Shown in pieces: positions 1 to 64,000 of a stretch of 64,000 nucleotides of DNA (the stretch's first letter is position 1; each line of letters starts with the position of its first letter). The notes below the pieces were generated by a model that worked only from the letters and a program-made list of their open reading frames with translations, did no database searches and was not told the DNA's origin. Source of the stretch: Faecalibacterium sp. I4-3-84. Lineage in GTDB: Bacteria; Bacillota; Clostridia; Oscillospirales; Ruminococcaceae. The translations under genes were made by a program, and so were the position numbers. The stretch covers positions 558,001-622,000 of the forward strand of contig NZ_CP094466.1 of the NCBI RefSeq assembly GCF_023347255.1, read 5' to 3'.

Positions 1-492
1 GACGAACTCACCGCTCTTCTGCTTGACTTCCAAACTGCTTCGGATTTTCATGGAGATGTCCTTGCAGTAAGAATCGTTAATCAGGTTTTTGAACGGGATA
101 ACAAAGGAGTCGGACTGCGGATCACCGGTCAGACTGTCATACGCATCATTGATTGCGATGAAGCGTATGCCGAGCTGCGGGAATATCTTCTCAATGTAAC
201 GTCCGCCGTCGATGTAGTTTCTTGAGAATCGGCTGAGATCCTTGACCACAATGCAGTCAAGCGCACCCTTGCGGATTGCCTCTTCCAGCTTTTTGAACTG
301 AGGACGATTGAAGGAAACGCCGCTGTAACCGTCATCCACAAACGGCTCACAGACAAGCTCCAAATCCTCATGTCTTGCGATATAGTCCTCGCAGATGGCT
401 CTCTGGCTGGCGATGGAGTTGCTTTCAACTTTGTCTCCATCCTCACGGGACAGGCGGCAGTAGATCGCCGTGCGGTAAACCTTGTCTGGCAT
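1..492 (-). CDS. Large serine recombinase, N-terminal part (runs off window)
   Basis: The visible 164 residues are the catalytic resolvase domain of a large serine recombinase. The nucleophile motif YCRLS places the catalytic Ser at residue 15. SNSIASQ, DGYSG and KDLSRFSRNY follow in the usual order, so the domain looks intact. The ATG at 492 has a GGAGG motif 7-8 bases upstream. The C-terminal DNA-binding part lies left of the window. It is the last visible gene of the leftward operon holding the DUF6870, sigma-like and ImmA genes, a normal place for an ICE integrase. It is most likely the outer ICE's own recombinase. Confidence 0.93.
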   Translation of the reverse strand, partial: MPDKVYRTAIYCRLSREDGDKVESNSIASQRAICEDYIARHEDLELVCEPFVDDGYSGVSFNRPQFKKLEEAIRKGALDCIVVKDLSRFSRNYIDGGRYIEKIFPQLGIRFIAINDAYDSLTGDPQSDSFVIPFKNLINDSYCKDISMKIRSSLEVKQKSGEFV

Positions 493-706
493 AAAAATAA
501 CCTCCGTTTTTCTGTTTGGTGTGGTACATCAAATCAGAAAGACGAAGGCTTGCTTCAACTCTTATGAAGAGGAACACGAAAACGCCACATGACCATCAGG
601 GCAAGCGGCTTAATCCGTATTCTTCTTTTTTTGACCGATTTCATTATACCACAGGCTCAATCGCTTGTCCATAGAACCGGGTGAAAAGATTCAGACTGTT
701 CATAAA

Positions 707-949
707 TCAAAGCCCTCTCAGATAGTGTTCCAGACACTCTTCCATCGTCGTGTCCGTCTCGGCGAAGCTGATCTTCACCACTGTCTTCCCGTCCAGATAA
801 CAATAAGGATTTCTGATCTGCTTGATGAACTCCCTCAGCCTGTCCTCTCGCGGTGCCGCAGGATCAAGCCGGACGCTGCTTCTCTGAACGAGTGTGCTTC
901 GGTCAACCGTTTTCGGGCTGACGTTTTTCATTGTTTCAATGCCCATCAT
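707..949 (-). CDS. DUF6870 family small protein
   Basis: This 80-aa protein resembles the DUF6870 family, recalled by its core NPYCYLDG, then VVKISFAETD and EECLEHYL. Family members are small proteins of Firmicutes conjugative elements with no established biochemical role. The start at 949 has AGGAG about 11 bases upstream; the next Met is the adjacent codon. It lies between the recombinase and the sigma-like gene in the leftward operon, so a role in excision or its control is plausible but unproven. Confidence 0.75.
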   Translation of the reverse strand: MMGIETMKNVSPKTVDRSTLVQRSSVRLDPAAPREDRLREFIKQIRNPYCYLDGKTVVKISFAETDTTMEECLEHYLRGL

Positions 950-1477
950 ATTCTAAGCACCTCCTGTTTCGTAGAACTATTCAGGACAAAAGGATATGGC
1001 AGAGCATCTTGTGAAGACACTCTGCCACATAGTTTTCATCCTGAAACTATATAGTAAGTTTCTTTTGGGTTTGTTTCGTTGTCCGGCATATTTGCAGCTC
1101 GCGCCCCTGCCAGAAGAACTTTGCAGTTCCGGGAATGCTGCGGACTACCAACGGTTAATCGGTATCATGGGACTCTCACCCCTCCGAGGATCGCTCCGAG
1201 CCGCCCATTCCTCCGAGCCGCCCATTCAAAGAAAAGACGGAAGTATCATTATACCCGGCATCTGCATCGTCGCAAGCAGCCGCACCACACGGCTGTTATA
1301 GCTCTCCGGAGGTCGCTCACTCCCTTTCGGGAGGTCTTGGCGTCGGAAGCTGTGTTGCTTCGCAGAAGCGGAAAGATCCGCAGCACTGAACTATTCAGTT
1401 TTCAAGGAGCAGTGAAGTGGTCTGATTGACCCTTTCACTTTACAACGGACATCTTTTTGCCGTTTGTTGAGTACCGC
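950..1477. other. 528-base gene-free stretch with hairpins
   Basis: I find no convincing coding frame here. It holds an 8-bp hairpin stem (TGGCAGAG at 997-1004 with CTCTGCCA at 1020-1027), a tandem 17-base repeat (1194-1227), and a hairpin of AGTGAA and TTCACT arms at 1411-1439. It also contains the motif ACTATTCAG twice (about 976 and 1389); the second copy continues as TTTTCAAGG. On the minus strand it would be the untranslated spacer between the sigma-like gene and DUF6870. Confidence 0.5.
1194..1227. repeat. Tandem direct repeat, 2 x 17 bases
   Basis: CTCCGAGCCGCCCATTC occurs twice head to tail (1194-1210 and 1211-1227). It lies in the non-coding spacer upstream of DUF6870 in the leftward transcript. 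Function unknown; it could be a duplication product or paired regulatory half-sites. Confidence 0.85.
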
Positions 1478-1960
1478 TCAAAAAATTCTTTGAAATTTTT
1501 TCTGCACCGCTGCTTTGAGGTCAAATGCAGCTCTGATGCCGATGCCTTTCCTTCGGGCAAACTCTCGAAGAGTCAGTCCTTCACGGGTCATCGCAAGATA
1601 CAATTCGCGCTGCTTCTCTGTCAGAATGGAAAGAAGCTCCTTCTCTTTGAGGGCGGTGATCAGTTCCTCCATGCAGTCGCGGGAGTCTGCCAGCCATGCA
1701 GCGGACTTCACATCGTCCTCCGGCATAGCGTCAAGGGACAGCACGGTATCAGAAATTTTCTCTGCGCCGTCTTCATCCTCAGAGGTGTTGTCAGAGCCAT
1801 ACGAGCGTCTGATCCGCTTTTCCTCTGCGCGAAGGATTCTCATAACCTTGCGGTCAACCTCGGAAACTTCGCCGGTTCGTTTCACGCGCACCATGCACTT
1901 GCCGTCCTCCGTAGTCCATAGGTCGTAATCGAACGCGATAGGGGTCTTAGGGATTTTCAT
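1478..1960 (-). CDS. Sigma-70-like (region 4) regulatory protein
   Basis: This 160-aa protein ends in a helix-turn-helix of sigma region 4 type (roughly residues 110-155: LLSILTEKQRELYLAM, then GLTLREFARRKGIGIRAAFDLKAAV). The N-terminal half is unlike a full sigma-2 domain and has an acidic linker near residues 55-70. Such small sigma-like proteins are common in Firmicutes ICEs and are thought to control element transcription or excision. An AAAGGA motif precedes the ATG at 1960. It follows the structured RNA at 2008-2112 in the same leftward transcript, so the RNA could control it. Three more sigma-like genes lie in IME-B. Confidence 0.7.
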   Translation of the reverse strand: MKIPKTPIAFDYDLWTTEDGKCMVRVKRTGEVSEVDRKVMRILRAEEKRIRRSYGSDNTSEDEDGAEKISDTVLSLDAMPEDDVKSAAWLADSRDCMEELITALKEKELLSILTEKQRELYLAMTREGLTLREFARRKGIGIRAAFDLKAAVQKKFQRIF

Positions 1961-2007
1961 TGTTCATCCTTTCCGCTGCGCGGGAGCAGCGGGAAGGGTG
2001 AAGACAG

Positions 2008-2112
2008 AAAAAGAGCCGCATGACGGTGAGGTTTGAATCCCATGCCGATAAAACAGAGCAATTAAACTCTGTCTCATGCGGCATTAGGATGACTTCACCT
2101 ATCAGGCGGCTC
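2008..2112 (-). ncRNA. Structured RNA candidate ending in a terminator-like stem
   Basis: On the minus strand this 105-base segment folds by inspection into a closed structure. A long outer stem pairs GAGCCGC-TGA-GGTGA (5' side, from 2112) with TCACC-TCA-GCGGCTC (3' side, ending 2013), with small mismatches. Inside, ATGCCG pairs with CGGCAT and ACAGAG pairs with CTCTGT. The outer stem is followed directly by TTTTT (2012-2008). A second pairing is possible: GCCGCATGA near 2082-2074 can pair with TCATGCGGC near 2024-2016, which would compete with the outer stem. It lies between the zinc-ribbon and sigma-like genes. I recognise no known riboswitch core. It may be an attenuator, a cis-regulatory RNA or a released small RNA. 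Confidence 0.5.
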
Positions 2113-2168
2113 CACAGCTCAGCTATGACATATATTTTATTTTAGAACAGAGGCTTGTCCTCCGGTTC

Positions 2169-2411
2169 TTACTTGGTACGCGGTCGCAGTCTTCTCATAT
2201 TCAGCACATCAAAGACTGTGATCCGCCCGCATTTCTTGCACTTGGATTCTACATGACCCCTCGTGTCCTCGTAGACAGCAATGGCATTATGCTGACAATA
2301 GGGACATTTCAGGTATCGGGGCTTCTGCTGGGAAATGGCAACTCTTGCCCTGCGGATTTTTTCGATCAGCTCCGGCGTCGGTTCCTGAACCCGAATGGAT
2401 GCTCTCTTCAT
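2169..2411 (-). CDS. Small zinc-ribbon protein
   Basis: This 80-aa basic protein has a four-cysteine zinc ribbon: CPYC near residue 36 and CKKC near residue 57, with VEDT/VESK-type spacing between. Its function is unknown; such ribbons bind nucleic acid or proteins. The ATG at 2411 overlaps the stop of the ImmA gene (TAATG), so translation is probably coupled. A GTG two codons upstream is an alternative start. Confidence 0.7.
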   Translation of the reverse strand: MKRASIRVQEPTPELIEKIRRARVAISQQKPRYLKCPYCQHNAIAVYEDTRGHVESKCKKCGRITVFDVLNMRRLRPRTK

Positions 2412-3139
2412 TACCACACCTCCAGTGGGTCAACATACTCACTGAATGGACGATCTACCATGTAGCCGAGCTGACGAAGGCGGATAGACGCCGTTGTCTT
2501 GGAGACACCGAACAACCGGCAGAAAAGGCGCAGCGTTAAGTGATCACCATACGAATACCTCCCCTCGTAATTGATCAGCGGCGTTTCTACAAACCGACGC
2601 ATTGCCAGGTCAACCTCTTTTTGAGGAAGCAGGATCGCCGCGCCCAAGACATTTGCTTGCCACTCGTTCCAGTCCTCGCGGGTTTTCAGCTCTCGCGGCG
2701 TATAGGCTGTCCGTGCGGAATATTTCATTTCGCAGGACGCCTTTACCTCTTCCGATTCCAGTTGGAAGAGAATCTGATGGGCGCACTCGTGGGCAAGGGT
2801 AAATCTGCGCTTGGCGCAGAGCCGCTGCACGTTGCCGGATCGAATGAAGCTCTCGTCCAAGATGACCTGATTACGCTTCAAAGCCAGTGTGCGCGTAATA
2901 CCAAGTTCCGTGATCTTGTACTCAGTGTCGGCATAGGCAGTGACACCGCAGATGCTTCCGTCCGGCGAGAGACGGGCGAATGATACGCGAAGACCGAGAT
3001 AGTTCTTTGCAAACTGATCAATGGGTGTTGGCAAAGCTGATCGGTCGGGCTTGTCCGCCTCATCCCCGAAAAAGAACCGGTTGAAGTCCTTTGTTGTTGA
3101 GGCTGCAATTTCTTCAAGTTGTCGCTGGGATAAAATCAT
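2411..3139 (-). CDS. ImmA/IrrE-type (M78) metallopeptidase
   Basis: This 242-aa protein has the zinc protease motif HECAH (H117, E118, H121) in the context FTLAHECAHQILF, typical of ImmA/IrrE peptidases that cleave XRE-type repressors of mobile elements. A later EWQANVLGAAILLP segment supplies the third-ligand region. A C-terminal stretch (RLFCRLFGVSKTTASIRLRQLGYM) looks like a helix-turn-helix. The frame stays open 124 codons further upstream, but that part overlaps the 3136-3396 gene. The ATG at 3139, overlapping that gene's stop as ATGA, is the credible start. It sits opposite the XRE regulator at 3664, the likely target or partner. Confidence 0.85.
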   Translation of the reverse strand: MILSQRQLEEIAASTTKDFNRFFFGDEADKPDRSALPTPIDQFAKNYLGLRVSFARLSPDGSICGVTAYADTEYKITELGITRTLALKRNQVILDESFIRSGNVQRLCAKRRFTLAHECAHQILFQLESEEVKASCEMKYSARTAYTPRELKTREDWNEWQANVLGAAILLPQKEVDLAMRRFVETPLINYEGRYSYGDHLTLRLFCRLFGVSKTTASIRLRQLGYMVDRPFSEYVDPLEVW

Positions 3140-3396
3140 GAGCAGTTGTCCTCCTTTGCTTCGACAAACCACTTGTCTCCTTCGTGGAAAAGAAACGATT
3201 CCTTTCCGCGAATCTGAACTGTGTAACGGATGCCTCCGCCCCCAACCTTTTTGGATGTGGCGCGGCATTTGTAAAGAATCTGGTCGATTTGAAAGATTAC
3301 ACCGTTGTCCCACCAGATAAGGCGAGGGAGGATTGCCCCTTCCTTGTCCACATCCAGCGTAACCGGAACGTATGCCTTTCTGTACTGTGTAGCCAT
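3136..3396 (-). CDS. Unknown 86-aa protein upstream of ImmA
   Basis: I do not recognise this family. The protein is beta-rich, with KAYVPVTLDVDKEGAILPRLIWWDNG, a Gly-rich turn (KKVGGGGIRYTVQIRGKE) and an acidic C-terminus. An AGGAG motif lies about 12 bases before the ATG at 3396. The stop overlaps the ImmA start (ATGA), so the two are translationally coupled. It is the first gene of the leftward operon that starts at the promoter at 3580-3608. Confidence 0.7.
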   Translation of the reverse strand: MATQYRKAYVPVTLDVDKEGAILPRLIWWDNGVIFQIDQILYKCRATSKKVGGGGIRYTVQIRGKESFLFHEGDKWFVEAKEDNCS

Positions 3397-3510
3397 TTGC
3401 GTTTCTCACTCCTGTTCCCTCATACCGGTGTATGCCGGTACGGATGATCTTCGGCAGCGTAAATGCCTGTCCATTTGAACTGCTCAAAAGATGTAACTTT
3501 TTCGTGTACA

Positions 3511-3574
3511 ACTACTCATGCCCCTTGACAGGATGAGCAATTCAGGATATACTATGAGTAGTTGGATTGCTCAG
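3511..3574. promoter_or_regulatory. Four operator half-sites
   Basis: Copies of a half-site close to ATGAGYARt occur four times: 3511-3519 (reverse, ACTACTCAT), 3533-3541 (forward, ATGAGCAAT), 3554-3562 (forward, ATGAGTAGT) and 3566-3574 (reverse, ATTGCTCAG). They form two nested inverted repeats across the promoter region. The natural candidate ligand is the XRE regulator encoded at 3664-4092. Binding is inferred. Confidence 0.7.
3525..3553 (+). promoter_or_regulatory. Sigma-A promoter for XRE/ImmA genes
   Basis: TTGACA (3525-3530), a 17-base spacer and TATACT (3548-3553) form a near-consensus promoter reading right into the XRE gene. Operator half-sites lie in the spacer and flank the -10. 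Confidence 0.8.
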
Positions 3575-3579
3575 TCATT

Positions 3580-3608
3580 ATTATACGCACTTCAAGTGCC
3601 TTTGTCAA
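3580..3608 (-). promoter_or_regulatory. Sigma-A promoter for leftward regulatory operon
   Basis: On the minus strand TTGACA (3608-3603), a 17-base spacer and TATAAT (3585-3580) form a perfect consensus promoter. It fires leftward through the opposing promoter at 3525-3553 into the 3396-to-1 operon. Confidence 0.82.
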
Positions 3609-3663
3609 TAGACTTGCGCAATTTGATGTCGCAAACTTTTTGTGAACAGGAGTGATTACCAAA

Positions 3664-4092
3664 ATGACGTTTGGAGAGAAATTCAAGGCTGAACGGGAGA
3701 AGCGGAAGCTGACCCAGCAGGAAGTAGCCGATGCACTGGGGATCAACAGGCGTATGATTACCCGGTACGAGAACGGCATTTCCTTTCCCCGTACCAAGGA
3801 CGCTTACAGAAAAATCGCGGAATACTTCAAGGTGGATGTGAACTATCTGCTGACCGAGGACGAAGAGTTTGTGGTTCAGGCATCCGAGCAGTACGGCTCC
3901 CGTGGCATGAAACAGGCAAAGGACCTGATTGAAGGGATGTCCGGCTTGTTTGCGGGCGGTACGCTGTCTGAGCAGGACAAGGATGCGGTGATGAAGGCGT
4001 TGCAGGATATATATTGGGAATCCAAAGCCCGGAATGTTGAGAAATACACGCCGAAGAAATACAAGAAGACCGGTACGGACGCAGAGGAATAA
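3664..4092 (+). CDS. XRE-family repressor
   Basis: This 142-aa protein has an N-terminal XRE/Cro-C1 helix-turn-helix (residues about 3-60: FGEKFKAEREKRKLTQQEVADALG, then RMITRYENGISFPR). An acidic central part and a Lys-rich tail follow. It is the likely repressor of the element's regulatory switch and a candidate substrate of an ImmA peptidase. A GTG at 3652 is in frame but sits on the AGGAG ribosome binding site, so the ATG at 3664 is chosen. It is followed 68 bases later by an ImmA gene on the same strand. Confidence 0.88.
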   Translation: MTFGEKFKAEREKRKLTQQEVADALGINRRMITRYENGISFPRTKDAYRKIAEYFKVDVNYLLTEDEEFVVQASEQYGSRGMKQAKDLIEGMSGLFAGGTLSEQDKDAVMKALQDIYWESKARNVEKYTPKKYKKTGTDAEE

Positions 4093-4160
4093 CTGTCTGC
4101 GTCTCGGTTTCTTGACGGATTTACTTTGACTGTTTTCAACATGAAAGGGGTGAAGGTCCC

Positions 4161-4604
4161 GTGATAATTCGCTCCGAGGAAATATACAAAAAGGCGAACA
4201 GCATTGTCAAAAGCTGTGGAACAAGAGATACCTTGAAGATTGCCCGTGAGCTGGGCATTCATCTCCATTTCCTTGACAATCTGAACGATCTGCTCGGAAT
4301 GTACACCTACCGCCATAAAGAGCGGCATATTCTTCTGAACTCCAACATGGAGTATCTGATCATGCAAATGGTTTGCGGTCACGAGATCGGGCATGATACC
4401 TTTCATCGCGATCTTGCCAAAGGGAACGAACCGCTCCCGGAGTTCGTGCTGTTCGATATGCGCACAAAACACGAATATGAGGCGAATGCGTTTGCCTCTC
4501 ACCTGATCATTGACGATGATGAGCTGATTGACCTGATGAAGCAGGACTACGATGTGGTGCAGCTTTCTGCTGCAATGGGAACAAACATCAACCTAATGCC
4601 GTGA
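4161..4604 (+). CDS. ImmA/IrrE-type metallopeptidase, possibly C-terminally truncated
   Basis: This 147-aa protein has the zinc motif HEIGH (H74, E75, H78) and a downstream EYEANAFASHLIID segment, as in ImmA anti-repressor proteases. The start is GTG at 4161 behind AAAGGGG. The protein ends at GTNINLMP. From memory, family members continue some 30-40 residues past this NINL segment with a conserved tail, so the 3' end looks replaced by unrelated sequence. The gene after it (DUF4315) is on the opposite strand, so the 4605-4663 gap may be a deletion joint. Confidence 0.82.
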   Translation: MIIRSEEIYKKANSIVKSCGTRDTLKIARELGIHLHFLDNLNDLLGMYTYRHKERHILLNSNMEYLIMQMVCGHEIGHDTFHRDLAKGNEPLPEFVLFDMRTKHEYEANAFASHLIIDDDELIDLMKQDYDVVQLSAAMGTNINLMP

Positions 4605-4663
4605 CCGAGAAGCAAGACAGAACCATGACGCAGACCGCAAGGACGGTCAGAAAACGAAATTTC

Positions 4664-4900
4664 TTACGCATTGTCGATTACCTCCGTATTTTCAGCGGGC
4701 TTGGTGCCGCCCTTCATGGAAGACAGGAACGCCATGATCTGATCCTTGTCCATCACCATAGAGCGCACGGTGTTGATGATTTCAAGGTTTTCCAGCTCTG
4801 TCTTCTTGTCGTACAGTTCCTTGAGCTGACCTTCGATTTCGGACTTCTTCTTTTCAGCCTTCTCAATGTCGGAGAGGACTTTCTGATACTTGGGATTCAT
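4664..4900 (-). CDS. DUF4315 family protein
   Basis: This 78-aa protein is mostly coiled coil (KVLSDIEKAEKKKSEIEGQLKELYDKK split over residues 7-33) followed by VMDKDQIMAFLSSMKGG. It matches DUF4315, a small protein encoded just after the NlpC/P60 hydrolase in many Firmicutes ICEs. Its role is unknown. It is the last gene of the visible conjugation operon. Confidence 0.85.
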   Translation of the reverse strand: MNPKYQKVLSDIEKAEKKKSEIEGQLKELYDKKTELENLEIINTVRSMVMDKDQIMAFLSSMKGGTKPAENTEVIDNA

Positions 4901-4916
4901 GCAAAACTCCTTTCTT

Positions 4917-7121
4917 TTAATAGGCGGGTCTTCCGAAGGCGTAGAAATGCTGCTGCCAGTAGGAAGAATTGATGGATGTGTACTGAATGGGGTCGCCGCA
5001 GTGGATCATGACCCCATCACCGACGTAAATGCCGACGTGGGACACACCGGGGGTGTCATACGTCCCGACGAAAAAGATGAGATCACCGGGCTGTGCATTC
5101 GCCTTTGAAACCGGCGCACAGACGTTGTAAAGTCCTTGTGCGCCCAGCCGCCCGGTATTCACAAGTCCGCTGTTTGTGAGAACGTAGCTGACGAAGCCGG
5201 AGCAGTCGAAGGACGTGTCGGGATTGGAGCCGCCCCACACATACGGATAGCCGAGATACTTTTCCGCCTCAGTGATCAGTGTCGCAAACTTCTCGTCGTT
5301 CAAGTATTCCGGGTTGACATCGTAGTCGGCGGGAGGATTTGTAATGTACTTGTCCACATAGGGAGAGTCACCGAACAGATCCTCACGGTTGCCCAGCACC
5401 GACATATACGTTGCGTACATGGAAAGCTGTTCCTGAGACATGATGTAGACCGGGACATGGGAGAGATTGAAGTTTTCGAGCTTCACGTTGCAGATGTAGT
5501 AGTCATACGGGATGCGATAGGTTTCCGTATGCGTGTTGCCGTCTGCGTCCGTCCATGTGTCGGTCTCCGTGCGGTATCTGGTTTCGACGATGACCTCTTC
5601 GGTGAGGATGTACTGCTTTTCAAACAGCATTTGGAGCGTACCCTGCACCTCATCCAGCGTGAACTCACCCTCATGGAGAGCCGAGAGAATGGAGATCAGC
5701 ACATAGGGGTCATGCTCAATATCGTCCAGATCGAAGTGGTATTCGTCATAGTCATGGGTGCTTTCATAGTTATCCAAATAGCTTTGCAGCTCTTGCTCCA
5801 TCCGGCAATACTGCGCCTCCGCGCCGAGCATCGCGTCATCCTCGCTGAGATAAGAGGAAGCGATAACCGACGAGCCGGTAGAGGTGAGCATCGAACACGA
5901 GCTGATTCCGGCACCGAGCAAAACGAGAAGGGCAACTCCGACGCCGATCCAGATGAAGACCTTCTTGTTCTTCTCAAAGAACTCCTTGATCTTGTCGGAC
6001 ACCTTTTCACCGAGCTTCTTGCCGGTATTCTTTGTGGCAGTCCCGGCAGTCTGAGAACCGGCATTTCGAGCGGCGGCATATTCCTTCTTGATGTTCTGCT
6101 TCTGATAGTGCTTGTTCATGTTCTGCTTCTTCATCTCAGGATGCTCCTGCTGATTTCTCTCATATTGGAGCTTCGCATCAGCAGCATCCGCCTTGTGTTC
6201 CAGCTTAGAAACCTTCTCATAGGGCTTGTTGACGCTTTTTTCTCTGTGATGACTGAAATGCCTTGCGGCGGTCTCTGCGACAATCTCTGTTTTGTGCGCC
6301 CCCTCGACCGCCGAGTTTTCCTGCTCGACCTCATGGATTTTGCCGTGAATGCCGGAGGCGAGAGTGTCACCGACCTTGCGGACGGTTTTGTCTGCCTCGA
6401 ATTGCAGCTTGCCCTTGCCCTTCGGCTTTTTCAGCTCATCCTCAAAATGAAGGCGGGTTTTGCCCTTGCCGGTTTCCTCATCAAAGACACGCTCTTTCTT
6501 GAGAACCTTGTGCGTGGGCAGCTTCTGGCGGGCAGCGTCCAGACGCTCATGCGCCTTTTCGGACTTCCTTTCGAGCTTCTGAATCCGCTTCGTGGGCGGG
6601 ACGGCATCGTCCGAGACCGGCTTTGCGGAGGAAGTCTCTGCCGCTTGGGAGAGAACGGCATCCGCGTCAACGGCTTCAACCGCAGAGGTCTTGCGTAGCT
6701 TGTGCGTGACAACCGTTTCGGCAATCACCGTGCCGGTATGAGAAGAAACACCGTGCTGCTCCAAAACAGGAGGCTTGAACGGCGTTTCCGAAGGCAGCGG
6801 TTCGGGTACATTCTGGGGTAGAGTTTCTGTCCTTTTCTCTTCTGTGACAGACGTTTCCGAGGGCGGCTGTGTGTCGTTATCCTCGGCGTGTTCCGCCTGA
6901 AACTGACGCTGCTGACGGCGCATCTGCACCTTTTTCTGTTCCTCCGCAGAAAGAGCTTCGGAAGGCTCGACTGTCTCAACCGGCTTGACCAGCTCCGCAT
7001 CTTCCAGCCGCTTTGACACACGCTGCTCGGTGCCAGCCGTCAGGTTTTCCTCGACCGCGCCCTCCCGCGTCATCCGCACGACTACCTTGTCACGGGCTTT
7101 AAGTTCCGGTTCCTTGGGCAT
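4917..7121 (-). CDS. T4SS-associated NlpC/P60 cell wall hydrolase (CD1108-like)
   Basis: This 734-aa protein should cut peptidoglycan locally for the conjugation channel. Residues 1-380 are a long charged, low-complexity cytoplasmic region rich in Lys and Glu. A membrane segment lies near 385-410 (KVFIWIGVGVALLVLLGAGI). An extracellular region follows, then an NlpC/P60 domain at about 615-734 with catalytic Cys in DCSGF (about residue 640), His in SHVGIYVG (about 693) and a further His in MIHCG. It corresponds to the CD1108 family of mobile-element proteins. Its ATG overlaps the methylase stop by one base (TGATG). The catalytic residues are all present. Confidence 0.92.
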   Translation of the reverse strand: MPKEPELKARDKVVVRMTREGAVEENLTAGTEQRVSKRLEDAELVKPVETVEPSEALSAEEQKKVQMRRQQRQFQAEHAEDNDTQPPSETSVTEEKRTETLPQNVPEPLPSETPFKPPVLEQHGVSSHTGTVIAETVVTHKLRKTSAVEAVDADAVLSQAAETSSAKPVSDDAVPPTKRIQKLERKSEKAHERLDAARQKLPTHKVLKKERVFDEETGKGKTRLHFEDELKKPKGKGKLQFEADKTVRKVGDTLASGIHGKIHEVEQENSAVEGAHKTEIVAETAARHFSHHREKSVNKPYEKVSKLEHKADAADAKLQYERNQQEHPEMKKQNMNKHYQKQNIKKEYAAARNAGSQTAGTATKNTGKKLGEKVSDKIKEFFEKNKKVFIWIGVGVALLVLLGAGISSCSMLTSTGSSVIASSYLSEDDAMLGAEAQYCRMEQELQSYLDNYESTHDYDEYHFDLDDIEHDPYVLISILSALHEGEFTLDEVQGTLQMLFEKQYILTEEVIVETRYRTETDTWTDADGNTHTETYRIPYDYYICNVKLENFNLSHVPVYIMSQEQLSMYATYMSVLGNREDLFGDSPYVDKYITNPPADYDVNPEYLNDEKFATLITEAEKYLGYPYVWGGSNPDTSFDCSGFVSYVLTNSGLVNTGRLGAQGLYNVCAPVSKANAQPGDLIFFVGTYDTPGVSHVGIYVGDGVMIHCGDPIQYTSINSSYWQQHFYAFGRPAY

Positions 7122-8068
7122 CAGATTTCACCTCCAATCCGCTTGTAGGCAAGCTCGGTGTATTCAGGGTTCAGCTCGATGCCGACGAAATGACGCCCCA
7201 TCTGTGAGGCAACCATGCCGGTTGTGCCGCTTCCCATAAAGGGGTCAAGCACAATGCCGCCTTCGGGACAACCGGCAAGAAGACAGGTCTCAACCAGCTT
7301 CGGAGGGTAGGCGGCGTAGTGACCGCCCTTGAAGGGAACAGTGTTGATCTTCCAGACATCGCGCTTGTTGCGGAGCGGATTGATGTCTGCGTCCTTGATC
7401 TCGCCATGCTCACGGGGGCGGTTGATGGACTGCGGCTGAGGCTGACCGGGAACGGGCTTTCCGTATTTGTTACCGCCCTTCATGCCGCGCTTGAGGCGTT
7501 CTGCCGTTGCAGGGGCAATCGGTTCGGAGATTGCCTTGTAGTCAAAGAAATACTTCTTGGACTTGGAGAACAGGAAAATATGCTCATAGCAGCGGGCGCA
7601 GCGGTCTTTCACGCTCTCCGGCATGGGGTTATCCTTCATCCAGATGATGTCGTTGCGCAGATACCAGCCGGTATCACGGAGGGCAAACGCCAGCATCCAC
7701 GGAATGCCGATCATATCCTTCGGCTTGCAGCCCTCAACCTTGTTGTTGAGAGCCACAGCCTGACCGGTTCTGCCGTTGGGGTTCTTCGGGTCAATAAATT
7801 CGCCCTGATTGCCCTTCCCGGCGTAGGTGTCCGAGATGTTCAGCCAGAGCGTTCCATCCGGACGCAAAACGCGCCTGACTTCGGTAAACACTTCCGTCAG
7901 GCGCGAGATATATTCCTTCGGCGTTGTCTCTCTGCCGATCTGAGCCTCCATGCCGTAATCGCGGAGTGCGTAATACGGAGGGGACGTCACACAGCAATGA
8001 ACGCTGTCATCGGGCAGAGTTTTCAGGATTTCAAGACAATCGCCGGTATGAATGATGTCAAGCTCTAT
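7121..8068 (-). CDS. DNA methyltransferase (N4/N6 beta class), possible ATA start
   Basis: The catalytic motif TSPPY occurs at about residue 28-32 and the AdoMet-binding motif LDPFMGSGTTG near the C-terminus. This is the order of beta-class amino-methyltransferases of the N4-cytosine/N6-adenine type. No endonuclease gene is nearby, so it is more likely to protect the element from restriction than to be half of an R-M system. The frame includes DIIHTGDCLEIL upstream of TSPPY, a normal part of this fold, but that part contains no ATG, GTG or TTG. An ATA at 8068 lies 9 bases after AAAGGAG and is the best-placed start. A GTG at 7990 gives a 289-aa form lacking the N-terminal motif. Confidence 0.85.
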   Translation of the reverse strand: MELDIIHTGDCLEILKTLPDDSVHCCVTSPPYYALRDYGMEAQIGRETTPKEYISRLTEVFTEVRRVLRPDGTLWLNISDTYAGKGNQGEFIDPKNPNGRTGQAVALNNKVEGCKPKDMIGIPWMLAFALRDTGWYLRNDIIWMKDNPMPESVKDRCARCYEHIFLFSKSKKYFFDYKAISEPIAPATAERLKRGMKGGNKYGKPVPGQPQPQSINRPREHGEIKDADINPLRNKRDVWKINTVPFKGGHYAAYPPKLVETCLLAGCPEGGIVLDPFMGSGTTGMVASQMGRHFVGIELNPEYTELAYKRIGGEI

Positions 8069-8103
8069 AAAAACCAGCTCCTTTCTTCGGATTTGAGCGC
8101 ATA

Positions 8104-8697
8104 TCAGTCGGAGTAATACTCGTCCGGCTCGTAGTCCTCATCTTCCATGAAGTCCTTGTCGAGATCGTCAATCTCGTCCGCCCAACGGTCGAAGATTTCC
8201 TCGGCTTCCTTCGCCGCCTCACGATAGAGGCTCAGCCGGTTCTTCTCAAAGGCGGCAAAGGCGGGGATGAACTTGCCGAACTCGCGGATTGCCTTCACAT
8301 CCTGCGTGCGCATATCTGCGACGCACTGGATGATTTCGGACATCGTGAGCAGATCGTCGATCATCAGTTCATACTTGTCCTTGGGGATAGAAACGGTTTC
8401 ATCATCACCTGCGTCAGCGAAAGGGGTATTCTCGTCGCTGTTGCTGCTTTCGGGAACATCAACCTTGAAGTAGAAACCGATCATATCCACAGATACCTTG
8501 GTCATAATCTGACGTGCCTCCTTGACCTTTTCGTCGATGTCCTCCCTCACTTGGAGGTAGGCGCGGTGATGCTTCTTGAGGTCGCTTTCCAGTCGGATCA
8601 GATCGGTCAGCTCCCACAGAGCCTTAAACAGCGCGGAGGTGTTCTCTCCGTATTCGATAGCGTCCGCATAGGGAATGGTAATCATCTTGTTGTTCAT
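8104..8697 (-). CDS. Conserved ICE protein of unknown function
   Basis: This 197-aa acidic protein lies between the VirB4 and methylase genes. I recognise it only as a type often found at this position in Firmicutes ICEs, without a known function. It is mostly helical, with no membrane segment, and ends in a strongly acidic tail (DKDFMEDEDYEPDEYYSD). The ATG at 8697 is 10 bases after AGGAGG; a TTG two codons earlier is too close to it. Confidence 0.7.
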   Translation of the reverse strand: MNNKMITIPYADAIEYGENTSALFKALWELTDLIRLESDLKKHHRAYLQVREDIDEKVKEARQIMTKVSVDMIGFYFKVDVPESSNSDENTPFADAGDDETVSIPKDKYELMIDDLLTMSEIIQCVADMRTQDVKAIREFGKFIPAFAAFEKNRLSLYREAAKEAEEIFDRWADEIDDLDKDFMEDEDYEPDEYYSD

Positions 8698-8712
8698 ATT
8701 CAAAAATCCTCC

Positions 8713-11145
8713 TTAGTTCTGTACGGTTTCTTCTAAACGGGTGGTCATGATGCGGTAAAGCTGGGTGTCCTTCGGGAAATCGTCCTTGAAGGGAACGATG
8801 GTCGAGCCATAGAAGATCAGCCCCTCACCGGCGTTGGAGTTGGTGATGTAGTTCTGCTGGCTGGGCGAGATGTTCAGCGCCTTCGAGAGAATCTGCCGGT
8901 CGCCGGACGCCTGATTCAGAAGGTAGACGAAATCCGAGTTTTCAAAAATGTTCTCTACCTCGCGGGACGCAAGCAGATCCTTGACGTTCTGCGTGATTCC
9001 GGTCGGGATGCCGCCCCATTTTCTGAAACGCTTCCAGATTTCCACGCTGTACGCGGCGGTCTGTTCCTCTTTCAGCAAAAGGTGGAACTCGTCCATGTAG
9101 TAGCGCGTTGCCTTGTGCTGGGCGCGGTTGATGGTAACTCTGTTCCACACCTGATCCTGCACAATCAGCATTCCGAGCTTCTTGAGCTGTTTGCCGAGTT
9201 CGCGGATGTCATAGCAGACGAAGCGGTTGTTGACATCCACATTCGTTCTGTGATTGAAGACGTTCAGAGAGCCGTGAACATAGATTTCGAGGGCGGTTGC
9301 GATGCGCTGTGCCTCCGGCTCCTTCTGATTTCTCAGAATGTTGTAGAGGTCTTCGAGGATCGGCATTTTCTCCGGCTTGGGGTCTGCAAGGAACTCCTGA
9401 TAAACCATGCGGACACTGCGGTCAATGATGGTCTTCTCAACCGGCTGCAAGCCGTCCTTGCCGCCGACAATCAGCTCACACATGGAGAGGATGAAGTCGG
9501 ATTTCAGCGTCAGCGGGTTTTCCTCTTCGGAGTAGTTCGTGTTGATGTCCAACGGATTGATGTAATCCGTGCTGACCGGTGAGATGCGAATGACCTGACC
9601 GCCGAGCTTCTGCACGAGGGGGAAATACTCGGCTTCGGGGTCGCAGACGATGATGTCATCCTCCGTGATGAGGAAGGCGTTCGTCATTTCGCGCTTGGCG
9701 GAGAAGGACTTACCGGAACCGGGTGTACCCAAGATCAGCCCGTTGGGGTTCTTGAGCTGCTTGCGGTCAACCATGATCATGTTGTTGGACAGCGCGTTCA
9801 GCCCGTAGTAGAGAGCTTCGCCGCCCTGAAAAAGCTCCTGCGTGGTGAACGGCACGAAAACCGCTGTGCTGGAAGTGGTCAGTCCGCGTTCGATTTCCAC
9901 TTGATTGACGCCGATAGGCAGAGAGGACATCAGCCCTTCTTCCTGCTGGAAGTCGAGACGCTTGAGCGCACAGTTATACTTTTGGGCAATGGCTGCGGTC
10001 TGGAACACCGCGTTTTCGAGCTTCTGGCGGTTAGTTGCTGTGTTCATGATGAGGATGGTCACGAGGAACAGTCTCTCATTGCGGGTCTGGAGATCCTGCA
10101 ACAGACGCTTCGCCTCACCGCCGAAGGTAGCGAGATCGGACGGGATGATGTCCATGTCGTAGCCGGAGCGGACTGCCTTTTTCTGCTCTTCAATCTTCAT
10201 CTTGTCGAGGTCGGTGATCTTCGACTTGATGCTCTTGATTGCCTTCGCCTGGTCAATCGTCCGGATATGAAAATTGACCGTGATGTTGCTGTCCATCTCA
10301 AGGAAGTCGGCAAGCATACGGTCATTGAGTTCCGGCGCGAGGATTTGCAGGAAACTCGCCGCGCCGATGGTTTTGCCCATCTTGAAGCACTTGCCTTCAC
10401 GGAAGTCAAAGGAAGTGGGCGCGATGAAGTCCTTCGTGCTGAGTCCTGTTCGGGCTACCATGTCAAAGGAAAAGCGGAACGGCTCATTGGTGTCCATGTT
10501 GAATACATCATGAAGCACTTTCAGCCGCTCATAGCCGGACAGCGGCTCGGTTCTCACACCGAGGGTTTTGAAGTTGTTGAGAATGTCGGTTTCAATGCGT
10601 TCGAGCTTCGGCTTTGCCGTGCGGAGGGAGTCCGCCTCAATGCCGAAGGTGATGTACTTTTTCTTGACCAGTCCGTTGTTGCCCTTGGTGAGCTGGCTTT
10701 GCAGCATACCGGAATACTCGGAGCGGATGTCGTTGAAGGCGTCCTCCTGTGCCGGAATGTTGATGCGCTTGCGGAACTCATTGAGACTTGCCTTCTGATT
10801 GATGAAGGAGAGCTGGACGAAAATCGAACTGTCGAAGTAGTTCAGAAAGTCGCACCAGTTCTCAAAGATGGCAGTTTTGTCCTCGTTCTGCGCAAGCTGG
10901 TAGTTGATGTCCTCAAAGGCGATGGACTTCGTGTAGAGGCGGCTGTTCACCTTGCAGATACCGTCACGGCACATCTCCACATAGGGGATGGTCTGCTGGG
11001 CGGACTTGCGGACTTTCTTTGCCTTCCTGTCCTTTTTCTTCTGCATGACGATCCGCTTCTTTTCCTGAGCGGAAAGGGCATCGCCGTAAACGACGCCGTT
11101 TTTGACCGTCATCTTAGGCTTTGCCTTTGCTGTGCTGTTGTTCAA
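8713..11145 (-). CDS. VirB4-type conjugation ATPase
   Basis: This 810-aa ATPase powers the conjugative T4SS at the inner face of the membrane. The Walker A motif GTPGSGKSF lies near residues 471-480, followed by DIIVCDPEAEY and a C-terminal VirB4/TraG-like ATPase domain with YYMDEFHLLL as the Walker B region. The N-terminal half matches the VirB4 (TraE/TrsE) family. The start is TTG at 11145, set by a strong AGGAGG 9 bases upstream inside the end of the PrgI gene. The alternative ATG at 11112 has only a weak site. Full length for the family. Confidence 0.94.
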   Translation of the reverse strand: MNNSTAKAKPKMTVKNGVVYGDALSAQEKKRIVMQKKKDRKAKKVRKSAQQTIPYVEMCRDGICKVNSRLYTKSIAFEDINYQLAQNEDKTAIFENWCDFLNYFDSSIFVQLSFINQKASLNEFRKRINIPAQEDAFNDIRSEYSGMLQSQLTKGNNGLVKKKYITFGIEADSLRTAKPKLERIETDILNNFKTLGVRTEPLSGYERLKVLHDVFNMDTNEPFRFSFDMVARTGLSTKDFIAPTSFDFREGKCFKMGKTIGAASFLQILAPELNDRMLADFLEMDSNITVNFHIRTIDQAKAIKSIKSKITDLDKMKIEEQKKAVRSGYDMDIIPSDLATFGGEAKRLLQDLQTRNERLFLVTILIMNTATNRQKLENAVFQTAAIAQKYNCALKRLDFQQEEGLMSSLPIGVNQVEIERGLTTSSTAVFVPFTTQELFQGGEALYYGLNALSNNMIMVDRKQLKNPNGLILGTPGSGKSFSAKREMTNAFLITEDDIIVCDPEAEYFPLVQKLGGQVIRISPVSTDYINPLDINTNYSEEENPLTLKSDFILSMCELIVGGKDGLQPVEKTIIDRSVRMVYQEFLADPKPEKMPILEDLYNILRNQKEPEAQRIATALEIYVHGSLNVFNHRTNVDVNNRFVCYDIRELGKQLKKLGMLIVQDQVWNRVTINRAQHKATRYYMDEFHLLLKEEQTAAYSVEIWKRFRKWGGIPTGITQNVKDLLASREVENIFENSDFVYLLNQASGDRQILSKALNISPSQQNYITNSNAGEGLIFYGSTIVPFKDDFPKDTQLYRIMTTRLEETVQN

Positions 11146-11494
11146 GCTGCAATTCCTCCTGTTCTTTGATTTTCTGCTGAATTTCAGCGTAGAGATTGTT
11201 TGTGCGATAGGGACGCACCTTGTCCCGGATGAACATGGACTGTACGATGTGGTACAGATACTTTTCGGCGGGCTGACCGTCCTTCTCGTAAAGCGCGAAG
11301 AAGATAAACGGGAGCATGATAACCACCATCAGCATTGCCGCCGTAGACAAGTCGAGATGTGCCTTCGCCAGAAAGAAAATCGGGACACCGACTGCCGCAG
11401 CGATGGAAAAACAAATGAGCTGCCGCTTGGTCAGGTTGAACATGACCTTCGTTTTGACGCGGTTAAGATCCTTCGGGACCGGAACAAATGCCAT
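11114..11494 (-). CDS. PrgI family membrane protein (VirB3-like)
   Basis: This 126-aa protein begins MAFVPVPKDLNRVKTK, typical of PrgI. It has two membrane segments (about residues 25-43 and 48-68) and a soluble charged C-terminus. PrgI family proteins act like VirB3, anchoring VirB4 in the T4SS. The ATG at 11494 follows AAGGAGGAAA. The gene overlaps VirB4 by 32 bases and the XF1762 gene by 32 bases, so the operon is tightly coupled. Confidence 0.9.
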   Translation of the reverse strand: MAFVPVPKDLNRVKTKVMFNLTKRQLICFSIAAAVGVPIFFLAKAHLDLSTAAMLMVVIMLPFIFFALYEKDGQPAEKYLYHIVQSMFIRDKVRPYRTNNLYAEIQQKIKEQEELQLEQQHSKGKA

Positions 11495-11951
11495 TGACTG
11501 TTTCCTCCTTTCTAAGCTGCTTTTCATAGCGCAGCTTCATTTGTGCGGGATATTGATCCTCCTTCGGCTGACGCTTGCCTGTCCAGCGAAGCCCACCCGC
11601 TTTGCCTTGACAGATCCAGCCGGAAGCACGAAGGCTTGCACCGTTTTCGCTTTCCAGCGTGTAGGTGATGATGCGCTTATAGCCCATAGCCGCAGCAGCT
11701 CTTGCCGCCGCGCCGTAGAGAAAGCTGCAAGCGTTCTTCGCCCCGTTGGTGCATAGCCTTGTAACCTCCAATGTGAAGCCGTCATCCAGATACCGGCTGA
11801 CGGGACGCCCGACGATGATTACACCGACCAGCTCACCGTCTGCTTCACAGCCGATGGAAAACTTGTGACCGGCAACCGGCTTATGATGCCGGTGATACTT
11901 CCGGACATACTCGTTGGCGTCTCGAAGAGAGATAGGTCTTAGCCGCAGCAT
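11463..11951 (-). CDS. XF1762 family GNAT-like protein
   Basis: This 162-aa protein matches the XF1762 family of mobile elements, which looks like an N-acetyltransferase fold. Characteristic segments are YHRHHKPVAGHKFSIG (residues about 18-33), LEVTRLCTNGAKNACS and ITYTLESENGASLRASG. Its substrate is unknown. The ATG at 11951 overlaps the end of the MT-A70 gene. A second, divergent copy is encoded at 60589-61050 in the neighbouring element. Confidence 0.85.
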   Translation of the reverse strand: MLRLRPISLRDANEYVRKYHRHHKPVAGHKFSIGCEADGELVGVIIVGRPVSRYLDDGFTLEVTRLCTNGAKNACSFLYGAAARAAAAMGYKRIITYTLESENGASLRASGWICQGKAGGLRWTGKRQPKEDQYPAQMKLRYEKQLRKEETVNGICSGPEGS

Positions 11952-12508
11952 GGTGTTTCCTCCATTGGAAGATGTGCCGTGCATTCGACCTCGTTGCCCC
12001 AAACGTCCCAGCCTTCGGGAGACTGACGGGCAAAAAGCTCTACGCGGGGAAGGTCTCCCATGAGCCGAACAATGCGTTCCCGCGCCTCATCCGGCTTTTT
12101 GGAATGCTCTTCGATGTGGCTGAGGATGACCTGACGCACACCGGCGTCAACTCGCTTCGGATGTCCCTTCGTGGCAAGGATGCAGATTTCCGCGTTTGCC
12201 CTTGTCCAATACCCCATGCCGGTGAAGAGGTCATCGTTCTTGCGGTTTTGCTTCACCCATACAAAAGCCACGGTCTTATAAGAAAAGCCCCATGCCGTCA
12301 GCACTTCGAGTGCTTCACAGAGGCATGGGAACGTGATCCAGAGGAACAGAGCGCAGTCCTTCGCAGCCAGTTCGCCAACCGGAAGTGCCTTGATGTCTTC
12401 AATGCACATTGTCGGGTAGTGGCTTTCTGCCGACCGTCCCTGTCCCTTTTTGGAGTAAGTCCGATACGCCCAAGGGGGATCGGCGTAGATGATGCTGTAC
12501 TTCTTCAT
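11939..12508 (-). CDS. MT-A70 family DNA N6-adenine methyltransferase
   Basis: This 189-aa protein has the catalytic motif DPPW (residues 10-13) in IIYADPPWAYRTY, then LFLWITFPCLCEALEVLTAWGF and the C-terminal VELFARQSPEGWDVWGNE signature of MT-A70 enzymes. It should methylate adenine N6 in DNA. It is encoded between the VirB6-like and XF1762 genes. Together with the methylase at 7121 it gives the ICE two orphan methylases, plausibly to evade restriction. The ATG at 12508 follows AAGGAGG. Confidence 0.9.
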   Translation of the reverse strand: MKKYSIIYADPPWAYRTYSKKGQGRSAESHYPTMCIEDIKALPVGELAAKDCALFLWITFPCLCEALEVLTAWGFSYKTVAFVWVKQNRKNDDLFTGMGYWTRANAEICILATKGHPKRVDAGVRQVILSHIEEHSKKPDEARERIVRLMGDLPRVELFARQSPEGWDVWGNEVECTAHLPMEETPCCG

Positions 12509-12521
12509 GCTGCCGACCTCC

Positions 12522-13391
12522 TTAGTGCGCATGGAAAATGGATTTTGCGAGGCTTCCGGTCTTGAACAGCGAGAAACACAGAATGACCGTGTACGCCGCC
12601 ACAGAGAACAGAGCCGAGTGAATGTTGTCTGCAATAATCATGCCGTTGATCAGCACCGCATAGATGCCGACGCAGACCATGATGAGAAAGCCCTGAAATG
12701 CCAAAGCGAACAAGCCTTTCAGATAGTTCGTGCCGATGCTGCCCCATTCGCGGTTGCTCATGGTTGCGATGGGAATAGGCGCGATGCTCACGGTGCAGTA
12801 AATCTCAATCATGCGCCCGTAGAGGATAACCGTAATGAGGATCGCCATGATTTTGAGGCATAGACTGATCAGAAGCGTTTCTATCGACAGTCCGAGCAGT
12901 TCTCCGACGCCCATGTTCTCCATGCCGGTACGCATCTGCGCAATCGTCGCGTCAATGTCAATGCTGGTGTTGCCGTGGATTACTCCGGCTGCACCGGAAA
13001 CTACGTTCTGCCCGATGTCGAATACTGCCATCACGATGTCAAACGTGTGTGTCACGAGATAGATCGCCACAGCCGCCTTGAAAAACCACTTGAAGAACAT
13101 CCAAGTGTCCATGTCGTGAAGGTTGTTTTTCTCGGTGATCATGGAAATCAGCTCGTAGCACAAAACAAAGGTGATGATGATACCAGCGATGGGGACTATC
13201 ACGTTTTCGGATAGTCCCCGGATCATCTGGTACACGCCGCCGTTCCAGCCGGACGGTGTTTGCCCAACTTCGGCGGCAATCGTTCCTACCTTCTCGTTGA
13301 CATCGGTGAACATATTGGTCAGGTTGCTCTCGATCCATCCGATCAGCATATCCTTGAGAGCCTGTTCGATCTTTTCTAAAATGCTGCCCAA
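12522..13391 (-). CDS. VirB6/TrbL-like T4SS membrane protein
   Basis: This 289-aa polytopic membrane protein has about six hydrophobic segments: VIVPIAGIIITFVLCYELIS near 65-85, FKAAVAIYLV near 105, LLISLCLKIMAILITVILYG near 165-185, and three more up to the C-terminus. It fits the VirB6-type core channel proteins of Firmicutes ICEs (CD1112-like), encoded between Maff2 and PrgI. The start is TTG at 13391 behind a GGTGG-type site; this start is less certain than the gene. Confidence 0.82.
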   Translation of the reverse strand: MGSILEKIEQALKDMLIGWIESNLTNMFTDVNEKVGTIAAEVGQTPSGWNGGVYQMIRGLSENVIVPIAGIIITFVLCYELISMITEKNNLHDMDTWMFFKWFFKAAVAIYLVTHTFDIVMAVFDIGQNVVSGAAGVIHGNTSIDIDATIAQMRTGMENMGVGELLGLSIETLLISLCLKIMAILITVILYGRMIEIYCTVSIAPIPIATMSNREWGSIGTNYLKGLFALAFQGFLIMVCVGIYAVLINGMIIADNIHSALFSVAAYTVILCFSLFKTGSLAKSIFHAH

Positions 13392-13430
13392 TATTTCACC
13401 ACCCTTCGGTTAAGCTGGGCTTGCCGTGGA

Positions 13431-13515
13431 TTAGCCGAACAAACCGGAGAGCAGGGGGATGAGTGTCGTGCCGATCAGCACCACACCACCGCCAGCCATG
13501 AGCTGTTTTATCCCC
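13431..13515 (-). pseudogene. maff2 gene, 3' part (split by IME-A)
   Basis: The frame reads GIKQLMAGGGVVLIGTTLIP, LLSGLFG and stop, which is the C-terminal half of a Maff2 family T4SS membrane protein. The first few codons may come from IME-A. The N-terminal half lies 11 kb away at 24537-24695. Fusing the halves after KQFMA gives an uninterrupted protein of 71 aa, the usual length of the family. Confidence 0.9.
13494..13515. other. IME-A left attachment site
   Basis: AGCCATGAGCTGTTTTATCC marks the junction between the maff2 3' part and IME-A. It matches 18 of 22 bases with the right junction (24543-24564), and the first eight bases AGCCATGA are identical. Crossover most likely falls in the shared part. 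Confidence 0.85.
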
Positions 13516-13599
13516 AATTAGGTGTAAAACTCTGCTCGATGGCGGGCGGCGGCGTACAAAAAATCTATATGGTGTTTTTAAGAGAACCGTCCCGGCGGG

Positions 13600-13620
13600 A
13601 CAGGTCAGGCAGTGACCTGT
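13600..13620 (-). terminator. Hairpin at the recombinase stop
   Basis: ACAGGTCA and TGACCTGT form an 8-bp inverted repeat across the recombinase stop codon. A second palindrome, GTCCCGGCGGGAC (13589-13601), follows. The T-run is weak, so this may equally be a recombinase-binding structure near the element end. Confidence 0.45.
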
Positions 13621-15275
13621 TCCACCTCCGGGATGGGTTTGAGATTAAAATGAATTTCGATAGAAATGTGTCTTGTTTTATCTTCGTCAATGCGCTCATG
13701 CACGACGATTTCTTTGATTAAGCGGTTGAGGGTGGCTGCGTCCAGTTCTGTAATGTTGGCGTATTCCTGAATGGCTTCCACCCATTGTTTTGCGTCATTG
13801 GCAAGCTGGACTTCATCGGACAGCCGCTTTCTGCCCTCGGACACTTTTGTTTTAAGTTCCGTCTGCTCGGTCTGTGTCTTTTCCAGCATGGTGTTGAAGT
13901 TCTGCTCACTGATACGCCCTGCAATCATATCTTCATAAAGCCGCATTACCATTTTGTCCAGAACCTCAATCCGTTCCTCGTCCCTTGTAAGGGAGCGTTC
14001 CATTGCTTCCCGCTGTTCCCGCTGCTCGGCTTCACAGGTATTGGTCAGGCGGTCAGCAATCGCTTTCCCGTCCATCAGGGCAGCTCTGGCACATTCCCGG
14101 ATTTTCCGCAGCACATGACTGTAAAGGGTGTCATAATCAATCCGGTGCTGGGTGCAGTGGTTCTTTCCAAAGGCATTGTAGGTCTTGCAGGAGTAAATCT
14201 GCTGGGGATGTTTTGCGTTTGTGTAGCGTACCGTCAGAGACTTCCCACACTCGCCGCATTTTATCAGTCCGGCAAACAGGCTGATTTCATTGGTCTGCCC
14301 CGGACGCTGGCGGGATTTCAGCTTGTTCTGCACAATGTCAAAGCTCATGCGGTCAATCAGCGGTTCATGCTGTCCTTCCACTACAATCCAGTTCTCCGGC
14401 TTCTTTTCCCCAATCGTGCCGATTTTGAAACGGTAGTCCTTTTTCTGGGAAGCAATCGCCCCAGTGTAAACGGGATTCATCAAAAGGTCTTTGATAACGG
14501 AAAAGTCCCACATATACCGCCCGTTTTCCGGGTCTTTCTTTTCCCATTTGGTGCGGGTATTGCGAAGCCCCCGTTCCCGGTTCCACCATGTGGGGCAGGG
14601 GATTTTTTCTTCCTCCAGCCGTCTGCGGATATAGTTCGGACCATGACCGTTTAGGGCATATCCGAAAATCAGCCGCACAATCGGGGCGGTTTCCTCGTCA
14701 ATGAGCAGATGGTTTTTGTCCTCCGGGTCTTTCCGATACCCAAACGGGGCAAGACACCCGGTAAACTGTCCTTTCTGCGCTTTCAGAAGATAAGAGGAAT
14801 GGACTTTCTTGGAAATATCCTTGCTGTACATCTCGTTCAGGATATTCTTGAACGGGGCGATGTCGTTGTTATCCCGCAGGGTGTCGATACCGTCATTCAT
14901 GGCGATATAGCGGACACCGTTTCTTGGGAAAAAGTCCTCAATCAAATGCCCTGTTTGCAAATAGTTACGCCCCAGTCGGCTGAGGTCTTTCGTGATGACA
15001 AGGTTGATTTGCCTGCGCTCAATGGCTCTCAACATTCTCTGTAAATCAGGACGCTCCATATTAAGACCTGTGAAGCCATCGTCCTGATAGACTGCCACAA
15101 CCTCCCATCCCTGCTTTTCGCAGTATTTTTCCAGCATATCACGCTGGTTTGCGATACTGGCACTTTCGCCTTGCAGGTCATCGTCCTTTGACAGCCTGCA
15201 ATAGACCGCCGCACGATAGCCCCCGGCAAGTGCTGAACCGATTGTTCTGTATTCCATTTCGTTCATCATAGCCAT
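13605..15275 (-). CDS. Large serine recombinase of IME-A
   Basis: This 556-aa integrase of TnpX type has an intact catalytic domain: YCRLS (nucleophile about residue 28), DDGFTG, KDLSRLGRNY. The recombinase domain follows (LIFGYALNGHGPNYIRRRL), then the zinc ribbon CGECGKSL with a later Cys pair, a coiled coil near 430-500 and a DUF4368-like tail (IKEIVVHERIDEDKTRHISI). Two-metal-free serine catalysis with a 2-bp crossover is expected. It lies about 90 bases from the left junction. Its ATG abuts the stop of the 65-aa gene (TAAATG), so translation is likely coupled. Confidence 0.95.
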   Translation of the reverse strand: MAMMNEMEYRTIGSALAGGYRAAVYCRLSKDDDLQGESASIANQRDMLEKYCEKQGWEVVAVYQDDGFTGLNMERPDLQRMLRAIERRQINLVITKDLSRLGRNYLQTGHLIEDFFPRNGVRYIAMNDGIDTLRDNNDIAPFKNILNEMYSKDISKKVHSSYLLKAQKGQFTGCLAPFGYRKDPEDKNHLLIDEETAPIVRLIFGYALNGHGPNYIRRRLEEEKIPCPTWWNRERGLRNTRTKWEKKDPENGRYMWDFSVIKDLLMNPVYTGAIASQKKDYRFKIGTIGEKKPENWIVVEGQHEPLIDRMSFDIVQNKLKSRQRPGQTNEISLFAGLIKCGECGKSLTVRYTNAKHPQQIYSCKTYNAFGKNHCTQHRIDYDTLYSHVLRKIRECARAALMDGKAIADRLTNTCEAEQREQREAMERSLTRDEERIEVLDKMVMRLYEDMIAGRISEQNFNTMLEKTQTEQTELKTKVSEGRKRLSDEVQLANDAKQWVEAIQEYANITELDAATLNRLIKEIVVHERIDEDKTRHISIEIHFNLKPIPEVEQVTA

Positions 15276-15473
15276 TTACCCACACAATCCAGACGGTATC
15301 TGGCTCTGTTGAACCTCATCTTCATTATACTTCAAATCTTTCTTTTTAGCAAGATATTCTTTTGTATTTGTTTTGCCGTATTTCTGGGAAATCAGGCTGA
15401 CGAACACATCGGTGGCGTCCAGTTCCCCGTCAAATACGGTTGTCACTTCAATCTTGGTCTTATTTTTCGCCAT
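15276..15473 (-). CDS. Small protein coupled to the recombinase
   Basis: This 65-aa protein (MAKNKTKIEVTTVFDGELDA at its start, then a Lys-rich tail) is not of a family I can name securely. It directly precedes the recombinase gene with no gap, so it may be a recombination accessory factor. The length and the coupling support a real gene. Confidence 0.65.
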   Translation of the reverse strand: MAKNKTKIEVTTVFDGELDATDVFVSLISQKYGKTNTKEYLAKKKDLKYNEDEVQQSQIPSGLCG

Positions 15474-15715
15474 AGGCAGTTATCCTCCATACATGAAAAT
15501 AGCCAGACAGAGAACGGTCGGCAACGAAGTCCGGCAACGGGCTTCAAAAGACCTTGCAAACAATCTCAATCTGGCGTTGATTACTATTTATACTTTTCTT
15601 TTATTTTTCTGTTGTTTTGGTTGTCAGAGAGGGAAAAAGCCCGGAAATAAGGGATTTTCCCCGGCAACCGGCTCGGCAACGGGATAGCAACGAAGTCGGC
15701 AACGGGCTGTCATTT

Positions 15716-17110
15716 TCAGAATGGAAGCTCCATCTGCTCTGTGACCTCCACAAAACCGTCCATAGATTTTTCGGGCGGGTTGTCGGTGTCCGTTGCCGGG
15801 ATTTCACGCTCCCAGCCCTTTTGTCTGCCGTATTCCGCAAACATCCTCGGATTGGAAAAGTAGTTCCACCCGGTAATGCACTGGTTCATTATCTCGTTGA
15901 TTTCCCGGATTTCCCATTGCTTCGGCTCATCAAAGGTGTGGTTTAAGGCTTCCTTGTAGAGCTGCTTGGAGCAGACCGTTTCCCCGGTGTACTTATCAAG
16001 GTAAGCCTGTATCATCCCGGCTTTGGTGTCCTCCGGCATAAAATCCCGCTGGTGTTCTTTGAGATACCGCTGCATGGCTGGGCTGAATGACAGCTTGAAC
16101 ATGCCGCTTCGGTAAATCTCCATTGCTTCCGCCCACATCTGGCTGATATAGGCTCTGGAAGCGGCTTCGTCCTCCAAAATGTGAACCTCGGCTTGCTCCG
16201 GGTACACCATGACCGGGATAAATCGGCGGTTGCCGGAACGGTCAAGGGGGAGAAAGTCAAGGGCGTTGGAAGTGCCGCCGAACACGCATTGACGGGGGCG
16301 GTCTGCCGGGTGAGTTTCATAGGGAATTTTGTAAACCTCTTTCTGGCGGCTTAGAAAGGACTTGATTTCCTCAATGCTCTTGGCATTGGCGGTTGCCATC
16401 ATTTCCGACATTTCAATTATCCAGTGACCTTGCAGCTTGCGGTACACGTTATCATCGTCCAGCTTCCGCAAATCATCGGAAAACCACTCGTCCCGGACTG
16501 CCAGCAGCCGGAAGAAGGTGGATTTGCCAGCCCCCTGACCGCCTACCAGACACAGCATGATTTCAAACTTGCTTCCGGGCTTAAATGCCCTTGTAATCGC
16601 CCCCAGCATGAACAGCTTCAAGGCTTCATAGGTGTAATCGTCCACATCAGCTCCCAGAAAGTGCCGCAGACAGAAGCGGATGCGCTCAGTCCCGTCCCAT
16701 GCAAGGCTGTTCAGAAAATCCCGGATGGGGTGGTACTTATTCTCATTCGCCACAATCCCGATGGCGGTTTCAATCTTTTTCTCACTGGTAAGCCCGTAGG
16801 TTTCCTCCAGATAGAGAAGCAGATACTTCATGTCCGTATCGGTCAGGGCTGTGCTTTCTCTGTGAAAACCGATGGGCTTTATGATGTCCTTGCGGTCGGT
16901 CAGGATGTTGTAGGCGATTGCCCCGGCAAGCACAGGGTCACGCTGGAATACGGTCAGGCAGTTCCGTATGCTCTGGCGGACGCCGCCTTTCTCGGTGGTT
17001 TCCAGAGTTGCCTTTACTTCCTCAACGCTCTGGGGCGGCTGCATGGCGTTCATGGTGTTTTTTAGTTCTTGCTGCGTCTGCGGCTGCAAGCTCTGCCATT
17101 CGCTGTTCAA
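15716..17110 (-). CDS. VapE-like SF3 helicase/primase-associated protein
   Basis: This 464-aa protein matches the virulence-associated E (VapE) family, a P-loop ATPase of phage and plasmid replication modules. Walker A is GGQGAGKST (about residue 189-197) after a core with FLNSLAWDGTERI; the later NRRFIPV segment is also typical. With the CHC2 protein encoded upstream it would form a helicase-primase unit for element replication after excision. The chosen start is TTG at 17110, inside the CHC2 gene. An ATG 21 codons downstream is an alternative. The overlap implies coupled translation. Confidence 0.85.
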   Translation of the reverse strand: MNSEWQSLQPQTQQELKNTMNAMQPPQSVEEVKATLETTEKGGVRQSIRNCLTVFQRDPVLAGAIAYNILTDRKDIIKPIGFHRESTALTDTDMKYLLLYLEETYGLTSEKKIETAIGIVANENKYHPIRDFLNSLAWDGTERIRFCLRHFLGADVDDYTYEALKLFMLGAITRAFKPGSKFEIMLCLVGGQGAGKSTFFRLLAVRDEWFSDDLRKLDDDNVYRKLQGHWIIEMSEMMATANAKSIEEIKSFLSRQKEVYKIPYETHPADRPRQCVFGGTSNALDFLPLDRSGNRRFIPVMVYPEQAEVHILEDEAASRAYISQMWAEAMEIYRSGMFKLSFSPAMQRYLKEHQRDFMPEDTKAGMIQAYLDKYTGETVCSKQLYKEALNHTFDEPKQWEIREINEIMNQCITGWNYFSNPRMFAEYGRQKGWEREIPATDTDNPPEKSMDGFVEVTEQMELPF

Positions 17111-17666
17111 GCTGTATCACATCCTTTCCGTAGTCCATAATCAAAACCGCTTTTTCCTCTGTCTCCCCGAACAGCAGCACATCCAGCAGATATTCCACAT
17201 GGGCTTGCTTCTGCAAGGCTTCCACGAACCGGGGATGAAACGCTTCCTCCGGGGAGTGCGGGGCATAGTCGGTTTTCCATACCCGTAAGAGGTGTAGATA
17301 ATCGGCAAGGACACGGAAGCAATGTGCCTTTGCTTCCCGGAACTGTTCTTCCGGGGATTTCTGCCGGGGCTTGGGCTTCCTTGCCCTGCCCGGTGGCTTC
17401 CAGTCCTCATAGGCAAGCCCGAAGTCACTCGCCAACTGTGCGGCGGCTTCCTTTTTCCCCAGCCCGTACAGGGCAGCTACAAAATCAATCACATCCCCAT
17501 CTGCACCACATCCGAAGCAGTGGAAACGCTTGTCCAGCTTCATGCTGGGGGTCTTATCGTTGTGGAACGGGCAGCAAGCCATCCCGTTTCTGTTTACCCG
17601 GATTCCGTAATGCTCCGCAGCCTGTCTTGTCGTAACGGACTGCTTCACAGCTTCAAATACATTCAA
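17022..17666 (-). CDS. CHC2 zinc-finger primase-like protein
   Basis: This 214-aa protein has a DnaG-type CHC2 zinc finger: C32, H35, C50 and C53 in CPFHNDKTPSM and FHCFGCG, followed by DVIDFVAALYG. The rest is helical and lacks a full TOPRIM domain, so it is likely a primase-like replication factor working with VapE. The start is TTG at 17666, set by AGGAGG seven bases upstream. Confidence 0.88.
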   Translation of the reverse strand: MNVFEAVKQSVTTRQAAEHYGIRVNRNGMACCPFHNDKTPSMKLDKRFHCFGCGADGDVIDFVAALYGLGKKEAAAQLASDFGLAYEDWKPPGRARKPKPRQKSPEEQFREAKAHCFRVLADYLHLLRVWKTDYAPHSPEEAFHPRFVEALQKQAHVEYLLDVLLFGETEEKAVLIMDYGKDVIQLEQRMAELAAADAARTKKHHERHAAAPER

Positions 17667-17683
17667 ATCAATTCCTCCTTGTA

Positions 17684-17731
17684 AAAAAGAAAAGGCACTT
17701 ATCATTCTCAATCTGAAAATGGCAAGTGCCT
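17684..17731 (-). terminator. Terminator after IME-A relaxase
   Basis: On the minus strand AGGCACTT and AAGTGCCT form an 8-bp stem followed by TTTTCTTTTTT. It ends the relaxase transcript before the CHC2 gene. Confidence 0.75.
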
Positions 17732-17732
17732 G

Positions 17733-19307
17733 TTAAAGTTCCATATCCTGTTGTTTGTGTTTCGTCTGCGCCGGGGCGTTTTTCTGTGCTTTCTTCTCGT
17801 CAGCCTTATCCTGCAAGACTTCTTTGAGGGGCTGCTTCTTGGGCGGCTCTTTGCTTTCCTCTGTGCCGGGTGTGGCTTTCCGTACCCAGTAGCGGATGTC
17901 CCGCAGCTTCTTCAAATCTTCCTGCACCTCGGTCAACGGTACTTTCAAGTCTGCGATTTCGCCCACAAGCTTCGCCTGTTCCTGCAAAAGCTCCTTTTTC
18001 GTGCTGTCCTTATCATCCGGGTGCTTGGCAAGGTAGGCACTGGCTTTCTCAAACCGGGCAACCTCCGGGTGTTCCAGCTTGAATTTTTCCTTAGTTTTCT
18101 TGAAAAATATCTTCTGGTATTTCTCATAAACGGGCTTACATTCCTTACAGTCCGTCCGGGCGGCAAGGATAGCGTCAATCACGTTGCTGCGGGTTTCCTT
18201 TGGCTTCATCTGCTTTCGGTAGTCGGCGGCAGATTTCCCGGACGTTTCTATAAAGTTTTCCAAATCCTCCACGGTGGAAAGTCCCTTTCTCTGAAGATAG
18301 GACAGGGCTTCGCTGACTGCCTTTAAGTCTTTGGAAGTTCCACGGTTTTGTCCCGCCCGTGTCCAGTCGCTCCGTTCTGCCTTTCGTACCTCCATGTACT
18401 TCATCAACAGATTGGGAAGAAATACCGCTTCCTCCGCAGCTTTTTCCGCAAGCAGTTCTTTTCGTTTTTCACTAAGCTCGATAATCCAGCCTTTGAGATT
18501 TTTAATAAGCTGCCGGATAGACTTCATCAGGCTGTTGGCGGCTTTGATTTCCCGGTTCAGATTTCCGATGTTGGTCTGAATCCCTCGCTTTTCCATCTGC
18601 CGGACAGCAGCACCCTCATGGACGGTAGGGATAATATCAAGCCCCTGTCTTTCATAAGAACGGAGATCCACCCGCTCCGGGCGGTTGTTGGCTTCCAGAT
18701 AGCGGTTCTGGATGATCTCCCATTCATGCCGCCAGATTTCACAATACTTGCGGTCGTTCCAGTCAACCGTATCTTCCTTGTGACTTTTCCATCTGCCGGA
18801 CGGAAGTTTTATCCGTTCCCCGTTCTCGTCAAGGTCATAAACCTTGCGGCTCTTGGGAAGCCATTTCCCATGTTCATCCATTGCCCGCATAGTCAGCATG
18901 ACATGAGCGTGAGGGTTTCCGTCCCCTTTGTCATGGATGGCAAAATCCACGCACATTCCTTTGGAAACAAACTGCTGATTGCAGAAATCCCGGACAAGGG
19001 CGGCGTACTGGTCGGGCGGTATCTCTCTGGGAATGGAAAACACCCACCGCCTTGCAAGCTGGGAGTTCCATTGCTTCTCAACAGCTTCGGCGGCGTTCCA
19101 TAAGGTATTGCGGTCTGCATACTCTGGCGGGGCATTTGCCGGGAGCAGGATTTCATTATGGACGATACCACGCTTTTCTGGGTAGTGCTTCACTTGCTGG
19201 TCGTATTCACAGAACAGCTTTTCGCCGCTTTGGTAAGCAGCGGCGGCAACAGCAGACTGGCGGTTGCTACGCTGGACGATGGAGATTTGATTGTGTGGAC
19301 AGGGCAT
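17733..19307 (-). CDS. MOBQ relaxase of IME-A (MobA/MobL)
   Basis: This 524-aa relaxase should nick the oriT and pilot the DNA strand. The N-terminal MobA/MobL domain has the usual GIVHNEILLPANAPPEYADR segment and the metal-binding histidines H125, H133 and H135 (AIHDKGDGNPHAHVML). A coiled-coil and Lys-rich C-terminal half follows. AGGAGG lies 8 bases before the ATG at 19307. Its oriT is at 20571-20618, with a MerR gene between them. Confidence 0.93.
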   Translation of the reverse strand: MPCPHNQISIVQRSNRQSAVAAAAYQSGEKLFCEYDQQVKHYPEKRGIVHNEILLPANAPPEYADRNTLWNAAEAVEKQWNSQLARRWVFSIPREIPPDQYAALVRDFCNQQFVSKGMCVDFAIHDKGDGNPHAHVMLTMRAMDEHGKWLPKSRKVYDLDENGERIKLPSGRWKSHKEDTVDWNDRKYCEIWRHEWEIIQNRYLEANNRPERVDLRSYERQGLDIIPTVHEGAAVRQMEKRGIQTNIGNLNREIKAANSLMKSIRQLIKNLKGWIIELSEKRKELLAEKAAEEAVFLPNLLMKYMEVRKAERSDWTRAGQNRGTSKDLKAVSEALSYLQRKGLSTVEDLENFIETSGKSAADYRKQMKPKETRSNVIDAILAARTDCKECKPVYEKYQKIFFKKTKEKFKLEHPEVARFEKASAYLAKHPDDKDSTKKELLQEQAKLVGEIADLKVPLTEVQEDLKKLRDIRYWVRKATPGTEESKEPPKKQPLKEVLQDKADEKKAQKNAPAQTKHKQQDMEL

Positions 19308-19337
19308 TTAGTGTTCCTCCTTTCCGATTTTAGGTAT

Positions 19338-19373
19338 AAAAAAAGCAGGAGACCTTTTTCAGATTTCCTGCTT
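19338..19373 (-). terminator. Terminator after MerR gene
   Basis: On the minus strand AGCAGGA and TCCTGCT form a stem followed by seven T's. It separates the MerR gene from the relaxase. Confidence 0.8.
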
Positions 19374-19416
19374 GGTGTGCCGCTGGGGGCGGCGGGTATT
19401 TAGTTAAAATTCAAGA

Positions 19417-20265
19417 TTACTTAACTTTATAATAGTTTTCTATTGCCTGTGCAAAGAAATCAGAAGCCCCTTCACCGTATTTTTCGTCTATCATTGGTTT
19501 GATTTGTTCATTGCGGTAATACTGCGTCTGTGCCATCATAAAGCCTTTTTCTTCTTTTATCTGGGCAAGCTGTTTCATAACAAAGCCATATTCTCCAACA
19601 AGCTCTTTTACTTCAAAAGAATCTATGTCACAATTCTGTTTTGCAATCAGTTTTTGCAAAATCGCTTCTATCCGTTTGTTATAGCTTTCTGCAACTTCTT
19701 TGCTGACGGGAGTTCGGGCAACAGACAGAAACTTGTCCTTTCCACCATACCATTCAACTACCTTTGCATAGCCTTTCTGCATTTCTTCCGAAGATACGAC
19801 TTCCATATAATGCTTTTTCCATTGTTCAATGCTACCAAATTCTTTAATTGCAATGTTTCTCATATTCTCCGGCATATGCTCAAGCATGGTTTGGAACATT
19901 TCTTCTACTTCTGTTTTGGTAAAAATTGTAAAATCCATTTTGTTCTCTCCTTTCAGAATGTCATCAATGCTGGCAATCAGACGTTCCATTCGTTCTTTCT
20001 TTGTTACCAACATTTTTCGCTGTACTTGTAGAATCTGATTTCTTTCAAGAGCCGGATTGTCCAAAACAGCTTTGATTTCTTTCAAGGAGATATCAAACTC
20101 ACGGAAAAATAAAATCTGTTGTAATGTTTCCAGTGCCTTATCGTCATAAAGCCGGTATCCCGCATCACTTTTTTCTGTTGGCTTTAACAACCCGATTTCA
20201 TCATAATAGTGAAGCGTGCGAACGCTGATACCTGTTAAATCTGATATTTCTTTTACTGTCCTCAT
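19417..20265 (-). CDS. MerR family activator with TipAS effector domain
   Basis: This 282-aa protein has an N-terminal MerR helix-turn-helix (TVKEISDLTGISVRTLHYYD), a dimerisation helix and a C-terminal TipAS-like domain (about residues 120-282) that in relatives binds thiopeptide-type antibiotics or other drugs. The gene is richer in A+T than the flanking relaxase and replication genes. It sits alone between the oriT and the relaxase, so it looks like acquired cargo. Its promoter has the 19-base spacer typical of MerR-controlled genes, implying autoregulation. Confidence 0.92.
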   Translation of the reverse strand: MRTVKEISDLTGISVRTLHYYDEIGLLKPTEKSDAGYRLYDDKALETLQQILFFREFDISLKEIKAVLDNPALERNQILQVQRKMLVTKKERMERLIASIDDILKGENKMDFTIFTKTEVEEMFQTMLEHMPENMRNIAIKEFGSIEQWKKHYMEVVSSEEMQKGYAKVVEWYGGKDKFLSVARTPVSKEVAESYNKRIEAILQKLIAKQNCDIDSFEVKELVGEYGFVMKQLAQIKEEKGFMMAQTQYYRNEQIKPMIDEKYGEGASDFFAQAIENYYKVK

Positions 20266-20295
20266 AGCTGCTGACCTCCTGTTCCTGATAAGGTA

Positions 20296-20326
20296 ACTTT
20301 AATCTATGACGTTCCGTGAGAGTCAA
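20296..20326 (-). promoter_or_regulatory. MerR-type autoregulated promoter
   Basis: On the minus strand TTGACT and TAAAGT are separated by 19 bases containing CTCACGGAACGTCAT, a layout typical of MerR/TipA-regulated promoters. It drives the MerR gene at 20265. Confidence 0.8.
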
Positions 20327-20570
20327 TAGGCATTTTCATTTTTTAGTATAACATTTTTCATTTCTTCTCAAAAGACAGAAAACTGATTCTGTAAAACTTG
20401 TCGGCTGGGAACAGCTTGCAACGCAAGGTGTCCCCAGATGGCAAGTCCACAAAAGGGTAGCTGGCGAAAGCCAGCGCAGGGGAAGTGTAGCGTCCCCTGT
20501 TTGATTTGGAGCAGTCCGTGGCTGCGGAAAATCACAGCCCTCCGGCGAGGAGCCTTCGGAGAACGCAATG

Positions 20571-20618
20571 CACCAACCTTTGGGTGGTGTATAATTGCGC
20601 CCTTAGTAAACTAAGGGG
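20571..20618 (+). other. oriT (MOBQ type) of IME-A
   Basis: An imperfect inverted repeat (CACCAACC and GGTGGTG) is followed by TATAATTGCGCCC, close to the TAAGTGCGCCC nic region of MOBQ plasmids. A perfect hairpin CCCTTAG/CTAAGGG comes next. The same arrangement occurs in IME-B at 30931-30971. Just upstream, GTGTAGCG flanked by GGGG and CCCC tracts is also shared by both elements. Confidence 0.85.
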
Positions 20619-20907
20619 TTTCCAGCTTCTCCCGTTCCAGCAGTTTTTTCAATAGTTCCTGCGTGTCCTGCCTGTGAAAAATGAGTTTCAACAGCAGCAT
20701 GACATCATCATCTGTCAGGCGTTCCGGCTCTTGCTGAAAACTTTCCAGCATACCGCCACGAGTACAGAGCCGATGCGTCCGTTCCTTTCGGGTAAGCTGC
20801 TTCAACTGGTGCTGCAATGCCTTTTCATCATTGATGGCTTTCCGCAGTTTCTTTTCGCTTTTTTCCAACTCCCGGTTGAGCTTTTCCAGTTTTGAGGTAT
20901 CAGGCAA
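20611..20907 (-). CDS. DUF3847 family mobilization accessory protein
   Basis: This 98-aa coiled-coil protein (LEKLNRELEKSEKKLRKAIN early on) matches DUF3847, encoded next to oriT in many MOBQ IMEs. It is a possible MobC-like relaxosome factor. The start is TTG at 20907 with AAGGAGG about 10 bases upstream. Its stop overlaps the oriT distal hairpin. Confidence 0.8.
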   Translation of the reverse strand: MPDTSKLEKLNRELEKSEKKLRKAINDEKALQHQLKQLTRKERTHRLCTRGGMLESFQQEPERLTDDDVMLLLKLIFHRQDTQELLKKLLEREKLETP

Positions 20908-21241
20908 GGGCAGCGTCCTCCTTTCCCGGTATCAGCACATAAATCCTGTTTGGTTCTCCAATGCCCTGACGCACCCGCATGATAAGTCCGGCGGTTTCCA
21001 GTTCATTCAGAGAACGCTTGACCGTCATGGGGCTGCGGGACAGGACTGCGGCAATGGCTGTGATGGGGAAGCAGACAAACAGGATTCCGTTCTCGTCCTC
21101 CTTCCCTTTGGATAGCATAGCGTCCAGCATCCGGCAGTACATGACCTTTGCGGTGCTGCTGACTGGAAATCCTGTCAACGCTCTGGGAAATGGCATACAG
21201 GGCGGTAATGGTGTGTCTATCGTCATAAATTCAAAATTCAT
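20900..21241 (-). CDS. RepA N-terminal-like replication initiator (short)
   Basis: This 113-aa protein resembles the winged-helix N-terminal domain of RepA_N initiators: VMYCRMLDAMLSKGKEDENG, then SRSPMTVKRSLNELETAGLI as the recognition part. Full RepA proteins are much longer, so this is a stand-alone wHTH form as found in IMEs. It overlaps DUF3847 by 8 bases and the Cys-rich gene by 4 bases. Confidence 0.78.
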   Translation of the reverse strand: MNFEFMTIDTPLPPCMPFPRALTGFPVSSTAKVMYCRMLDAMLSKGKEDENGILFVCFPITAIAAVLSRSPMTVKRSLNELETAGLIMRVRQGIGEPNRIYVLIPGKEDAALA

Positions 21242-21426
21242 TCGGTGTGTTCCTCCTTTTTCTTTGCTCGTTTGGATAAATAACAGGGGCAGTCAATCAC
21301 AACCGCCCGGAAGCTCTGCTTGCACCCATGCTGGCATTTCCGGCATAATTCGTTGTAAGTGACACGCCCCCGGTCATTGAGGTAAAAGGAAAGCTCATGC
21401 TTCCTCTTTTTGCTCATTCTCGGCAT
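21238..21426 (-). CDS. Small Cys-rich basic protein
   Basis: This 62-aa protein has four Cys arranged as CRKCQHGC and CPC, with many Lys and Arg residues, which suggests a zinc-binding nucleic acid protein. I cannot assign a family. It is the first gene of the four-base-overlapped group with the RepA-like gene and DUF3847. Confidence 0.65.
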   Translation of the reverse strand: MPRMSKKRKHELSFYLNDRGRVTYNELCRKCQHGCKQSFRAVVIDCPCYLSKRAKKKEEHTE

Positions 21427-21833
21427 ATTGTGTTTCCTCCCGTTTTAGTGTATGGTCTCGGGGCGATTTTCGGCAAAATTACAGCCATAGAGCCGCTTAA
21501 AATCTCCCGAAGTATCAGCGATAGGGTAGACTATCCCCCTATCAGATTGTCGTGTTTCGGTATCATTTCGGTGTCAGTTCGCCAGTTCTCCCCGGTGTCG
21601 TTCCTCCCCTGAATCTCACAGCGGCGTATCGCTCCCTTTGGTACGCTCGTTTCGGTCAGGGTTCCTCCATATCCCTGCCAAAATTCATGGCGCTACATCG
21701 CCGGGGAAGCATATCCCACACAGGCTGGTCATTCGATTGGAATAATCCATCGATGAACTACCTGTATCATAGAACATTTTTGTGCCCTGTGCCGTATGTC
21801 CACAAAGTAGGAATTAAGGGTAAAAATCAGAAA
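21427..21833. other. Gene-free spacer in IME-A
   Basis: About 400 bases lie between the leftward mobilization/replication genes and the rightward XRE gene. I see no convincing frame. It presumably holds the promoter of the leftward genes and perhaps a replication origin, but I see no iterons. Confidence 0.4.
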
Positions 21834-21863
21834 TTTCCACGATTACGGAAAGTGTGATATAAT
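21834..21863 (+). promoter_or_regulatory. Promoter and operator of XRE gene
   Basis: TATAAT (21858-21863) lies 17 bases after a weak -35 region. An inverted repeat TTTCC (21834-21838) and GGAAA (21847-21851) overlaps the -35, fitting autorepression by the XRE protein. Confidence 0.6.
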
Positions 21864-21909
21864 CCAGATAAGCGGCAGCAATGAAACCGTTGGAAAGGAG
21901 CGTGTGCCC

Positions 21910-22716
21910 ATGAAAGGAGCAACAAGCATACAGGAACGCCTTTGGGAACTCCGCAAGGACAAAGGCTTAAATCTGGAAGAACTATCAAAACTAACGGGTA
22001 TTTCTAAATCAGCCCTTGGCAGTTATGAAAAAGAAGATTTTAAGGAAATCAATCATGGCAACCTTATCACGCTGGCAGACTTCTATGGGGTTTCCGTCGA
22101 TTATCTGCTGTGCCGGACAGAGAACAGGGAGCAGATCAACACGCCACTGACGGAGCTGCATTTGAACGATGAAATGGTTGCACTTCTGAAAAGCGGACGG
22201 ATCAACAACCGTCTGCTCTGCGAACTTGCCACCCATAAGGACTTTATCAAGTTTCTTGCGGACATTGAGATTTATGTGGATGGGATTGCCACCATGCAGA
22301 TTCAAAACCTCAACACCCTTGTCGATACTGTCCGGCATGAAATCATAGAACGGTATCGCCCTGGCGAAGATGACCCACATTTGAAAGTGCTGCAAGCCGC
22401 CCATATCAGTGATGATGAATATTTCAGCCACATGGTTCTGGATGACCTAAACCTGATTATCCGGGATATTCGGGAAACCCATAAAAAGGATAGTGAGAGT
22501 GCGCCCCAGACCACTGTTGCCAATGAACTGAAAGAAAATCTGGAAGCGGTCGAAAATTTCAAGGGCAGCCGTTTGGAAAAACTGGCAGTGCTTTACTGCA
22601 AGCAGCTCGGTATCAACTATAAAAATCTGTCAGATGAAGAATTTCGCTGGCTTATTCGGATTCTCCAAAAATCAAAGAAAACGGGAACGCCTATCAACCA
22701 GAGGAAAAAACGGTAA
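21910..22716 (+). CDS. XRE family regulator with long C-terminal domain
   Basis: This 268-aa protein has an N-terminal XRE domain (SIQERLWELRKDKGLNLEEL, then GISKSALGSYEKEDFKEINHG and FYGVSVDYLL, residues about 5-70). A helical domain of about 200 residues follows, of a kind seen in IME regulators. The ATG at 21910 is 9 bases after AAGGAG; the GTG at 21904 is too close. It is the only rightward gene of IME-A and probably controls the element. Confidence 0.88.
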   Translation: MKGATSIQERLWELRKDKGLNLEELSKLTGISKSALGSYEKEDFKEINHGNLITLADFYGVSVDYLLCRTENREQINTPLTELHLNDEMVALLKSGRINNRLLCELATHKDFIKFLADIEIYVDGIATMQIQNLNTLVDTVRHEIIERYRPGEDDPHLKVLQAAHISDDEYFSHMVLDDLNLIIRDIRETHKKDSESAPQTTVANELKENLEAVENFKGSRLEKLAVLYCKQLGINYKNLSDEEFRWLIRILQKSKKTGTPINQRKKR

Positions 22717-22720
22717 AGGA

Positions 22721-22765
22721 AAACCGCTGTTGCATGGTTTGTTGGATTCCATGTAGCAGCGGTTT
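22721..22765. terminator. Hairpin between convergent genes
   Basis: AAACCGCTG and CAGCGGTTT, with an inner TGCATGG/CCATGTA pairing, form a long hairpin between the XRE gene and the convergent DUF1835/DUF3658 gene. It is likely a two-way terminator. Confidence 0.65.
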
Positions 22766-22777
22766 GTGCTGTGGTTA

Positions 22778-23740
22778 TTACTTCATTCGTTTTCTTAATA
22801 TTCGGCGATAATTTGTTTCTCCCTTTGGTGCGTCCTGTATAATTTCCAACACACCATCTTCAAGCATTTTATCAATGCGATTGGAAATCCATACATCACT
22901 AATTCCAAGTTGATATTTTCCTAAAACATTACCTATGACAATAGCCATTTTGAATTGCTCTGGCTGTTCCGCAATTTCACGAAGAATGAAACTATCATAT
23001 ATATCTTCTGAAACGCTTTGCAATTTACCATTTAACATTGCACGCAAAGGTGCATTTTCATTTTGAAGTTGATTCCATTTCATAGCACAAGCTGAAAGAA
23101 ATACAGGATTAGCTTTCTCTTGTAGAGTTATATAGTTTCCCCATTCGCCAGGAGAGACCTCGCCCCATGCTATTTTGGATGTCATAGTATTTTCTTTTCC
23201 ATATTCCCATGTAGGTAACTTAACCAAATAAATTGTTGTCTGGCAGTTTAAGGGTTGAAGTTGTTTCATAAGCCAATACATACCACAAAGCTCATCTGGA
23301 TTATAGCTATACCAAATGCGAATTTCTTCCCCAGCTACATATCGTTCAATCACTGAGGTCAATGTAGTTTTAATTTTCTGTATTTTTTCTTCAACCTGAT
23401 AATCTAAATCCTCTACAAAGCAGACAGACAGCATTTTCTTGAAAACATTTTTCCGCTGTTCGCCAATTCCATTATCAGAAATATCTCCCACACTAAGAGC
23501 CATATCAAAACAATAAACATCACAGCTCTTGCCTCCCAATGGAATAGCATTCTCCCAAGCAATGCGTTCTTGTTCCTGTGCTTGAAGCTGTGCTTTTTTC
23601 ATTTCATCTGAAGATGGAACACTCCCGTCTTCATGCCTCATAAATATTGAAACAGCACTTCCTCTATACTTTCCCTTGCCGTAAGTTTGGGCAATTTTCA
23701 AACTTCCACAGGCACTTTCACCAAATACAATTTCAATCAT
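22778..23740 (-). CDS. DUF1835/DUF3658 domain protein
   Basis: This 320-aa protein starts MIEIVFGESACGSLKIAQ, typical of DUF1835, and has a helical C-terminal DUF3658-like part with VWISNRIDKMLEDGVLEII. Members are widespread soluble proteins without a known activity. The gene is more A+T-rich than the mobilization genes and is probably cargo. It is read leftward, with its own spacing from TnpV. Confidence 0.8.
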   Translation of the reverse strand: MIEIVFGESACGSLKIAQTYGKGKYRGSAVSIFMRHEDGSVPSSDEMKKAQLQAQEQERIAWENAIPLGGKSCDVYCFDMALSVGDISDNGIGEQRKNVFKKMLSVCFVEDLDYQVEEKIQKIKTTLTSVIERYVAGEEIRIWYSYNPDELCGMYWLMKQLQPLNCQTTIYLVKLPTWEYGKENTMTSKIAWGEVSPGEWGNYITLQEKANPVFLSACAMKWNQLQNENAPLRAMLNGKLQSVSEDIYDSFILREIAEQPEQFKMAIVIGNVLGKYQLGISDVWISNRIDKMLEDGVLEIIQDAPKGETNYRRILRKRMK

Positions 23741-23769
23741 CTTATATACCTCCGATTTAATTGCTCCCG

Positions 23770-24147
23770 TTATGAATAAATCATCTCATGCAAAACAATT
23801 TCTTCTGCCCGGTTATGAATGTTATTGCAACGCTGCACCCATTCCATTTGGTGGGTACGCTTCAATTCCTCGGTTACGCCCTCGGCAGTTTTCATCTGCT
23901 CCATGATGGTGTCTAACCGTTCCTGTGCCTGTTCGTTCAGGTCTGCAAGATATGTCCACAATTCCCCGGTCAGTATCAATGTATTCAATCTGGCTGGGTG
24001 GACTTCCCTTAAATATTCCCGGTGCATCCGTCCGTACTTTCCGATAGGGCGGTGTTCCTCCGGCAGTTTCAAGTCCGGGATGTAATAATCTCCGACAAGG
24101 ATATAATCAATTCCGTTTTCCGTTATTCTTGGTTTCAATTCGCTCAT
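23770..24147 (-). CDS. tnpV: TnpV family transposon protein
   Basis: This 125-aa protein matches TnpV of Tn4451-like elements: DYYIPDLKLPEEHRPIGKYG and MHREYLREVHPARLN are typical. The function is unknown. It overlaps the upstream XRE gene by 41 bases and has AGGAGG before its ATG. A homologue is encoded in IME-B at 40036-40389. Confidence 0.88.
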   Translation of the reverse strand: MSELKPRITENGIDYILVGDYYIPDLKLPEEHRPIGKYGRMHREYLREVHPARLNTLILTGELWTYLADLNEQAQERLDTIMEQMKTAEGVTEELKRTHQMEWVQRCNNIHNRAEEIVLHEMIYS

Positions 24148-24379
24148 GTTCCTTACCTCCTGTGGAAGCAGGCTCGTCTGGTACTAACTCAATCACATCG
24201 GTAATCTCACAATTCAGCGTTTCGCAGATACGGGCTAATGTATCCATGCTGATGTGCTTTCCCTCTTTGCTCATGTTGGCAATCATATTTGTTGTCATAC
24301 CAGCGGCAAGCCTTAAATCCTCTTTTCTCATATCACGCTCTAACAGTGTGTGCCAGAGTGGTTTATAGCTGATGTGCAT
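24107..24379 (-). CDS. Small XRE (Cro/C1) regulator
   Basis: This 90-aa protein is one XRE domain: HISYKPLWHTLLERDMRKED, LRLAAGMTTNMIANMSKEG, then METLARICETLNCEITDVIEL-like repeats. The ATG at 24379 is chosen because upstream codons precede the conserved fold. It is encoded nearest the right end of IME-A, in an operon with TnpV. Confidence 0.85.
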   Translation of the reverse strand: MHISYKPLWHTLLERDMRKEDLRLAAGMTTNMIANMSKEGKHISMDTLARICETLNCEITDVIELVPDEPASTGGKEHERIETKNNGKRN

Positions 24380-24442
24380 ATTGTTTTCCTGCCTTTCTAT
24401 CCATACCACCGGGGCGGCTGCCCCGGCAGGAACTTTTCTCTT

Positions 24443-24471
24443 ATTATAGCACCAATCTTGTGAAATCACAA
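24443..24471 (-). promoter_or_regulatory. Promoter with palindromic operator for XRE/TnpV
   Basis: On the minus strand TTGTGA, a 17-base spacer and TATAAT form a promoter. The perfect palindrome TTGTGAAATCACAA (24458-24471) covers the -35, a likely autoregulatory operator. Confidence 0.75.
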
Positions 24472-24536
24472 TTTATTCTTGTAGCCTGCCGCTGATACCG
24501 TCTGGATTGTGCTCTTCCTTTCGTTTTTTGTTCCAA

Positions 24537-24695
24537 CTAATTAGCCATGAACTGCTTCATGCCCTGGCTTTTGGCGCCGGGGTTGTCGTTGCCGTAGCCT
24601 TCCATGAGGTTGACAACACCCCACACCGCGAGACCGGCACCGAGGGCGATAACGAGCGTCTGAAGAACCGTGACAGCCTGATTGATGAAAGCCAT
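24537..24695 (-). pseudogene. maff2 gene, 5' part (split by IME-A)
   Basis: The ATG at 24695 (GGAGG upstream) starts a 52-aa frame with the membrane segment QTLVIALGAGLAVWGVVNL and then GYGNDNPGAKSQGMKQFMA. This is the N-terminal part of a Maff2 family protein, a small pilin-like T4SS membrane protein. The frame then reads into IME-A and stops. The missing 20 residues are at 13431-13515. Confidence 0.92.
24543..24564. other. IME-A right attachment site
   Basis: AGCCATGAACTGCTTCATGC marks the junction between IME-A and the maff2 5' part, as an 18/22 direct match to 13494-13515. Confidence 0.85.
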
Positions 24696-24751
24696 AGATT
24701 TTCCTCCTTGATTTGAAAAAGATTGGTTGTGTATTTTTGAAAATGGGCATA

Positions 24752-24827
24752 AAAAAAGAAGCCCCGTCGCTGTTCTGCTTTGGGAGCCATCAGGCTTTAC
24801 CCACTGCGCAGTGCAGCGACGGGGCTT
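24752..24827 (-). terminator. Strong terminator-like hairpin between virD4 and maff2
   Basis: On the minus strand AAGCCCCGTCGCTG and CAGCGACGGGGCTT form a 14-bp perfect stem followed by seven T's. The loop holds the palindrome CACTGCGCAGTG. It lies inside the conjugation operon directly after the virD4 stop, so it could attenuate the downstream T4SS genes or mark the end of one transcript. Confidence 0.85.
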
Positions 24828-25644
24828 TAATCCGCTTCGACCTCGCCCATGTCATAGAGGTCGAATGTGTCATCGGGCTTGACTACCAGCTTGTGCTGCC
24901 GGTATTTCTCAATGTCAAAGGCGTTCCGCTTATCATAGTCGGAGAGCTGCCGGTATTTGGGATGCTTCGTAATGTCGTATTTGTTACTGAGAAAAGGTCT
25001 CACGCCTCGAAGCTGCAAAATACACTTTGCTCCGTCCATGACGGCGATCTCATCCTGAGACATCAGTTCCTTGCCGGTCTTCTGATAATTCAAGCCGTAG
25101 GAATTGTTGTTGGAACGGGTTTCTGAGGTGTTGTAAAGGTCGATTGTCTCCTTGCCCAGCACCTCGCTGATTTCCTTGAGGGTCGATTTTTCCTTGCCGC
25201 CGAGGAAAAGTGTGCAGTCGCAGTTGCCTGTGATGGTGTCAGCCGCATCCTTGTAGATGGTCTTGAGCTGAGACTGGGACTGCAAGATGATTGACGCCGA
25301 GATTTCCCGGCTGCGGATGGTGGCGATGAGCTTATCAAACTTGGGGATTTGACCGATGTTCGCAAACTCATCCAGCAGACAGCGCACATGAACGGGAAGC
25401 CGTCCGTTGTAAACGTCATCTGCCTTGTCGCAGAGAAGGTTGAAGAGCTGGGAATACATGATCGCCACAACGAAATTGAAGGTATCATCGGTATCGGAAA
25501 TGATGACGAACAGCGCCGTCTTTCGGTCTCCGATGGTGTCCAGCTCCATCTCATCGTAGCTCATCAGCTCCCGCAGCTCTGCGATGTCGAAGGGCGCAAG
25601 CCTTGCACCGCAGGAAATCAGGATCGACTTCGCGGTTTTGCCAG
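24827..25644 (-). pseudogene. virD4 coupling protein gene, 3' part (split by IME-B)
   Basis: The frame runs from SGKTAKSILISCGARLAPFD through an internal Met (25564) to the stop. It carries the VirD4/TraG C-terminal ATPase part, with the Walker B-like LLDEFANIG and RGVRPFLSNKYD. It has no start or Walker A of its own. The 5' part is at 42369-43343. Joined at the shared CTGG they give one frame of about 590 codons. Confidence 0.92.
25641..25644. other. IME-B left attachment core
   Basis: CCAG is shared with 42388-42391 at the other junction. It lies at the break in virD4 and includes the likely 2-base crossover. Confidence 0.75.
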
Positions 25645-25690
25645 AGACAAATTGTCAAGGACTTTTTAATCAAATTCACAGAAAACTCAC

Positions 25691-25727
25691 AAAAGGTGCC
25701 AGAAGCACTGTATGGCTCCTGACACCT
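25691..25727 (-). terminator. Terminator at left end of IME-B
   Basis: On the minus strand AGGTGTCAGGAGC and GTGCTTCTGGCACCT form an imperfect stem followed by TTTTG. It ends the 25739-26104 gene near the element boundary. Confidence 0.7.
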
Positions 25728-25738
25728 CATTTAACAGA

Positions 25739-26104
25739 TTACATTTTTCCGTTCAGCAGGTCTTTGCAGAGATACGCATAGTCTGGCAGCTGGTTGATAT
25801 ATGGCTCCCAGAGCCGCTTGATTTCGGCTAACTCCAGCGGGTCGGCTGCTTCCAGTGCATGATCGTTGCCAGTCATATATAAAACATCCGTAGCAACATC
25901 ATCCAAACACTTGCCGCAGAGATCGGCGGCAGATTCTATCCTGATACCGGTATCCACATAGACTGGATTTACGCCAATCGTCAGCCAGACATAGCCCACC
26001 TTGTCCGACCAGAGCAATTCAAAATCAGGGCTTTGCCGCAGATGTTCCGCAAAGACTTCCTTTACTCGCTCAATTTCATGTTTCTCTTTTTCTGTGTAAA
26101 GCAT
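25739..26104 (-). CDS. Hypothetical protein at left end of IME-B
   Basis: This 121-aa acidic, helical protein (MLYTEKEKHEIERVKEVFAE at the start, YINQLPDYAYLCKDLLNGKM at the end) is of no family I can name. The ATG at 26104 is 8 bases after GGAGGA; the ATG two codons earlier is too close. It lies next to the attachment site. Confidence 0.65.
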   Translation of the reverse strand: MLYTEKEKHEIERVKEVFAEHLRQSPDFELLWSDKVGYVWLTIGVNPVYVDTGIRIESAADLCGKCLDDVATDVLYMTGNDHALEAADPLELAEIKRLWEPYINQLPDYAYLCKDLLNGKM

Positions 26105-26181
26105 TTTCATGTCCTCCTTGACAAAAATTTTGGTGCGTACCATCATCAGTTTAGCACAAGGCGGCTTAGTTTATCAGTCTG

Positions 26182-26376
26182 TCACATCTGCTGAATTTCA
26201 TTTTTGAGCATACGCTTGATTTTATCGCTCATGGTTTCTGTGCTGGTATTGCTGAAATGGACATGAACCTTGTAGGTCGTCTTGCCGATTTTCTTTACCA
26301 TCGCTGGCGTGTTTTCCGGCGCTCTGGCCGCAGCAGCGGCGTCTGCCATCTGCATAGTACGGGGTTCTTTGTTCAT
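26182..26376 (-). CDS. tnpW: TnpW family transposon protein
   Basis: This 64-aa protein has the TnpW core KKIGKTTYKVHVHFSNTSTE and a short basic tail. TnpW is a conserved small protein of Tn4451-like elements with unknown role. AAAGGAG precedes the ATG at 26376. Confidence 0.85.
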   Translation of the reverse strand: MNKEPRTMQMADAAAAARAPENTPAMVKKIGKTTYKVHVHFSNTSTETMSDKIKRMLKNEIQQM

Positions 26377-26419
26377 AGCGCTCCTTTCTCCGAACGGGTC
26401 TGTGCCGCCCGGTAAAAAA

Positions 26420-27283
26420 TCAATCGTGCTTACTGTTTACAATGTCTTTTGCTGCCTGTCGGGTGACACCGGCATTTTCTTCCCGGAAATTCTTCCCGTC
26501 AAAGAGGATCGGCGCACACCGTTCCAAAATACGGTCATAGATACGGGCGTGGGCCAGATCAGGCGGATTTTTCAGCTCGGACAGTTTCAAGTTTGTTGTG
26601 ATAATCATGGGTCTTCGGCTGCGATAGCGGCTGTCGATGACGAAAAACATCTGCTCCATAGCATATTCGGTACTGCGCTCTACACCCAGATCGTCAATGA
26701 TAAGCAGGTCATATTCGTCAAAGCTGGCAATAAACTCTGACCTGTCCTCAGAGAACATCCCTGTCAGGCGGTTCAGAATGGTGGGGAAGTTCGTCATCAG
26801 CACCGGCACATCCTGGTCAAGTAGAGCGTTGGCAATACATCCGGCGAAAAAAGACTTGCCGGTTCCCACATCTCCAAACAGTAAAAGCCCGATATTGCTC
26901 TTATATGCCTCTTTCCAGTTCTCCACATAGGCATGAGCCTTGTCCATCAATGGGTTTTGCCTGTTATCATTGGAAAATGTGTAGTCGTACAGATAACGGT
27001 CTTGCAGGCCCTGTGCCTTTCGGCGTTTGATACGCTCCATGCGGCGCTGCCGTTCTTCAGCAGCCTTGCGCTGCTCCTCAGCCTCCCGCTGGCACTGGCA
27101 GATGCAGTGCGGCATAAAGTAGCCGGATTTCCCGAAGCATGGCACAACGGTCTGCCTCTGGCCGCCGCATTTCTTACAGTGAATGAGCCCGTCTGACGGG
27201 TCTATATACTCGTCCTCAGCCAATTCCACACCGGCAGCTGCCTTGTCGATGAATGCCCGGATTTCTGCGGTAATCTCAATCAT
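26420..27283 (-). CDS. DnaC/IstB-like replicative helicase loader
   Basis: This 287-aa AAA+ ATPase has an N-terminal zinc finger (C36, C39, then the CICQC cluster near 60-64) and Walker A GDVGTGKS (137-144). Walker B is LLIIDDLG. An arginine-rich C-terminal part completes a DnaC-type loader. It is probably used for element replication after excision, with the DnaD-like protein whose stop overlaps its start (ATGA). Confidence 0.9.
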   Translation of the reverse strand: MIEITAEIRAFIDKAAAGVELAEDEYIDPSDGLIHCKKCGGQRQTVVPCFGKSGYFMPHCICQCQREAEEQRKAAEERQRRMERIKRRKAQGLQDRYLYDYTFSNDNRQNPLMDKAHAYVENWKEAYKSNIGLLLFGDVGTGKSFFAGCIANALLDQDVPVLMTNFPTILNRLTGMFSEDRSEFIASFDEYDLLIIDDLGVERSTEYAMEQMFFVIDSRYRSRRPMIITTNLKLSELKNPPDLAHARIYDRILERCAPILFDGKNFREENAGVTRQAAKDIVNSKHD

Positions 27284-28029
27284 ACAGTTTCATCCTCCTT
27301 TACGCTGTAATCCCGGTTGCGTGAGGGTGTGACCGTTTTTTTAGCGTCCTCACCGGCCCAACGCCGGATGGTCGCTGCATGGCTCTGATAACGCTTGCCA
27401 GTAGAAGCCATGTACTCGGACAGCTTTTCGATGTACTGTTCCCATACAGCAGGAAAGCTGACCTGCAAGTCTGCCAGTTCTTCATCCGTCAGGAAAACAT
27501 TCTGGTAACGGCCATAGGTGTGGGAAGGGTGCCCCGTTTCAGGGCGTACCTTCTCTATCTCTCTCTTTATCTCTATCTCTTTCTCTAACTCTATCTCTAT
27601 CTCTGGTGGACGAATGTCGGACAAATGTCCGCCACTTGTCCGGAGCGCAGAAAGAGCCTTATTTTGAAGCCTTGCAGCCCGCTTTCGCTCGGCCTCGGTA
27701 GAGGACTGGCCTATTAAAAGTTCGATGTTGCTCATGTAGAATGTGCCGCTGTCCAGCACTTCCACAAGACCCAGCTTCAAAAAGATCTGCAAGGCTCTCT
27801 CCACAGTGCCGATCTGCTGGCGGGTAATGGTAGCGATCATCTGCGCTGTGTAAGGGATGTCCTCGTCAAGCTGGAGCCGCCCGCCATGTTTCAGCGATTT
27901 CAGGTACAGCTTGAGCAGAATGTTGGAATACAGCACACCGTCCTGCATACTTTCCAGCAGCACGATGGAATCATCATCAAAATAGTTTTCTTTGAGTTTC
28001 AGGTAATAATATTTTCGATTGTCTGACAT
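27280..28029 (-). CDS. Phage replisome organizer (DnaD-like N-terminal wHTH)
   Basis: This 249-aa protein begins with the replisome organizer domain (KYYYLKLKENYFDDDSIVLL, residues 5-24), a winged helix in the first 110 residues. A charged linker rich in Glu/Ile repeats and a C-terminal part with MASTGKRYQSHAATIRRW follow. The downstream DnaC-like loader is translationally coupled. Confidence 0.88.
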   Translation of the reverse strand: MSDNRKYYYLKLKENYFDDDSIVLLESMQDGVLYSNILLKLYLKSLKHGGRLQLDEDIPYTAQMIATITRQQIGTVERALQIFLKLGLVEVLDSGTFYMSNIELLIGQSSTEAERKRAARLQNKALSALRTSGGHLSDIRPPEIEIELEKEIEIKREIEKVRPETGHPSHTYGRYQNVFLTDEELADLQVSFPAVWEQYIEKLSEYMASTGKRYQSHAATIRRWAGEDAKKTVTPSRNRDYSVKEDETV

Positions 28030-28127
28030 AGGGTTCCTCCTTAGGGTTTCTCTTGGGATTCTGTACGCATTTTAAGGCTATTTTAGGGGTCAGAGGATAA
28101 ATCTATCAGACTGCCTTTGACACCCTC

Positions 28128-28150
28128 AAAAAAAGCCTTGATTTACAAGG
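28128..28150 (-). terminator. Terminator overlapping the VLP gene stop
   Basis: On the minus strand CCTTG and CAAGG form a short stem, with the TAA stop in the loop, followed by CTTTTTTT. It ends the 28143-28541 gene. Confidence 0.72.
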
Positions 28151-28541
28151 GTTTTTCAGCCCCTAAAGCGTGACATTTCTCCCGTTGTTTCCGCTTGCGC
28201 TTTGCGGCGTTAATCCGCTTCATGCGTGCGGCACATTCCGGGCAGTATTTAGCCCGGTTAGAACCGGGGGTAAACAGCGCCCCGCATACGGCGCATTTCT
28301 TAGCATTCAGCCGGTGGAACAGCGCCGTTTCCAGTTCCTTATCCTGCGGCAATACCGCCGCCCGAAACCACCTGCACAACAGGGAGTAGGAAATGGACTG
28401 GACACAGATACATTCCTCCCCATCGTCCAGGGCGATACAGTTTCCGGCAATGTAGTTGCAGCACTCATGCACCAGTTTCCGCGCTCTGCGGTACTGGCGG
28501 TAATCCATGACAGGGATAGGTTCAGTCTTGTTGTTCTTCAT
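28143..28541 (-). CDS. Cysteine-rich VLP domain protein
   Basis: This 132-aa protein has a Cys-rich cluster (CAVCGALFTPGSNRAKYCPE at about 83-102) and a very basic C-terminus. It matches the cysteine-rich VLP family common in Firmicutes IMEs, with unknown function, probably nucleic acid binding. It is followed by its own terminator. Confidence 0.8.
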   Translation of the reverse strand: MKNNKTEPIPVMDYRQYRRARKLVHECCNYIAGNCIALDDGEECICVQSISYSLLCRWFRAAVLPQDKELETALFHRLNAKKCAVCGALFTPGSNRAKYCPECAARMKRINAAKRKRKQREKCHALGAEKPL

Positions 28542-28667
28542 AAATGATTTCTTTCATAAAGCAGGTAACCTCCTTGAATGAATTTATTGTTAAATATTCG
28601 TGCAAAGTATTGTTTTCTTCGTGCAAATGGCATATACTATAATTGCCAGCAGAAAGGGGTTGATCGT

Positions 28668-28946
28668 ATGGCTGGAAATACCACAAACATCAGTATCCGC
28701 ATGGACGCAGATTTGAAAGCGCAGGCGGACGCACTGTTTACGGAACTTGGCATGAACCTGACTACGGCGTTTAACATCTTTGTGCGCCAGTCGCTTCGTG
28801 AAGGCGGCATTCCCTTTGAAGTAAGGCTGGAACAGCCGAACAAAGAAACGGTTGCTGCCATGCTGGAAGCGGAAAGGATTGCAAAAGACCCGTCTGTAAA
28901 GGGCTACAATGACCTTGACGAGTTATTTGCTGACCTGAAAAGATGA
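28668..28946 (+). CDS. RelB/DinJ family antitoxin
   Basis: This 92-aa protein has an N-terminal ribbon-helix-helix (NISIRMDADLKAQADALFTE) followed by NLTTAFNIFVRQSLREGGIP, the RelB/DinJ pattern. It neutralises the YafQ-like toxin encoded next and binds the operon promoter. AGAAAGGGG precedes the ATG at 28668. Its stop overlaps the toxin start. Confidence 0.93.
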   Translation: MAGNTTNISIRMDADLKAQADALFTELGMNLTTAFNIFVRQSLREGGIPFEVRLEQPNKETVAAMLEAERIAKDPSVKGYNDLDELFADLKR

Positions 28947-29233
28947 AAGAAACCAAATATACCGTCAAGTACACGACCAGTTTCAAAAAGGACTACAAAC
29001 GAGCCATCAAGCGTGGCTTGAAGATTGAGCTGCTGGAGCAGGTCGTAGCATTGCTGGCAATGGGCGAACCGCTGCCGGATAAGAACCGTGACCATGACCT
29101 GTCCGGCGATTGGGCAGGTCATCGGGAATGTCATATTCTCCCGGACTGGCTGCTTGTCTATCGCATAGAGGATGATGTTCTGGTGCTGACGCTGGCCCGC
29201 ACCGGCACACACAGCGACTTGTTCGGCAAATAA
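28943..29233 (+). CDS. YafQ family mRNA interferase toxin
   Basis: This 96-aa RelE-superfamily toxin has KYTTSFKKDYKRAIKRG, then DHDLSGDWAGHRECHILPDW and the C-terminal TGTHSDLFGK typical of YafQ, including the likely catalytic C-terminal His and central His/Asp residues. It cuts ribosome-bound mRNA. The pair stabilises IME-B in its host. Confidence 0.93.
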   Translation: MKETKYTVKYTTSFKKDYKRAIKRGLKIELLEQVVALLAMGEPLPDKNRDHDLSGDWAGHRECHILPDWLLVYRIEDDVLVLTLARTGTHSDLFGK

Positions 29234-29340
29234 ACAGTCTGCCGCCGTATGGGGAAACCTGTACGACGGTTTTTCTGTATGCAAAAGTATGTCGTGAAAC
29301 GCGACGCACTTGACAGGGGTACGCCAAAACGCGGTAGCCT

Positions 29341-30786
29341 TTACCGCTCCGGCCCACGGTCGTGAGACTTGTCCCTTTCCTGTCGGGACAGCTGCTCGGC
29401 GGTTTTGCGGAGCCGTTCCACTGCTTTCAACTCCTCCCGCATGGATTTCATGGCAAGCGTGTCCGTCTGCTTTCCGGCGGCCAGCTGGTCGATTTCCCGC
29501 TGCCATGCCTTCGGGGTGATCCCCTCGCCGCTGTCTTTCAGTTCTTTCAGATACCGGTCTGCTGCATCATACAGGATCAGTTCCCGGCTGTGGCGCTGCT
29601 CAAACTGTTCCCGTTTTTCCGGTTTTACTTTGGCAAGCTGCTTGTGGATGGACTTGTACTGGTTGTACTGTTCCCACATCTCCCCGCGTTCGGTAAGAAT
29701 GGCGATCCGGCGCTCAGCCTTGACGATCTTTCCCCGCAGGTCATAGTAGCGGGTGTTCATATCTGCTATTTTTTCATGGAGCTGCTGCATGGACTGGATG
29801 CCGTTTGCCTGCAAAAAGCTGAACAGGGCGGCGCTCTCCTGCAAAGCTCGGATTTTGCCGGTGCGGGTGCGGGTAGCGTTCAACTGCTGCTGGGCTTCCC
29901 ACAAGGCGATCAAGTTGCTTTGCTGCGTTTGTGGTTTTTCCGCTTCGTCTTTCGACCAGAGATAAAGACGGGTAATGCGGGCTTTGATTTCTTTCAGCAG
30001 CTTGTTGTCGGCGGCGATCTGCCGGTTTACTTCGCCCTTGTCGGTGCGGATACCGCGCTTTTCCATTTGGCTGGCAGCTGGCCCCAGATGGACAGAGGGA
30101 ATTTTATCAATGCCCTGCCGCTTGTAGCTGCGGTGGTCAATGCGCTCCGGTCTACCGGCAGATTCCAGCGCCCGGTTGGTGTAGGCTGCCCATGCCGCCC
30201 GCCAAATCTCCACATTCCCTTTGTCGTTCCAGTCGGTGGTGTCCTCCCGGTGGTTCTTCCAGCCGCCTTTCCCATCCGGGATACGCTGTCCGTTCTCGTC
30301 CAGATCGTATGCCTTACGGCACTTTGCGCCCCACTGTCCATTTTCTTTCAGAGGCCGGACGGTCAGCATGATATGAGCATGGGGGTTGCCGGTTCCCTTG
30401 TCATGGATGGCAAAGTCGGCGCACATCCCCTTGTCCACAAAGTTGTCCTTCACATAGGACCGGACAAGGGCAAGCTGCTGTTCTATGGACAGTTCGCGGG
30501 GCAGAGCTGCCTCAATCTCGCGGGCAAGCTGGCTGTCCCTTGCTTTCTCGATTTGCTCCACGCTGTTCCAGAGGATAGATCGGTCTGCAAATTCCGGCGG
30601 GGCGTGGGCAGGCAGCATGATCTCCACATGGACAATGCCGCCTTTCCGGGTGTAATCATGGGTCAGGCCGTCCCATTCATTCGTCAGTTTGGTTCCGCTT
30701 CGGTAGGCGGCTGCGGCAACAGCGGAACGGCCCGCGCTGCGCTTGATAATACTGACGGGGATATGACAGAAATCTATGGGGAACAC
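29341..30786 (-). CDS. MOBQ relaxase of IME-B (MobA/MobL)
   Basis: This 481-aa relaxase has the MobA/MobL domain with GIVHVEIMLPAHAPPEFADR and histidines H128, H136 and H138 (AIHDKGTGNPHAHIM). It is clearly homologous to the IME-A relaxase but shorter at the C-terminus. Its start is unclear: the GTG at 30786 sits on AGGAGG itself, while ATA at 30777 has ideal spacing (8 bases). The oriT lies about 150 bases upstream. Confidence 0.93.
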   Translation of the reverse strand: MFPIDFCHIPVSIIKRSAGRSAVAAAAYRSGTKLTNEWDGLTHDYTRKGGIVHVEIMLPAHAPPEFADRSILWNSVEQIEKARDSQLAREIEAALPRELSIEQQLALVRSYVKDNFVDKGMCADFAIHDKGTGNPHAHIMLTVRPLKENGQWGAKCRKAYDLDENGQRIPDGKGGWKNHREDTTDWNDKGNVEIWRAAWAAYTNRALESAGRPERIDHRSYKRQGIDKIPSVHLGPAASQMEKRGIRTDKGEVNRQIAADNKLLKEIKARITRLYLWSKDEAEKPQTQQSNLIALWEAQQQLNATRTRTGKIRALQESAALFSFLQANGIQSMQQLHEKIADMNTRYYDLRGKIVKAERRIAILTERGEMWEQYNQYKSIHKQLAKVKPEKREQFEQRHSRELILYDAADRYLKELKDSGEGITPKAWQREIDQLAAGKQTDTLAMKSMREELKAVERLRKTAEQLSRQERDKSHDRGPER

Positions 30787-30930
30787 CTCCTTTCAGTGAG
30801 GGGATAACAGGCTCTGTGGAGCCGGACAAACGCAAAGCGGGTGTTTGGCTGCGCAGAGCGCACAAGGGGTTTGGGGAGTGTAGCGCCCCATCGCGGACGA
30901 AGTACGCAACAGCCCCCGGCAGGGCGCACG

Positions 30931-30971
30931 ACACCGGCAACGGTGTATAAGTGCGCCCTTGTAAACAAGGG
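30931..30971 (+). other. oriT (MOBQ type) of IME-B
   Basis: A perfect inverted repeat ACACCG/CGGTGT is followed at once by ATAAGTGCGCCC, matching the MOBQ nic consensus. The hairpin CCCTTG/CAAGGG comes next. It lies between the relaxase and DUF3847, as in related IMEs. Confidence 0.9.
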
Positions 30972-30973
30972 AC

Positions 30974-31264
30974 TTACGGCTTGTCCCCGGATTTCGGCAG
31001 TTTTGCGGCCAGTTCTGCCGCCCCCGGAAGATGGGACAGGGCAATCAGGAACGCTTTGACCTCCGCGCCGGAAAGGTCGGGAGCCAGCGGGAAAATCCCC
31101 TCCAAAACGGCTCCGCGCTCAATCAGGCGGCGGGTGCGAACCCTGCGTTCTTCGTTCCGCTGCTTGTTCTCCAAAATCTTCTTTCGGTTTTTAAGCTGCC
31201 GGATCTCATTCAGGACTTTCTCCCGTTCTTCTTTTTGGGGGTGGGCTGTAATTTTTTCGTTCAT
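30974..31264 (-). CDS. DUF3847 family mobilization accessory protein
   Basis: This 96-aa coiled-coil, basic protein (EREKVLNEIRQLKNRKKILE early, GAVLEGIFPLAPDLSGAEVK later) belongs to DUF3847. It lies next to the oriT and is probably a relaxosome accessory factor. The ATG at 31264 is the first credible start; the upstream open frame overlaps the sigma-like gene. Confidence 0.8.
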   Translation of the reverse strand: MNEKITAHPQKEEREKVLNEIRQLKNRKKILENKQRNEERRVRTRRLIERGAVLEGIFPLAPDLSGAEVKAFLIALSHLPGAAELAAKLPKSGDKP

Positions 31265-31292
31265 GTCAGGCACCTCTTTTCTTTGAAAATAC

Positions 31293-31754
31293 TCATAGAT
31301 TGACCGTCCATTTCTGACGCGCAAAGTACCGGCGCAGCCTCCGCAGTGCGGCATGGATGGATTTTCCCGCCTGTGATGGCGTGATACCCTCCATTGCGGC
31401 AATATCTTTCACTTTCATACCCAGCATATAGCGGGCGTGAACACGGCGAGCCTGCATAGGCGGCAGGGAGGAAATGGCTTCATACAATCGCCGTATCAGT
31501 TCTTCGTATTCGGCTAATTCTTCTTTTTCTATCAAGTAGTCCTCAGGCGATGGCTGCGCCCAGCCGATTGCAGCATTTTCGATTCCATCGTTACAATCGA
31601 GGGAATAAAACGCCTTATACCGGAACATCTTGCGATCTCTGGCGGCCTCGGCTCTCTTGTCCAGAAGAAACGCTTCGACGATCTCATCGGACACCTCCAC
31701 AAAAATGTCCTCTTTGCAAAATGGATAATATTGTTTGAGATTGATGGTCTGCAT
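31293..31754 (-). CDS. Sigma-70-like protein 1 of IME-B
   Basis: This 153-aa protein starts MQTINLKQYYPF. Its C-terminal sigma region 4 helix-turn-helix is at about 100-150 (LPPMQARRVHARYMLGMKVK, DIAAMEGITPSQAGKSIHAA). It is a paralogue of the next gene and probably regulates element genes. It is read as part of the leftward mobilization operon. Confidence 0.75.
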   Translation of the reverse strand: MQTINLKQYYPFCKEDIFVEVSDEIVEAFLLDKRAEAARDRKMFRYKAFYSLDCNDGIENAAIGWAQPSPEDYLIEKEELAEYEELIRRLYEAISSLPPMQARRVHARYMLGMKVKDIAAMEGITPSQAGKSIHAALRRLRRYFARQKWTVNL

Positions 31755-31764
31755 AGGCATGCCC

Positions 31765-32217
31765 TCACTCTGTTTGGAAAAGGTCATCATAGCAGCGGCG
31801 CATATTCCGCAGACCTCGACGGATGGCAACGCTGACCTTGCTGCTGTGGATGCCCTCTCTCCGGGAGATTTCCGGCTGCTTGATACCAGCAATGTAGTAG
31901 GCGTGAACACGGCGGGCCTGTGTCGGAGTGGCATGAGCCAGAGCCACCGGCAGAGCTGCAATCAGGTATAGGCGGGTGGTCATTTCTTCTCGTTCCAGCA
32001 AAATATCTTCCGGCGATCTGCTGTGTTCCAGTGCGTAATTTTCCAGCCAGCTGTATGCGTCCAGAGAGTAGTAGGCGCGGTGGTAGACTTTCCGACGCTC
32101 ATAGTTCTCCATCTCCCGCTTGGCCTGATACATCGCTGCCCACACCTCGTCCGTAACATCCACAAACTCGTCATGCCGGTAGTAGGGATACATCCACCGC
32201 AGATTGATTGTTTTCAT
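31765..32217 (-). CDS. Sigma-70-like protein 2 of IME-B
   Basis: This 150-aa protein starts MKTINLRWMYPYYRHDEFVD and ends in a region 4-type HTH (TPTQARRVHAYYIAGIKQPE, ISRREGIHSSKVSVAIRRGL). It aligns end to end with the 31293 protein, so the pair arose by duplication. GGAGG precedes its ATG. The gap to the next gene is 10 bases. Confidence 0.75.
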   Translation of the reverse strand: MKTINLRWMYPYYRHDEFVDVTDEVWAAMYQAKREMENYERRKVYHRAYYSLDAYSWLENYALEHSRSPEDILLEREEMTTRLYLIAALPVALAHATPTQARRVHAYYIAGIKQPEISRREGIHSSKVSVAIRRGLRNMRRCYDDLFQTE

Positions 32218-32240
32218 AGGCTTACCTCCTGAAAATCGGA

Positions 32241-32270
32241 GAGGCGGACAGCTCGTCCGCTGTCCGCCCC
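32241..32270 (-). terminator. GC-rich hairpin between sigma-like genes
   Basis: GGCGGACAGC and GCTGTCCGCC form a 10-bp perfect stem with a 6-base loop, just before the ribosome binding site of sigma-like gene 2. There is no T-run, so it may be a processing or pausing structure. Confidence 0.5.
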
Positions 32271-32320
32271 TCGCTGAGATAAGGGAAATGATCCCTTTCA
32301 CTTGGTAGCCAGAAAACAGG

Positions 32321-32734
32321 TCATTCGTTAAGCCTGTTCTCAAAGAAATTTATAAATTTTTTTCTGACCGCCTCCACACTTTGATAAACAGCCACTTTGG
32401 AGCAGCCGCACAGCACACCGATCTCTGCAAGGCTCAGCCCGTCAAGCGCATAGAGCAGGAACCGGCGGCGCTGGGCCTCGGTACAGGTGTCCAGAACAGC
32501 CATCAGCTCATGCAGCGTTTCCATGCGGCAAAGGTATTCCTCCGGCGTTTCGCTGCAGACCCCTACACCCTCGGTGGTAATGATGTACTCGTCAAACTCC
32601 CGGCCATCCCAATGCCGCCGCTGTTCATGGAACAGGTTCTCCGTTTTATGATCGGCCCGGTCAAGAAATTCATAGACTTCCAGCGTGACCTCCACGGCAA
32701 CAGCTTGTCCGTTATAATTGATGGTAACTTCCAT
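32321..32734 (-). CDS. Sigma-70-like protein 3 of IME-B
   Basis: This 137-aa protein has a divergent N-terminus (MEVTINYNGQAVAVEVTLEV) and a C-terminal region 4 HTH (AQRRRFLLYALDGLSLAEIG, VLCGCSKVAVYQSVEAVRKK). It is more distant from the other two. It is the first gene of the leftward sigma/mobilization group. Confidence 0.72.
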   Translation of the reverse strand: MEVTINYNGQAVAVEVTLEVYEFLDRADHKTENLFHEQRRHWDGREFDEYIITTEGVGVCSETPEEYLCRMETLHELMAVLDTCTEAQRRRFLLYALDGLSLAEIGVLCGCSKVAVYQSVEAVRKKFINFFENRLNE

Positions 32735-33575
32735 CTACCTTTCCTCCATTCAGATTTTTTGGGTAAATCTGAATAAGGCGGCGGGGAGCGGCACCGAGGA
32801 TAAAGTTCGGGCCATGTTGACCCGATGTTCCGGCTCCATAGGGACAAAAAAACGCCCGAACGGCATAATGCCATACGAGCGTCATGGAATACTTTTTGTT
32901 GTTTACTTACATGGTATAGTACATACTTCTGACCGCATTGCTCCGCTGCTGGGAACAGGCTTTTTTTAGCTGGTGCAGTTCATGTGTACTGTGAAAAAAG
33001 GCAAAAATAGACACGGCGGCAATCCTCCTATGTGCCGCCGTGGATTTACACGGTGTTAGGTCGTCGTTGGTTTAGGATAGACGAAAAGAAACGGCGGCTC
33101 TGAAAATCAAAGCCGCCGTTTCAAATGGGCGTGTCAAATTGTCTGCTCTACGACGGCTTTTTTCTTTTGCCGTCGTCCGGCAGAGTATTAGAAATATTGT
33201 GTTTGTTTTATTTTCTTGTCCATCCCTTTCAAAATGAGCGATGATAAAGTATCACTCACCTGAATAATGGCTCAATCACAAGGTCTTTGCCGAAAGCCAG
33301 CGTATAGCATATTTCCAGCTACTTCTTTAGCTCACAATATAACTGTATGAGTGCCTGAGCCTTTGCCAGAAACTTCTCTGTCAAATACAGCTCTCAAATG
33401 TATGCGTGTGCGCCTTGCCGAAATACCCACATGTGCTCCGCATGACAAAATTGGGAAGCCAGAATCAGAATAGGCGTTGCCTTGGATTTTCGGATGGTAA
33501 CTGAAAGCTGGTGAGAGTCCTGCTTTCCGATATGTACTATGATGCTACATACTTAAATTGATTTACGCGCTGTTA
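32735..33575. other. Gene-free stretch at the cargo boundary of IME-B
   Basis: About 840 bases lack a convincing gene. The right half is A+T-rich like the cargo that follows; the left half is like the mobilization genes. It contains three GC-rich hairpins (33013-33176) and marks the boundary between IME backbone and cargo. Confidence 0.5.
33013..33176. repeat. Cluster of three related hairpins
   Basis: Three palindromes share an ACGGCGGC or ACGACGGC arm: 33013-33041 (ACGGCGGC/GCCGCCGT), 33089-33121 (AAACGGCGGC/GCCGCCGTTT, imperfect extension) and 33150-33176 (ACGACGGC/GCCGTCGT with a T-rich loop). They look like repeated terminators or a small mobile palindrome. Confidence 0.7.
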
Positions 33576-33950
33576 CTATTTTTGCAACACTAAATATACC
33601 TGACCTGCAAAGTAGATTATCAATTGATTTTCATCAACATCAACACAAAACTCCGCACTGATGTCATCCTGTGTTACACAGATAGTATCTGTGTAACTGA
33701 AATGATAAGAAGCATTACCATGATATAAACCTGCTTCAGGAATGTCATTGTACAGTATTAGAGTGTCACTGTCTTGAACTGTAATTACATTTTCTGAATT
33801 GCTGTTTTTCCATGTGCCGATAATATTTTTTTCGTTTTGAGAAAGTTTAATTTTCTTGGCGCATACTACAACCAGAACAATCAAAATAACAGCCAAAAAT
33901 AATATCATAAATACTTTCAACTTGCCATGAGTAATATGTTTTTTGTTCAT
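33576..33950 (-). CDS. Membrane-anchored small protein
   Basis: This 124-aa protein has one N-terminal membrane segment (VFMILFLAVILIVLVVVCA, about 13-31) and an extracellular beta-rich domain with NIIGTWKNSNSENVITV, resembling small lipocalin-like GTWK-type domains. It follows the ABC permease in the cargo operon, so it may assist the transporter or sense its substrate. The function is unknown. Confidence 0.65.
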   Translation of the reverse strand: MNKKHITHGKLKVFMILFLAVILIVLVVVCAKKIKLSQNEKNIIGTWKNSNSENVITVQDSDTLILYNDIPEAGLYHGNASYHFSYTDTICVTQDDISAEFCVDVDENQLIIYFAGQVYLVLQK

Positions 33951-34004
33951 TTCATTTCTTTCCTTTCATTTTACGAGATGTGCCTAATTCCCGATTGTCT
34001 TGAA

Positions 34005-36521
34005 CTACATGCTCCCAGTTTTCAATTCTTTCACAATTTCAACCTTTTCAATACTTCGCAAAGAAAACAGCATTGCCGTTACTACTACAAGTGCAACCAT
34101 AATAACAGCGATTCCGTATGCTCCCCAATTGATATAAAACACAAATGGGGTCATTCCTTTCGAAATCATGGAATACATGACATAATGAATGATTAAGCTG
34201 ATCGGTATTGCAAATATCAGCGACTTCATGCCATATAATACAGATTCCAAAAGTAACATTTTCTTTAAATCACCAGATGTCATGCCAACAGATCGCAATA
34301 CTGCAAACTCACTTCTACGGACATCTATGGTATTTGAAATCGTATTGCATACATTTAGTCCAATAATCATTGTCATTAAGACCGTGAAGATGCAAACCAT
34401 CATTTTGAGAAGCATATATGTCTGGCGGGAATTTTCCGTTGTACTTGCCACATCAACCACTTGAAAAAATCCCGTATCCGCTAAACACTCCGCAACTTCT
34501 TCGTGCTGTGCTGTGTTAATGGTAAGTTCAATAGCGGTATCATCATTCAGCAGCCACTGAAAAAAAGACATTGGAACAATCAAGACAGCTCTATCTTGAA
34601 CAAATTGTGATTGAATACTCGCATTATTTCCATTCACAATATCTTGAACAATGACCGTTTTATTTGTATCGTCGCCGTATTCCAGTTCGATTTTACACCC
34701 ATTTTCAAGCACAAACGGAGAACCAACTACAACACGATTTGGAGACGTACCATAATTCCCAGTTGCATGATTGAATAGTATTCCGTGATTTGGCTTGCCA
34801 TCATATCCTGTATAATTCAAATCATTTTCTTTACAAATAGCGCGAAAATGTTCTTCATCAATACCCACAACATATAATTCTGCAAAGTTGCCATTTATAA
34901 AGTATCCCGCCATATCTGAATTGATATTTTCTTCCTCAAATGCAGCTGTCATGTATCGGGAAATACGATAGGATATGTCTGCTGAAATACCCTCATCAGA
35001 AATTGCTTTCGCAGCAGTTGCTAAATCTTTATACGGAACAGCAGCTTGAACATCTGTATAACTTGAACCATCTTCTTTCATATCCATAGATGTTTGAAAA
35101 AGCATAAAATCCGAAAAACTATACAAGGATAACCCAAGAACCACAGCTAAAAAAATAGAAAGCGTTATCGCACGAAAGCGTTTCGGATTCCGATGGATAT
35201 TTTTTGAAGCCAACGATCCGTAGATTCCAAAAAATATTGACATTAGTTTTCCATGTGTTATCCATTTTTGCTTTACTTGATAAATGTTGGTTTGCTTCAA
35301 TGTATCGATTACTGTAACTTTTGAAGCGATTTTTCCCGGAGTTTTACAAGCAAAAAACAAAGAACCAATACCTGAAATTGCTCCCAGGAGAAAAGGGAGC
35401 CAATAAATATATGTTTTTAGCTCAATCATTCCAAAAGTAAAAGTGTCTTTAAAGGAAATCCGTATCATTGCCAGAACAACAACCGTTAAACCCAAACCAA
35501 ATAACAGGCCCAATGGAATACCAATTATGCCAAGTAGAAAGGCTTCTATGGTAACGCTGGCTTTCTTCTGTTTACTTGTTGCACCGATACTCGCAAGCAT
35601 ACCAAGCTGCTTAATACGTTCCTGCAGAGAAATCGAAAGGACATTGCTAATCATGGCAGAGCAAGCAGCCATTAGCAATAGAATAACTACAGCAACAGCC
35701 GCAATCATCTTTACAGCTCCCTTACCCGCAGTCACACCATGATAAATGAGCAAATCAGAATGGAATGCTGACACAATACCACCAACTGCTTTTGCATTTT
35801 CTTCCGCTTCGGCGTATATAGACTTAGAAATATCCTTGCACTTTACAAATGCCGATAAATTAGTTTCATTATTGCTAATTCCGATATAAGCGTTAAAGTC
35901 ACTGGCTACTTTAGACCCATTCATTTCAGATACAATACCAACAATGGTATATGTCCGCTCCGCAGTATCTGGATGAAAACTTTCCCTATCACCCAGATAA
36001 TTTACTAATCCATATAACTCTGTGTCGATTTCGTCCCACACTCGCGTACCAAGTAAAAGTTGTATCGTATCCCCAACAGAGAATGTAAGCCCATTATCGT
36101 CAATAAAATCTTGCGTTAAGACAATTTCATTTTCATTGAACGGGTAACGGCCTTCCAGTAAATATTGTTCCAGATAAAAATTTTCGACAAATGCATCGTT
36201 GATTTCTGCAATGGCAAGCAAATTTTTATTAGATGGTTCTCCGTAAAAACTACTTCCAGCGAAACGTAGCAACGACACATTCTCTATATTCTTTCCTTGC
36301 ATAAGAGTTTCCGCTTGCTGCTGCGAGGTGAGTTCAATACGATACGCATAATCTCCACCGTATACGGCTTCTTTCTCTTGCAAAAAGCGAAGCATGGACC
36401 AGCCGCCACACAAGACAGCAGTCATCATACCTACCGAAAGAATGATCGTGAAAATCGTAAGAAATGCACGCTTTTTGTTTTGTTGCAGTGTCCTTAATGT
36501 AAGGGTAAATATTGTTTCCAT
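34005..36521 (-). CDS. ABC transporter permease, FtsX/MacB type
   Basis: This 838-aa membrane protein has an N-terminal helix (AFLTIFTIILSVGMMTAVLC), a large extracellular domain, and two FtsX-type sets of helices (around 270-420 and 695-838) with a second extracellular part between. This architecture is usual for two-domain FtsX permeases in antimicrobial peptide resistance or lipid/peptide export. It lies directly after its ATPase gene (one-base overlap). The substrate is unknown. Confidence 0.92.
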   Translation of the reverse strand: METIFTLTLRTLQQNKKRAFLTIFTIILSVGMMTAVLCGGWSMLRFLQEKEAVYGGDYAYRIELTSQQQAETLMQGKNIENVSLLRFAGSSFYGEPSNKNLLAIAEINDAFVENFYLEQYLLEGRYPFNENEIVLTQDFIDDNGLTFSVGDTIQLLLGTRVWDEIDTELYGLVNYLGDRESFHPDTAERTYTIVGIVSEMNGSKVASDFNAYIGISNNETNLSAFVKCKDISKSIYAEAEENAKAVGGIVSAFHSDLLIYHGVTAGKGAVKMIAAVAVVILLLMAACSAMISNVLSISLQERIKQLGMLASIGATSKQKKASVTIEAFLLGIIGIPLGLLFGLGLTVVVLAMIRISFKDTFTFGMIELKTYIYWLPFLLGAISGIGSLFFACKTPGKIASKVTVIDTLKQTNIYQVKQKWITHGKLMSIFFGIYGSLASKNIHRNPKRFRAITLSIFLAVVLGLSLYSFSDFMLFQTSMDMKEDGSSYTDVQAAVPYKDLATAAKAISDEGISADISYRISRYMTAAFEEENINSDMAGYFINGNFAELYVVGIDEEHFRAICKENDLNYTGYDGKPNHGILFNHATGNYGTSPNRVVVGSPFVLENGCKIELEYGDDTNKTVIVQDIVNGNNASIQSQFVQDRAVLIVPMSFFQWLLNDDTAIELTINTAQHEEVAECLADTGFFQVVDVASTTENSRQTYMLLKMMVCIFTVLMTMIIGLNVCNTISNTIDVRRSEFAVLRSVGMTSGDLKKMLLLESVLYGMKSLIFAIPISLIIHYVMYSMISKGMTPFVFYINWGAYGIAVIMVALVVVTAMLFSLRSIEKVEIVKELKTGSM

Positions 36522-37201
36522 CAGCGAATCACCTCATCCCTGACAAGCTGACCATCCTGTATTTCCAAAATCCGATCTGCTTGTAAAGCGATTTCCCGGT
36601 CATGGGTAATCAGGACAATCGTTTGATGATAGGATTTATTAGAAGCTTTCAAAAGTTGCATGATTTCTTGTGTGTTTTGTGTATCCAGGTTTCCCGTAGG
36701 TTCATCAGCTAAGAGAATTGCAGGAGCGTTAATAAGCGCACGACCAATGGACACACGTTGTTGCTGCCCACCTGAAAGCTGACTTGGCAAATGCTTTCTA
36801 CGCTTTGTTAAGCCAAGTACCTCTAACAATTCTGCTAAACGCTTCTTATTTATTTTTCGCCCATCCAGCCTAATAGGCAGGGTAATATTTTCCTCTACAT
36901 TCAAGACCGGAATCAAGTTATAGAACTGGTAAATCAGTCCTACTTGGCGTCTGCGAAACACGGCAAGTTGATCTTCCGTTTGTTCATACACACTTTGACC
37001 ATCTACAATTACTTCGCCTGATGTGGGACGATCAATACCGCCGAGAATATGGAGCAAAGTGGATTTACCAGAGCCAGATGCGCCAATTATTGCAACAAAT
37101 TCTCCTTTTTGCACTGAAAATGAAATATCGGTCAAGGCATTCACTGTGGTTTCACCTGTGTGGTATGTTTTGCAAACATTTTCAACTCTTAATATTTCCA
37201 T
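36521..37201 (-). CDS. ABC transporter ATPase, LolD/MacB type
   Basis: This 226-aa ATPase has Walker [10 protein letters not shown] (40-48), signature LSGGQQQR (142-149) and Walker B LLADEP (163-168), with the LolD-like [15 protein letters not shown] segment. It powers the FtsX permease encoded next. AGGAGG precedes the ATG at 37201. It has its own promoter region after the histidine kinase terminator. Confidence 0.95.
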
Positions 37202-37243
37202 TGTTGTTTCCTCCTGCTGAAAGTAATTCCGTACAATGATGAA

Positions 37244-37286
37244 ATCATAGCAAATTTAAATAACTCTATTATTACGCTTTCATTAC
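37244..37286 (-). promoter_or_regulatory. ABC operon promoter with response regulator-like repeats
   Basis: On the minus strand an extended -10 (TGCTATGAT) is preceded by two GTAAT repeats spaced 11 bases apart (37271-37275 and 37282-37286, reverse). One-turn direct repeats fit binding of an OmpR-type regulator such as the one at 38327-38998. Binding is inferred. Confidence 0.55.
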
Positions 37287-37302
37287 AAAAATGTCACTTT
37301 GC

Positions 37303-37328
37303 AAAAAAGGGATTGCATTATGCAACCC
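37303..37328 (-). terminator. Terminator at histidine kinase stop
   Basis: On the minus strand GGGTTGCATAATGCAATCCC forms a hairpin across the kinase stop codon, followed by TTTTTT. Confidence 0.8.
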
Positions 37329-38325
37329 CTCTGTCAAAGAAAATTGTAAATTTTGCCCCACATGGCATTATGTTTTCAGCGATAATCCTTCCGTTCTGCT
37401 GCGTGATAATTGCTTTTGCTAAGGCCAAGCCAATCCCTGCCCCGTTTTTGCCGGAGTTCTTACCTCGATAGAAACGCTCAAATAAGTGTGGAATATCTTC
37501 CTCCGCTATGCCTGTTCCGCTATCGATAACACACAATTTCACATACATGGCATTTTCTTCAGCGCTGATTTTTACTTGTCCTCCATCGGGAGTAGATTCA
37601 ATACAATTTTTTACAACATTAGACAAAGCTTCTGCAAGCCACTTGATATCCCCGTATAGTTGAATTTCCTCTATATCTGAAATATCCATTTTAATATTTT
37701 TAATATCCAGCATGATATCAAATGGCGCTGTTGCCTGCTGGACTAATTTTTCCACAGGAAAGGACTTATTTTCGAATTTGATTGTCCCTGCATCAAGACG
37801 CGACAGCTTTAATAAAACGTCAATCAGCCATTCCATACGTGACAACAGTAATAACTGTTCATGCAATAGTGAAGATTGCTGTTCGAAATCAATACCTTCT
37901 TGTGAAAGCGCAGCATTCAATATTTCAAGAGAAGTCAGCGGTGTCTTTAATTGGTGGGAAATATCCGCCAAAGAATCCGCTAAATATTTTTTATCTTTTT
38001 GCAGCTGTCCCGATTGCACTAAAAGCCGTAATGTCATTTTTGAAATCTCATTTTCCAGAACAGCTAACTCTCCCTCACCATAATCGTCAAAACGAATACT
38101 TTCTTCACCATGTAATAGTCTATCAATATCCTGACTTAAAGAAGAAATCTTCATATAGCGGCGATATGTGAATATAAGGGAAATAGCGGTGATGGCGCAG
38201 CCAGTTAAAAATGTAACCCAATAGAACTTCATGCAAAAGAAATAGCTTAAAACACTCCCAATCACCGTCACACCAATACAGAGCATTATTTGCAATCGAA
38301 CTTCCTTGTTTCGTAAAAAATCCAT
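37318..38325 (-). CDS. Sensor histidine kinase
   Basis: This 335-aa kinase has two membrane helices within residues 10-55, a HAMP-like linker, and the dimerisation box ISHQLKTPLTSLE with H124 as the phosphorylated residue. The N box is NVVKNCIES and the G box GKNGAGIGLALAKAI. The short extracellular loop resembles intramembrane-sensing kinases that work with ABC transporters. The ATG at 38325 lies one base after the regulator stop. Confidence 0.93.
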   Translation of the reverse strand: MDFLRNKEVRLQIMLCIGVTVIGSVLSYFFCMKFYWVTFLTGCAITAISLIFTYRRYMKISSLSQDIDRLLHGEESIRFDDYGEGELAVLENEISKMTLRLLVQSGQLQKDKKYLADSLADISHQLKTPLTSLEILNAALSQEGIDFEQQSSLLHEQLLLLSRMEWLIDVLLKLSRLDAGTIKFENKSFPVEKLVQQATAPFDIMLDIKNIKMDISDIEEIQLYGDIKWLAEALSNVVKNCIESTPDGGQVKISAEENAMYVKLCVIDSGTGIAEEDIPHLFERFYRGKNSGKNGAGIGLALAKAIITQQNGRIIAENIMPCGAKFTIFFDRGVA

Positions 38326-38326
38326 G

Positions 38327-38998
38327 TTATTCACCAGCCTTATACCCAAGCCCGCGAACAGTCAAAAGAATTTCCGGCTCTTGTGGATTTGTTTCAATTT
38401 TATCTCGCAATCTTTTCATATAGACAGTCAATGTGTTGTCACTAATAAAATCACCTGTAACATCCCAAATCATTTCAAGTAGTTTTTTCCTTGAAAATAC
38501 AACACCCGGATTCTGCAAAAACACCAACAGCAAACGGTATTCTAATGCCGAAAGGAATAGCTCTGTATTTCCTTTTCGGACAACCGCCTTTTGAACATCA
38601 ACTGTAATATCTTTACAAGACAGAAATTCACTTTTTCCATTTTTTCTGCGCAACACAGTGTTGATTCTTGCCAATAATTCTCTTGGGCGGAACGGCTTGC
38701 AAATATAATCATCTGCACCCAATTCCAGACCGCTAACAACACTAAATTCATCATCATCTGCGGTCAGAAAGATAATGGGAATGTCTTTTTGGCTCTTAAT
38801 TGCTGAGCAAGTGCTAAAACCATTTCCATCATTCAACGAAATATCTAAAAGGATAATGTCGTATTGTTCCTGAGCTATTTTCTGTAAAGCAGTTTGTTGT
38901 CCATTTGCACTGTCAACCAGATAGCCTTCATTTTTCATAAATAAAGTAAGGGAGGACACTATATTGGGGTCATCTTCAACCAGCAGTATTTTTTTCAT
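38327..38998 (-). CDS. OmpR-family response regulator
   Basis: This 223-aa regulator has a receiver domain with acidic residues at 8-10, phosphoacceptor D52 (IILLDISLNDGNG), a Thr/Lys switch region and a C-terminal winged helix (VFSRKKLLEMIWDVTGDFIS). It forms a pair with the kinase and probably controls the ABC genes. The ATG at 38998 is chosen since the MKKILLVEDD start is canonical. It overlaps the small HTH gene upstream. Confidence 0.95.
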   Translation of the reverse strand: MKKILLVEDDPNIVSSLTLFMKNEGYLVDSANGQQTALQKIAQEQYDIILLDISLNDGNGFSTCSAIKSQKDIPIIFLTADDDEFSVVSGLELGADDYICKPFRPRELLARINTVLRRKNGKSEFLSCKDITVDVQKAVVRKGNTELFLSALEYRLLLVFLQNPGVVFSRKKLLEMIWDVTGDFISDNTLTVYMKRLRDKIETNPQEPEILLTVRGLGYKAGE

Positions 38999-39179
38999 GC
39001 TTATCTCCCTTTCTTCTTTTTGTCCGACCATCAATCGGCTTTTCCGCAGTTTTCGGAATCAGCCAAATCGTCGCCATTTTTACAGCACCGGGGATGCGAC
39101 CCGCAGTGCAGTAATAGTTTATCCATCGTGGGGTCACGCCCCATTTTTCGGCGGCCTCTTTTAGTGTCATATAATCCAT
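38976..39179 (-). CDS. Small excisionase-like HTH protein
   Basis: This 67-aa protein has a MerR/Xis-type helix-turn-helix (YMTLKEAAEKWGVTPRWINY, YCTAGRIPGAVKMATIWLIP) and a basic tail. It may be an excisionase (recombination directionality factor) or a regulator. It is the first gene of the leftward cargo operon and overlaps the response regulator start by 23 bases. Confidence 0.8.
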   Translation of the reverse strand: MDYMTLKEAAEKWGVTPRWINYYCTAGRIPGAVKMATIWLIPKTAEKPIDGRTKRRKGDKHEKNTAG

Positions 39180-39237
39180 TCTGCACCTCCACAGAGTACA
39201 TTATAGTTCTCTTTCTCGAACAATGCAACAAATAGAA

Positions 39238-39301
39238 TATGAATTATAAACTTCAACTAACCTTCATATAGCAACATTCCGCGGGCAAAGTATGAATTAT
39301 A
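39238..39301. promoter_or_regulatory. Repeated operator between Xis-like and XRE genes
   Basis: TATGAATTATA occurs twice in the same direction (39238-39248 and 39291-39301), with TTCATATA between in reverse. The sites lie in the 144-base divergent spacer and are candidates for control by the XRE protein at 39324. Confidence 0.6.
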
Positions 39302-39323
39302 CAATGTAACCGGGTGATGTTAT

Positions 39324-39692
39324 ATGGCGAAAGTTGAAGATTGTCCCGGTTTTGAAACCTTCGGTGCGGATGTCAAAGCCGCACGAGAGGCAAAGCGTCT
39401 GGCACGAAAAACATTGGCAGAAATGGTTGGGATTGAATGGCGGTATCTTGCCAACATTGAGAATCAAGGTGCGATTCCGAGCCTGCCTGTGATGATCCAG
39501 TTGATTAAGGTCTGCGGACTTCCCGTAGAGCGATATTTTAACCCGGAGATCATGCGGGAAGAAAGCGCACAGCGGCAGCGGGTCAGCCATAAGCTGAAGC
39601 TTTGCCCTGAAGAATACCTGCCGATTATCGAAGGTGCCATAGACGGGGCGCTCAAAATGGAACAGACTGCGAAGCAGAAGGAGGACGCATAA
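39324..39692 (+). CDS. XRE family regulator of IME-B
   Basis: This 122-aa protein has an XRE domain (FGADVKAAREAKRLARKTLA, EMVGIEWRYLANIENQGAIP, residues about 12-65) and a helical C-terminus. It diverges from the Xis-like gene and probably represses it. The ATG at 39324 follows a weak GGGTGA site. Confidence 0.88.
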   Translation: MAKVEDCPGFETFGADVKAAREAKRLARKTLAEMVGIEWRYLANIENQGAIPSLPVMIQLIKVCGLPVERYFNPEIMREESAQRQRVSHKLKLCPEEYLPIIEGAIDGALKMEQTAKQKEDA

Positions 39693-39719
39693 TCGCGGCC
39701 TCCTTCTGGCGTTTCTATA

Positions 39720-40019
39720 TCAAGTTTCCCGGCACTTTTCCCAAAGTTCCCGGCACCTCTGCTGGATTTCTCCGGTTTCTGTCACAGTCAGATCGCGGTC
39801 ATTTCCGGTAATCTTATCTTCCAGAAAGTTGGCGTATGTATCCAGCAAGGCGTTTCGCAAATCCTCCGGAGTTTTCTGTATTTCGGCGCTGTACCAGTCA
39901 TTCCGGTGAGGTTCCCATGCCATCAATGTATAACCGTGGCTGGTCTGCACCACCTCATACAGAGGATCATCATCCAGATATGCCTGAAACACTTCCAGAA
40001 CCTTTTCAAAGGTCAGCAT
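39720..40019 (-). CDS. Hypothetical protein in IME-B
   Basis: This 99-aa acidic protein (MLTFEKVLEVFQAYLDDDPL, then TLMAWEPHRNDWYSAEIQKT) is common beside TnpV in such IMEs, but I cannot name a function. The ATG at 40019 is 8 bases after GGGAGG; the upstream GTG is too close. Confidence 0.68.
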   Translation of the reverse strand: MLTFEKVLEVFQAYLDDDPLYEVVQTSHGYTLMAWEPHRNDWYSAEIQKTPEDLRNALLDTYANFLEDKITGNDRDLTVTETGEIQQRCRELWEKCRET

Positions 40020-40035
40020 TTCCCACACCTCCCAT

Positions 40036-40389
40036 TCAACTGCAAATCAGTTCCCTGATTAAAATTTCCTCAATCTGTGCCGTTAATGTGTTCATCAGTC
40101 CTACCCAGCGCATAGGATCACAGGCTTTCAGTTCCTCAGTGACACCCGCAGCCTCCATCATGTGAGGCAACATGGTGTCCACGCGCTCCTGCGCTGTCCA
40201 ATCAATCTCTAACAGGTGCGGATACAGTTTCTCGCTCATCAGCAGTTGGTTGTAGAGAATAGGACGGTGTTCCTTCAGGTAGGACTTTCGCATCCTGCCG
40301 TACTTGCCGATAGAAGTTTCCGGCTGTTCAGAAAGTTTTAGGTTGGGTATATCATAATCTCCACAACGAATGTAAGTCAACTTACTCAT
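40036..40389 (-). CDS. tnpV: TnpV family transposon protein
   Basis: This 117-aa homologue of the IME-A TnpV shares the core DIPNLKLSEQ, SIGKYGRMRKSYLKEHRP. The second ATG (40389) has the better spacing to GGAG than the first at 40395. It lies between the recombinase and the hypothetical gene. The role is unknown. Confidence 0.86.
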   Translation of the reverse strand: MSKLTYIRCGDYDIPNLKLSEQPETSIGKYGRMRKSYLKEHRPILYNQLLMSEKLYPHLLEIDWTAQERVDTMLPHMMEAAGVTEELKACDPMRWVGLMNTLTAQIEEILIRELICS

Positions 40390-40415
40390 ATTCATGCTCC
40401 TTTGCTCCGTGATGA

Positions 40416-42296
40416 TTAGACTGCTGCGCTGGCTGCTATGCTGCCTTTGCGCGGTTCTTCTTTTGGTAGCTGCCCGATAGTAGAAAAAACACCTTTTTTC
40501 ATATCCTCAGCCCGGATCAGGGCTTTCTTAGCGTCCATTTCCGCTTTTTTCTTCGCCTTGATTTTGTCCTCATACCGTTTCTGTGCGCCGCTGGCTTTCC
40601 GCTTCAAATAGTTCTGATGGAGCCTGTCCTTGCGTTCTTCTCTTTTCCGCAATTCTTCCTGTTCCTCTGGGGTTAAAGGAACCGGCTGTAAGGATGGTGG
40701 AATATAGCGTCCTAAAAAATTAAAGTAGATTTCAATTTCCTGCGTGGTATCCTGACTGCCTTTTCGGGAGCGTTCATGGACAAGGATTTTCTCTACAAAC
40801 TCGTTGAGCATGGTATTTGTCAGCGTGTCAAAATTCTCGTACTTATCAATCAGGGCTATAAATTTCTCTGCTGATTTCTGGCTCTGCTCATAGCCGGTAA
40901 CAGCCTTTTCCAACTCCGCAATTTCAATCTCAAGTGCGTCCTGCTCTTTGGCATACTGTGCATCAAGCGCCTTATATCGTGTATCCGGCAGCTTGCCGAG
41001 GGCGTTATCCTCATAGATTTTGCAAATCAGTTTTTCCAGTTCTCCGGCTCTCTTTTGGGCAGTAGCCAGATGCCTGCGCTTTTTCGATATATCGGCACTC
41101 TGTTGAGCAACCTGCGTCTCCTGAACAGTGTGAATAAATTCCGTCCGGTCATTTCTCGAATATTCAGCGATAGCCCGGAGTGTGTCGGAAACCAATGTCA
41201 GAACAGCACTCTCATTGATACGGTGTTGTGTAAGGCATAGTGTCCCACACGGAACTTTGGTATAATTGGAACAGGTATATTGAGAAATCCGCTTGCCATT
41301 GTTGGTGCGGTGGACATACATCTTGCCGCCACAATCGGCACAATAGAGTAAGCCTGTGAGGGGAGCTGCTTCGCCCCAGCCGTTTGGATAACGCCGTACA
41401 TTGCTGCGGATTTTCTGCACCAGATCAAAGGTCTGCTGGTCGATAATGGCTTCATGGGTATTCTCAAAGATCGTCCACTCGTCCTCAGAAACATAGTGGC
41501 TTTTCTTGTCCTTAAAGTGCTTGCGGGTCTTGAAATTGATGGTGTGCCCCAAATACTCTCGTTTTTTCAAAATGTTCACGATGGTAGATGATCCCCATCC
41601 ATAGGGGTCTTTGACCGGCTTTGAACGGTTCACACCCTCGTTGAAGCGGGCAAGGTGTACGACGGGAATTTCAATCCGATCTGCGGATAATTTGCAGGCA
41701 ATCTGATAAGGCCCATATCCCTCCAGCGTGAGGGAGAAGATACGGCGTACCACTTCGGCGGCTTCCTCATCTACCAGCCAATGCTCCCGTTTTTCGTCCC
41801 ATAAGTAGCCGTAAATCACAGTGCCGGTCAGGTGCTTGCCGCTCATACCTTTTGCCTTAAACACAGAACGGATTTTCCTGCTGGTATCACGGGCGTAAAA
41901 TTCATTCATGATGTTGCGGAATGGGGTAAAATCGTCATCGCCTTTCAGACTGTCCACACCGTCGTTGATGGCGATCAGACGAACACCGCGTTGCCGCAAA
42001 ACCTCCATGACCTGACCGACCTTCAGATAGTCGCGCCCCAACCGGCTCATGTCCTTGATGACGATTGCCTCTACACGCCCTGCCTCCACTTCCTCCATCA
42101 TCGCCAAAAATCCGGGGCGGTCAAAACGGGTGCCTGAGATACCATCATCTGTAAAGTGCGTAGGGTTTGGCAGCCCATTCCGGCGGGCAAAATCCTCTAA
42201 CATCTGTTTTTGGTTGGATATGGAATTGCTCTCGCCCTGTAACTCGTCGTCCCGGCTCAGGCGCTCGTACAGTGGGGTAATTTTTTCATTTCTCAT
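40416..42296 (-). CDS. Large serine recombinase of IME-B (TnpX-like)
   Basis: This 626-aa integrase has YERLSRDDE (nucleophile Ser14), DDGISG, KDMSRLGRDY, a recombinase domain, a zinc ribbon (YCADCGGKM with later Cys residues), a coiled coil near 410-490, a DUF4368-like segment (VEKILVHERSR) and a long basic tail rich in Lys. It should carry out integration and excision of IME-B. AGGAGG precedes the ATG at 42296. It lies about 90 bases from the right junction. Confidence 0.95.
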   Translation of the reverse strand: MRNEKITPLYERLSRDDELQGESNSISNQKQMLEDFARRNGLPNPTHFTDDGISGTRFDRPGFLAMMEEVEAGRVEAIVIKDMSRLGRDYLKVGQVMEVLRQRGVRLIAINDGVDSLKGDDDFTPFRNIMNEFYARDTSRKIRSVFKAKGMSGKHLTGTVIYGYLWDEKREHWLVDEEAAEVVRRIFSLTLEGYGPYQIACKLSADRIEIPVVHLARFNEGVNRSKPVKDPYGWGSSTIVNILKKREYLGHTINFKTRKHFKDKKSHYVSEDEWTIFENTHEAIIDQQTFDLVQKIRSNVRRYPNGWGEAAPLTGLLYCADCGGKMYVHRTNNGKRISQYTCSNYTKVPCGTLCLTQHRINESAVLTLVSDTLRAIAEYSRNDRTEFIHTVQETQVAQQSADISKKRRHLATAQKRAGELEKLICKIYEDNALGKLPDTRYKALDAQYAKEQDALEIEIAELEKAVTGYEQSQKSAEKFIALIDKYENFDTLTNTMLNEFVEKILVHERSRKGSQDTTQEIEIYFNFLGRYIPPSLQPVPLTPEEQEELRKREERKDRLHQNYLKRKASGAQKRYEDKIKAKKKAEMDAKKALIRAEDMKKGVFSTIGQLPKEEPRKGSIAASAAV

Positions 42297-42319
42297 GGCT
42301 GTACCTCCTGAAACAAAAA

Positions 42320-42380
42320 TGCTCTAAGTGATTGCTTCACTAACCATGACAAAATCATGATTAAGAAGTCACTTAGAGCA
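42320..42380. repeat. 12-bp inverted repeat beside the right end of IME-B
   Basis: TGCTCTAAGTGA (42320-42331) and TCACTTAGAGCA (42369-42380) are perfect inverted repeats. CATGA/TCATG forms an inner pair. The structure lies between the recombinase gene and the crossover point, so it may be a recombinase-binding arm or regulatory hairpin. Confidence 0.85.
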
Positions 42381-43343
42381 TATATCACCAGCCGCCAACT
42401 TATATTTGCGGTATTGCTTGACTGCGAAGTGGTCAGGCTCACGGGCTTCCAGCTCGTCGAACATGACATCCACGGGATTTTTGAAGGTCTCATCATCCTC
42501 TCTGGCTTCCGAGGCATTGATCATCTCAAGAAGCGTGGTAAAGTTTTTCTCCTGTTCCGGTGCCTCGTACCAGATGTAACCGATGAGGGCTGTGTAGTAG
42601 AGCTTTTCCGCCTTGACCCAAAAATCTTCGCCGGACTTATCGCCATCTCCCTTGGTATTGACGATGATGGTATTGACCAATTTGAGGATGTCCTTCTCAC
42701 TTCGGATGTACGCGAACGGGTTGTAGTGCATGGATTTCCGGAAGTTGATGGTGTTCAGCGACTTGATGACGTAGCCGCCCTTTTCGAGCATTTTGCCGCA
42801 TTCCACCAGCACCGTACCCTTCGGGTCGGTGACAACATAGCTGCTGTGCATCTGCATCAAATTGGGTTTGACAAAAAATCGTGTTTTACCTGAGCCGGAA
42901 CCGCCGATGACAAGGATATTTTTGTTGCGGGCGTATTTCGGCTGCTTCGGGCGGCTGTTCATGGTCAGAAACTCCGTCTGTGTCAAAATGACGTTGTTAG
43001 CGAACTCCGGGTCCATGTACGGCTTGATGTCCTCCGGCTTGCCCCATCGTGCAGATCCGTATTCTTCGCCCTGCCGGAACTTCTTGCGGTTTTTGCCCTT
43101 GACGTAGACCGCCAGCTTGAGCAACACGCCAGCCGACAGACCGATGAGCAGATCAACGGGATGAAAGCTGGGCAGCGGATTTGCGAAGGCAGTGCCGAAC
43201 ACGGCAAAGCCGTTTGTCAGCTTGTCGATGAACTCCGTGCCGGGCGCAAGTCGGAACACGGCGGCAATCTTATCCGCAAAGTAGAAGGCGAAGACATATG
43301 GAAGGTTCAGAAGAATGAGCTTCTTCACATCGGGCTTGTTCAC
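42369..43343 (-). pseudogene. virD4 coupling protein gene, 5' part (split by IME-B)
   Basis: The GTG at 43343 (overlapping the PcfB stop) starts a VirD4/TraG coupling protein. It has two membrane segments within residues 8-30 and 65-80, Walker A GGSGSGKT (147-154) and VVTDPKGTVLVECG. After KYKLAAG the frame enters IME-B and stops five codons later. The rest of the ATPase is at 24827-25644. As it stands it encodes no complete coupling protein. Confidence 0.93.
42388..42391. other. IME-B right attachment core
   Basis: CCAG at the break in virD4 is shared with 25641-25644. The original gene read GCGGCTGGCAAAACC across the site on the coding strand. Confidence 0.75.
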
Positions 43344-43831
43344 AGCTCCACACCCCGATCCTTGGTCTTGACCTTGACTTTCTCCTTGTGCTGTGCCTTG
43401 CTCTGGGCTTTCTCCTGATCCAGCTTGTGCCGGATGGACGGCTGTTCCTTCTGCTTGACCGTTTTGGCAGAGAACTCCTTGAAGGCGGCGGTCATGACAT
43501 CAACGTCCCGTCCCTTGAAGAAGACAAGGTAGCTGGGCGGTTCTACGGAAACGTCCTTCTTGAGCGCAAAGTCCAGACCGTATTTGCTGGCAGTCCGCTC
43601 AAAGGACTTGATGTTGCCGTCCGTTACTTCGATGTTGGAGATGGCGGCGTTCTGGCTCATCAGATGCTTTATGGACTGCTTGCCGCGATAGGTTTTGGGC
43701 TGCTGCATCTGCTTCTGCGCCTTCTCGATCTCCTGCACGAACTTGTCCAGTGCTTTTTTCAGCACCTCGGCTGAGATTTTTCCGCCCTTGATCATAATTG
43801 CAACAACTTTGGTGTTGACTTCATCCTGCAT
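43340..43831 (-). CDS. PcfB family (DUF3801) protein
   Basis: This 163-aa protein belongs to PcfB/DUF3801, conjugation accessory proteins that in enterococcal pCF10 belong to the mobilization machinery. It has an N-terminal helical part, a core with SNIEVTDGNIKSFERTASKY and YLVFFKGRDVDVMTAAFKEF, and a charged tail. It precedes and overlaps virD4 (GTGA). AAAGGAGG lies upstream of the ATG at 43831. Confidence 0.88.
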   Translation of the reverse strand: MQDEVNTKVVAIMIKGGKISAEVLKKALDKFVQEIEKAQKQMQQPKTYRGKQSIKHLMSQNAAISNIEVTDGNIKSFERTASKYGLDFALKKDVSVEPPSYLVFFKGRDVDVMTAAFKEFSAKTVKQKEQPSIRHKLDQEKAQSKAQHKEKVKVKTKDRGVEL

Positions 43832-43971
43832 TGCAGTGATACCTCCTTTCCTTGGAATGATTAAAGTGATGTTGCCTCAGCTAAGGCGGCACACCCGGCA
43901 GATGAATGAATATGACCATGTAAAGCCCTCCTTTCAGGCATAAAAATAGCCGCCAGCGTTTCGCTTGCGGT

Positions 43972-44820
43972 TTACCAGCCGTTGAAATCATGATTGACCT
44001 TTGCGGAGTAGAAATTGTCCATCGTTGCCGGAGCGTTATAGAGTGTGGTCAGGAGATATGCCCTGATGTTCCGAATGTTGGACGGACATTCCTTCATTGC
44101 GTGGAAAACATACTCGATGTGGCTGCTGTCCAGCTTGAGAAAGCGGGACTTGACCACTTGCTGCGGCATATCTTCGCCATTGATGCGGATGGTAGGAGCA
44201 GTTGAGCAAACGGCATCCAGCATGATCTCGACAATTTCACCGAGGCGGTCTCCGTCAGGGCGGTCTTTCATAATCTCGTATTCGATGTTCTCTTCGATGA
44301 TTTCTCTATATCGCTCTCGCTCATCCATCCAATCAATCCCATCATTTCTGCGTCCTGTGCCTGAGTGATTGATAGATGGAGTATTGTTCAAGTGAGTATT
44401 TTCTTGGTGTGTAATTACTTGGTTCGTATTTATTTGCATTGGGTTTCCCGATGTCGGGACATCCGTTGCCGGTTTTACCGGTATCGGCTTTTCCGATGAC
44501 GGTGAATCCAACGCCGGTTTTGACAACTCCGGTATTTCAAAGACAAGATACTCGCTTTGCGCCATTCTGCCGTTTTTGTCCCTACGCTGACGCCTGATGA
44601 TATAACCGGCATCCTCCAATTCCTGCACAGCAGAGCGAACGCCGTCAATGCCATCCGTATTGAGCTTGGCAAGCCCCTTGAGGGAGTAGTCCCATTCATC
44701 CGGAAGGCTGAGGATTTTCGACATCAGCCCAACAGCCTTGAGGGAGAGCTTCTTGTTGCGAAGATGGTGATTGCTCATCATCGTGAAGTTCTCGATCTTG
44801 GGGACTCTGAAAACTGCCAT
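43972..44820 (-). CDS. DUF6017/DnaD-like wHTH replication protein
   Basis: This 282-aa protein has an N-terminal winged helix (LSLKAVGLMSKILSLPDEWD, then SAVQELEDAGYIIRRQRRDK), a Pro/Ser-rich linker and a C-terminal helical domain (DUF6017-like). Such proteins act as replication initiators or regulators at this place in Firmicutes ICEs. The start lies 4 bases after the antirepressor stop. Confidence 0.82.
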   Translation of the reverse strand: MAVFRVPKIENFTMMSNHHLRNKKLSLKAVGLMSKILSLPDEWDYSLKGLAKLNTDGIDGVRSAVQELEDAGYIIRRQRRDKNGRMAQSEYLVFEIPELSKPALDSPSSEKPIPVKPATDVPTSGNPMQINTNQVITHQENTHLNNTPSINHSGTGRRNDGIDWMDERERYREIIEENIEYEIMKDRPDGDRLGEIVEIMLDAVCSTAPTIRINGEDMPQQVVKSRFLKLDSSHIEYVFHAMKECPSNIRNIRAYLLTTLYNAPATMDNFYSAKVNHDFNGW

Positions 44821-44824
44821 AAAA

Positions 44825-45586
44825 TCACCTTGCCATCTTGGGAAGCAGCTCTTCGCCGCACTTTTTCTGGAACTTCATTCGGATGACATCCTTGCCCTTC
44901 GGCGTGAAGTAGGTCTGAGAACCGGTGTAGCAGTACGTCACAAAATCGCGGACGATGAACAGTCCGGCATTGCTGTCCTTGTTGTAGGGAAGAAGCTGAC
45001 CGGAGGGAGAGCGGAACAGGTACTTTTCTCTAAGAAGGAACTGGACGAACTTGCGCTCCGGGATTTTCAGTTCCTTCGCCGTCGTTCGGATATTGGTGCA
45101 GTCATCCGGATTGATGAAGGCGTCGTAGTAATCGGCTTTGGGCTTTGCCGTGTTCAGCTCACACTCAAGAGCCTTCACGCGATTCTTTTCCAGAATCAAC
45201 GCCTGAGCAAACTCCACAATGACCGCAGGTTCCTTCTGAATGCGTTCCAGAAGGGAGTCCGTCATGTAGCCGCCGGTCTTGCGGATGGTGGGGACAACTT
45301 CATCGAACAGCCAGTGTTCAAACTTCTCAGCAGCAGGGAGTTTGCTGTGAACAATCAGTCGGTAAACATCGCCCTCCGGTATATAGGAAAGGGACTGCAT
45401 ACCACCGCTTGTAAGGGTGTCCCGTTTTAGGACACCCTTGCAGTGATCAATAATTGCCTTTCCGGGTCGGGCATATCCAAGCGCTTTCGCAATATCTGAA
45501 CCGCAGAACAGGAGTGTTTCCCCTTCGAGGATCGTTCGCACCTCACCGAACTGTTCATTCTTGAAGACTTCGATTTTGTTATTCAT
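44825..45586 (-). CDS. Phage-type antirepressor (BRO-N and KilA-C)
   Basis: This 253-aa protein has an N-terminal BRO domain (VRTILEGETLLFCGSDIAKA, FEHWLFDEVVPTIRKTGGYM) and a C-terminal KilAC domain (LLREKYLFRSPSGQLLPYNK). It is likely a regulator of the ICE lytic-like switch. The ATG at 45586 overlaps the end of the Cys-rich gene; longer upstream frames are in that gene's shadow. Confidence 0.9.
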   Translation of the reverse strand: MNNKIEVFKNEQFGEVRTILEGETLLFCGSDIAKALGYARPGKAIIDHCKGVLKRDTLTSGGMQSLSYIPEGDVYRLIVHSKLPAAEKFEHWLFDEVVPTIRKTGGYMTDSLLERIQKEPAVIVEFAQALILEKNRVKALECELNTAKPKADYYDAFINPDDCTNIRTTAKELKIPERKFVQFLLREKYLFRSPSGQLLPYNKDSNAGLFIVRDFVTYCYTGSQTYFTPKGKDVIRMKFQKKCGEELLPKMAR

Positions 45587-45827
45587 GACTGACTTCCTTT
45601 CCGGCAGCAGATGTGCCATTTTGATTTTTGAGAGTAGAAACGGGTTTGCAGCAGTAGGGACACTCTGCAAACACGCAGGACTGATATTTCCAGAAGGGAC
45701 GATGAAATCGACAGCTTCGGCACTCAGGGAGAATGCCATCCGCGCCGCTGTCAAAATGCTCAAAGCCGGGTGTGGTCTGCATCAGCAATTCGAGTGCTTG
45801 CAGATCACCGGCTGTCATGCGTTTCAT
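45579..45827 (-). CDS. Small Cys-rich protein
   Basis: This 82-aa protein has CRSCRFHRPFWKYQ, SCVFAECPYCCK, giving a likely zinc-binding cluster. It overlaps the antirepressor start by 8 bases. AGTTTTTAAGC precedes the ATG at 45827, with GGAG further upstream. Function unknown. Confidence 0.72.
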   Translation of the reverse strand: MKRMTAGDLQALELLMQTTPGFEHFDSGADGILPECRSCRFHRPFWKYQSCVFAECPYCCKPVSTLKNQNGTSAAGKEVSHE

Positions 45828-45883
45828 GCTTAAAAACTCCTTTCCTTCGCCGCATCGCCAGCAAATATTCCGGCTTTTGGGCA

Positions 45884-45938
45884 ACAAAAAAAGAGGGTTT
45901 GCTTCTTACTCCAAATTGGAGAAGAAACAAACCCTCTT
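45884..45938 (-). terminator. Long terminator hairpin within ICE operon
   Basis: AAGAGGGTTTGCTTCTT pairs with AAGAAACAAACCCTCTT (one mismatch), with CTCCAA/TTGGAG inside. It is followed on the minus strand by seven or more T's. It separates the DUF6050 gene from the rest of the conjugation operon, so it is a terminator or attenuator. Confidence 0.88.
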
Positions 45939-45953
45939 CGTTTACGATGTAGT

Positions 45954-46262
45954 TCAGATGATTTCTCGGATGGTATGAATGATACCGAGCAGCAGCCCGA
46001 TGAAGAAGGCGAGTCCTCCGATGAGACCGCCTATGATTAAGTTCAATGCGAAGATGCCGACTGAGCCGGAGATACCGTAACCGCTGGGAACGAGCCAGAG
46101 GCACATCCTCCGGATGCCGAATGGCAAGCCGACGCAGATCCACATAAGGAAGTAGTCACATACGCCGTCAGGCATATAGATCGGCTTGAGAAATGACGCG
46201 AGGCAGAACGCAAGCGCGATTGGAAGCACAACCTCCTTCAAGAAGACTTTGATAGCACCCAC
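45954..46262 (-). CDS. DUF6050-like membrane protein
   Basis: This 102-aa protein is mostly membrane: hydrophobic helices near 10-25, 38-50 and 65-98 with small charged loops. It resembles DUF6050 proteins of ICEs, of unknown function. The start is GTG at 46262 behind GGAGGA. It is the gene closest to the right end of the outer ICE. Confidence 0.7.
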   Translation of the reverse strand: MGAIKVFLKEVVLPIALAFCLASFLKPIYMPDGVCDYFLMWICVGLPFGIRRMCLWLVPSGYGISGSVGIFALNLIIGGLIGGLAFFIGLLLGIIHTIREII

Positions 46263-46345
46263 TATATCCTCCTTCTGCCGGAAGTGTGCAGCAGCACCCT
46301 CCGGCTTGCTTGATTATTGTGAAAGTCCTTTGTTTTCGGTCAAAA

Positions 46346-46400
46346 AAAGAAGGGACTAAGCCAGAATGCCTTGATTTTCAAGGTCTTTCTGATTTAGTCC
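46346..46400 (-). terminator. Hairpin at the right end of the outer ICE
   Basis: GGACTAA (46353-46359) and TTAGTCC (46394-46400) with inner CAGAA/TTCTG and CCTTGA/TCAAGG pairs form a long hairpin. On the minus strand it is followed by CTTCTTTTTTT. It lies about 15 bases inside the ICE boundary and would stop host-element transcription entering the ICE. Confidence 0.75.
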
Positions 46401-46670
46401 TATTATCGCACAATAATCTTTTACGATAATGGTATCAATCTCGCCACTGCGCACACCATCCATCATCTTCTGAAAGCCCGGTCTGTCGAAATTGCTGCCT
46501 GTGTAACCATCATCCACAAAATCCATCACAGGCAGATTTTGCAGATTCTCCTTGCAGGAAATATACCGTTGGATCAGTTCTTTCTGGTTTTCGATGCTGT
46601 TGCTCTTGTCTTTTCCGTCCTTACCCAAATCACCGTCTGCCCTTGAAATGCGCTGATACGCTGCAATCAT
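46356..46670 (-). pseudogene. Fourth serine recombinase gene, truncated by the outer ICE
   Basis: The frame begins like an intact large serine recombinase: AAYQRISRADGD, DDGYTGSNFDRPGF, then GEIDTIIVKD. Right after IVKD (about 46416) the expected LSRxGRNY is replaced by ICE sequence, with a stop 19 codons on. Its ATG overlaps the stop of the preceding recombinase gene (ATGA). The missing 3' part should lie at the far, left end of the ICE, outside the window. Confidence 0.88.
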
Positions 46671-48355
46671 TTTCCCGCACTCTCCTTTCCAAGGTCTGCA
46701 AACACATCTTGAAACCCAAATACAATGCGAACCCGTTTATCTGCACCTACTTCGATTCTCTGCACAAGGGATTTTACCAGCTGAGCATCAAATACAAAGT
46801 CATCCAGATGCTCTTCCAGGTTGGATGTCATATTCAGATATTCTCTAATCTGTTGTTCTACTTCCTTCTTTTTGGCTTCTGCTCTCTGCAGTGCTGCCCG
46901 CAGGCTGTCATACTGTTTGGAATAATCTTCCCGAATCAGCTGGTAATCTTCGGAATCCACCACGCCTGCCACATAATCCGCATAAAGCTGTTCTCTTTTC
47001 TTTGCCATCTGACCAACTTTATCCGTCAGGCTCATAATCTCACTTTTTGCACGGTAGACAGGATTCTGCATATCTTCGATTTTTCTCAGTTCTTCCAGAA
47101 CCTTACGCTTATCACTGAGCCGAACGATGAAAAAATGCAGCTGATCCATTACCAGAGCTTTTAGCAGTTTTTCCGTAATCAAGTGTCCGATGCACTTATC
47201 ATCCGCCTGCCTTGCTCTGCAAATATAGTAGCAAACCTTTTTACTTTCTTCTGCTCCATGTGGAAGCCTATCAAAATCCATCGGTCTGCCGCAATCTGCA
47301 CAGAACACCATTCCGGCAAGATCATTCTGATACTCCGTGCGAATCTGTTCTGATTCTGCTCTTATTTCTTTGTATACTTTCTGATTCTTCGCCAGAATAT
47401 CCTGCACCTTTTCAAAATCATCCCTTGCAATGATGGCTGGATGTGTATTTCTTGTCACATGCCACTGTTCTTTTGACAAGTTACGTTTGTCCTGCCCTGC
47501 AAAAAACTTCCGTGTACTTTTATTGTTGACGGTATCTCCCACATAGGTTTGATTTGCCAACATATGCCGTACCGAGGTTTCGCCCCATTTTTTATAAGTA
47601 ACGACATCCTTTCCCTCAACAATTTTCCGATGCCACTCCCGTGGGGTTGGAACCTGCAGCAAGGTCAACCGTCTGGCGATTTCAAAAATCGCTACACCCA
47701 TCAGCACCCACTGGAATATCAACTGTACATAAAAGGCTGTTTCCGGGTCAATCTCATTTCGTTTTGTCACGGGATTCCGAATATATCCAAACGGAGCATC
47801 ACTTCCGACTGCATAGCCTGCTTCTTTTTTACGCTGCAGGGAAGTCCACACCTTTTTGGAAATGTCTTTCGCATACATGGTGTTGACCATATTCCGAATC
47901 GGGAGAGCCAGGCTTTCCATATCCTCTTTGCGCGTACTATCAAAATGATCGGTGACAGCAATCAAGCGAACACCTAGAAATGGAAATACGGTTTCAATAT
48001 AGTATCCCGCTTCCAGATAGTTACGGCCAAAACGCGATAGGTCTTTTACAACGATACACTTGATTTTTTTCTGCCGCACATCGTTCATCAAACGGGTAAA
48101 GGCCGGGCGCTTGAAATTTGTTCCTGTAAATCCATTGTCAAAATACGTATCTACATAATTTAATTCACTGCTACGGTTAATAAAATCCTGCACTAGTGCA
48201 ATCTGTGTTTCCATGCTTTCGTTATCTTCATCATCTTCCACCGAAAGCCGTCCATAGATTGCAGTTGGTATCTTTTCTTCATCCAATTCTGGGAACTGCA
48301 CTGAAACCGTTGCCTGTTCCGGTTGGAGCAAATTCTTTCTACTTTTTCGTGCCAT
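46667..48355 (-). CDS. Large serine recombinase (third of operon, intact)
   Basis: This 562-aa recombinase has YGRLS (nucleophile about residue 37), DNGFTG, KDLSRFGRNYLE, a recombinase domain, a zinc ribbon (FCADCGRPMDFD with later Cys) and a coiled coil at 430-510. All catalytic motifs are present. It overlaps the degenerate recombinase by 17 bases and the fourth, broken one by 4 bases. The four are read as one operon. Confidence 0.94.
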   Translation of the reverse strand: MARKSRKNLLQPEQATVSVQFPELDEEKIPTAIYGRLSVEDDEDNESMETQIALVQDFINRSSELNYVDTYFDNGFTGTNFKRPAFTRLMNDVRQKKIKCIVVKDLSRFGRNYLEAGYYIETVFPFLGVRLIAVTDHFDSTRKEDMESLALPIRNMVNTMYAKDISKKVWTSLQRKKEAGYAVGSDAPFGYIRNPVTKRNEIDPETAFYVQLIFQWVLMGVAIFEIARRLTLLQVPTPREWHRKIVEGKDVVTYKKWGETSVRHMLANQTYVGDTVNNKSTRKFFAGQDKRNLSKEQWHVTRNTHPAIIARDDFEKVQDILAKNQKVYKEIRAESEQIRTEYQNDLAGMVFCADCGRPMDFDRLPHGAEESKKVCYYICRARQADDKCIGHLITEKLLKALVMDQLHFFIVRLSDKRKVLEELRKIEDMQNPVYRAKSEIMSLTDKVGQMAKKREQLYADYVAGVVDSEDYQLIREDYSKQYDSLRAALQRAEAKKKEVEQQIREYLNMTSNLEEHLDDFVFDAQLVKSLVQRIEVGADKRVRIVFGFQDVFADLGKESAGK

Positions 48356-49871
48356 CGTCTGTACCCTCCAATTCTATCCGTTCAAGCATCTGCTTCCATT
48401 CCTCTGTTTTCATCGTTAGACCGATTTCTGCCTGTCTATCGCCTAAAAATGTAACCACGACCTGTTCAATGTACTTTTTCACAAAATTACGATCCAGTGC
48501 CTCTGGGGTCTTATATTGTTCCATCTGCTGAATCCACGGATTTCGCAAACTCAATGCCCGTTCCCATACCGTCGTATTTTCCATGATTGCCGTAAGCTGT
48601 TCATTCAACTCTCGATGAGCTTCTTCATAATCCAGCACTTCAGCACGATACTGTTCTTCCGTGATTTCATCGGCCATATAGCTTTCATATAACGGTACAC
48701 GGCGAAACTGTTCCATATTAAGTTCAGCCAGAATGGTCTTCATCTGCATCGAACTATCAGCTCTTACTTCTTCAATTGCTTTTCTGCCAGCTCCCTGCTG
48801 AATTGCGGAGTACATCTTTTCTTCTTTCCGATGTTCTCTCTCCATAGCATCTATCACCTTTTTATATACAGATGCAGCCGGAGCTTTCAATTCCTTTCCA
48901 TTCTCCTTGTGAGCACGGCAGTAGCTGCAATAGAATAGTTCTTCTCCCGTTTTCTTATCCTTATGCCAATAAAGTGGACGTCCACAGGTACAAATGATGC
49001 GCTTTGCAAGAGGATTCGGTTTTTTATATTTTTTCCGAGTTGATATTTTGTTTTCACTCTGCTGCATATTGCAAGGAAGCGCATAAAACCGTTCTTTTGT
49101 CATGTACGGCTCATGGCAGTTCTCCGCAATAATCTGACGGCTTCCGTTTGCCGTTGCACCCGTGTATGTTGGATTTCTGAACAATCCCCTCAGATTATCC
49201 GATGTCCACAGATCAGATTCTCCCTCATATGGTTTTCCCTGAATTCTTTTTTTGTGCCTCATCGGTGGTTCGACATTCTGTTCATTCAACCATTTTGCAA
49301 TATCACGCATCTTCTGTCCCGATGCATATCTGGAAAAAGCTTCGCTCAGATACGGAGCAACCTCTTCATCCTTTACCATGTTGCTTTCACCGTTCCTGCG
49401 GATATAACCATACGGAACGGAATTGGTCAGCCGGAATCCTGCGCCCTGCTTCTTCCTCCATGCAAACATGATTTCTGCGTGCATCTCGCAGCGTTTCTCC
49501 TCAAAATAGTCCTCAACCTCTTTTCGACTGGCAGTTCTGGTATCCAGTCCTTCTTCCAGAACGATCAGATCCACGCCTGTCTCATAGAGAGTTTCCTTGA
49601 TTGACTGACGCGCCGCCGGGAAGCCAGGCCCACAGTAATACATAGATGCTACAATGATGCAGTCAAATTTTCGCCCCACTCCATCATCAATCATTTTGTC
49701 AAATGCCGCACTTGCGTTTTCTGCACCCTTACGGTCAGAATACTTTTTCTGTAAATCGAACTCTTTATGTTCAGCCAGGTATTCTGCAATACGCTGATTC
49801 TGGTCGGCAATCGTCAGTTCACCTGTATGGTTTTTCCAAGGCATCGTCCGAGTATAGCTTACACATTTCAT
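48339..49871 (-). CDS. Degenerate serine recombinase, probably catalytically dead
   Basis: This 510-aa protein aligns with large serine recombinases in its C-terminal parts: LRGLFRNPTYTGATANG, a Cys-based ribbon (CTCGRPLYWHKD, CSYC) and a coiled coil. The catalytic domain is altered. The nucleophile motif reads YTRTMPW, with Thr9 where Ser is expected. DGYTG is replaced by SDRKG, and the DLSRxGRN arginine motif by ASMYYCGPGF. It is full length and in frame, so it is not simply decayed. Flanking intact paralogues suggest a non-catalytic partner or a recombination directionality role. It starts at 49871 in an ATGA overlap. Confidence 0.85.
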   Translation of the reverse strand: MKCVSYTRTMPWKNHTGELTIADQNQRIAEYLAEHKEFDLQKKYSDRKGAENASAAFDKMIDDGVGRKFDCIIVASMYYCGPGFPAARQSIKETLYETGVDLIVLEEGLDTRTASRKEVEDYFEEKRCEMHAEIMFAWRKKQGAGFRLTNSVPYGYIRRNGESNMVKDEEVAPYLSEAFSRYASGQKMRDIAKWLNEQNVEPPMRHKKRIQGKPYEGESDLWTSDNLRGLFRNPTYTGATANGSRQIIAENCHEPYMTKERFYALPCNMQQSENKISTRKKYKKPNPLAKRIICTCGRPLYWHKDKKTGEELFYCSYCRAHKENGKELKAPAASVYKKVIDAMEREHRKEEKMYSAIQQGAGRKAIEEVRADSSMQMKTILAELNMEQFRRVPLYESYMADEITEEQYRAEVLDYEEAHRELNEQLTAIMENTTVWERALSLRNPWIQQMEQYKTPEALDRNFVKKYIEQVVVTFLGDRQAEIGLTMKTEEWKQMLERIELEGTDDGTKK

Positions 49872-51529
49872 ACTGTACTCCCCTCCGTTTCTGTTGTCGG
49901 AATGCTGTTGCAATATTCCAGTACATTGCGGATTTCCTGGTCGAAGCGATATTGGATGTGAATGTGCTCTTTATCATAGACTGTAATGCTTTCCACCAGT
50001 TCTACCAGAACACGGCGATTCAAACTCGTTAAGTTTTGATAGGATTTAAAATCTTCGATCCACGGCAAATGTTCCACATCCAGATTGTTCAGGCTATCCA
50101 GCTGACGGTTCATTTCCGCTTTTGCCTTACGGATATTTTCGACTTTTTCATTAAAGGAACGGCTGAACTCTTTATACTCATCCTTACTGACAATGCCGTT
50201 GCTCATATCTTCATAAAGCTGACGGCGCAGGGTCTGGTATTTCTGTTCTTCCTGTTCCAGCATTTTCATGTGCTCTTCTACCGATTTTAACCTGCGTTGA
50301 TTTTTGGGAATCTCGTTGATTTCATCCAGCCGCTGTTCCAATCCACTGATCTGCTGAATTTTTCCCTGCAATGCAGCCAGCACCACTTCTGCTAATTTAC
50401 TTTCACTGATAAGGTGTGAAGAACAGCCCAGGCCGTTATGATTTGTGATGCAGTGCAGATAAACATACTTCTTTCCATTTTTTGATACAGTGCGCCGCAC
50501 CATATTCTGTCCGCAGCCCCCGCACCGAACCATACCTGAAAAGAGATTGACTGTCTGCTGTCCTTTCGATGCACAGGTGTCCAGCTTCAAAACTTCCTGT
50601 ACGGTGTCAAACAATTTCTGTGGAATGATGGCCTCGTGCATATTGGGAACTTTAATCCAGCCGGATTCTTCTACGTCACGGATTTTCTTAATCTTGTAAT
50701 TGATTTTCTGCCGTTTACCCTGCACCATCGTTCCGGTGTAAACTTCATTTTTCAAAATCCGAAGCACCTGAATCGCCTGCCACTTTGCATGAGTTCCGGC
50801 CTTGAAGCCGCTGTGATAATTCAATCCGCACAGACGTTTGTACTCACTGGGAGCCAGAACCCCCTCGCTGTTCAGCTGTTCCGCAATAACCTTTGCGCTC
50901 ATGCCTTCCAATTTTCTGCGGTAGATAGAACGAACAATTTCTGCTGCGTACTCATCCACCACCAACCGGCTTTTGTTCCGTTCATCTTTGCAGTAACCGT
51001 ACATTGCATATCCGCCGATGAACTCCCCTTTGCGCCGCTTAATGTCCAACTGGCTCCGAACCTTAATGGAAATGTCCCTGCAGTAGGAATCGTTCAGCAG
51101 ATTCTTAAAGGGAACAACGATGCTGTCTGAATCACTGCTCTCGGTGTTCGCATTATCGTAATTATCATTGATGGCGATGAACCGAATTCCCATCATAGGA
51201 AAAATCTGTTCCAGATACTTTCCCATCTCAATGTAGTTACGGCCAAGTCGAGACAAGTCCTTGACTATGATGCAGTTGATCTTACCGGATTTGATGTCCT
51301 CCATCATCTGCGTAAAGCCTGGTCGCTCAAAATTGGTTCCCGTGTAACCATCATCTGCATATTCTCCTACCAAATGCAGTTCTGGTCGTTCTGCAACGAA
51401 ATCCCGAATCAGTTCTCTCTGGTTTCCGATGCTGTTGCTTTCAGCCTTATCTCCGTCCTCGATGGACAATCTCAGATAGGCCGCTGCCCGTATGTCTTTA
51501 TTCTTTTCCTTGTAAAAAAACAAAGCCAT
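49868..51529 (-). CDS. Large serine recombinase (first of operon, intact)
   Basis: This 553-aa recombinase has AAYLRLSIEDGD (nucleophile Ser near residue 21), DDGYTGTNFERPGF, KDLSRLGRNYIE, a zinc ribbon (CGGCGQNMV with later Cys) and a coiled coil at 390-470. It is the first gene of the recombinase operon, with AGGAGG before the ATG at 51529 and a promoter at 51616-51644. The stop overlaps the next start as ATGA. Confidence 0.95.
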   Translation of the reverse strand: MALFFYKEKNKDIRAAAYLRLSIEDGDKAESNSIGNQRELIRDFVAERPELHLVGEYADDGYTGTNFERPGFTQMMEDIKSGKINCIIVKDLSRLGRNYIEMGKYLEQIFPMMGIRFIAINDNYDNANTESSDSDSIVVPFKNLLNDSYCRDISIKVRSQLDIKRRKGEFIGGYAMYGYCKDERNKSRLVVDEYAAEIVRSIYRRKLEGMSAKVIAEQLNSEGVLAPSEYKRLCGLNYHSGFKAGTHAKWQAIQVLRILKNEVYTGTMVQGKRQKINYKIKKIRDVEESGWIKVPNMHEAIIPQKLFDTVQEVLKLDTCASKGQQTVNLFSGMVRCGGCGQNMVRRTVSKNGKKYVYLHCITNHNGLGCSSHLISESKLAEVVLAALQGKIQQISGLEQRLDEINEIPKNQRRLKSVEEHMKMLEQEEQKYQTLRRQLYEDMSNGIVSKDEYKEFSRSFNEKVENIRKAKAEMNRQLDSLNNLDVEHLPWIEDFKSYQNLTSLNRRVLVELVESITVYDKEHIHIQYRFDQEIRNVLEYCNSIPTTETEGSTV

Positions 51530-51615
51530 TAAACCTCCTGTCTCCACGCAATTTGCATGGTAAAATCCAGAAAGTCAATGGCTTTTGATTGCACATATTC
51601 ACTTAACCCATCTGT

Positions 51616-51644
51616 ATTTTACCAAGCTGTGACGCGAAAATCAA
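51616..51644 (-). promoter_or_regulatory. Promoter of recombinase operon
   Basis: On the minus strand TTGATT (51644-51639), a 17-base spacer and TAAAAT (51621-51616) lie about 90 bases before the first recombinase gene. Confidence 0.65.
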
Positions 51645-51676
51645 GCTGTAGCGCACAATTTTAAAAAATCTTTTTT

Positions 51677-51838
51677 TCAGTGTTTCCCCATACTCTGCAA
51701 GAGGCAGTCCCACAGTTCACTGCCTTCTGGTCGGAACGATTCATACACGGTGATGCCCTTGATAATGATTTTTCTGTGATAGTCTGGCTCCGTATGCTCC
51801 TGCTTTGGCTTTTCGTCAAATCGTTCTTTCTGCTTCAT
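51677..51838 (-). CDS. 53-aa protein upstream of recombinase operon
   Basis: This short frame starts at ATG 51838 behind AAAGGGGG and reads MKQKERFDEKPKQEHTEPDY, then HRKIIIKGITVYESF and ends ELWDCLLQSMGKH. The charged N-terminus and beta/alpha-like C-terminus look protein-like. I cannot assign a family. It could be a small regulator or excision factor. The stop is followed by a T-rich stretch. Confidence 0.65.
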   Translation of the reverse strand: MKQKERFDEKPKQEHTEPDYHRKIIIKGITVYESFRPEGSELWDCLLQSMGKH

Positions 51839-51889
51839 GGAAATCAATCCCCCTTTACTAATATGAATTCAGAAAGGCATCGGGGGATA

Positions 51890-51960
51890 CAGTGTTTGAA
51901 AAAATTACAGAAAAATTTGAAAAGTGTATCCTGCATCGGGGCTTCGGATTCATATTTATA
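51890..51960 (+). other. Candidate oriT with MOBP-type nic site
   Basis: TATCCTGC (51927-51934) matches the RP4-type nic consensus YATCCTG-Y in AAGTGTATCCTGCATCGG. It lies about 300 bases upstream of the MobC gene, where an oriT is expected. A related sequence, GCATCGGGGGATAC, lies upstream in a different orientation. The nicking is inferred. Confidence 0.5.
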
Positions 51961-52228
51961 GAAGCATCTTTTTTGATGGGCCTGCGGAATACGGCAAAAC
52001 GCTGGGGCTTTTCTCTCTTAGCGCAAGATTCGCCCATAGTAACTCAAAACTCACTTTCGTGATTTTTCGTTCCCGGCAATCTTGATGGGGATTCCGTTCC
52101 CCATTCCCACGGTACGCACAAAATCTTGGATTTTGGCTATCTGGCTCCACATAAATGTGTTCGCAGCCGAACGCCTACGGCTTATCGGGAGTTGCTTCGC
52201 AACTATAAAAACGCAGGAGGATCACACT
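51961..52228. other. Spacer before MobC with hairpins
   Basis: ATGGGGA/TCCCCAT (52085-52104) and AGTTGC/GCAACT (52190-52204) form hairpins. The second sits just before the MobC ribosome binding site. I see no gene here. Both could belong to the transfer origin or control MobC translation. Confidence 0.5.
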
Positions 52229-52621
52229 ATGGCACGACCCAAAAAGGAAGAAAGCATCAGACGCACCAGCAATGTAATGGTTCGTTTCAGCAGCATTGAA
52301 TATGAACTGGTGGCCGGATATGCAAAAGATGCTGGTTATCCCATCTCCACTTTTGTGCGCAAGCAGGCTCTATCTGAAAAAGTGACTGTCAACTACAACA
52401 TCGTTGCCGATATTGGTGAAATTCAGAAGTTGACTGCTCAGGCCGCTGGCATCGGGAATAACCTCAACCAGATTGCCCGCTATTTCCACGGCGGCGGTCT
52501 GGCTTCGCACGGAATGTTGGAAGAACTGAAAAAGTGTATTGCGGAAATCCGTGAACTGCGGCAGGAAATCGTTCAGCTTGGAGGTGCATATCGTGGCAAT
52601 TCTAAAACACATCGCAAGTAA
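52229..52621 (+). CDS. MobC-like relaxosome protein
   Basis: This 130-aa protein has a ribbon-helix-helix-like N-terminus (RRTSNVMVRFSSIEYELVAG), then FVRKQALSEKVTVNYNIVAD and the MobC signature GIGNNLNQIARYFHGGGLAS. MobC proteins bind oriT and help the relaxase. GCAGGAGG precedes the ATG at 52229. It overlaps the relaxase start by 29 bases. Confidence 0.92.
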   Translation: MARPKKEESIRRTSNVMVRFSSIEYELVAGYAKDAGYPISTFVRKQALSEKVTVNYNIVADIGEIQKLTAQAAGIGNNLNQIARYFHGGGLASHGMLEELKKCIAEIRELRQEIVQLGGAYRGNSKTHRK

Positions 52622-54200
52622 AAATGCCAATTACGGGAGTGCCATCGACTATCTGAAATACCAGCACGATGAGTTTCATCTGGTTCCCGTTCTGGATGAA
52701 AACGGGAATATGATGCTCCGGGATGAATTTTACCTTGAAGGATTGAACTGCAATCCTGAAACATTCGACCTTGAGTGCGAACTGTTGAATCAGGAGTATA
52801 ACAAGAACAACACTTACGATGAAATCAAAAGCCACCATTACATCATCAGCCACGATCCGAAAGACAACACTGACCACAACCTGACTGGTGAGTGGGCGCA
52901 GGCCATCGGCATGGAATATGCTAAGGCCAATTTTCCGGGACATCAGGCTTTGGTCTGTACCCACACCGATGGTAAAAATGGCACAGGCAACATTCACACC
53001 CATATCATAATCAACAGCCTGCGCAAATTTGATGTTGACCCGCAGCCATTCACCGAGCGTCCTATCGACTGCAGGGCTGGCTACAAGCACCACCTTACCA
53101 AAAATTATTTGAAGCACCTTCAGAAATCCTTGATGGATATTTGCCGACGGGAGGGACTGCATCAGGTCGATCTGCTCTCCCCTGCCCCTGACAGAATTTC
53201 GCCGCAGGAGTATTACGCCAAACAGCGCGGTCAGCAAAATCTGGACATTGCCAACATGGAGCTTATGATTGAGGGCATCACTCCCATGCACACCACTTTT
53301 GAAACGGGCAAAGAAAAAATTCGCAACGCCATTTCGGACATTGCGAAACGTGTCACATCTTTTGAAGAATTTCAAAGACTGCTGAAAGCAGAATACGGGA
53401 TTTCAGTAAAAGACCATCGTGGACGATTCAGCTATCTTCCTGCTGACCGGCAGAAGTATATCTCTGCCCGTGCGCTGGGTTCCAATTATGACCGCGACAA
53501 ACTTCTCCGAATTTTTGCAGAAAATGCAAGGACTGCAGAGCAGAACAATCCTCATTGGGCAGTAGACGATCCTATGGCTATCCTGTTCATCAAGTCTGAT
53601 CTGCGCCTTGTGGTTGACTTGCAGACCTGTGTAAAAGCCCAGCAGAGCCGCGCTTATGCACAGAAAGTAAAAATTTCCAATCTGCAGCAGATGGCCCGGA
53701 CCGTTGCCTATGTGCAGGAGCATGGATATGATTCTCGTGAGAAGCTTTCCGAAACTGCGGATGCCATCTATACCAAAATGGCAAAAGCGCGCGGCGATGC
53801 AAAGCTCACTGAAAGCAAACTGCGAAAAACAAACGAGCAGATTCATTACCTTGGTCAGTATCTCTCCACAAAATCCATTTACGGAGAATTTCTAAAAGCT
53901 CCGAATAAGAAGATTTTCCGTCAAGCCCACTCGGACGAACTTGCCCAATATGAGGAAGCACTTCAAATTCTGAAGCAGCACTCGCCTGATGGGAAGTTTC
54001 CTACCATGAAAGACCTTCGAGCAGAAAAAGAGCAGCTTACGATTCAGAAGGACGCCCAATACGATACTTACCATTATTTCAAGGATTATCACAAAGAACT
54101 CCAGACCGTGTGTGCCAATGTAGACAGCATCCTCGGCACAGAACAAGAAGTGCAGCAGCACGAACAGCAGCACACGCGAAAATATGAGCCATCCCTCTAA
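52593..54200 (+). CDS. MOBP relaxase
   Basis: This 535-aa relaxase has the relaxase/mobilization nuclease domain: HIASKNANYGSAIDYLKYQH at the start, the HTDGKNGTGNIHTHIII motif with H124, H135 and H137, and an early Tyr as a likely nucleophile (Y14 or Y20). The C-terminal half is helical, rich in Gln and Glu. The GTG at 52593 has GGAGG 8 bases upstream. It nicks its own oriT, probably the site near 51933. Confidence 0.93.
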   Translation: MAILKHIASKNANYGSAIDYLKYQHDEFHLVPVLDENGNMMLRDEFYLEGLNCNPETFDLECELLNQEYNKNNTYDEIKSHHYIISHDPKDNTDHNLTGEWAQAIGMEYAKANFPGHQALVCTHTDGKNGTGNIHTHIIINSLRKFDVDPQPFTERPIDCRAGYKHHLTKNYLKHLQKSLMDICRREGLHQVDLLSPAPDRISPQEYYAKQRGQQNLDIANMELMIEGITPMHTTFETGKEKIRNAISDIAKRVTSFEEFQRLLKAEYGISVKDHRGRFSYLPADRQKYISARALGSNYDRDKLLRIFAENARTAEQNNPHWAVDDPMAILFIKSDLRLVVDLQTCVKAQQSRAYAQKVKISNLQQMARTVAYVQEHGYDSREKLSETADAIYTKMAKARGDAKLTESKLRKTNEQIHYLGQYLSTKSIYGEFLKAPNKKIFRQAHSDELAQYEEALQILKQHSPDGKFPTMKDLRAEKEQLTIQKDAQYDTYHYFKDYHKELQTVCANVDSILGTEQEVQQHEQQHTRKYEPSL

Positions 54201-54227
54201 TCAGTTTTCAAAGTCACCTAAAAACAA

Positions 54228-54277
54228 AAATAGCCAGCGTATCATGTGGTTCATTCCACACAATACGCTGGCTATTT
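54228..54277. terminator. Terminator between relaxase and GNAT gene
   Basis: AAATAGCCAGCGTAT and ATACGCTGGCTATTT form a perfect 15-bp stem with an inner TGTGG/CCACA pair. On the minus strand it is followed by TTGTTTTT, ending the GNAT gene; it may also end the convergent relaxase transcript. Confidence 0.85.
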
Positions 54278-54352
54278 AGCTGTGCCTGAAAATTTTCAGA
54301 TAATTCTTCGCTTCTGATTTTCCAATTGGTAGTTATACAAGGGTATCGGCAA

Positions 54353-54931
54353 TCAGAACAATCTTAGCAACTGAATATACTTCACTTGATCTTTATCGGA
54401 GTATCTTTCTCCAAAAACTCTAAAGCGATTCTGTTCATTCTCATAGAACGTCAATAACTGCGGCCTTTCTTCGCATTCCAAATAAACCACACCACCACCA
54501 ATTTCCCGCTGGACAGCAACCAAAATGTTCATTGTCATGTCCATCAGTTCATTGCCAGTAATTTTTTCTGTGTATTGAGCATTCTTTCCAAACTGCGCAA
54601 TCAGAAACGCTGACAACATATATGTATTGGACTGCTCGTCCAATTTAGCATGACGCTCTATCTTTTTGCGCATTGAGCCAGACAAGCCTTCATTTGTAAG
54701 CTGGACTGCCTTGTGTGTCAAAGCGAAAATAGCTGCCAACTGACCTTCTTCATCAATTACCAGATATGTAATAGACATTTTTCGCTTTGCAAATTCCAAT
54801 GCGTTTTGTTTTACAAAACTTTCAATTTCAAAATTCTTAGGACATGAAAAATCGGAAAGGATGTTTTTCACGGCATCCTCTCCGATTGCATTTAACATAT
54901 CCAGAATGTTTACTGCCTCATAATGATTCAC
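54353..54931 (-). CDS. GNAT-like acetyltransferase, possible toxin
   Basis: This 192-aa protein looks like a GNAT fold: ITYLVIDEEGQLAAIFALTH (residues about 53-72), then SAFLIAQFGKNAQYTEKITG and VVYLECEERPQLLTFYENEQ with the RFRVFGER end. Its start overlaps the stop of a small upstream gene (ATGA), the layout of acetyltransferase toxin-antitoxin pairs. A toxin role is inference; it could be a metabolic or element-specific acetyltransferase. Confidence 0.75.
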   Translation of the reverse strand: MNHYEAVNILDMLNAIGEDAVKNILSDFSCPKNFEIESFVKQNALEFAKRKMSITYLVIDEEGQLAAIFALTHKAVQLTNEGLSGSMRKKIERHAKLDEQSNTYMLSAFLIAQFGKNAQYTEKITGNELMDMTMNILVAVQREIGGGVVYLECEERPQLLTFYENEQNRFRVFGERYSDKDQVKYIQLLRLF

Positions 54932-55113
54932 TTTGCCGAAACCCTCTTTGCCATCAGTTTACGGATTGCCTCAATATCAGTCAGCGGCGGCTTAACTGGC
55001 GTTGTCGGCTTCCACGCAGGGTCATGGCTGGATGTTTCAAGCGCGTCAATAAACTTTTCTGCTTTCTTCGGATCATTGATAACAATGTTCGTAAAGATAC
55101 TCGACGTAGCCAT
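54928..55113 (-). CDS. Small protein coupled to GNAT gene, possible antitoxin
   Basis: This 61-aa protein (SSIFTNIVINDPKKAEKFID, then PPLTDIEAIRKLMAKRVSAK) has no domain I can name with certainty. The coupling with the GNAT gene and the position upstream suggest an antitoxin. AGGAGG precedes the ATG at 55113. Confidence 0.7.
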   Translation of the reverse strand: MATSSIFTNIVINDPKKAEKFIDALETSSHDPAWKPTTPVKPPLTDIEAIRKLMAKRVSAK

Positions 55114-55255
55114 TTATAACACCTCCTATCGTATTATCCGGCATCTCTTTGTTCATCCACTTTCTCATTTATATTATATCCACATCCTTTCAAAAAATCA
55201 ATATTCTTCAGCCCACACAGTAAAGATTTAACTTTTATGACATATTTACGCCAGT

Positions 55256-56065
55256 TTAATTCTTACGGCTTCTTTCCTGCTGTCGTTGCTGTTGGGGCTG
55301 ACTTTTCTGTTTTCGCTCTTCCAGTTTGATGTGCAGGCGGTCAAGGACTGAAATCCGATTTCCGATGATACGCGGTTTCTTCGGATTATTGTTGACACAG
55401 CCATCAATCATGTTGTAATTCTGCTCTGTGCCGGATTCTTTGGCCCGTTCTGCGGTGCCATTCTCCAAAAATTTCTGGTGATGCAGCAGTTCCGACTTTT
55501 GTTCTCGAAGAAACTTTTCGATTTTCTTCATAACCGAACTGTCAAATCCGTAAATCGTCTGCGCCACCAAAACTCCGCTGTCGTGAAGAACAATGTCCGG
55601 TTTTTGCTTTTTTGTCTGTTCACAGACAAGCTGTACAAATCTTTGCTCCTGCACATTCTTTTCGTCAATGACTTTCCATGTATCTGTTTGGCCTTCTATC
55701 TGATAGCCGCCCTCATTCAAAATCAAGTAGCTGCCCTCAGCTTTTGGTGCCAGAAAGCCATTGAACTTTACCAGTGCTTCTTTGTCCACATAGTAAAATG
55801 CGGTCTTTCCTGCCGCTGTGATTGCGATAACGTCACTGACACCAAATTTTCTGATTTTGAATTTGTCGGGATTCAGGCTTTCCATGTTTTCACGAATTTT
55901 CGCCGGGAACAGACCTTGCGATGCTTTAGCGCAATAGCTGATTTCATAATTGTCCGTTGTTATCATAAAGCCGTGTTCGATCTGATACGCATAACTGCGG
56001 CAGCGGTATTCCCGATTTTTCTCAGCATCATTGATCTGGTAGATCATAAACATATCTGTTGCCAT
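55256..56065 (-). CDS. YodL domain protein
   Basis: This 269-aa protein has a YodL-like N-terminus (MFMIYQINDAEKNREYRCRS) and a polar C-terminus rich in Gln and Lys. YodL proteins of unknown function are frequent in Firmicutes ICEs. It follows TTRAP with a one-base TAATG overlap. Confidence 0.75.
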   Translation of the reverse strand: MATDMFMIYQINDAEKNREYRCRSYAYQIEHGFMITTDNYEISYCAKASQGLFPAKIRENMESLNPDKFKIRKFGVSDVIAITAAGKTAFYYVDKEALVKFNGFLAPKAEGSYLILNEGGYQIEGQTDTWKVIDEKNVQEQRFVQLVCEQTKKQKPDIVLHDSGVLVAQTIYGFDSSVMKKIEKFLREQKSELLHHQKFLENGTAERAKESGTEQNYNMIDGCVNNNPKKPRIIGNRISVLDRLHIKLEERKQKSQPQQQRQQERSRKN

Positions 56066-56316
56066 TATTTCTCTGCCACCCCTGTTTTCTTGTTTGGTTC
56101 TTCCGGCCTATACCATTCCAGCTCCAGCCCCTTGAACTGTGGCTCAGTCAACCGCTGCATCTTCGGGATGGTCTGCTGGACAAGCGCAGCCATCTCTGCA
56201 TCCTCTGCCACAAGCGGCTGAACCTCTGTCAACACCTGAATCGTATCTTTGAGTGTCGGCTGTTCAAACATCGCCATCAGCATCAATTCCAGTTCATCAA
56301 AGCGTACATTGCTCAT
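56065..56316 (-). CDS. Transposon-transfer assisting protein (TTRAP family)
   Basis: This 83-aa protein matches the TTRAP pattern: FDELELMLMAMFEQPTLKDT, VQQTIPKMQRLTEPQFKGLE. The name comes from elements in which it was linked to transfer. It sits between the ArdC fusion (ATGA overlap) and YodL. Confidence 0.78.
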   Translation of the reverse strand: MSNVRFDELELMLMAMFEQPTLKDTIQVLTEVQPLVAEDAEMAALVQQTIPKMQRLTEPQFKGLELEWYRPEEPNKKTGVAEK

Positions 56317-59300
56317 AACTCCATTCCTTTCGTTTTTGCTTTCTTCGGCTTGTCCTGTTCCTGTGCAGGCTGCTCCTGCTTTTTGGCTTTCAGACTGCGC
56401 AGGGCATCCAGAACAGACTTTTTCGTGTTGCTGCGTTCCTGCTCCTTACTCTGCTGCCGTGCCGCCATCAGCTTTTCCATATCAGAGATAGCCTGCTGCA
56501 CCAGCTTATCATCCCTGAAGTAGTTGATGGAGTTGATGTTCTCGCGCTGCACTTTATCGTTCACGACCAACTCATACATTCCAACAAAACCGCCATCTTC
56601 CTCGATGCAGAATCCAATGCACTTGTCAGCGTTCATCCGTTCGGACGGAATCTTGTCGTAGACTTCCAACGCTTCCTCCATTGTCAGATGGTCGTGGAAC
56701 TCTCCTGCAAATGTGAACTCCAAACACTCCGCAACATAAAAGCTGAGCGTTTCCTCCGGCGCAGGTCTTTCTGCAGCGAGCTTTTCTTTCAAAACTTCTG
56801 CCTGCTGTTCAGCCACCGTATCGGCCTGTTCCCGCAGCTCTGCCGCGTCCATGACTTTACCCTCTGCCGCATCGCAGCTAAACGCTGCCAGCAACTCCGT
56901 CATAGCCTCCTGCACAGACTTATCTCCGTCCGTTTCAAGGACACCGCCATCCCGTTCCGTGAAGTCCTTATTATATAAGGTATAGTCGAAGCCATCGTCA
57001 CAGGTCTGGATATGGAAATAGGCATCTGGCAATTCATAGGCCAGCTCCACATCCTGCACAGCTAAGGCCCCCTGTAACGGCTGGACAACATGATTCTGGA
57101 TATACGGGTTATCCCAGCCCGGAACCGTTTTATAGTCCTCTACGATGGTGTCAATGCCGTTCCTGCACTGCAAAACATCCAGTGAACCCGGCAGAGGATC
57201 AGGATTCTTCTCCACGCCCAAGGCTTTCATGTAATGGTTCGGAAGGGCCTGATACTGCGACATTGCATCGTCCAGATTGCCGAACCGCTCAATTTTCAAA
57301 GGCGCGGCCTGCAAATTCTCGACCACATAGAACTGCTTCACGAAAGGCTGCTCCTGTTCCCGTTTTTTCTGCGCATCCAGTTCATCCCGGTACATCGTCA
57401 CAAAGCCATCCAAAACAGCCGGATGACTGTCAACCACCCAATCCGTGCGGAACGTCATACGCTCTACGTTATGCTCCGGGGTGCTGACCTGCTCTGCCCA
57501 TTCCTTGTTGCTGTGAGAAAAGCGGCCATCATAACTTTTGTGGTGCAAGGTGTTTGCCAGGATGTAGCCCACACGTTCCATGCCGTACTGCCGCACCACC
57601 TGATCGACTACACCATCGCCAAGGTACATTCCATCATAATTGTCCGCAATCGCTTCATGGATTGCCTGCTTGCACTCGCTGTTCAGCCGATAGGATGTAC
57701 GGTATAAATCCACCTCGTCATTTTCTTTGGCATAGCTGAACGGCTCATAGTAGACAGGCACATCCGAATAGTCCTGTGCGCTGTTGTCCGGCACAGGCGC
57801 AGCCTTTTCAATGATCTCCGATACCACATCTTCTTTTTTCGGCATATTCCATTTTTCAGAGAAATATTTCTGCACAGCCTCCTGAAAATCTTCATCGAAG
57901 CCGTTCCACAAATCCTCTGCCACCAGCTTGCCCTGCTCATTGACTGCAACACAGGCCGCCATATCGCCGTGTTCCTCATGCTCCAGCAGGAAGAACTTTT
58001 CGCCGCCGACTTCTGTTTCATCAACGGAATACCATGTACCGATATGCCCCTCGACTGTGATGTGGTCGGAATCGCCGTGAATCAGACCCTTCCTTTTCTG
58101 CTGCTGTTCCTCTATGAACTCTCGCACGGTCAACTCTGCGCCTGTGAAGTTCAGCCCTTCCTCGCCAAGTTCCAGCCGCCCCTCTGCGCCAAGGTCAAGT
58201 TCTTCGGCCATCAAAACAGATGCCGCATGGTTCACCACCACAGTTTTCTCCACCGTAATAGGCTGGCCGGGGTCATAGTCTGAGCCGCGCAGATCATAGC
58301 GATATAAGCCCTCCGGCACATCTTCATCCCGCAGTCGCCCATTACTGAAAAGGCCCGGCTTATCAAAGATTTCGATTTCCTGCAATTTTTCCTTCAAAAG
58401 GTTCTCTTTCTGCAAATCCATATTCCTTTCCTTGAAAAAATCCGGCAGTTCCGCAAAACCGATGCTGTCCACATAGTAGGCTTTGACTGTACCGCCATCA
58501 TTGAGTACCACCACGTCACTGACCGACAGCGAATGTCCGGTAAAATCCGCTGGACGCTGGATATTGAAGCGTTCGTAAATAGCTTCCAGCGTATCATTTT
58601 CCGTAAGTGGTGCGGTATAGACCAGTTCATAGTCTGCACAGTTTACTTCCATCCCGTGCCGCTTTACAAAATCCAGATTCATAAAGCGGTAGTCGTGTTC
58701 CGGGTCACGGGCAGTGATCTGGTAGATGCCAAACTGCTTTTCGCTGCCGGAAAGCAGCTTCTGCTCCTTAACTACTGCATCCATACGAGTTATCAGTTCT
58801 GCCGCCTTTTCTGCGGACTCTCCCTCTGATTCCTCCACTGCGGCTTGCAGCCATTCCCTGATCGTCTGAACATCCCCAGCCTGAATCTGTTCTTTCAGTG
58901 CTTCAACTGCCTGCTCCCGATCCTCTACGCTGTCCTTATAGTGGTAAAAATCGAAGTTAAAGGCATAATCGTCAAGGTCTACTGCCAGCTTTTCAACGGG
59001 TGCTTTCTCGCCGTTTTCCATTGTTTTCTGCTTGTCCTTTTCCAAATCTTCCTTAGCAATCTGGAAATAGTCACTTCCACGTTCGATTTCTTCACGCCCT
59101 GTGACAAGAACTGGCCACGGGCTGATACGGATAAGATAAATCTGCTTGCCCTCATCAAACAGCCGCAGAGCCTGTTCACGGTTTATCACTGTCAGCGGAA
59201 AGTCCGGGTGCGCATACTCGTCCTCTGCATAATCTCCCCGTTGTTCCAGCAGAATCGCATCCCATGCGTCTGCCTTAATGCCGAAAATACCATCGTGCTG

Positions 59301-60599
59301 CTCGATTCCCTCTTGACTTGCATAATCACCTGCCGTTCCATCACGGAACAGCGGATAAATTCTCTCACCCAGCCGATGCCATTCCCGTGCGCCCTCTTTC
59401 GTCAGCGGCAGTACATCATCGTGCAGATAGCCATAATCGTGCATTTCCGAAAGGCCAATCATCCCATCCGGGAGATTTTCGATTTTCTCCTGTGCATCAT
59501 ACATCAGGCGGTTGGCTTCTTCTTTGTCATCCTCGGCCAGTGCAGCCGCCAGACCGTTCACCAGTTCTTCCGTTGCTGCCCGATCATCCAGCTTGAAAGC
59601 AAAATTCACGATGAGATTTCGCTGCTCATCATCAAAAATCGTTTTTTCCTGCTCCTTATTGGCAATCAACTTTTCCGCATACTGCATCGCGGTCATGCGC
59701 TCTGCGCTCCTTTCTGCGACTGCCGCTTCCAGTTTTTCCAGAAAGTCGGCTGCGGTCAATCGAATCGTATCCATCGAATCTTTCAGTTCCTTCATCTCCT
59801 TGCCGCTGGCCCAGCTTGCCACATACGGGAAAGAATAGTCGGACGTATCAATTCCAAGTGCCGAGCAGACCGTAAACGCAATACTCTCGGCTTCGGTTTC
59901 TTTCGTGAGCCTGTTTTTTTCTTCGCCGCGCTGCTTCATCGAATCGCTGTTATGCAGCATCGCATGTGCGACTTCGTGGATCATCGTCTTTATGGTCTGG
60001 CTCTCGCCCATGCCGACCTGAATGCAGATTTCTTTGTCGGCATCACTATAATAGCCTTTAGCTTCCCCTTCGATTTCATCAAATCGCATCGGCACAGGCG
60101 ATACCTGCTCGATTGCCGCCGTAAGCAGCGCATAGTCTTTGACGCTAGCCGTCAATTCGTTCACTTCCAGCGACGGAATCGGTTCCCCATCGGTCTGTGA
60201 AACATCAAAAACTGTCGTCAATCGAAACCTCGGAATAACATACTCCACACGTTCCATTTCCGGCTCACCGTTTTCGTTCAGCACAGCCAAACCCGTATCC
60301 TTGTCGATTTTCTCCCGTTCTTCCACTTCCTTGATGGGAGCCGGAGCAATGATCTGGATGCCCTTTTCGCCTTTTTTGACGTAACGGTTAAATTTATTCT
60401 TCCATGCGTTAAACCCTGCCACCAGTGTGGCATCAGGCCGCTGCATCGCAATCAGCAGCGTATTGTTGAAGCTGTAATTGTGGAATTTTGCCATCGTGCG
60501 CAGGTACGTCGTGTACATTTCCGATGTAAAAATATCCTTTACGCCCTGCTCCAGCCGTTCCGTGATTTCTTTCATCTGCTGTTTGCGGTCAACTGCCAT
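56313..60599 (-). CDS. 1428-aa ArdC-like/ImmA-like/YodL fusion protein
   Basis: The N-terminal 130 residues match the ArdC single-strand DNA-binding antirestriction domain (TTYLRTMAKFHNYSFNNTLL, GFNAWKNKFNRYVKKGEKGI). A zinc peptidase-like motif HEVAH follows at 208-212 (MIHEVAHAMLHN). The rest is a chain of mobile-element domains: a YodL-like part near 640-740 (FGIYQITARDPEHDYRFMNL), DUF4316-like parts (FYVVENLQAAPLKIERFGNL; FYVAECLEFTFAGEFHDHLT) and a Lys-rich tail. It probably protects incoming single-stranded DNA. AGGG precedes the ATG at 60599. Partner genes overlap it at both ends. Confidence 0.88.
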   Translation of the reverse strand: MAVDRKQQMKEITERLEQGVKDIFTSEMYTTYLRTMAKFHNYSFNNTLLIAMQRPDATLVAGFNAWKNKFNRYVKKGEKGIQIIAPAPIKEVEEREKIDKDTGLAVLNENGEPEMERVEYVIPRFRLTTVFDVSQTDGEPIPSLEVNELTASVKDYALLTAAIEQVSPVPMRFDEIEGEAKGYYSDADKEICIQVGMGESQTIKTMIHEVAHAMLHNSDSMKQRGEEKNRLTKETEAESIAFTVCSALGIDTSDYSFPYVASWASGKEMKELKDSMDTIRLTAADFLEKLEAAVAERSAERMTAMQYAEKLIANKEQEKTIFDDEQRNLIVNFAFKLDDRAATEELVNGLAAALAEDDKEEANRLMYDAQEKIENLPDGMIGLSEMHDYGYLHDDVLPLTKEGAREWHRLGERIYPLFRDGTAGDYASQEGIEQHDGIFGIKADAWDAILLEQRGDYAEDEYAHPDFPLTVINREQALRLFDEGKQIYLIRISPWPVLVTGREEIERGSDYFQIAKEDLEKDKQKTMENGEKAPVEKLAVDLDDYAFNFDFYHYKDSVEDREQAVEALKEQIQAGDVQTIREWLQAAVEESEGESAEKAAELITRMDAVVKEQKLLSGSEKQFGIYQITARDPEHDYRFMNLDFVKRHGMEVNCADYELVYTAPLTENDTLEAIYERFNIQRPADFTGHSLSVSDVVVLNDGGTVKAYYVDSIGFAELPDFFKERNMDLQKENLLKEKLQEIEIFDKPGLFSNGRLRDEDVPEGLYRYDLRGSDYDPGQPITVEKTVVVNHAASVLMAEELDLGAEGRLELGEEGLNFTGAELTVREFIEEQQQKRKGLIHGDSDHITVEGHIGTWYSVDETEVGGEKFFLLEHEEHGDMAACVAVNEQGKLVAEDLWNGFDEDFQEAVQKYFSEKWNMPKKEDVVSEIIEKAAPVPDNSAQDYSDVPVYYEPFSYAKENDEVDLYRTSYRLNSECKQAIHEAIADNYDGMYLGDGVVDQVVRQYGMERVGYILANTLHHKSYDGRFSHSNKEWAEQVSTPEHNVERMTFRTDWVVDSHPAVLDGFVTMYRDELDAQKKREQEQPFVKQFYVVENLQAAPLKIERFGNLDDAMSQYQALPNHYMKALGVEKNPDPLPGSLDVLQCRNGIDTIVEDYKTVPGWDNPYIQNHVVQPLQGALAVQDVELAYELPDAYFHIQTCDDGFDYTLYNKDFTERDGGVLETDGDKSVQEAMTELLAAFSCDAAEGKVMDAAELREQADTVAEQQAEVLKEKLAAERPAPEETLSFYVAECLEFTFAGEFHDHLTMEEALEVYDKIPSERMNADKCIGFCIEEDGGFVGMYELVVNDKVQRENINSINYFRDDKLVQQAISDMEKLMAARQQSKEQERSNTKKSVLDALRSLKAKKQEQPAQEQDKPKKAKTKGMEL

Positions 60600-61050
60600 G
60601 CAAGCCCTCCTTTTTCTTGACCCATCGTGTTTTCATCTGGCGCGGATACTGGTTGGCCTGTTTCGGTGCTTTTGCGCCGTTCCATTCCAATCCTCCAGCT
60701 CTGCCCTCACAGGTGTACCCGGCAGCTTTCAGGGATGCACCATTTTCCGTATCCAGAATGTAGGTGATCACTTTGTTGTAGCCCATTGCCCGTGCTGCGC
60801 GGTATGCCGCCGCGTACAGGATGCTGCAAGCGTTCGGTGTTCCATCCGTACACAAGCGGTTGACTTCCAGCGTATAGCCATCATCCAGCCGCCGCGCCAC
60901 TGGCCTGCCGCAGATAGCAACGCCCACCAGCGCACCATTATCCGATACGCCGATGGAGAACTTATGCCCCCGCGTCGGTTTATGGTGGCGGTGATGCTGC
61001 TGCACAAATGCGTTTGCCGTTTTCAAATTGATCGGTGTTAATGTCAGCAA
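60589..61050 (-). CDS. XF1762 family GNAT-like protein
   Basis: This 153-aa homologue of the 11463 protein shares QHHRHHKPTRGHKFSIGV, DDGYTLEVNRLCTDGTPNAC and YILDTENGASLKAAGY. The start is TTG at 61050, close behind GGAGGG. The end overlaps the ArdC-like gene by 11 bases. Function unknown. Confidence 0.85.
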   Translation of the reverse strand: MLTLTPINLKTANAFVQQHHRHHKPTRGHKFSIGVSDNGALVGVAICGRPVARRLDDGYTLEVNRLCTDGTPNACSILYAAAYRAARAMGYNKVITYILDTENGASLKAAGYTCEGRAGGLEWNGAKAPKQANQYPRQMKTRWVKKKEGLHGS

Positions 61051-61105
61051 ATGCCCTCCTTCAAAAAAATGCCCCGCCAGACAAAACTGACGGGGCGGCT
61101 CTCAT

Positions 61106-64000
61106 TTACAGTTCCATATCGTGACTTTTCCGCTTCTGGGATTTCTGCGGTTCTGCGCTGCGCTCTGCCTGCTTTGCATGAAGCTGTGCCAGCACAGAAG
61201 GTTTCCGCGCATTGTCCGCAGTGCGCTCTGCAACGCGGCCTGCATAGTTCACGGGCTGGCGCGGCCTGTCTGCCACTTCCGTTTCGGCTGCATCCTCGTC
61301 CACGCCCAGTGCATCCTCACTGCCCTTTTCATCCATGTTGAGCAGAGAGTTCAGTTCCGCAAGGCGCGCAGATTTTTCAGCCAATTCCGCTTCCTGTGCA
61401 AAAGGACGTTTGGCTTCTTCCATTGCCTGCGCCAACTGCTGTTCCAAAGTTTCCAGCCTGCGTTCCACCTGCGGCAGCGTTCTTTCAATGCCTGCCAGCG
61501 CATTGGTAACGCGCAGAATGTTACCCTGCGGGTCTTTGCCGACTTCCATCGAGTAGTTCCATGCACCCTTGATGGACAGGCGGAACACCTTATCGAAGTT
61601 GTCAAACCGGGAATGCAGTTCAAACGCACCGTAGCTGCCGATTCTGCCCTCGGTGCCTGCTGCTTTCAAAGCCTTGCAAGCCTCGATAATGGATGCACCT
61701 GCTTCCTTGCGTTCGCTGTACACCTTACCGCTGATTTCCATAGAGAAGTGGTCTTTGTCCTGCGCCAGAAGCAGTTTTGCCGCTTCCATATCGGTTTTCA
61801 GTGCTTCAATCTGACCCTGTGCCACAGCGATTTCTCGCGGATAGCGGCGCGCAATATCCGATTCCAAGCTATAAATCTGGCTGGTGTGATTGGCTTTCAG
61901 CAATTTCAGCTTACTGACCTGAATATCCAGATCCATCTTTTCCTTAATGTAGGGATTACCCGTTGCCAGTGCCTTGATTTCGGCATAAGACAGTGCGGTG
62001 TCATCTACATCATCACAGGCACGGACAGGCGATTTGGAAGTCATGATCTGAGAAATGAACTTCTGCTTATTTTCCAGAATCTGCCACATATACGAATCAA
62101 ACGTATTTTCAGTGACATAACGATAGATTTTTACCTGCTTATTCCGGTTTCCCTGCCGAAGAATACGCCCCTCCTGCTGTTCCAGATCAGACGGCTTCCA
62201 CGGGCAATCCAGATGATGCAGGGCAATCAGCCGATCCTGAATATTGGTTCCTGCGCCAAGTTTCGGCGTAGACCCCATCAGAATACGCACCTGTCCGGCG
62301 CGCACCTTTGCAAACAGGTCTGCCTTTTTCGTTTCTGTGTTGTACTCGTGGATGAACGCCACCTCTTCACGGGGAACACCTCTCGCCACCAGCTTCTCCC
62401 GCACATCATCGTAGACGTTGAATGTGCCATCGGCTTTTGGTGTCGATAAATCGCAGAAGATCAACTGTGTTCCTCTATCTGCCGCAGATTCTTCCCAGAC
62501 CTTGAACGCATTGTCCACACAGCGATTCACCTTACTCTCCGGCTCGTCCGGCAGCATCTCGTTCATAAGACGCTGGTCGAGTGCCAGTTTTCTGCCATCG
62601 TTGGTGATCTTGAGCATATTATCGAACTTCGGATTCACGCTGCCGTTGCGTACAGCCTCGGCACGGTCTGCAAAGGAACTGACCATTTCTTCCTGCGTTT
62701 CGCTCGGTTTCAGCACTTCGTTAATGTACTCTGCTTGCGGCACAGGCAGGTTCAGCATATCTGCTGTCTGTACATCTGCGGATTCCTTGAACAGAGAAAT
62801 CAGCTCCGGCAGATTAAAGAACCTGGCAAAACGTGTTTTGGCACGGTAGCCGGTTCCTTCCGGGGAAAGCTCAATTGCCGTGACGGTTTCACCAAAGGAT
62901 GCCGCCCAATCATCGAAGTGGCTCAATCCCATCTTCTGCAGGGTGTCATACTGGAGATAACGCATAATGGTGTACAGCTCCACCATCGAGTTGCTGACCG
63001 GGGTTCCGGTTGCAAAGGTCACGCCCTTGCCGCCTGTCAGTTCGTCCAGATACTGACACTTTGCAAACATATCGCTGGATTTCTGTGCATCGGTCTGTGC
63101 AATACCTGCGATATTCCGCATTTTTGTGTAGAGGAACATATTTTTATAGAAATGTGACTCGTCCACAAACAGACGGTCAACACCCAGTTCCTCAAATGTA
63201 ACTACATCATCCTTTCTCGTCTGGTCGTTCAGCTTTTGCAGCTTTGCTTCCAGCATTTTCTTTGTTTTTTCCATCTGCTTGACCGTAAAACTGCGACTAT
63301 CCTCACTCCGGGCATCGGCCAGAGCCAGCGTAATATCGTCGATCTGACGCTCTACAATGGCTTTCTGCCGTTCCGGGGAAAGCGGCACACGCTCAAACTG
63401 CGAATGACCGATCACGATGGCATCGTAATCGCCGGTTGCGATACGGGAGCAGAACTGCTTTCGATTGCTGGGTTCAAAATCCTTCTTCGTTGCCACCAAC
63501 ACATTCGCATTGGGATAGAGCCGCAGGAAATCTGCGCCCCACTGCTCTGTGAGGTGGTTCGGCACCACATAGAGGTTTTTCTGCGACAGGCCCAGTCTGC
63601 GGCTCTCCATGCCGGCAGCAATCATCTGGAAGGTCTTGCCTGCGCCCACGCAATGCGCCAGCAGCGTATTGTTGCCGTACAGAATGTGCGCTACCGCATT
63701 TTTCTGGTGCGGCATCAGAGAGATTTCCGGGGTCATGCCCTCGAAGCGGATGTGACTGCCATCGTACTCACGGGGCCGAATCGCATTGAAAATCCGATTA
63801 TAGGTCGCACACAAATCCTCACGGCGATCTAAATCTTTGAAAATCCACTGCTTAAACGCTTCCCGAATGGATTCCTGCGCTTGCTGTGCAAGCATGGTTT
63901 CCTGCTTATTCAGCACACGATGGTCGCCATCCGCATCGTGAATCGTATCGTAGATTTTGGTATCGCGGAGATTCAGCGCATCTTCCAGCAGCTTATAGCC
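61106..64000 (-). CDS. SNF2-type helicase of giant mobile-element protein (runs off window)
   Basis: The visible 964 codons carry a superfamily 2 SNF2-like helicase: Walker A-like [16 protein letters not shown] box in VDESHFYKN, motif [13 protein letters not shown], motif [18 protein letters not shown]. The frame is open to 64000 without a start, so the N-terminal part, often an adenine methylase in this family, lies outside. Relatives are 2000-3000 aa proteins of Firmicutes ICEs, perhaps for DNA protection. The C-terminus is coiled coil and polar. Confidence 0.93.

Follow-up and report, generated by a model that had tools for sequence, protein, structure and literature searches.

A conserved large serine recombinase paralogue with lost catalytic positions in a four-gene recombinase operon of Faecalibacterium

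Introduction

Most work on serine integrases treats them as self-sufficient proteins that act singly. What, then, is the role of a full-length serine recombinase that lacks the catalytic residues and is encoded among catalytic siblings? The question is raised by a 64,000-nucleotide stretch of the genome of the gut bacterium Faecalibacterium sp. I4-3-84 (contig NZ_CP094466.1, positions 558,001 to 622,000), here called the window. In the parts of the literature consulted, no explanation was found of why an element should carry three or four serine integrases. A conserved dead member among catalytic ones offers a direct way into their division of labour, through removal of single genes.

The Four-Gene Operon

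Four large serine recombinase genes lie on the minus strand in the order A-B-C-D, each overlapping the next; we call the unit the quartet. The first three are those of a preliminary description of this DNA, and were found where it had placed them: A (49868–51529, 553 amino acid residues), B (48339–49871, 510 residues) and C (46667–48355, 562 residues). A and C keep the Ser and Arg motifs ascribed to them, i.e., YLRLS and DLSRLGRN in A and YGRLS and DLSRFGRN in C. In the tree, A falls with the first genes of integrase triplets and C in the clade named C. B has neither motif, reading YTRTMP and IIVASMYYCGPG at the two places. A and B overlap by 4 bases (49868–49871) and B and C by 17 (48339–48355), as described before; to these is added a 4-base overlap of C with D (46667–46670). 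D is present as an N-terminal remnant (46356–46670, minus strand) holding ~85 codons from the start of a fourth recombinase gene, the codons after ~46417 belonging to an inserted element. The earlier picture of a dead middle member of a triplet thus stands for the dead, conserved protein and not for the triplet, as B is the second of four genes. Adjoining the recombinases, on the plus strand at 52082–54200, are genes for a NikA/MobC-like protein and a MobA/VirD2-type relaxase, which we infer to be part of the same element as the quartet.

The arrangement is not due to chance, since the same order recurs in 26 other loci. In the resulting 27 loci, which encode 26 distinct B proteins (those of L069 and L149 are identical), the order A-B-C-D is kept as far as each contig reaches: C always follows B, and A precedes B wherever the contig extends that far. 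The loci come from different assemblies and agree, which rules out a frameshift or sequencing artefact in B.

In searches of genomes for relatives of B, query P0002 alone found matches in 3 of 396 genomes of the family at 1e-30, including the window's own. The A1 profile matched 148 of 394 genomes of the order at 1e-25, with scores above 700 bits only in G000, G013 and G171, which are partly high by construction because these three contributed rows to the profile; the next best score was 175 bits. In each of the 27 loci retrieved from below the top three in that A1 search (L033–L059), the matching reading frame carries the ordinary catalytic motif. The A3 profile, at 1e-60, matched one of 391 genomes of the class, the window's own. 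Genome contigs scanned with B gave two loci, and viral contigs were also scanned with B. Plasmid and phage collections held one close record, MT837953 (82% identity), all others being at or below 28%.

Domains and Catalytic Positions of B

B has the architecture of the large serine recombinases, a Resolvase-type N-terminal domain followed by a Recombinase domain, and a matching predicted fold. Pfam finds Resolvase, Recombinase and zinc-ribbon domains in A and C; in the window's B it finds Recombinase (PF07508, 4.6e-15), a weak Resolvase match (PF00239, 1.1e-5) and a zinc ribbon below threshold. Of 20 B proteins scanned, all have the Recombinase domain and 18 the Resolvase domain. The zinc-ribbon cysteines are kept in the window's B group, albeit at that sub-threshold Pfam score, and are missing from most other B proteins, so DNA binding may be altered outside the window's group.

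In the predicted model, the N-terminal domain matches TP901-1 integrase (Z 15.3, 126 residues, rmsd 3.8) and the whole protein matches the SPbeta and phiC31 integrases, although a pTM of 0.43 makes the relative placement of domains untrustworthy. A long coiled coil accompanies the catalytic-domain fold and the DNA-binding Recombinase domain. B also has residues of its own: Ser76 (26/27), Asn444-Pro445-Trp446 (27/27) and, where a predicted helix begins, Glu118 (19/19) and Tyr122 (17/19). Assignment to XisF, the fdxN-element excision recombinase (NCBIfam NF041201), was rejected, the window's B scoring 47 bits against a cut-off of 375. The window's B has no listed match to CcrA, CcrB or CcrC (NCBIfam) at E 0.01, and weak ones, at best 1.2e-9, occur in other B members.

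The residues of an active enzyme are present in the window's A and C and depleted in B. In the window's B the nucleophile Ser is Met, followed by Pro, the motif Asp is Ser, and the two arginines are Tyr and Pro. Ser is absent from the nucleophile position in all 27 B proteins when that position is R+2, where an alignment of B on its own and a broader one put it; a first profile alignment and the TP901-1 comparison put R+3 there. The motif Asp is replaced in 27 of 27, by Ser in 26, and the last Arg survives in three. In the 83 A, C and D rows, Asp and the last Arg are invariant and Ser is present in 82, the sole exception (L062_A) being cut off by a contig end. Thus, no B homologue with normal catalytic motifs turned up among the 27. 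The preliminary description had named two refutations, such homologues and signs of neutral decay, and neither was found in these loci.

Conservation and Selection

The B reading frame is open over 466–510 residues in 27 of 27 loci, which were gathered through that frame, so that decayed copies would be under-sampled. The homologues are full length despite identities of 20–28%. B forms a single clade (SH-aLRT 99) in a tree made by a quick method, with long B branches; the support from synteny and shared residues is independent of it. The same sub-clades reappear among the A, B, C and D sequences, which means that the four genes travel together.

In three groups of close relatives, dN/dS for B is 0.06–0.20 (Nei-Gojobori with Jukes-Cantor correction, where dS near or above 1 is unreliable; B and D of the pair L028–L062 gave no dS value). 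For the window's group, the catalytic domain gives 0.073 versus 0.062 for the Recombinase domain. These ratios indicate that B is under purifying selection, in keeping with the earlier proposal of a conserved, full-length dead subunit. The dN of B usually exceeds that of A, exceptions being the pair window–L009, in which they are equal, and L072–L145 (B 0.022, A 0.033, over 328 codons).

Two loci differ. At the position of B, L102 has nothing but a 145-residue protein, perhaps B in decayed form. In L070, a close relative, A is followed by a D-type gene, without B and C. Since L070 and the integrase triplets lack B, some systems of this kind can do without it.

Relation to Triplets and Other Known Systems

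In the tree, which does not include streptococcal members, A falls with the first genes and D with the third genes of triplets from viral contigs, and C falls with the second genes of six of the triplets included. Tandem, catalytic and clustering by position, A, C and D match an integrase triplet; the quartet departs from a set of exactly three, all with the catalytic Ser, in having four genes, of which B lacks it. Because A, C and D group with genes of canonical triplets, all of them catalytic, the tree indicates that B is an added gene between the first and second triplet members. A second kind of dead partner is found elsewhere: in 7 of 24 complete triplets, the operon is followed by a catalytic-domain-only protein with Ser replaced by Ala.

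The consulted parts of a survey of streptococcal ICEs report that all 42 integrases counted have the conserved serine, and that the elements have short direct repeats of 2–8 bp (Ambroset et al. 2016, PMC4701971). As far as these descriptions go, the quartet resembles those triplets in having tandem large serine integrase genes, all in one direction, at one end of a conjugative element, with proteins that cluster by position; the 4-base identity of the triplet element inserted in D likewise recalls the short repeats. Compared by description, the quartet differs in having one more protein, a dead one, between the first and second catalytic members. GInt islands carry ginABCD, three integrases and one further protein, all reported in the parts consulted to be essential both to integrate and to excise the island (Bardaji et al. 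2017, PMC5385486). By that partial account, the quartet is likewise a four-gene operon of three integrases and one further protein, but the GInt enzymes are tyrosine recombinases and their fourth protein is a small helix-loop-helix protein, whereas B is a dead full-length recombinase.

B shares its domain order and predicted fold with the phiC31, SPbeta YokA, TP901-1 and Bxb1 integrases, which act singly, unlike the multi-gene quartet. Each of those systems has one catalytic protein and an unrelated small directionality factor. In the Tn3 and gamma-delta resolvases, subunits at accessory sites help to assemble the synapse without cutting. The role that we propose for B is comparable, i.e., non-cutting and beside the crossover site, except that in the resolvases the same active protein fills both roles and in the quartet a dedicated, separate gene would do so. 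No dead member of a serine integrase set was found in the parts consulted of the open-licence PubMed Central literature (including PMC4701971, PMC6814731, PMC7168690, PMC5053989, PMC10083194, PMC5357655 and PMC7563491).

What B May Do

B keeps its place in the gene order, has lost the catalytic positions, forms one clade under purifying selection and retains its domains. The loss of the cutting residues from a gene that is nonetheless intact across distant relatives suggests that such integrases work with a built-in non-cutting partner. We propose, at a probability of roughly 0.6, that B serves a hetero-oligomeric serine integrase as an accessory subunit that does not cleave DNA, as follows. 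The integration module would comprise four genes in one operon, three for catalytic proteins (A, C and D) and one for B, a paralogue dedicated to a non-cleaving role and probably made together with its siblings from the overlapping genes. In the recombination complex, B would be an accessory subunit bound to DNA in or next to the attachment sites, using its N-terminal domain and coiled coil to touch A, C or D. In this way it would set which sites pair, or the direction of the reaction. Each subunit of a serine recombinase cuts the half-site to which it is bound. It is thus improbable that B sits on a crossover half-site while productive exchange takes place, and a role at an accessory site or in regulation suits it better than membership of the cutting tetramer.

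The retained N-terminal domain and coiled coil, with the catalytic residues gone, would also suit an inhibitor or direction switch, in which a dead heterodimer of B with a catalytic sibling blocks excision or B serves as a recombination directionality factor. The Ser-to-Ala proteins beside other triplets, having a catalytic domain only, could act solely through such contacts. A pure inhibitor, however, needs no recombinase DNA-binding domain, and all 20 scanned B proteins keep one; we regard this role as unlikely, though a serious contender. That DNA-binding domain and the position inside the operon, suited to feedback, would fit a protein acting outside recombination, such as an autoregulator of the operon. 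Yet a repressor needs neither the catalytic-domain fold nor the coiled coil, both of which B conserves, and such a role seems improbable.

Could B still cut, with its nucleophile shifted by one residue? Residue R+3, one past the nucleophile position, is Ser in 19 of 27 B proteins, and in a profile alignment to TP901-1 integrase an insertion of one residue brings this Ser onto the catalytic one. Against this, R+3 is Pro in seven, the window's included, and Thr in one; the Asp is gone from every B, and the R+3 Ser occurs with both arginines in just two. A displaced nucleophile as the general explanation is therefore very doubtful. Some B proteins with the R+3 Ser could retain chemistry, and in these alignments total loss of the catalytic Ser is certain only for branches like the window's, where R+3 is Pro. 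Least credible of all is a decaying pseudogene or frozen duplication remnant: B does diverge faster than A in most pairs, and L102 has its short protein, but the open frames (though picked by the B frame) and dN/dS well below 1, which bears no sign of neutral decay and with those frames rules it out, are joined by invariant B-specific residues.

Returning to B as an accessory subunit, we advance tentatively, as somewhat less than an even bet, the wider proposal that in a lineage of conjugative elements the serine integrase is an obligate hetero-oligomer, one subunit of which is dedicated to a non-cleaving role, dead subunits having arisen at least twice in the class (B, full length and inside the operon, and the catalytic-domain-only Ser-to-Ala protein behind the operon of some triplets). 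If so, control by non-cutting partners would be a principle common to multi-gene serine integrases. A conserved dead member could also supply a natural control part for the integrases used in genome engineering.

The Element Inserted in D

In the window, D is cut short after IIVKD. Its other half lies outside the window, ~51 kb away (G000:C1:551694-553169), with 92% identity to an intact relative over 451 residues; D is thus not a mere pseudogene. A ~51 kb conjugative element splits D at the codons of its DLSRFGR motif, and the window's quartet operon is probably inactive as a result. The junction of D with this element (46417–46420, minus strand) shares a 4-base identity with the other junction. 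The element has a triplet of its own, whose first recombinase gene starts within the window (1–528, minus strand) and which runs on to C1:553528 outside it.

No element family that targets the active-site codons of serine recombinases was found in the parts consulted of the open-licence PubMed Central literature. Those parts do describe mobilizable elements that disrupt the conserved ICE genes traG, maff2 and snf2 (PMC5357655), so targeting of other elements' genes is known in kind, and a single case of an erm(B) element within the serine integrase gene of a mobilizable element (PMC7168690). With a preference of this kind, for insertion at the active-site codons of recombinases that belong to other elements, competition among mobile elements would become open to testing. 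In 394 genomes, the end of the inserted element occurs ten times; eight of these occurrences join a serine recombinase at the same codon, and a ninth joins a degenerate remnant.

The Recombinase Quartet

The window's operon consists of overlapping serine recombinase genes on the minus strand. A (51529-49868, 553 aa), B (49871-48339, 510 aa) and C (48355-46667, 562 aa) are open reading frames with large serine recombinase domains. A fourth frame, the D remnant (46670-46356), overlaps C by 4 bases, has the recombinase-like start YQRIS and stops shortly past IIVKD. The preliminary description of a triplet with a dead middle member must therefore be amended: the unit is a quartet, with the order A-B-C-D found in 27 loci, to each contig's limit, and 26 distinct B proteins among them. 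Its account of the motifs is confirmed by the frames. That is, A and C retain both Tyr-x-Arg-x-Ser and DLSRxGRN, whereas B has YTRTMP and IIVASMYYCGPG in their place.

The same genes are found in L009, from a Lachnospiraceae genome whose B is 91% identical to the window's, in Faecalibacterium prausnitzii (L010; 82%), in genomes G013 and G171 (26-28%), and in IMG/VR contigs and one phage-collection record. C is shortened in L027, and A is split over two frames in L145. The A/B overlap is exactly 4 bases in 19 of 25 measurable loci and 13 bases in three; L074 and L061 instead have gaps of 8 and 24 bases, and the value of 207 for L145 is due to the use of the larger A piece only.

Adjoining A are a NikA/MobC-like protein, a MobA/VirD2-type relaxase, a large protein with an ArdC N-terminal domain, and a helicase. 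Past D, a 103-aa protein is common to the relatives, and L009, L010 and L017 have an additional protein, presumably glyoxalase-like. Farther on is a conserved inverted-repeat stretch (L010:12444-12548; L013:11244-11348; L009:11635-11759; L017:2188-2276; L028:13259-13336; L062:6395-6470), after which the relatives diverge. In L009, both arms carry matching changes. Lying near the quartet-element end, the repeat is a candidate terminator or attachment site.

Catalytic Positions and Origin of B

In the 27 aligned B proteins, the nucleophile position (R+2, two residues after the first Arg) is Val in 10, Thr in 7, Ile in 6, Leu in 3 and Met in 1. The preliminary description had raised the question of a consistent lack of both Ser and Arg; this holds for the serine, found at R+2 in none of the 27, and not for the two motif arginines, which persist in 15 and 3 of the 27, respectively. 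The motif Asp is replaced by Ser in 26 and by Lys in one. Among the comparison rows of A, C and D type, Ser is present in 82 of 83 and Asp and the last Arg in all 83; the sole exception, L062_A, has its start cut off and hence no residue at that position. The next residue in B, R+3, is Ser in 19, Pro in 7 and Thr in 1, and both arginines occur together with this displaced Ser only in L027 and L028. When profiles are compared, the R+3 Ser of B falls on the catalytic Ser of TP901-1 integrase through a one-residue insertion. For this reason, the window's B can be called catalytically dead with confidence, whereas the distant B proteins are only probably dead.

In a tree of 111 proteins, A clusters with the genes that stand first in ordinary triplets and D with those that stand third; C clusters with the second genes of six triplets, seven further second genes falling outside that group. 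The 19 B rows make up a clade of their own (SH-aLRT 99). The C rows from quartets fall into a single clade (support 100); the A rows and the D rows each do so too, apart from one relative, L070. By this grouping, B is an addition to one lineage among the triplet-type systems. In L070 (7929-11304), 95% identity to a B-bearing relative extends almost to the end of A, where a D-type gene follows and both B and C are missing. A deeply branching relative of B (SH-aLRT 82), 547 aa long, lies near a triplet at L098:7733-9376; it has catalytic losses but a zinc-ribbon match above threshold.

Selection on B

Purifying selection on the middle protein, as proposed earlier, is borne out by B dN/dS values of 0.06-0.20 across groups, the loci having been gathered through the B frame, so that decayed copies would be under-sampled. 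Comparing the window with its four relatives gives 0.08-0.20; other values are 0.11-0.15 among L010, L013 and L014, 0.129 for L072-L145, 0.06-0.12 in the L069 group, and 0.12-0.19 for L063/L064/L066, though with dS above 1. By domain, the window's group gives 0.073 (catalytic), 0.062 (recombinase) and 0.129 (C-terminal). Values for A are mostly lower than those for B (0.02-0.15); those for C are 0.03-0.13. B-specific residues, including Ser76, Glu118 and Asn444, are fixed. Taken with the low dN/dS, this points in our reading to a protein selected for another function rather than one in decay. At L102:5740-6177, between A and C, lies a 145-aa protein that lacks catalytic residues; a Pfam search gave no match. 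It may be a B cut down to the N-terminal domain or a B in decay.

Predicted Structure and Role of B

The AlphaFold2 model of B, from 20 aligned B proteins, has a mean pLDDT of 82.6 and a pTM of 0.43, with long helices at residues 332-388 and 405-439 within a coiled-coil region. Its top Foldseek matches in the PDB (ranks 1-8, E 5e-17 to 2e-14) are to serine integrase complexes, of SPbeta YokA type and phiC31, and span the whole length; the overall TM is about 0.2 because the domain arrangement differs. The TP901-1 catalytic domain is a further, lower-ranked match. With TP901-1, VIA-align scores Z 15.3 (126 residues, rmsd 3.8); with the phiC31 N-terminal and recombinase domains, it scores Z 14.9 (244 residues, rmsd 14.2).

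The data show that B is a co-inherited, co-located, conserved and catalytically altered recombinase paralogue. Since the genes overlap and the domains are retained, B may share a complex with its sibling recombinases. Exchange by serine recombinases requires four cuts, each made by a subunit at the half-site it occupies. Thus, a dead subunit within the crossover tetramer would block exchange, which favors an accessory or regulatory position for B. The nearest rival makes B an inhibitor or directionality control. Serine integrase triplets are already described (PMC4701971); a conserved dead member of such a set was not found in the open-licence PubMed Central literature searched.

A second kind of dead partner occurs in 12 loci: a catalytic-domain-only protein 3' of the third recombinase gene, with Ala at the nucleophile position and frame lengths of 133-182 aa. 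Six are near-identical (L017:5137-5592, L020, L110, L116, L119:10277-10732, L120); the others are L080:11309-11782, L090:5083-5631, L132:10402-10950, L133:5986-6387, L134:8778-9197 and L138. All five checked match Pfam Resolvase. The protein follows 7 of the 24 complete triplets having at least 700 bases past the third gene, a count that leaves out L101, where the frame is a fragment of the target gene.

The Break in D and Target Choice

The rest of D lies at 551694-553169 of the same contig (G000:C1), about 51 kb away. The intervening conjugative element encodes a TraG-type ATPase, an NlpC/P60 protein and a separate catalytic triplet. Its junctions (window 46417-46420; contig ~553046), with 4-base identity, fall at the Lys-Asp codons preceding LSRFGRD. 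As D is split, the quartet of this genome is probably now unable to act as a set.

L020, a second copy of the inserted element in this genome, is likewise joined (~14050) to another recombinase; the second recombinase gene of its triplet is interrupted (L020:8504-11963). Seven further loci (L104, L116, L119, L120, L127, L130, L132) have the junction at the same Lys-Asp codons of further recombinases, and related triplet elements join at the codons of a different conserved recombinase motif, DDGxxG (L101:13337-13816, L112:5982-7424, L080:12059-13420). Another recombinase frame follows 10 of the same 24 complete triplets. As a counter-case, in L110 the same element end adjoins a DLSCLGR-like stretch, but a recombinase match behind it is absent; at the L098 triplet end, no junction motif was found.

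A target-blind search for the element-end pattern in 394 genomes of the order, with the reversed pattern as control, gave 10 ends in 8 genomes against none. All 10 ends (L152-L161) adjoin a D[LM]SRxGR-like stretch, degenerate in L159. At eight, a serine recombinase continues from the identical profile position (97; 330-446 bits); L159 has a weak match (83 bits, stops masked), and L153 has the motif with the recombinase behind it absent. Thus, this element family has a preference for serine recombinase genes, at the codons of the active site, and the quartet in the window is one of those hit. Insertion of elements into genes conserved in other conjugative elements is already on record (PMC5357655); insertion at recombinase active-site codons was not found in the open-licence PubMed Central literature searched.

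The inserted element holds more single serine recombinases (window 13605-15275 with 17733-19307; 40416-42296), one near a MobA/MobL relaxase; these are possible nested mobilizable elements. At window 60589-61050, a protein matches the phage Mom DNA-modification family, barely above threshold.
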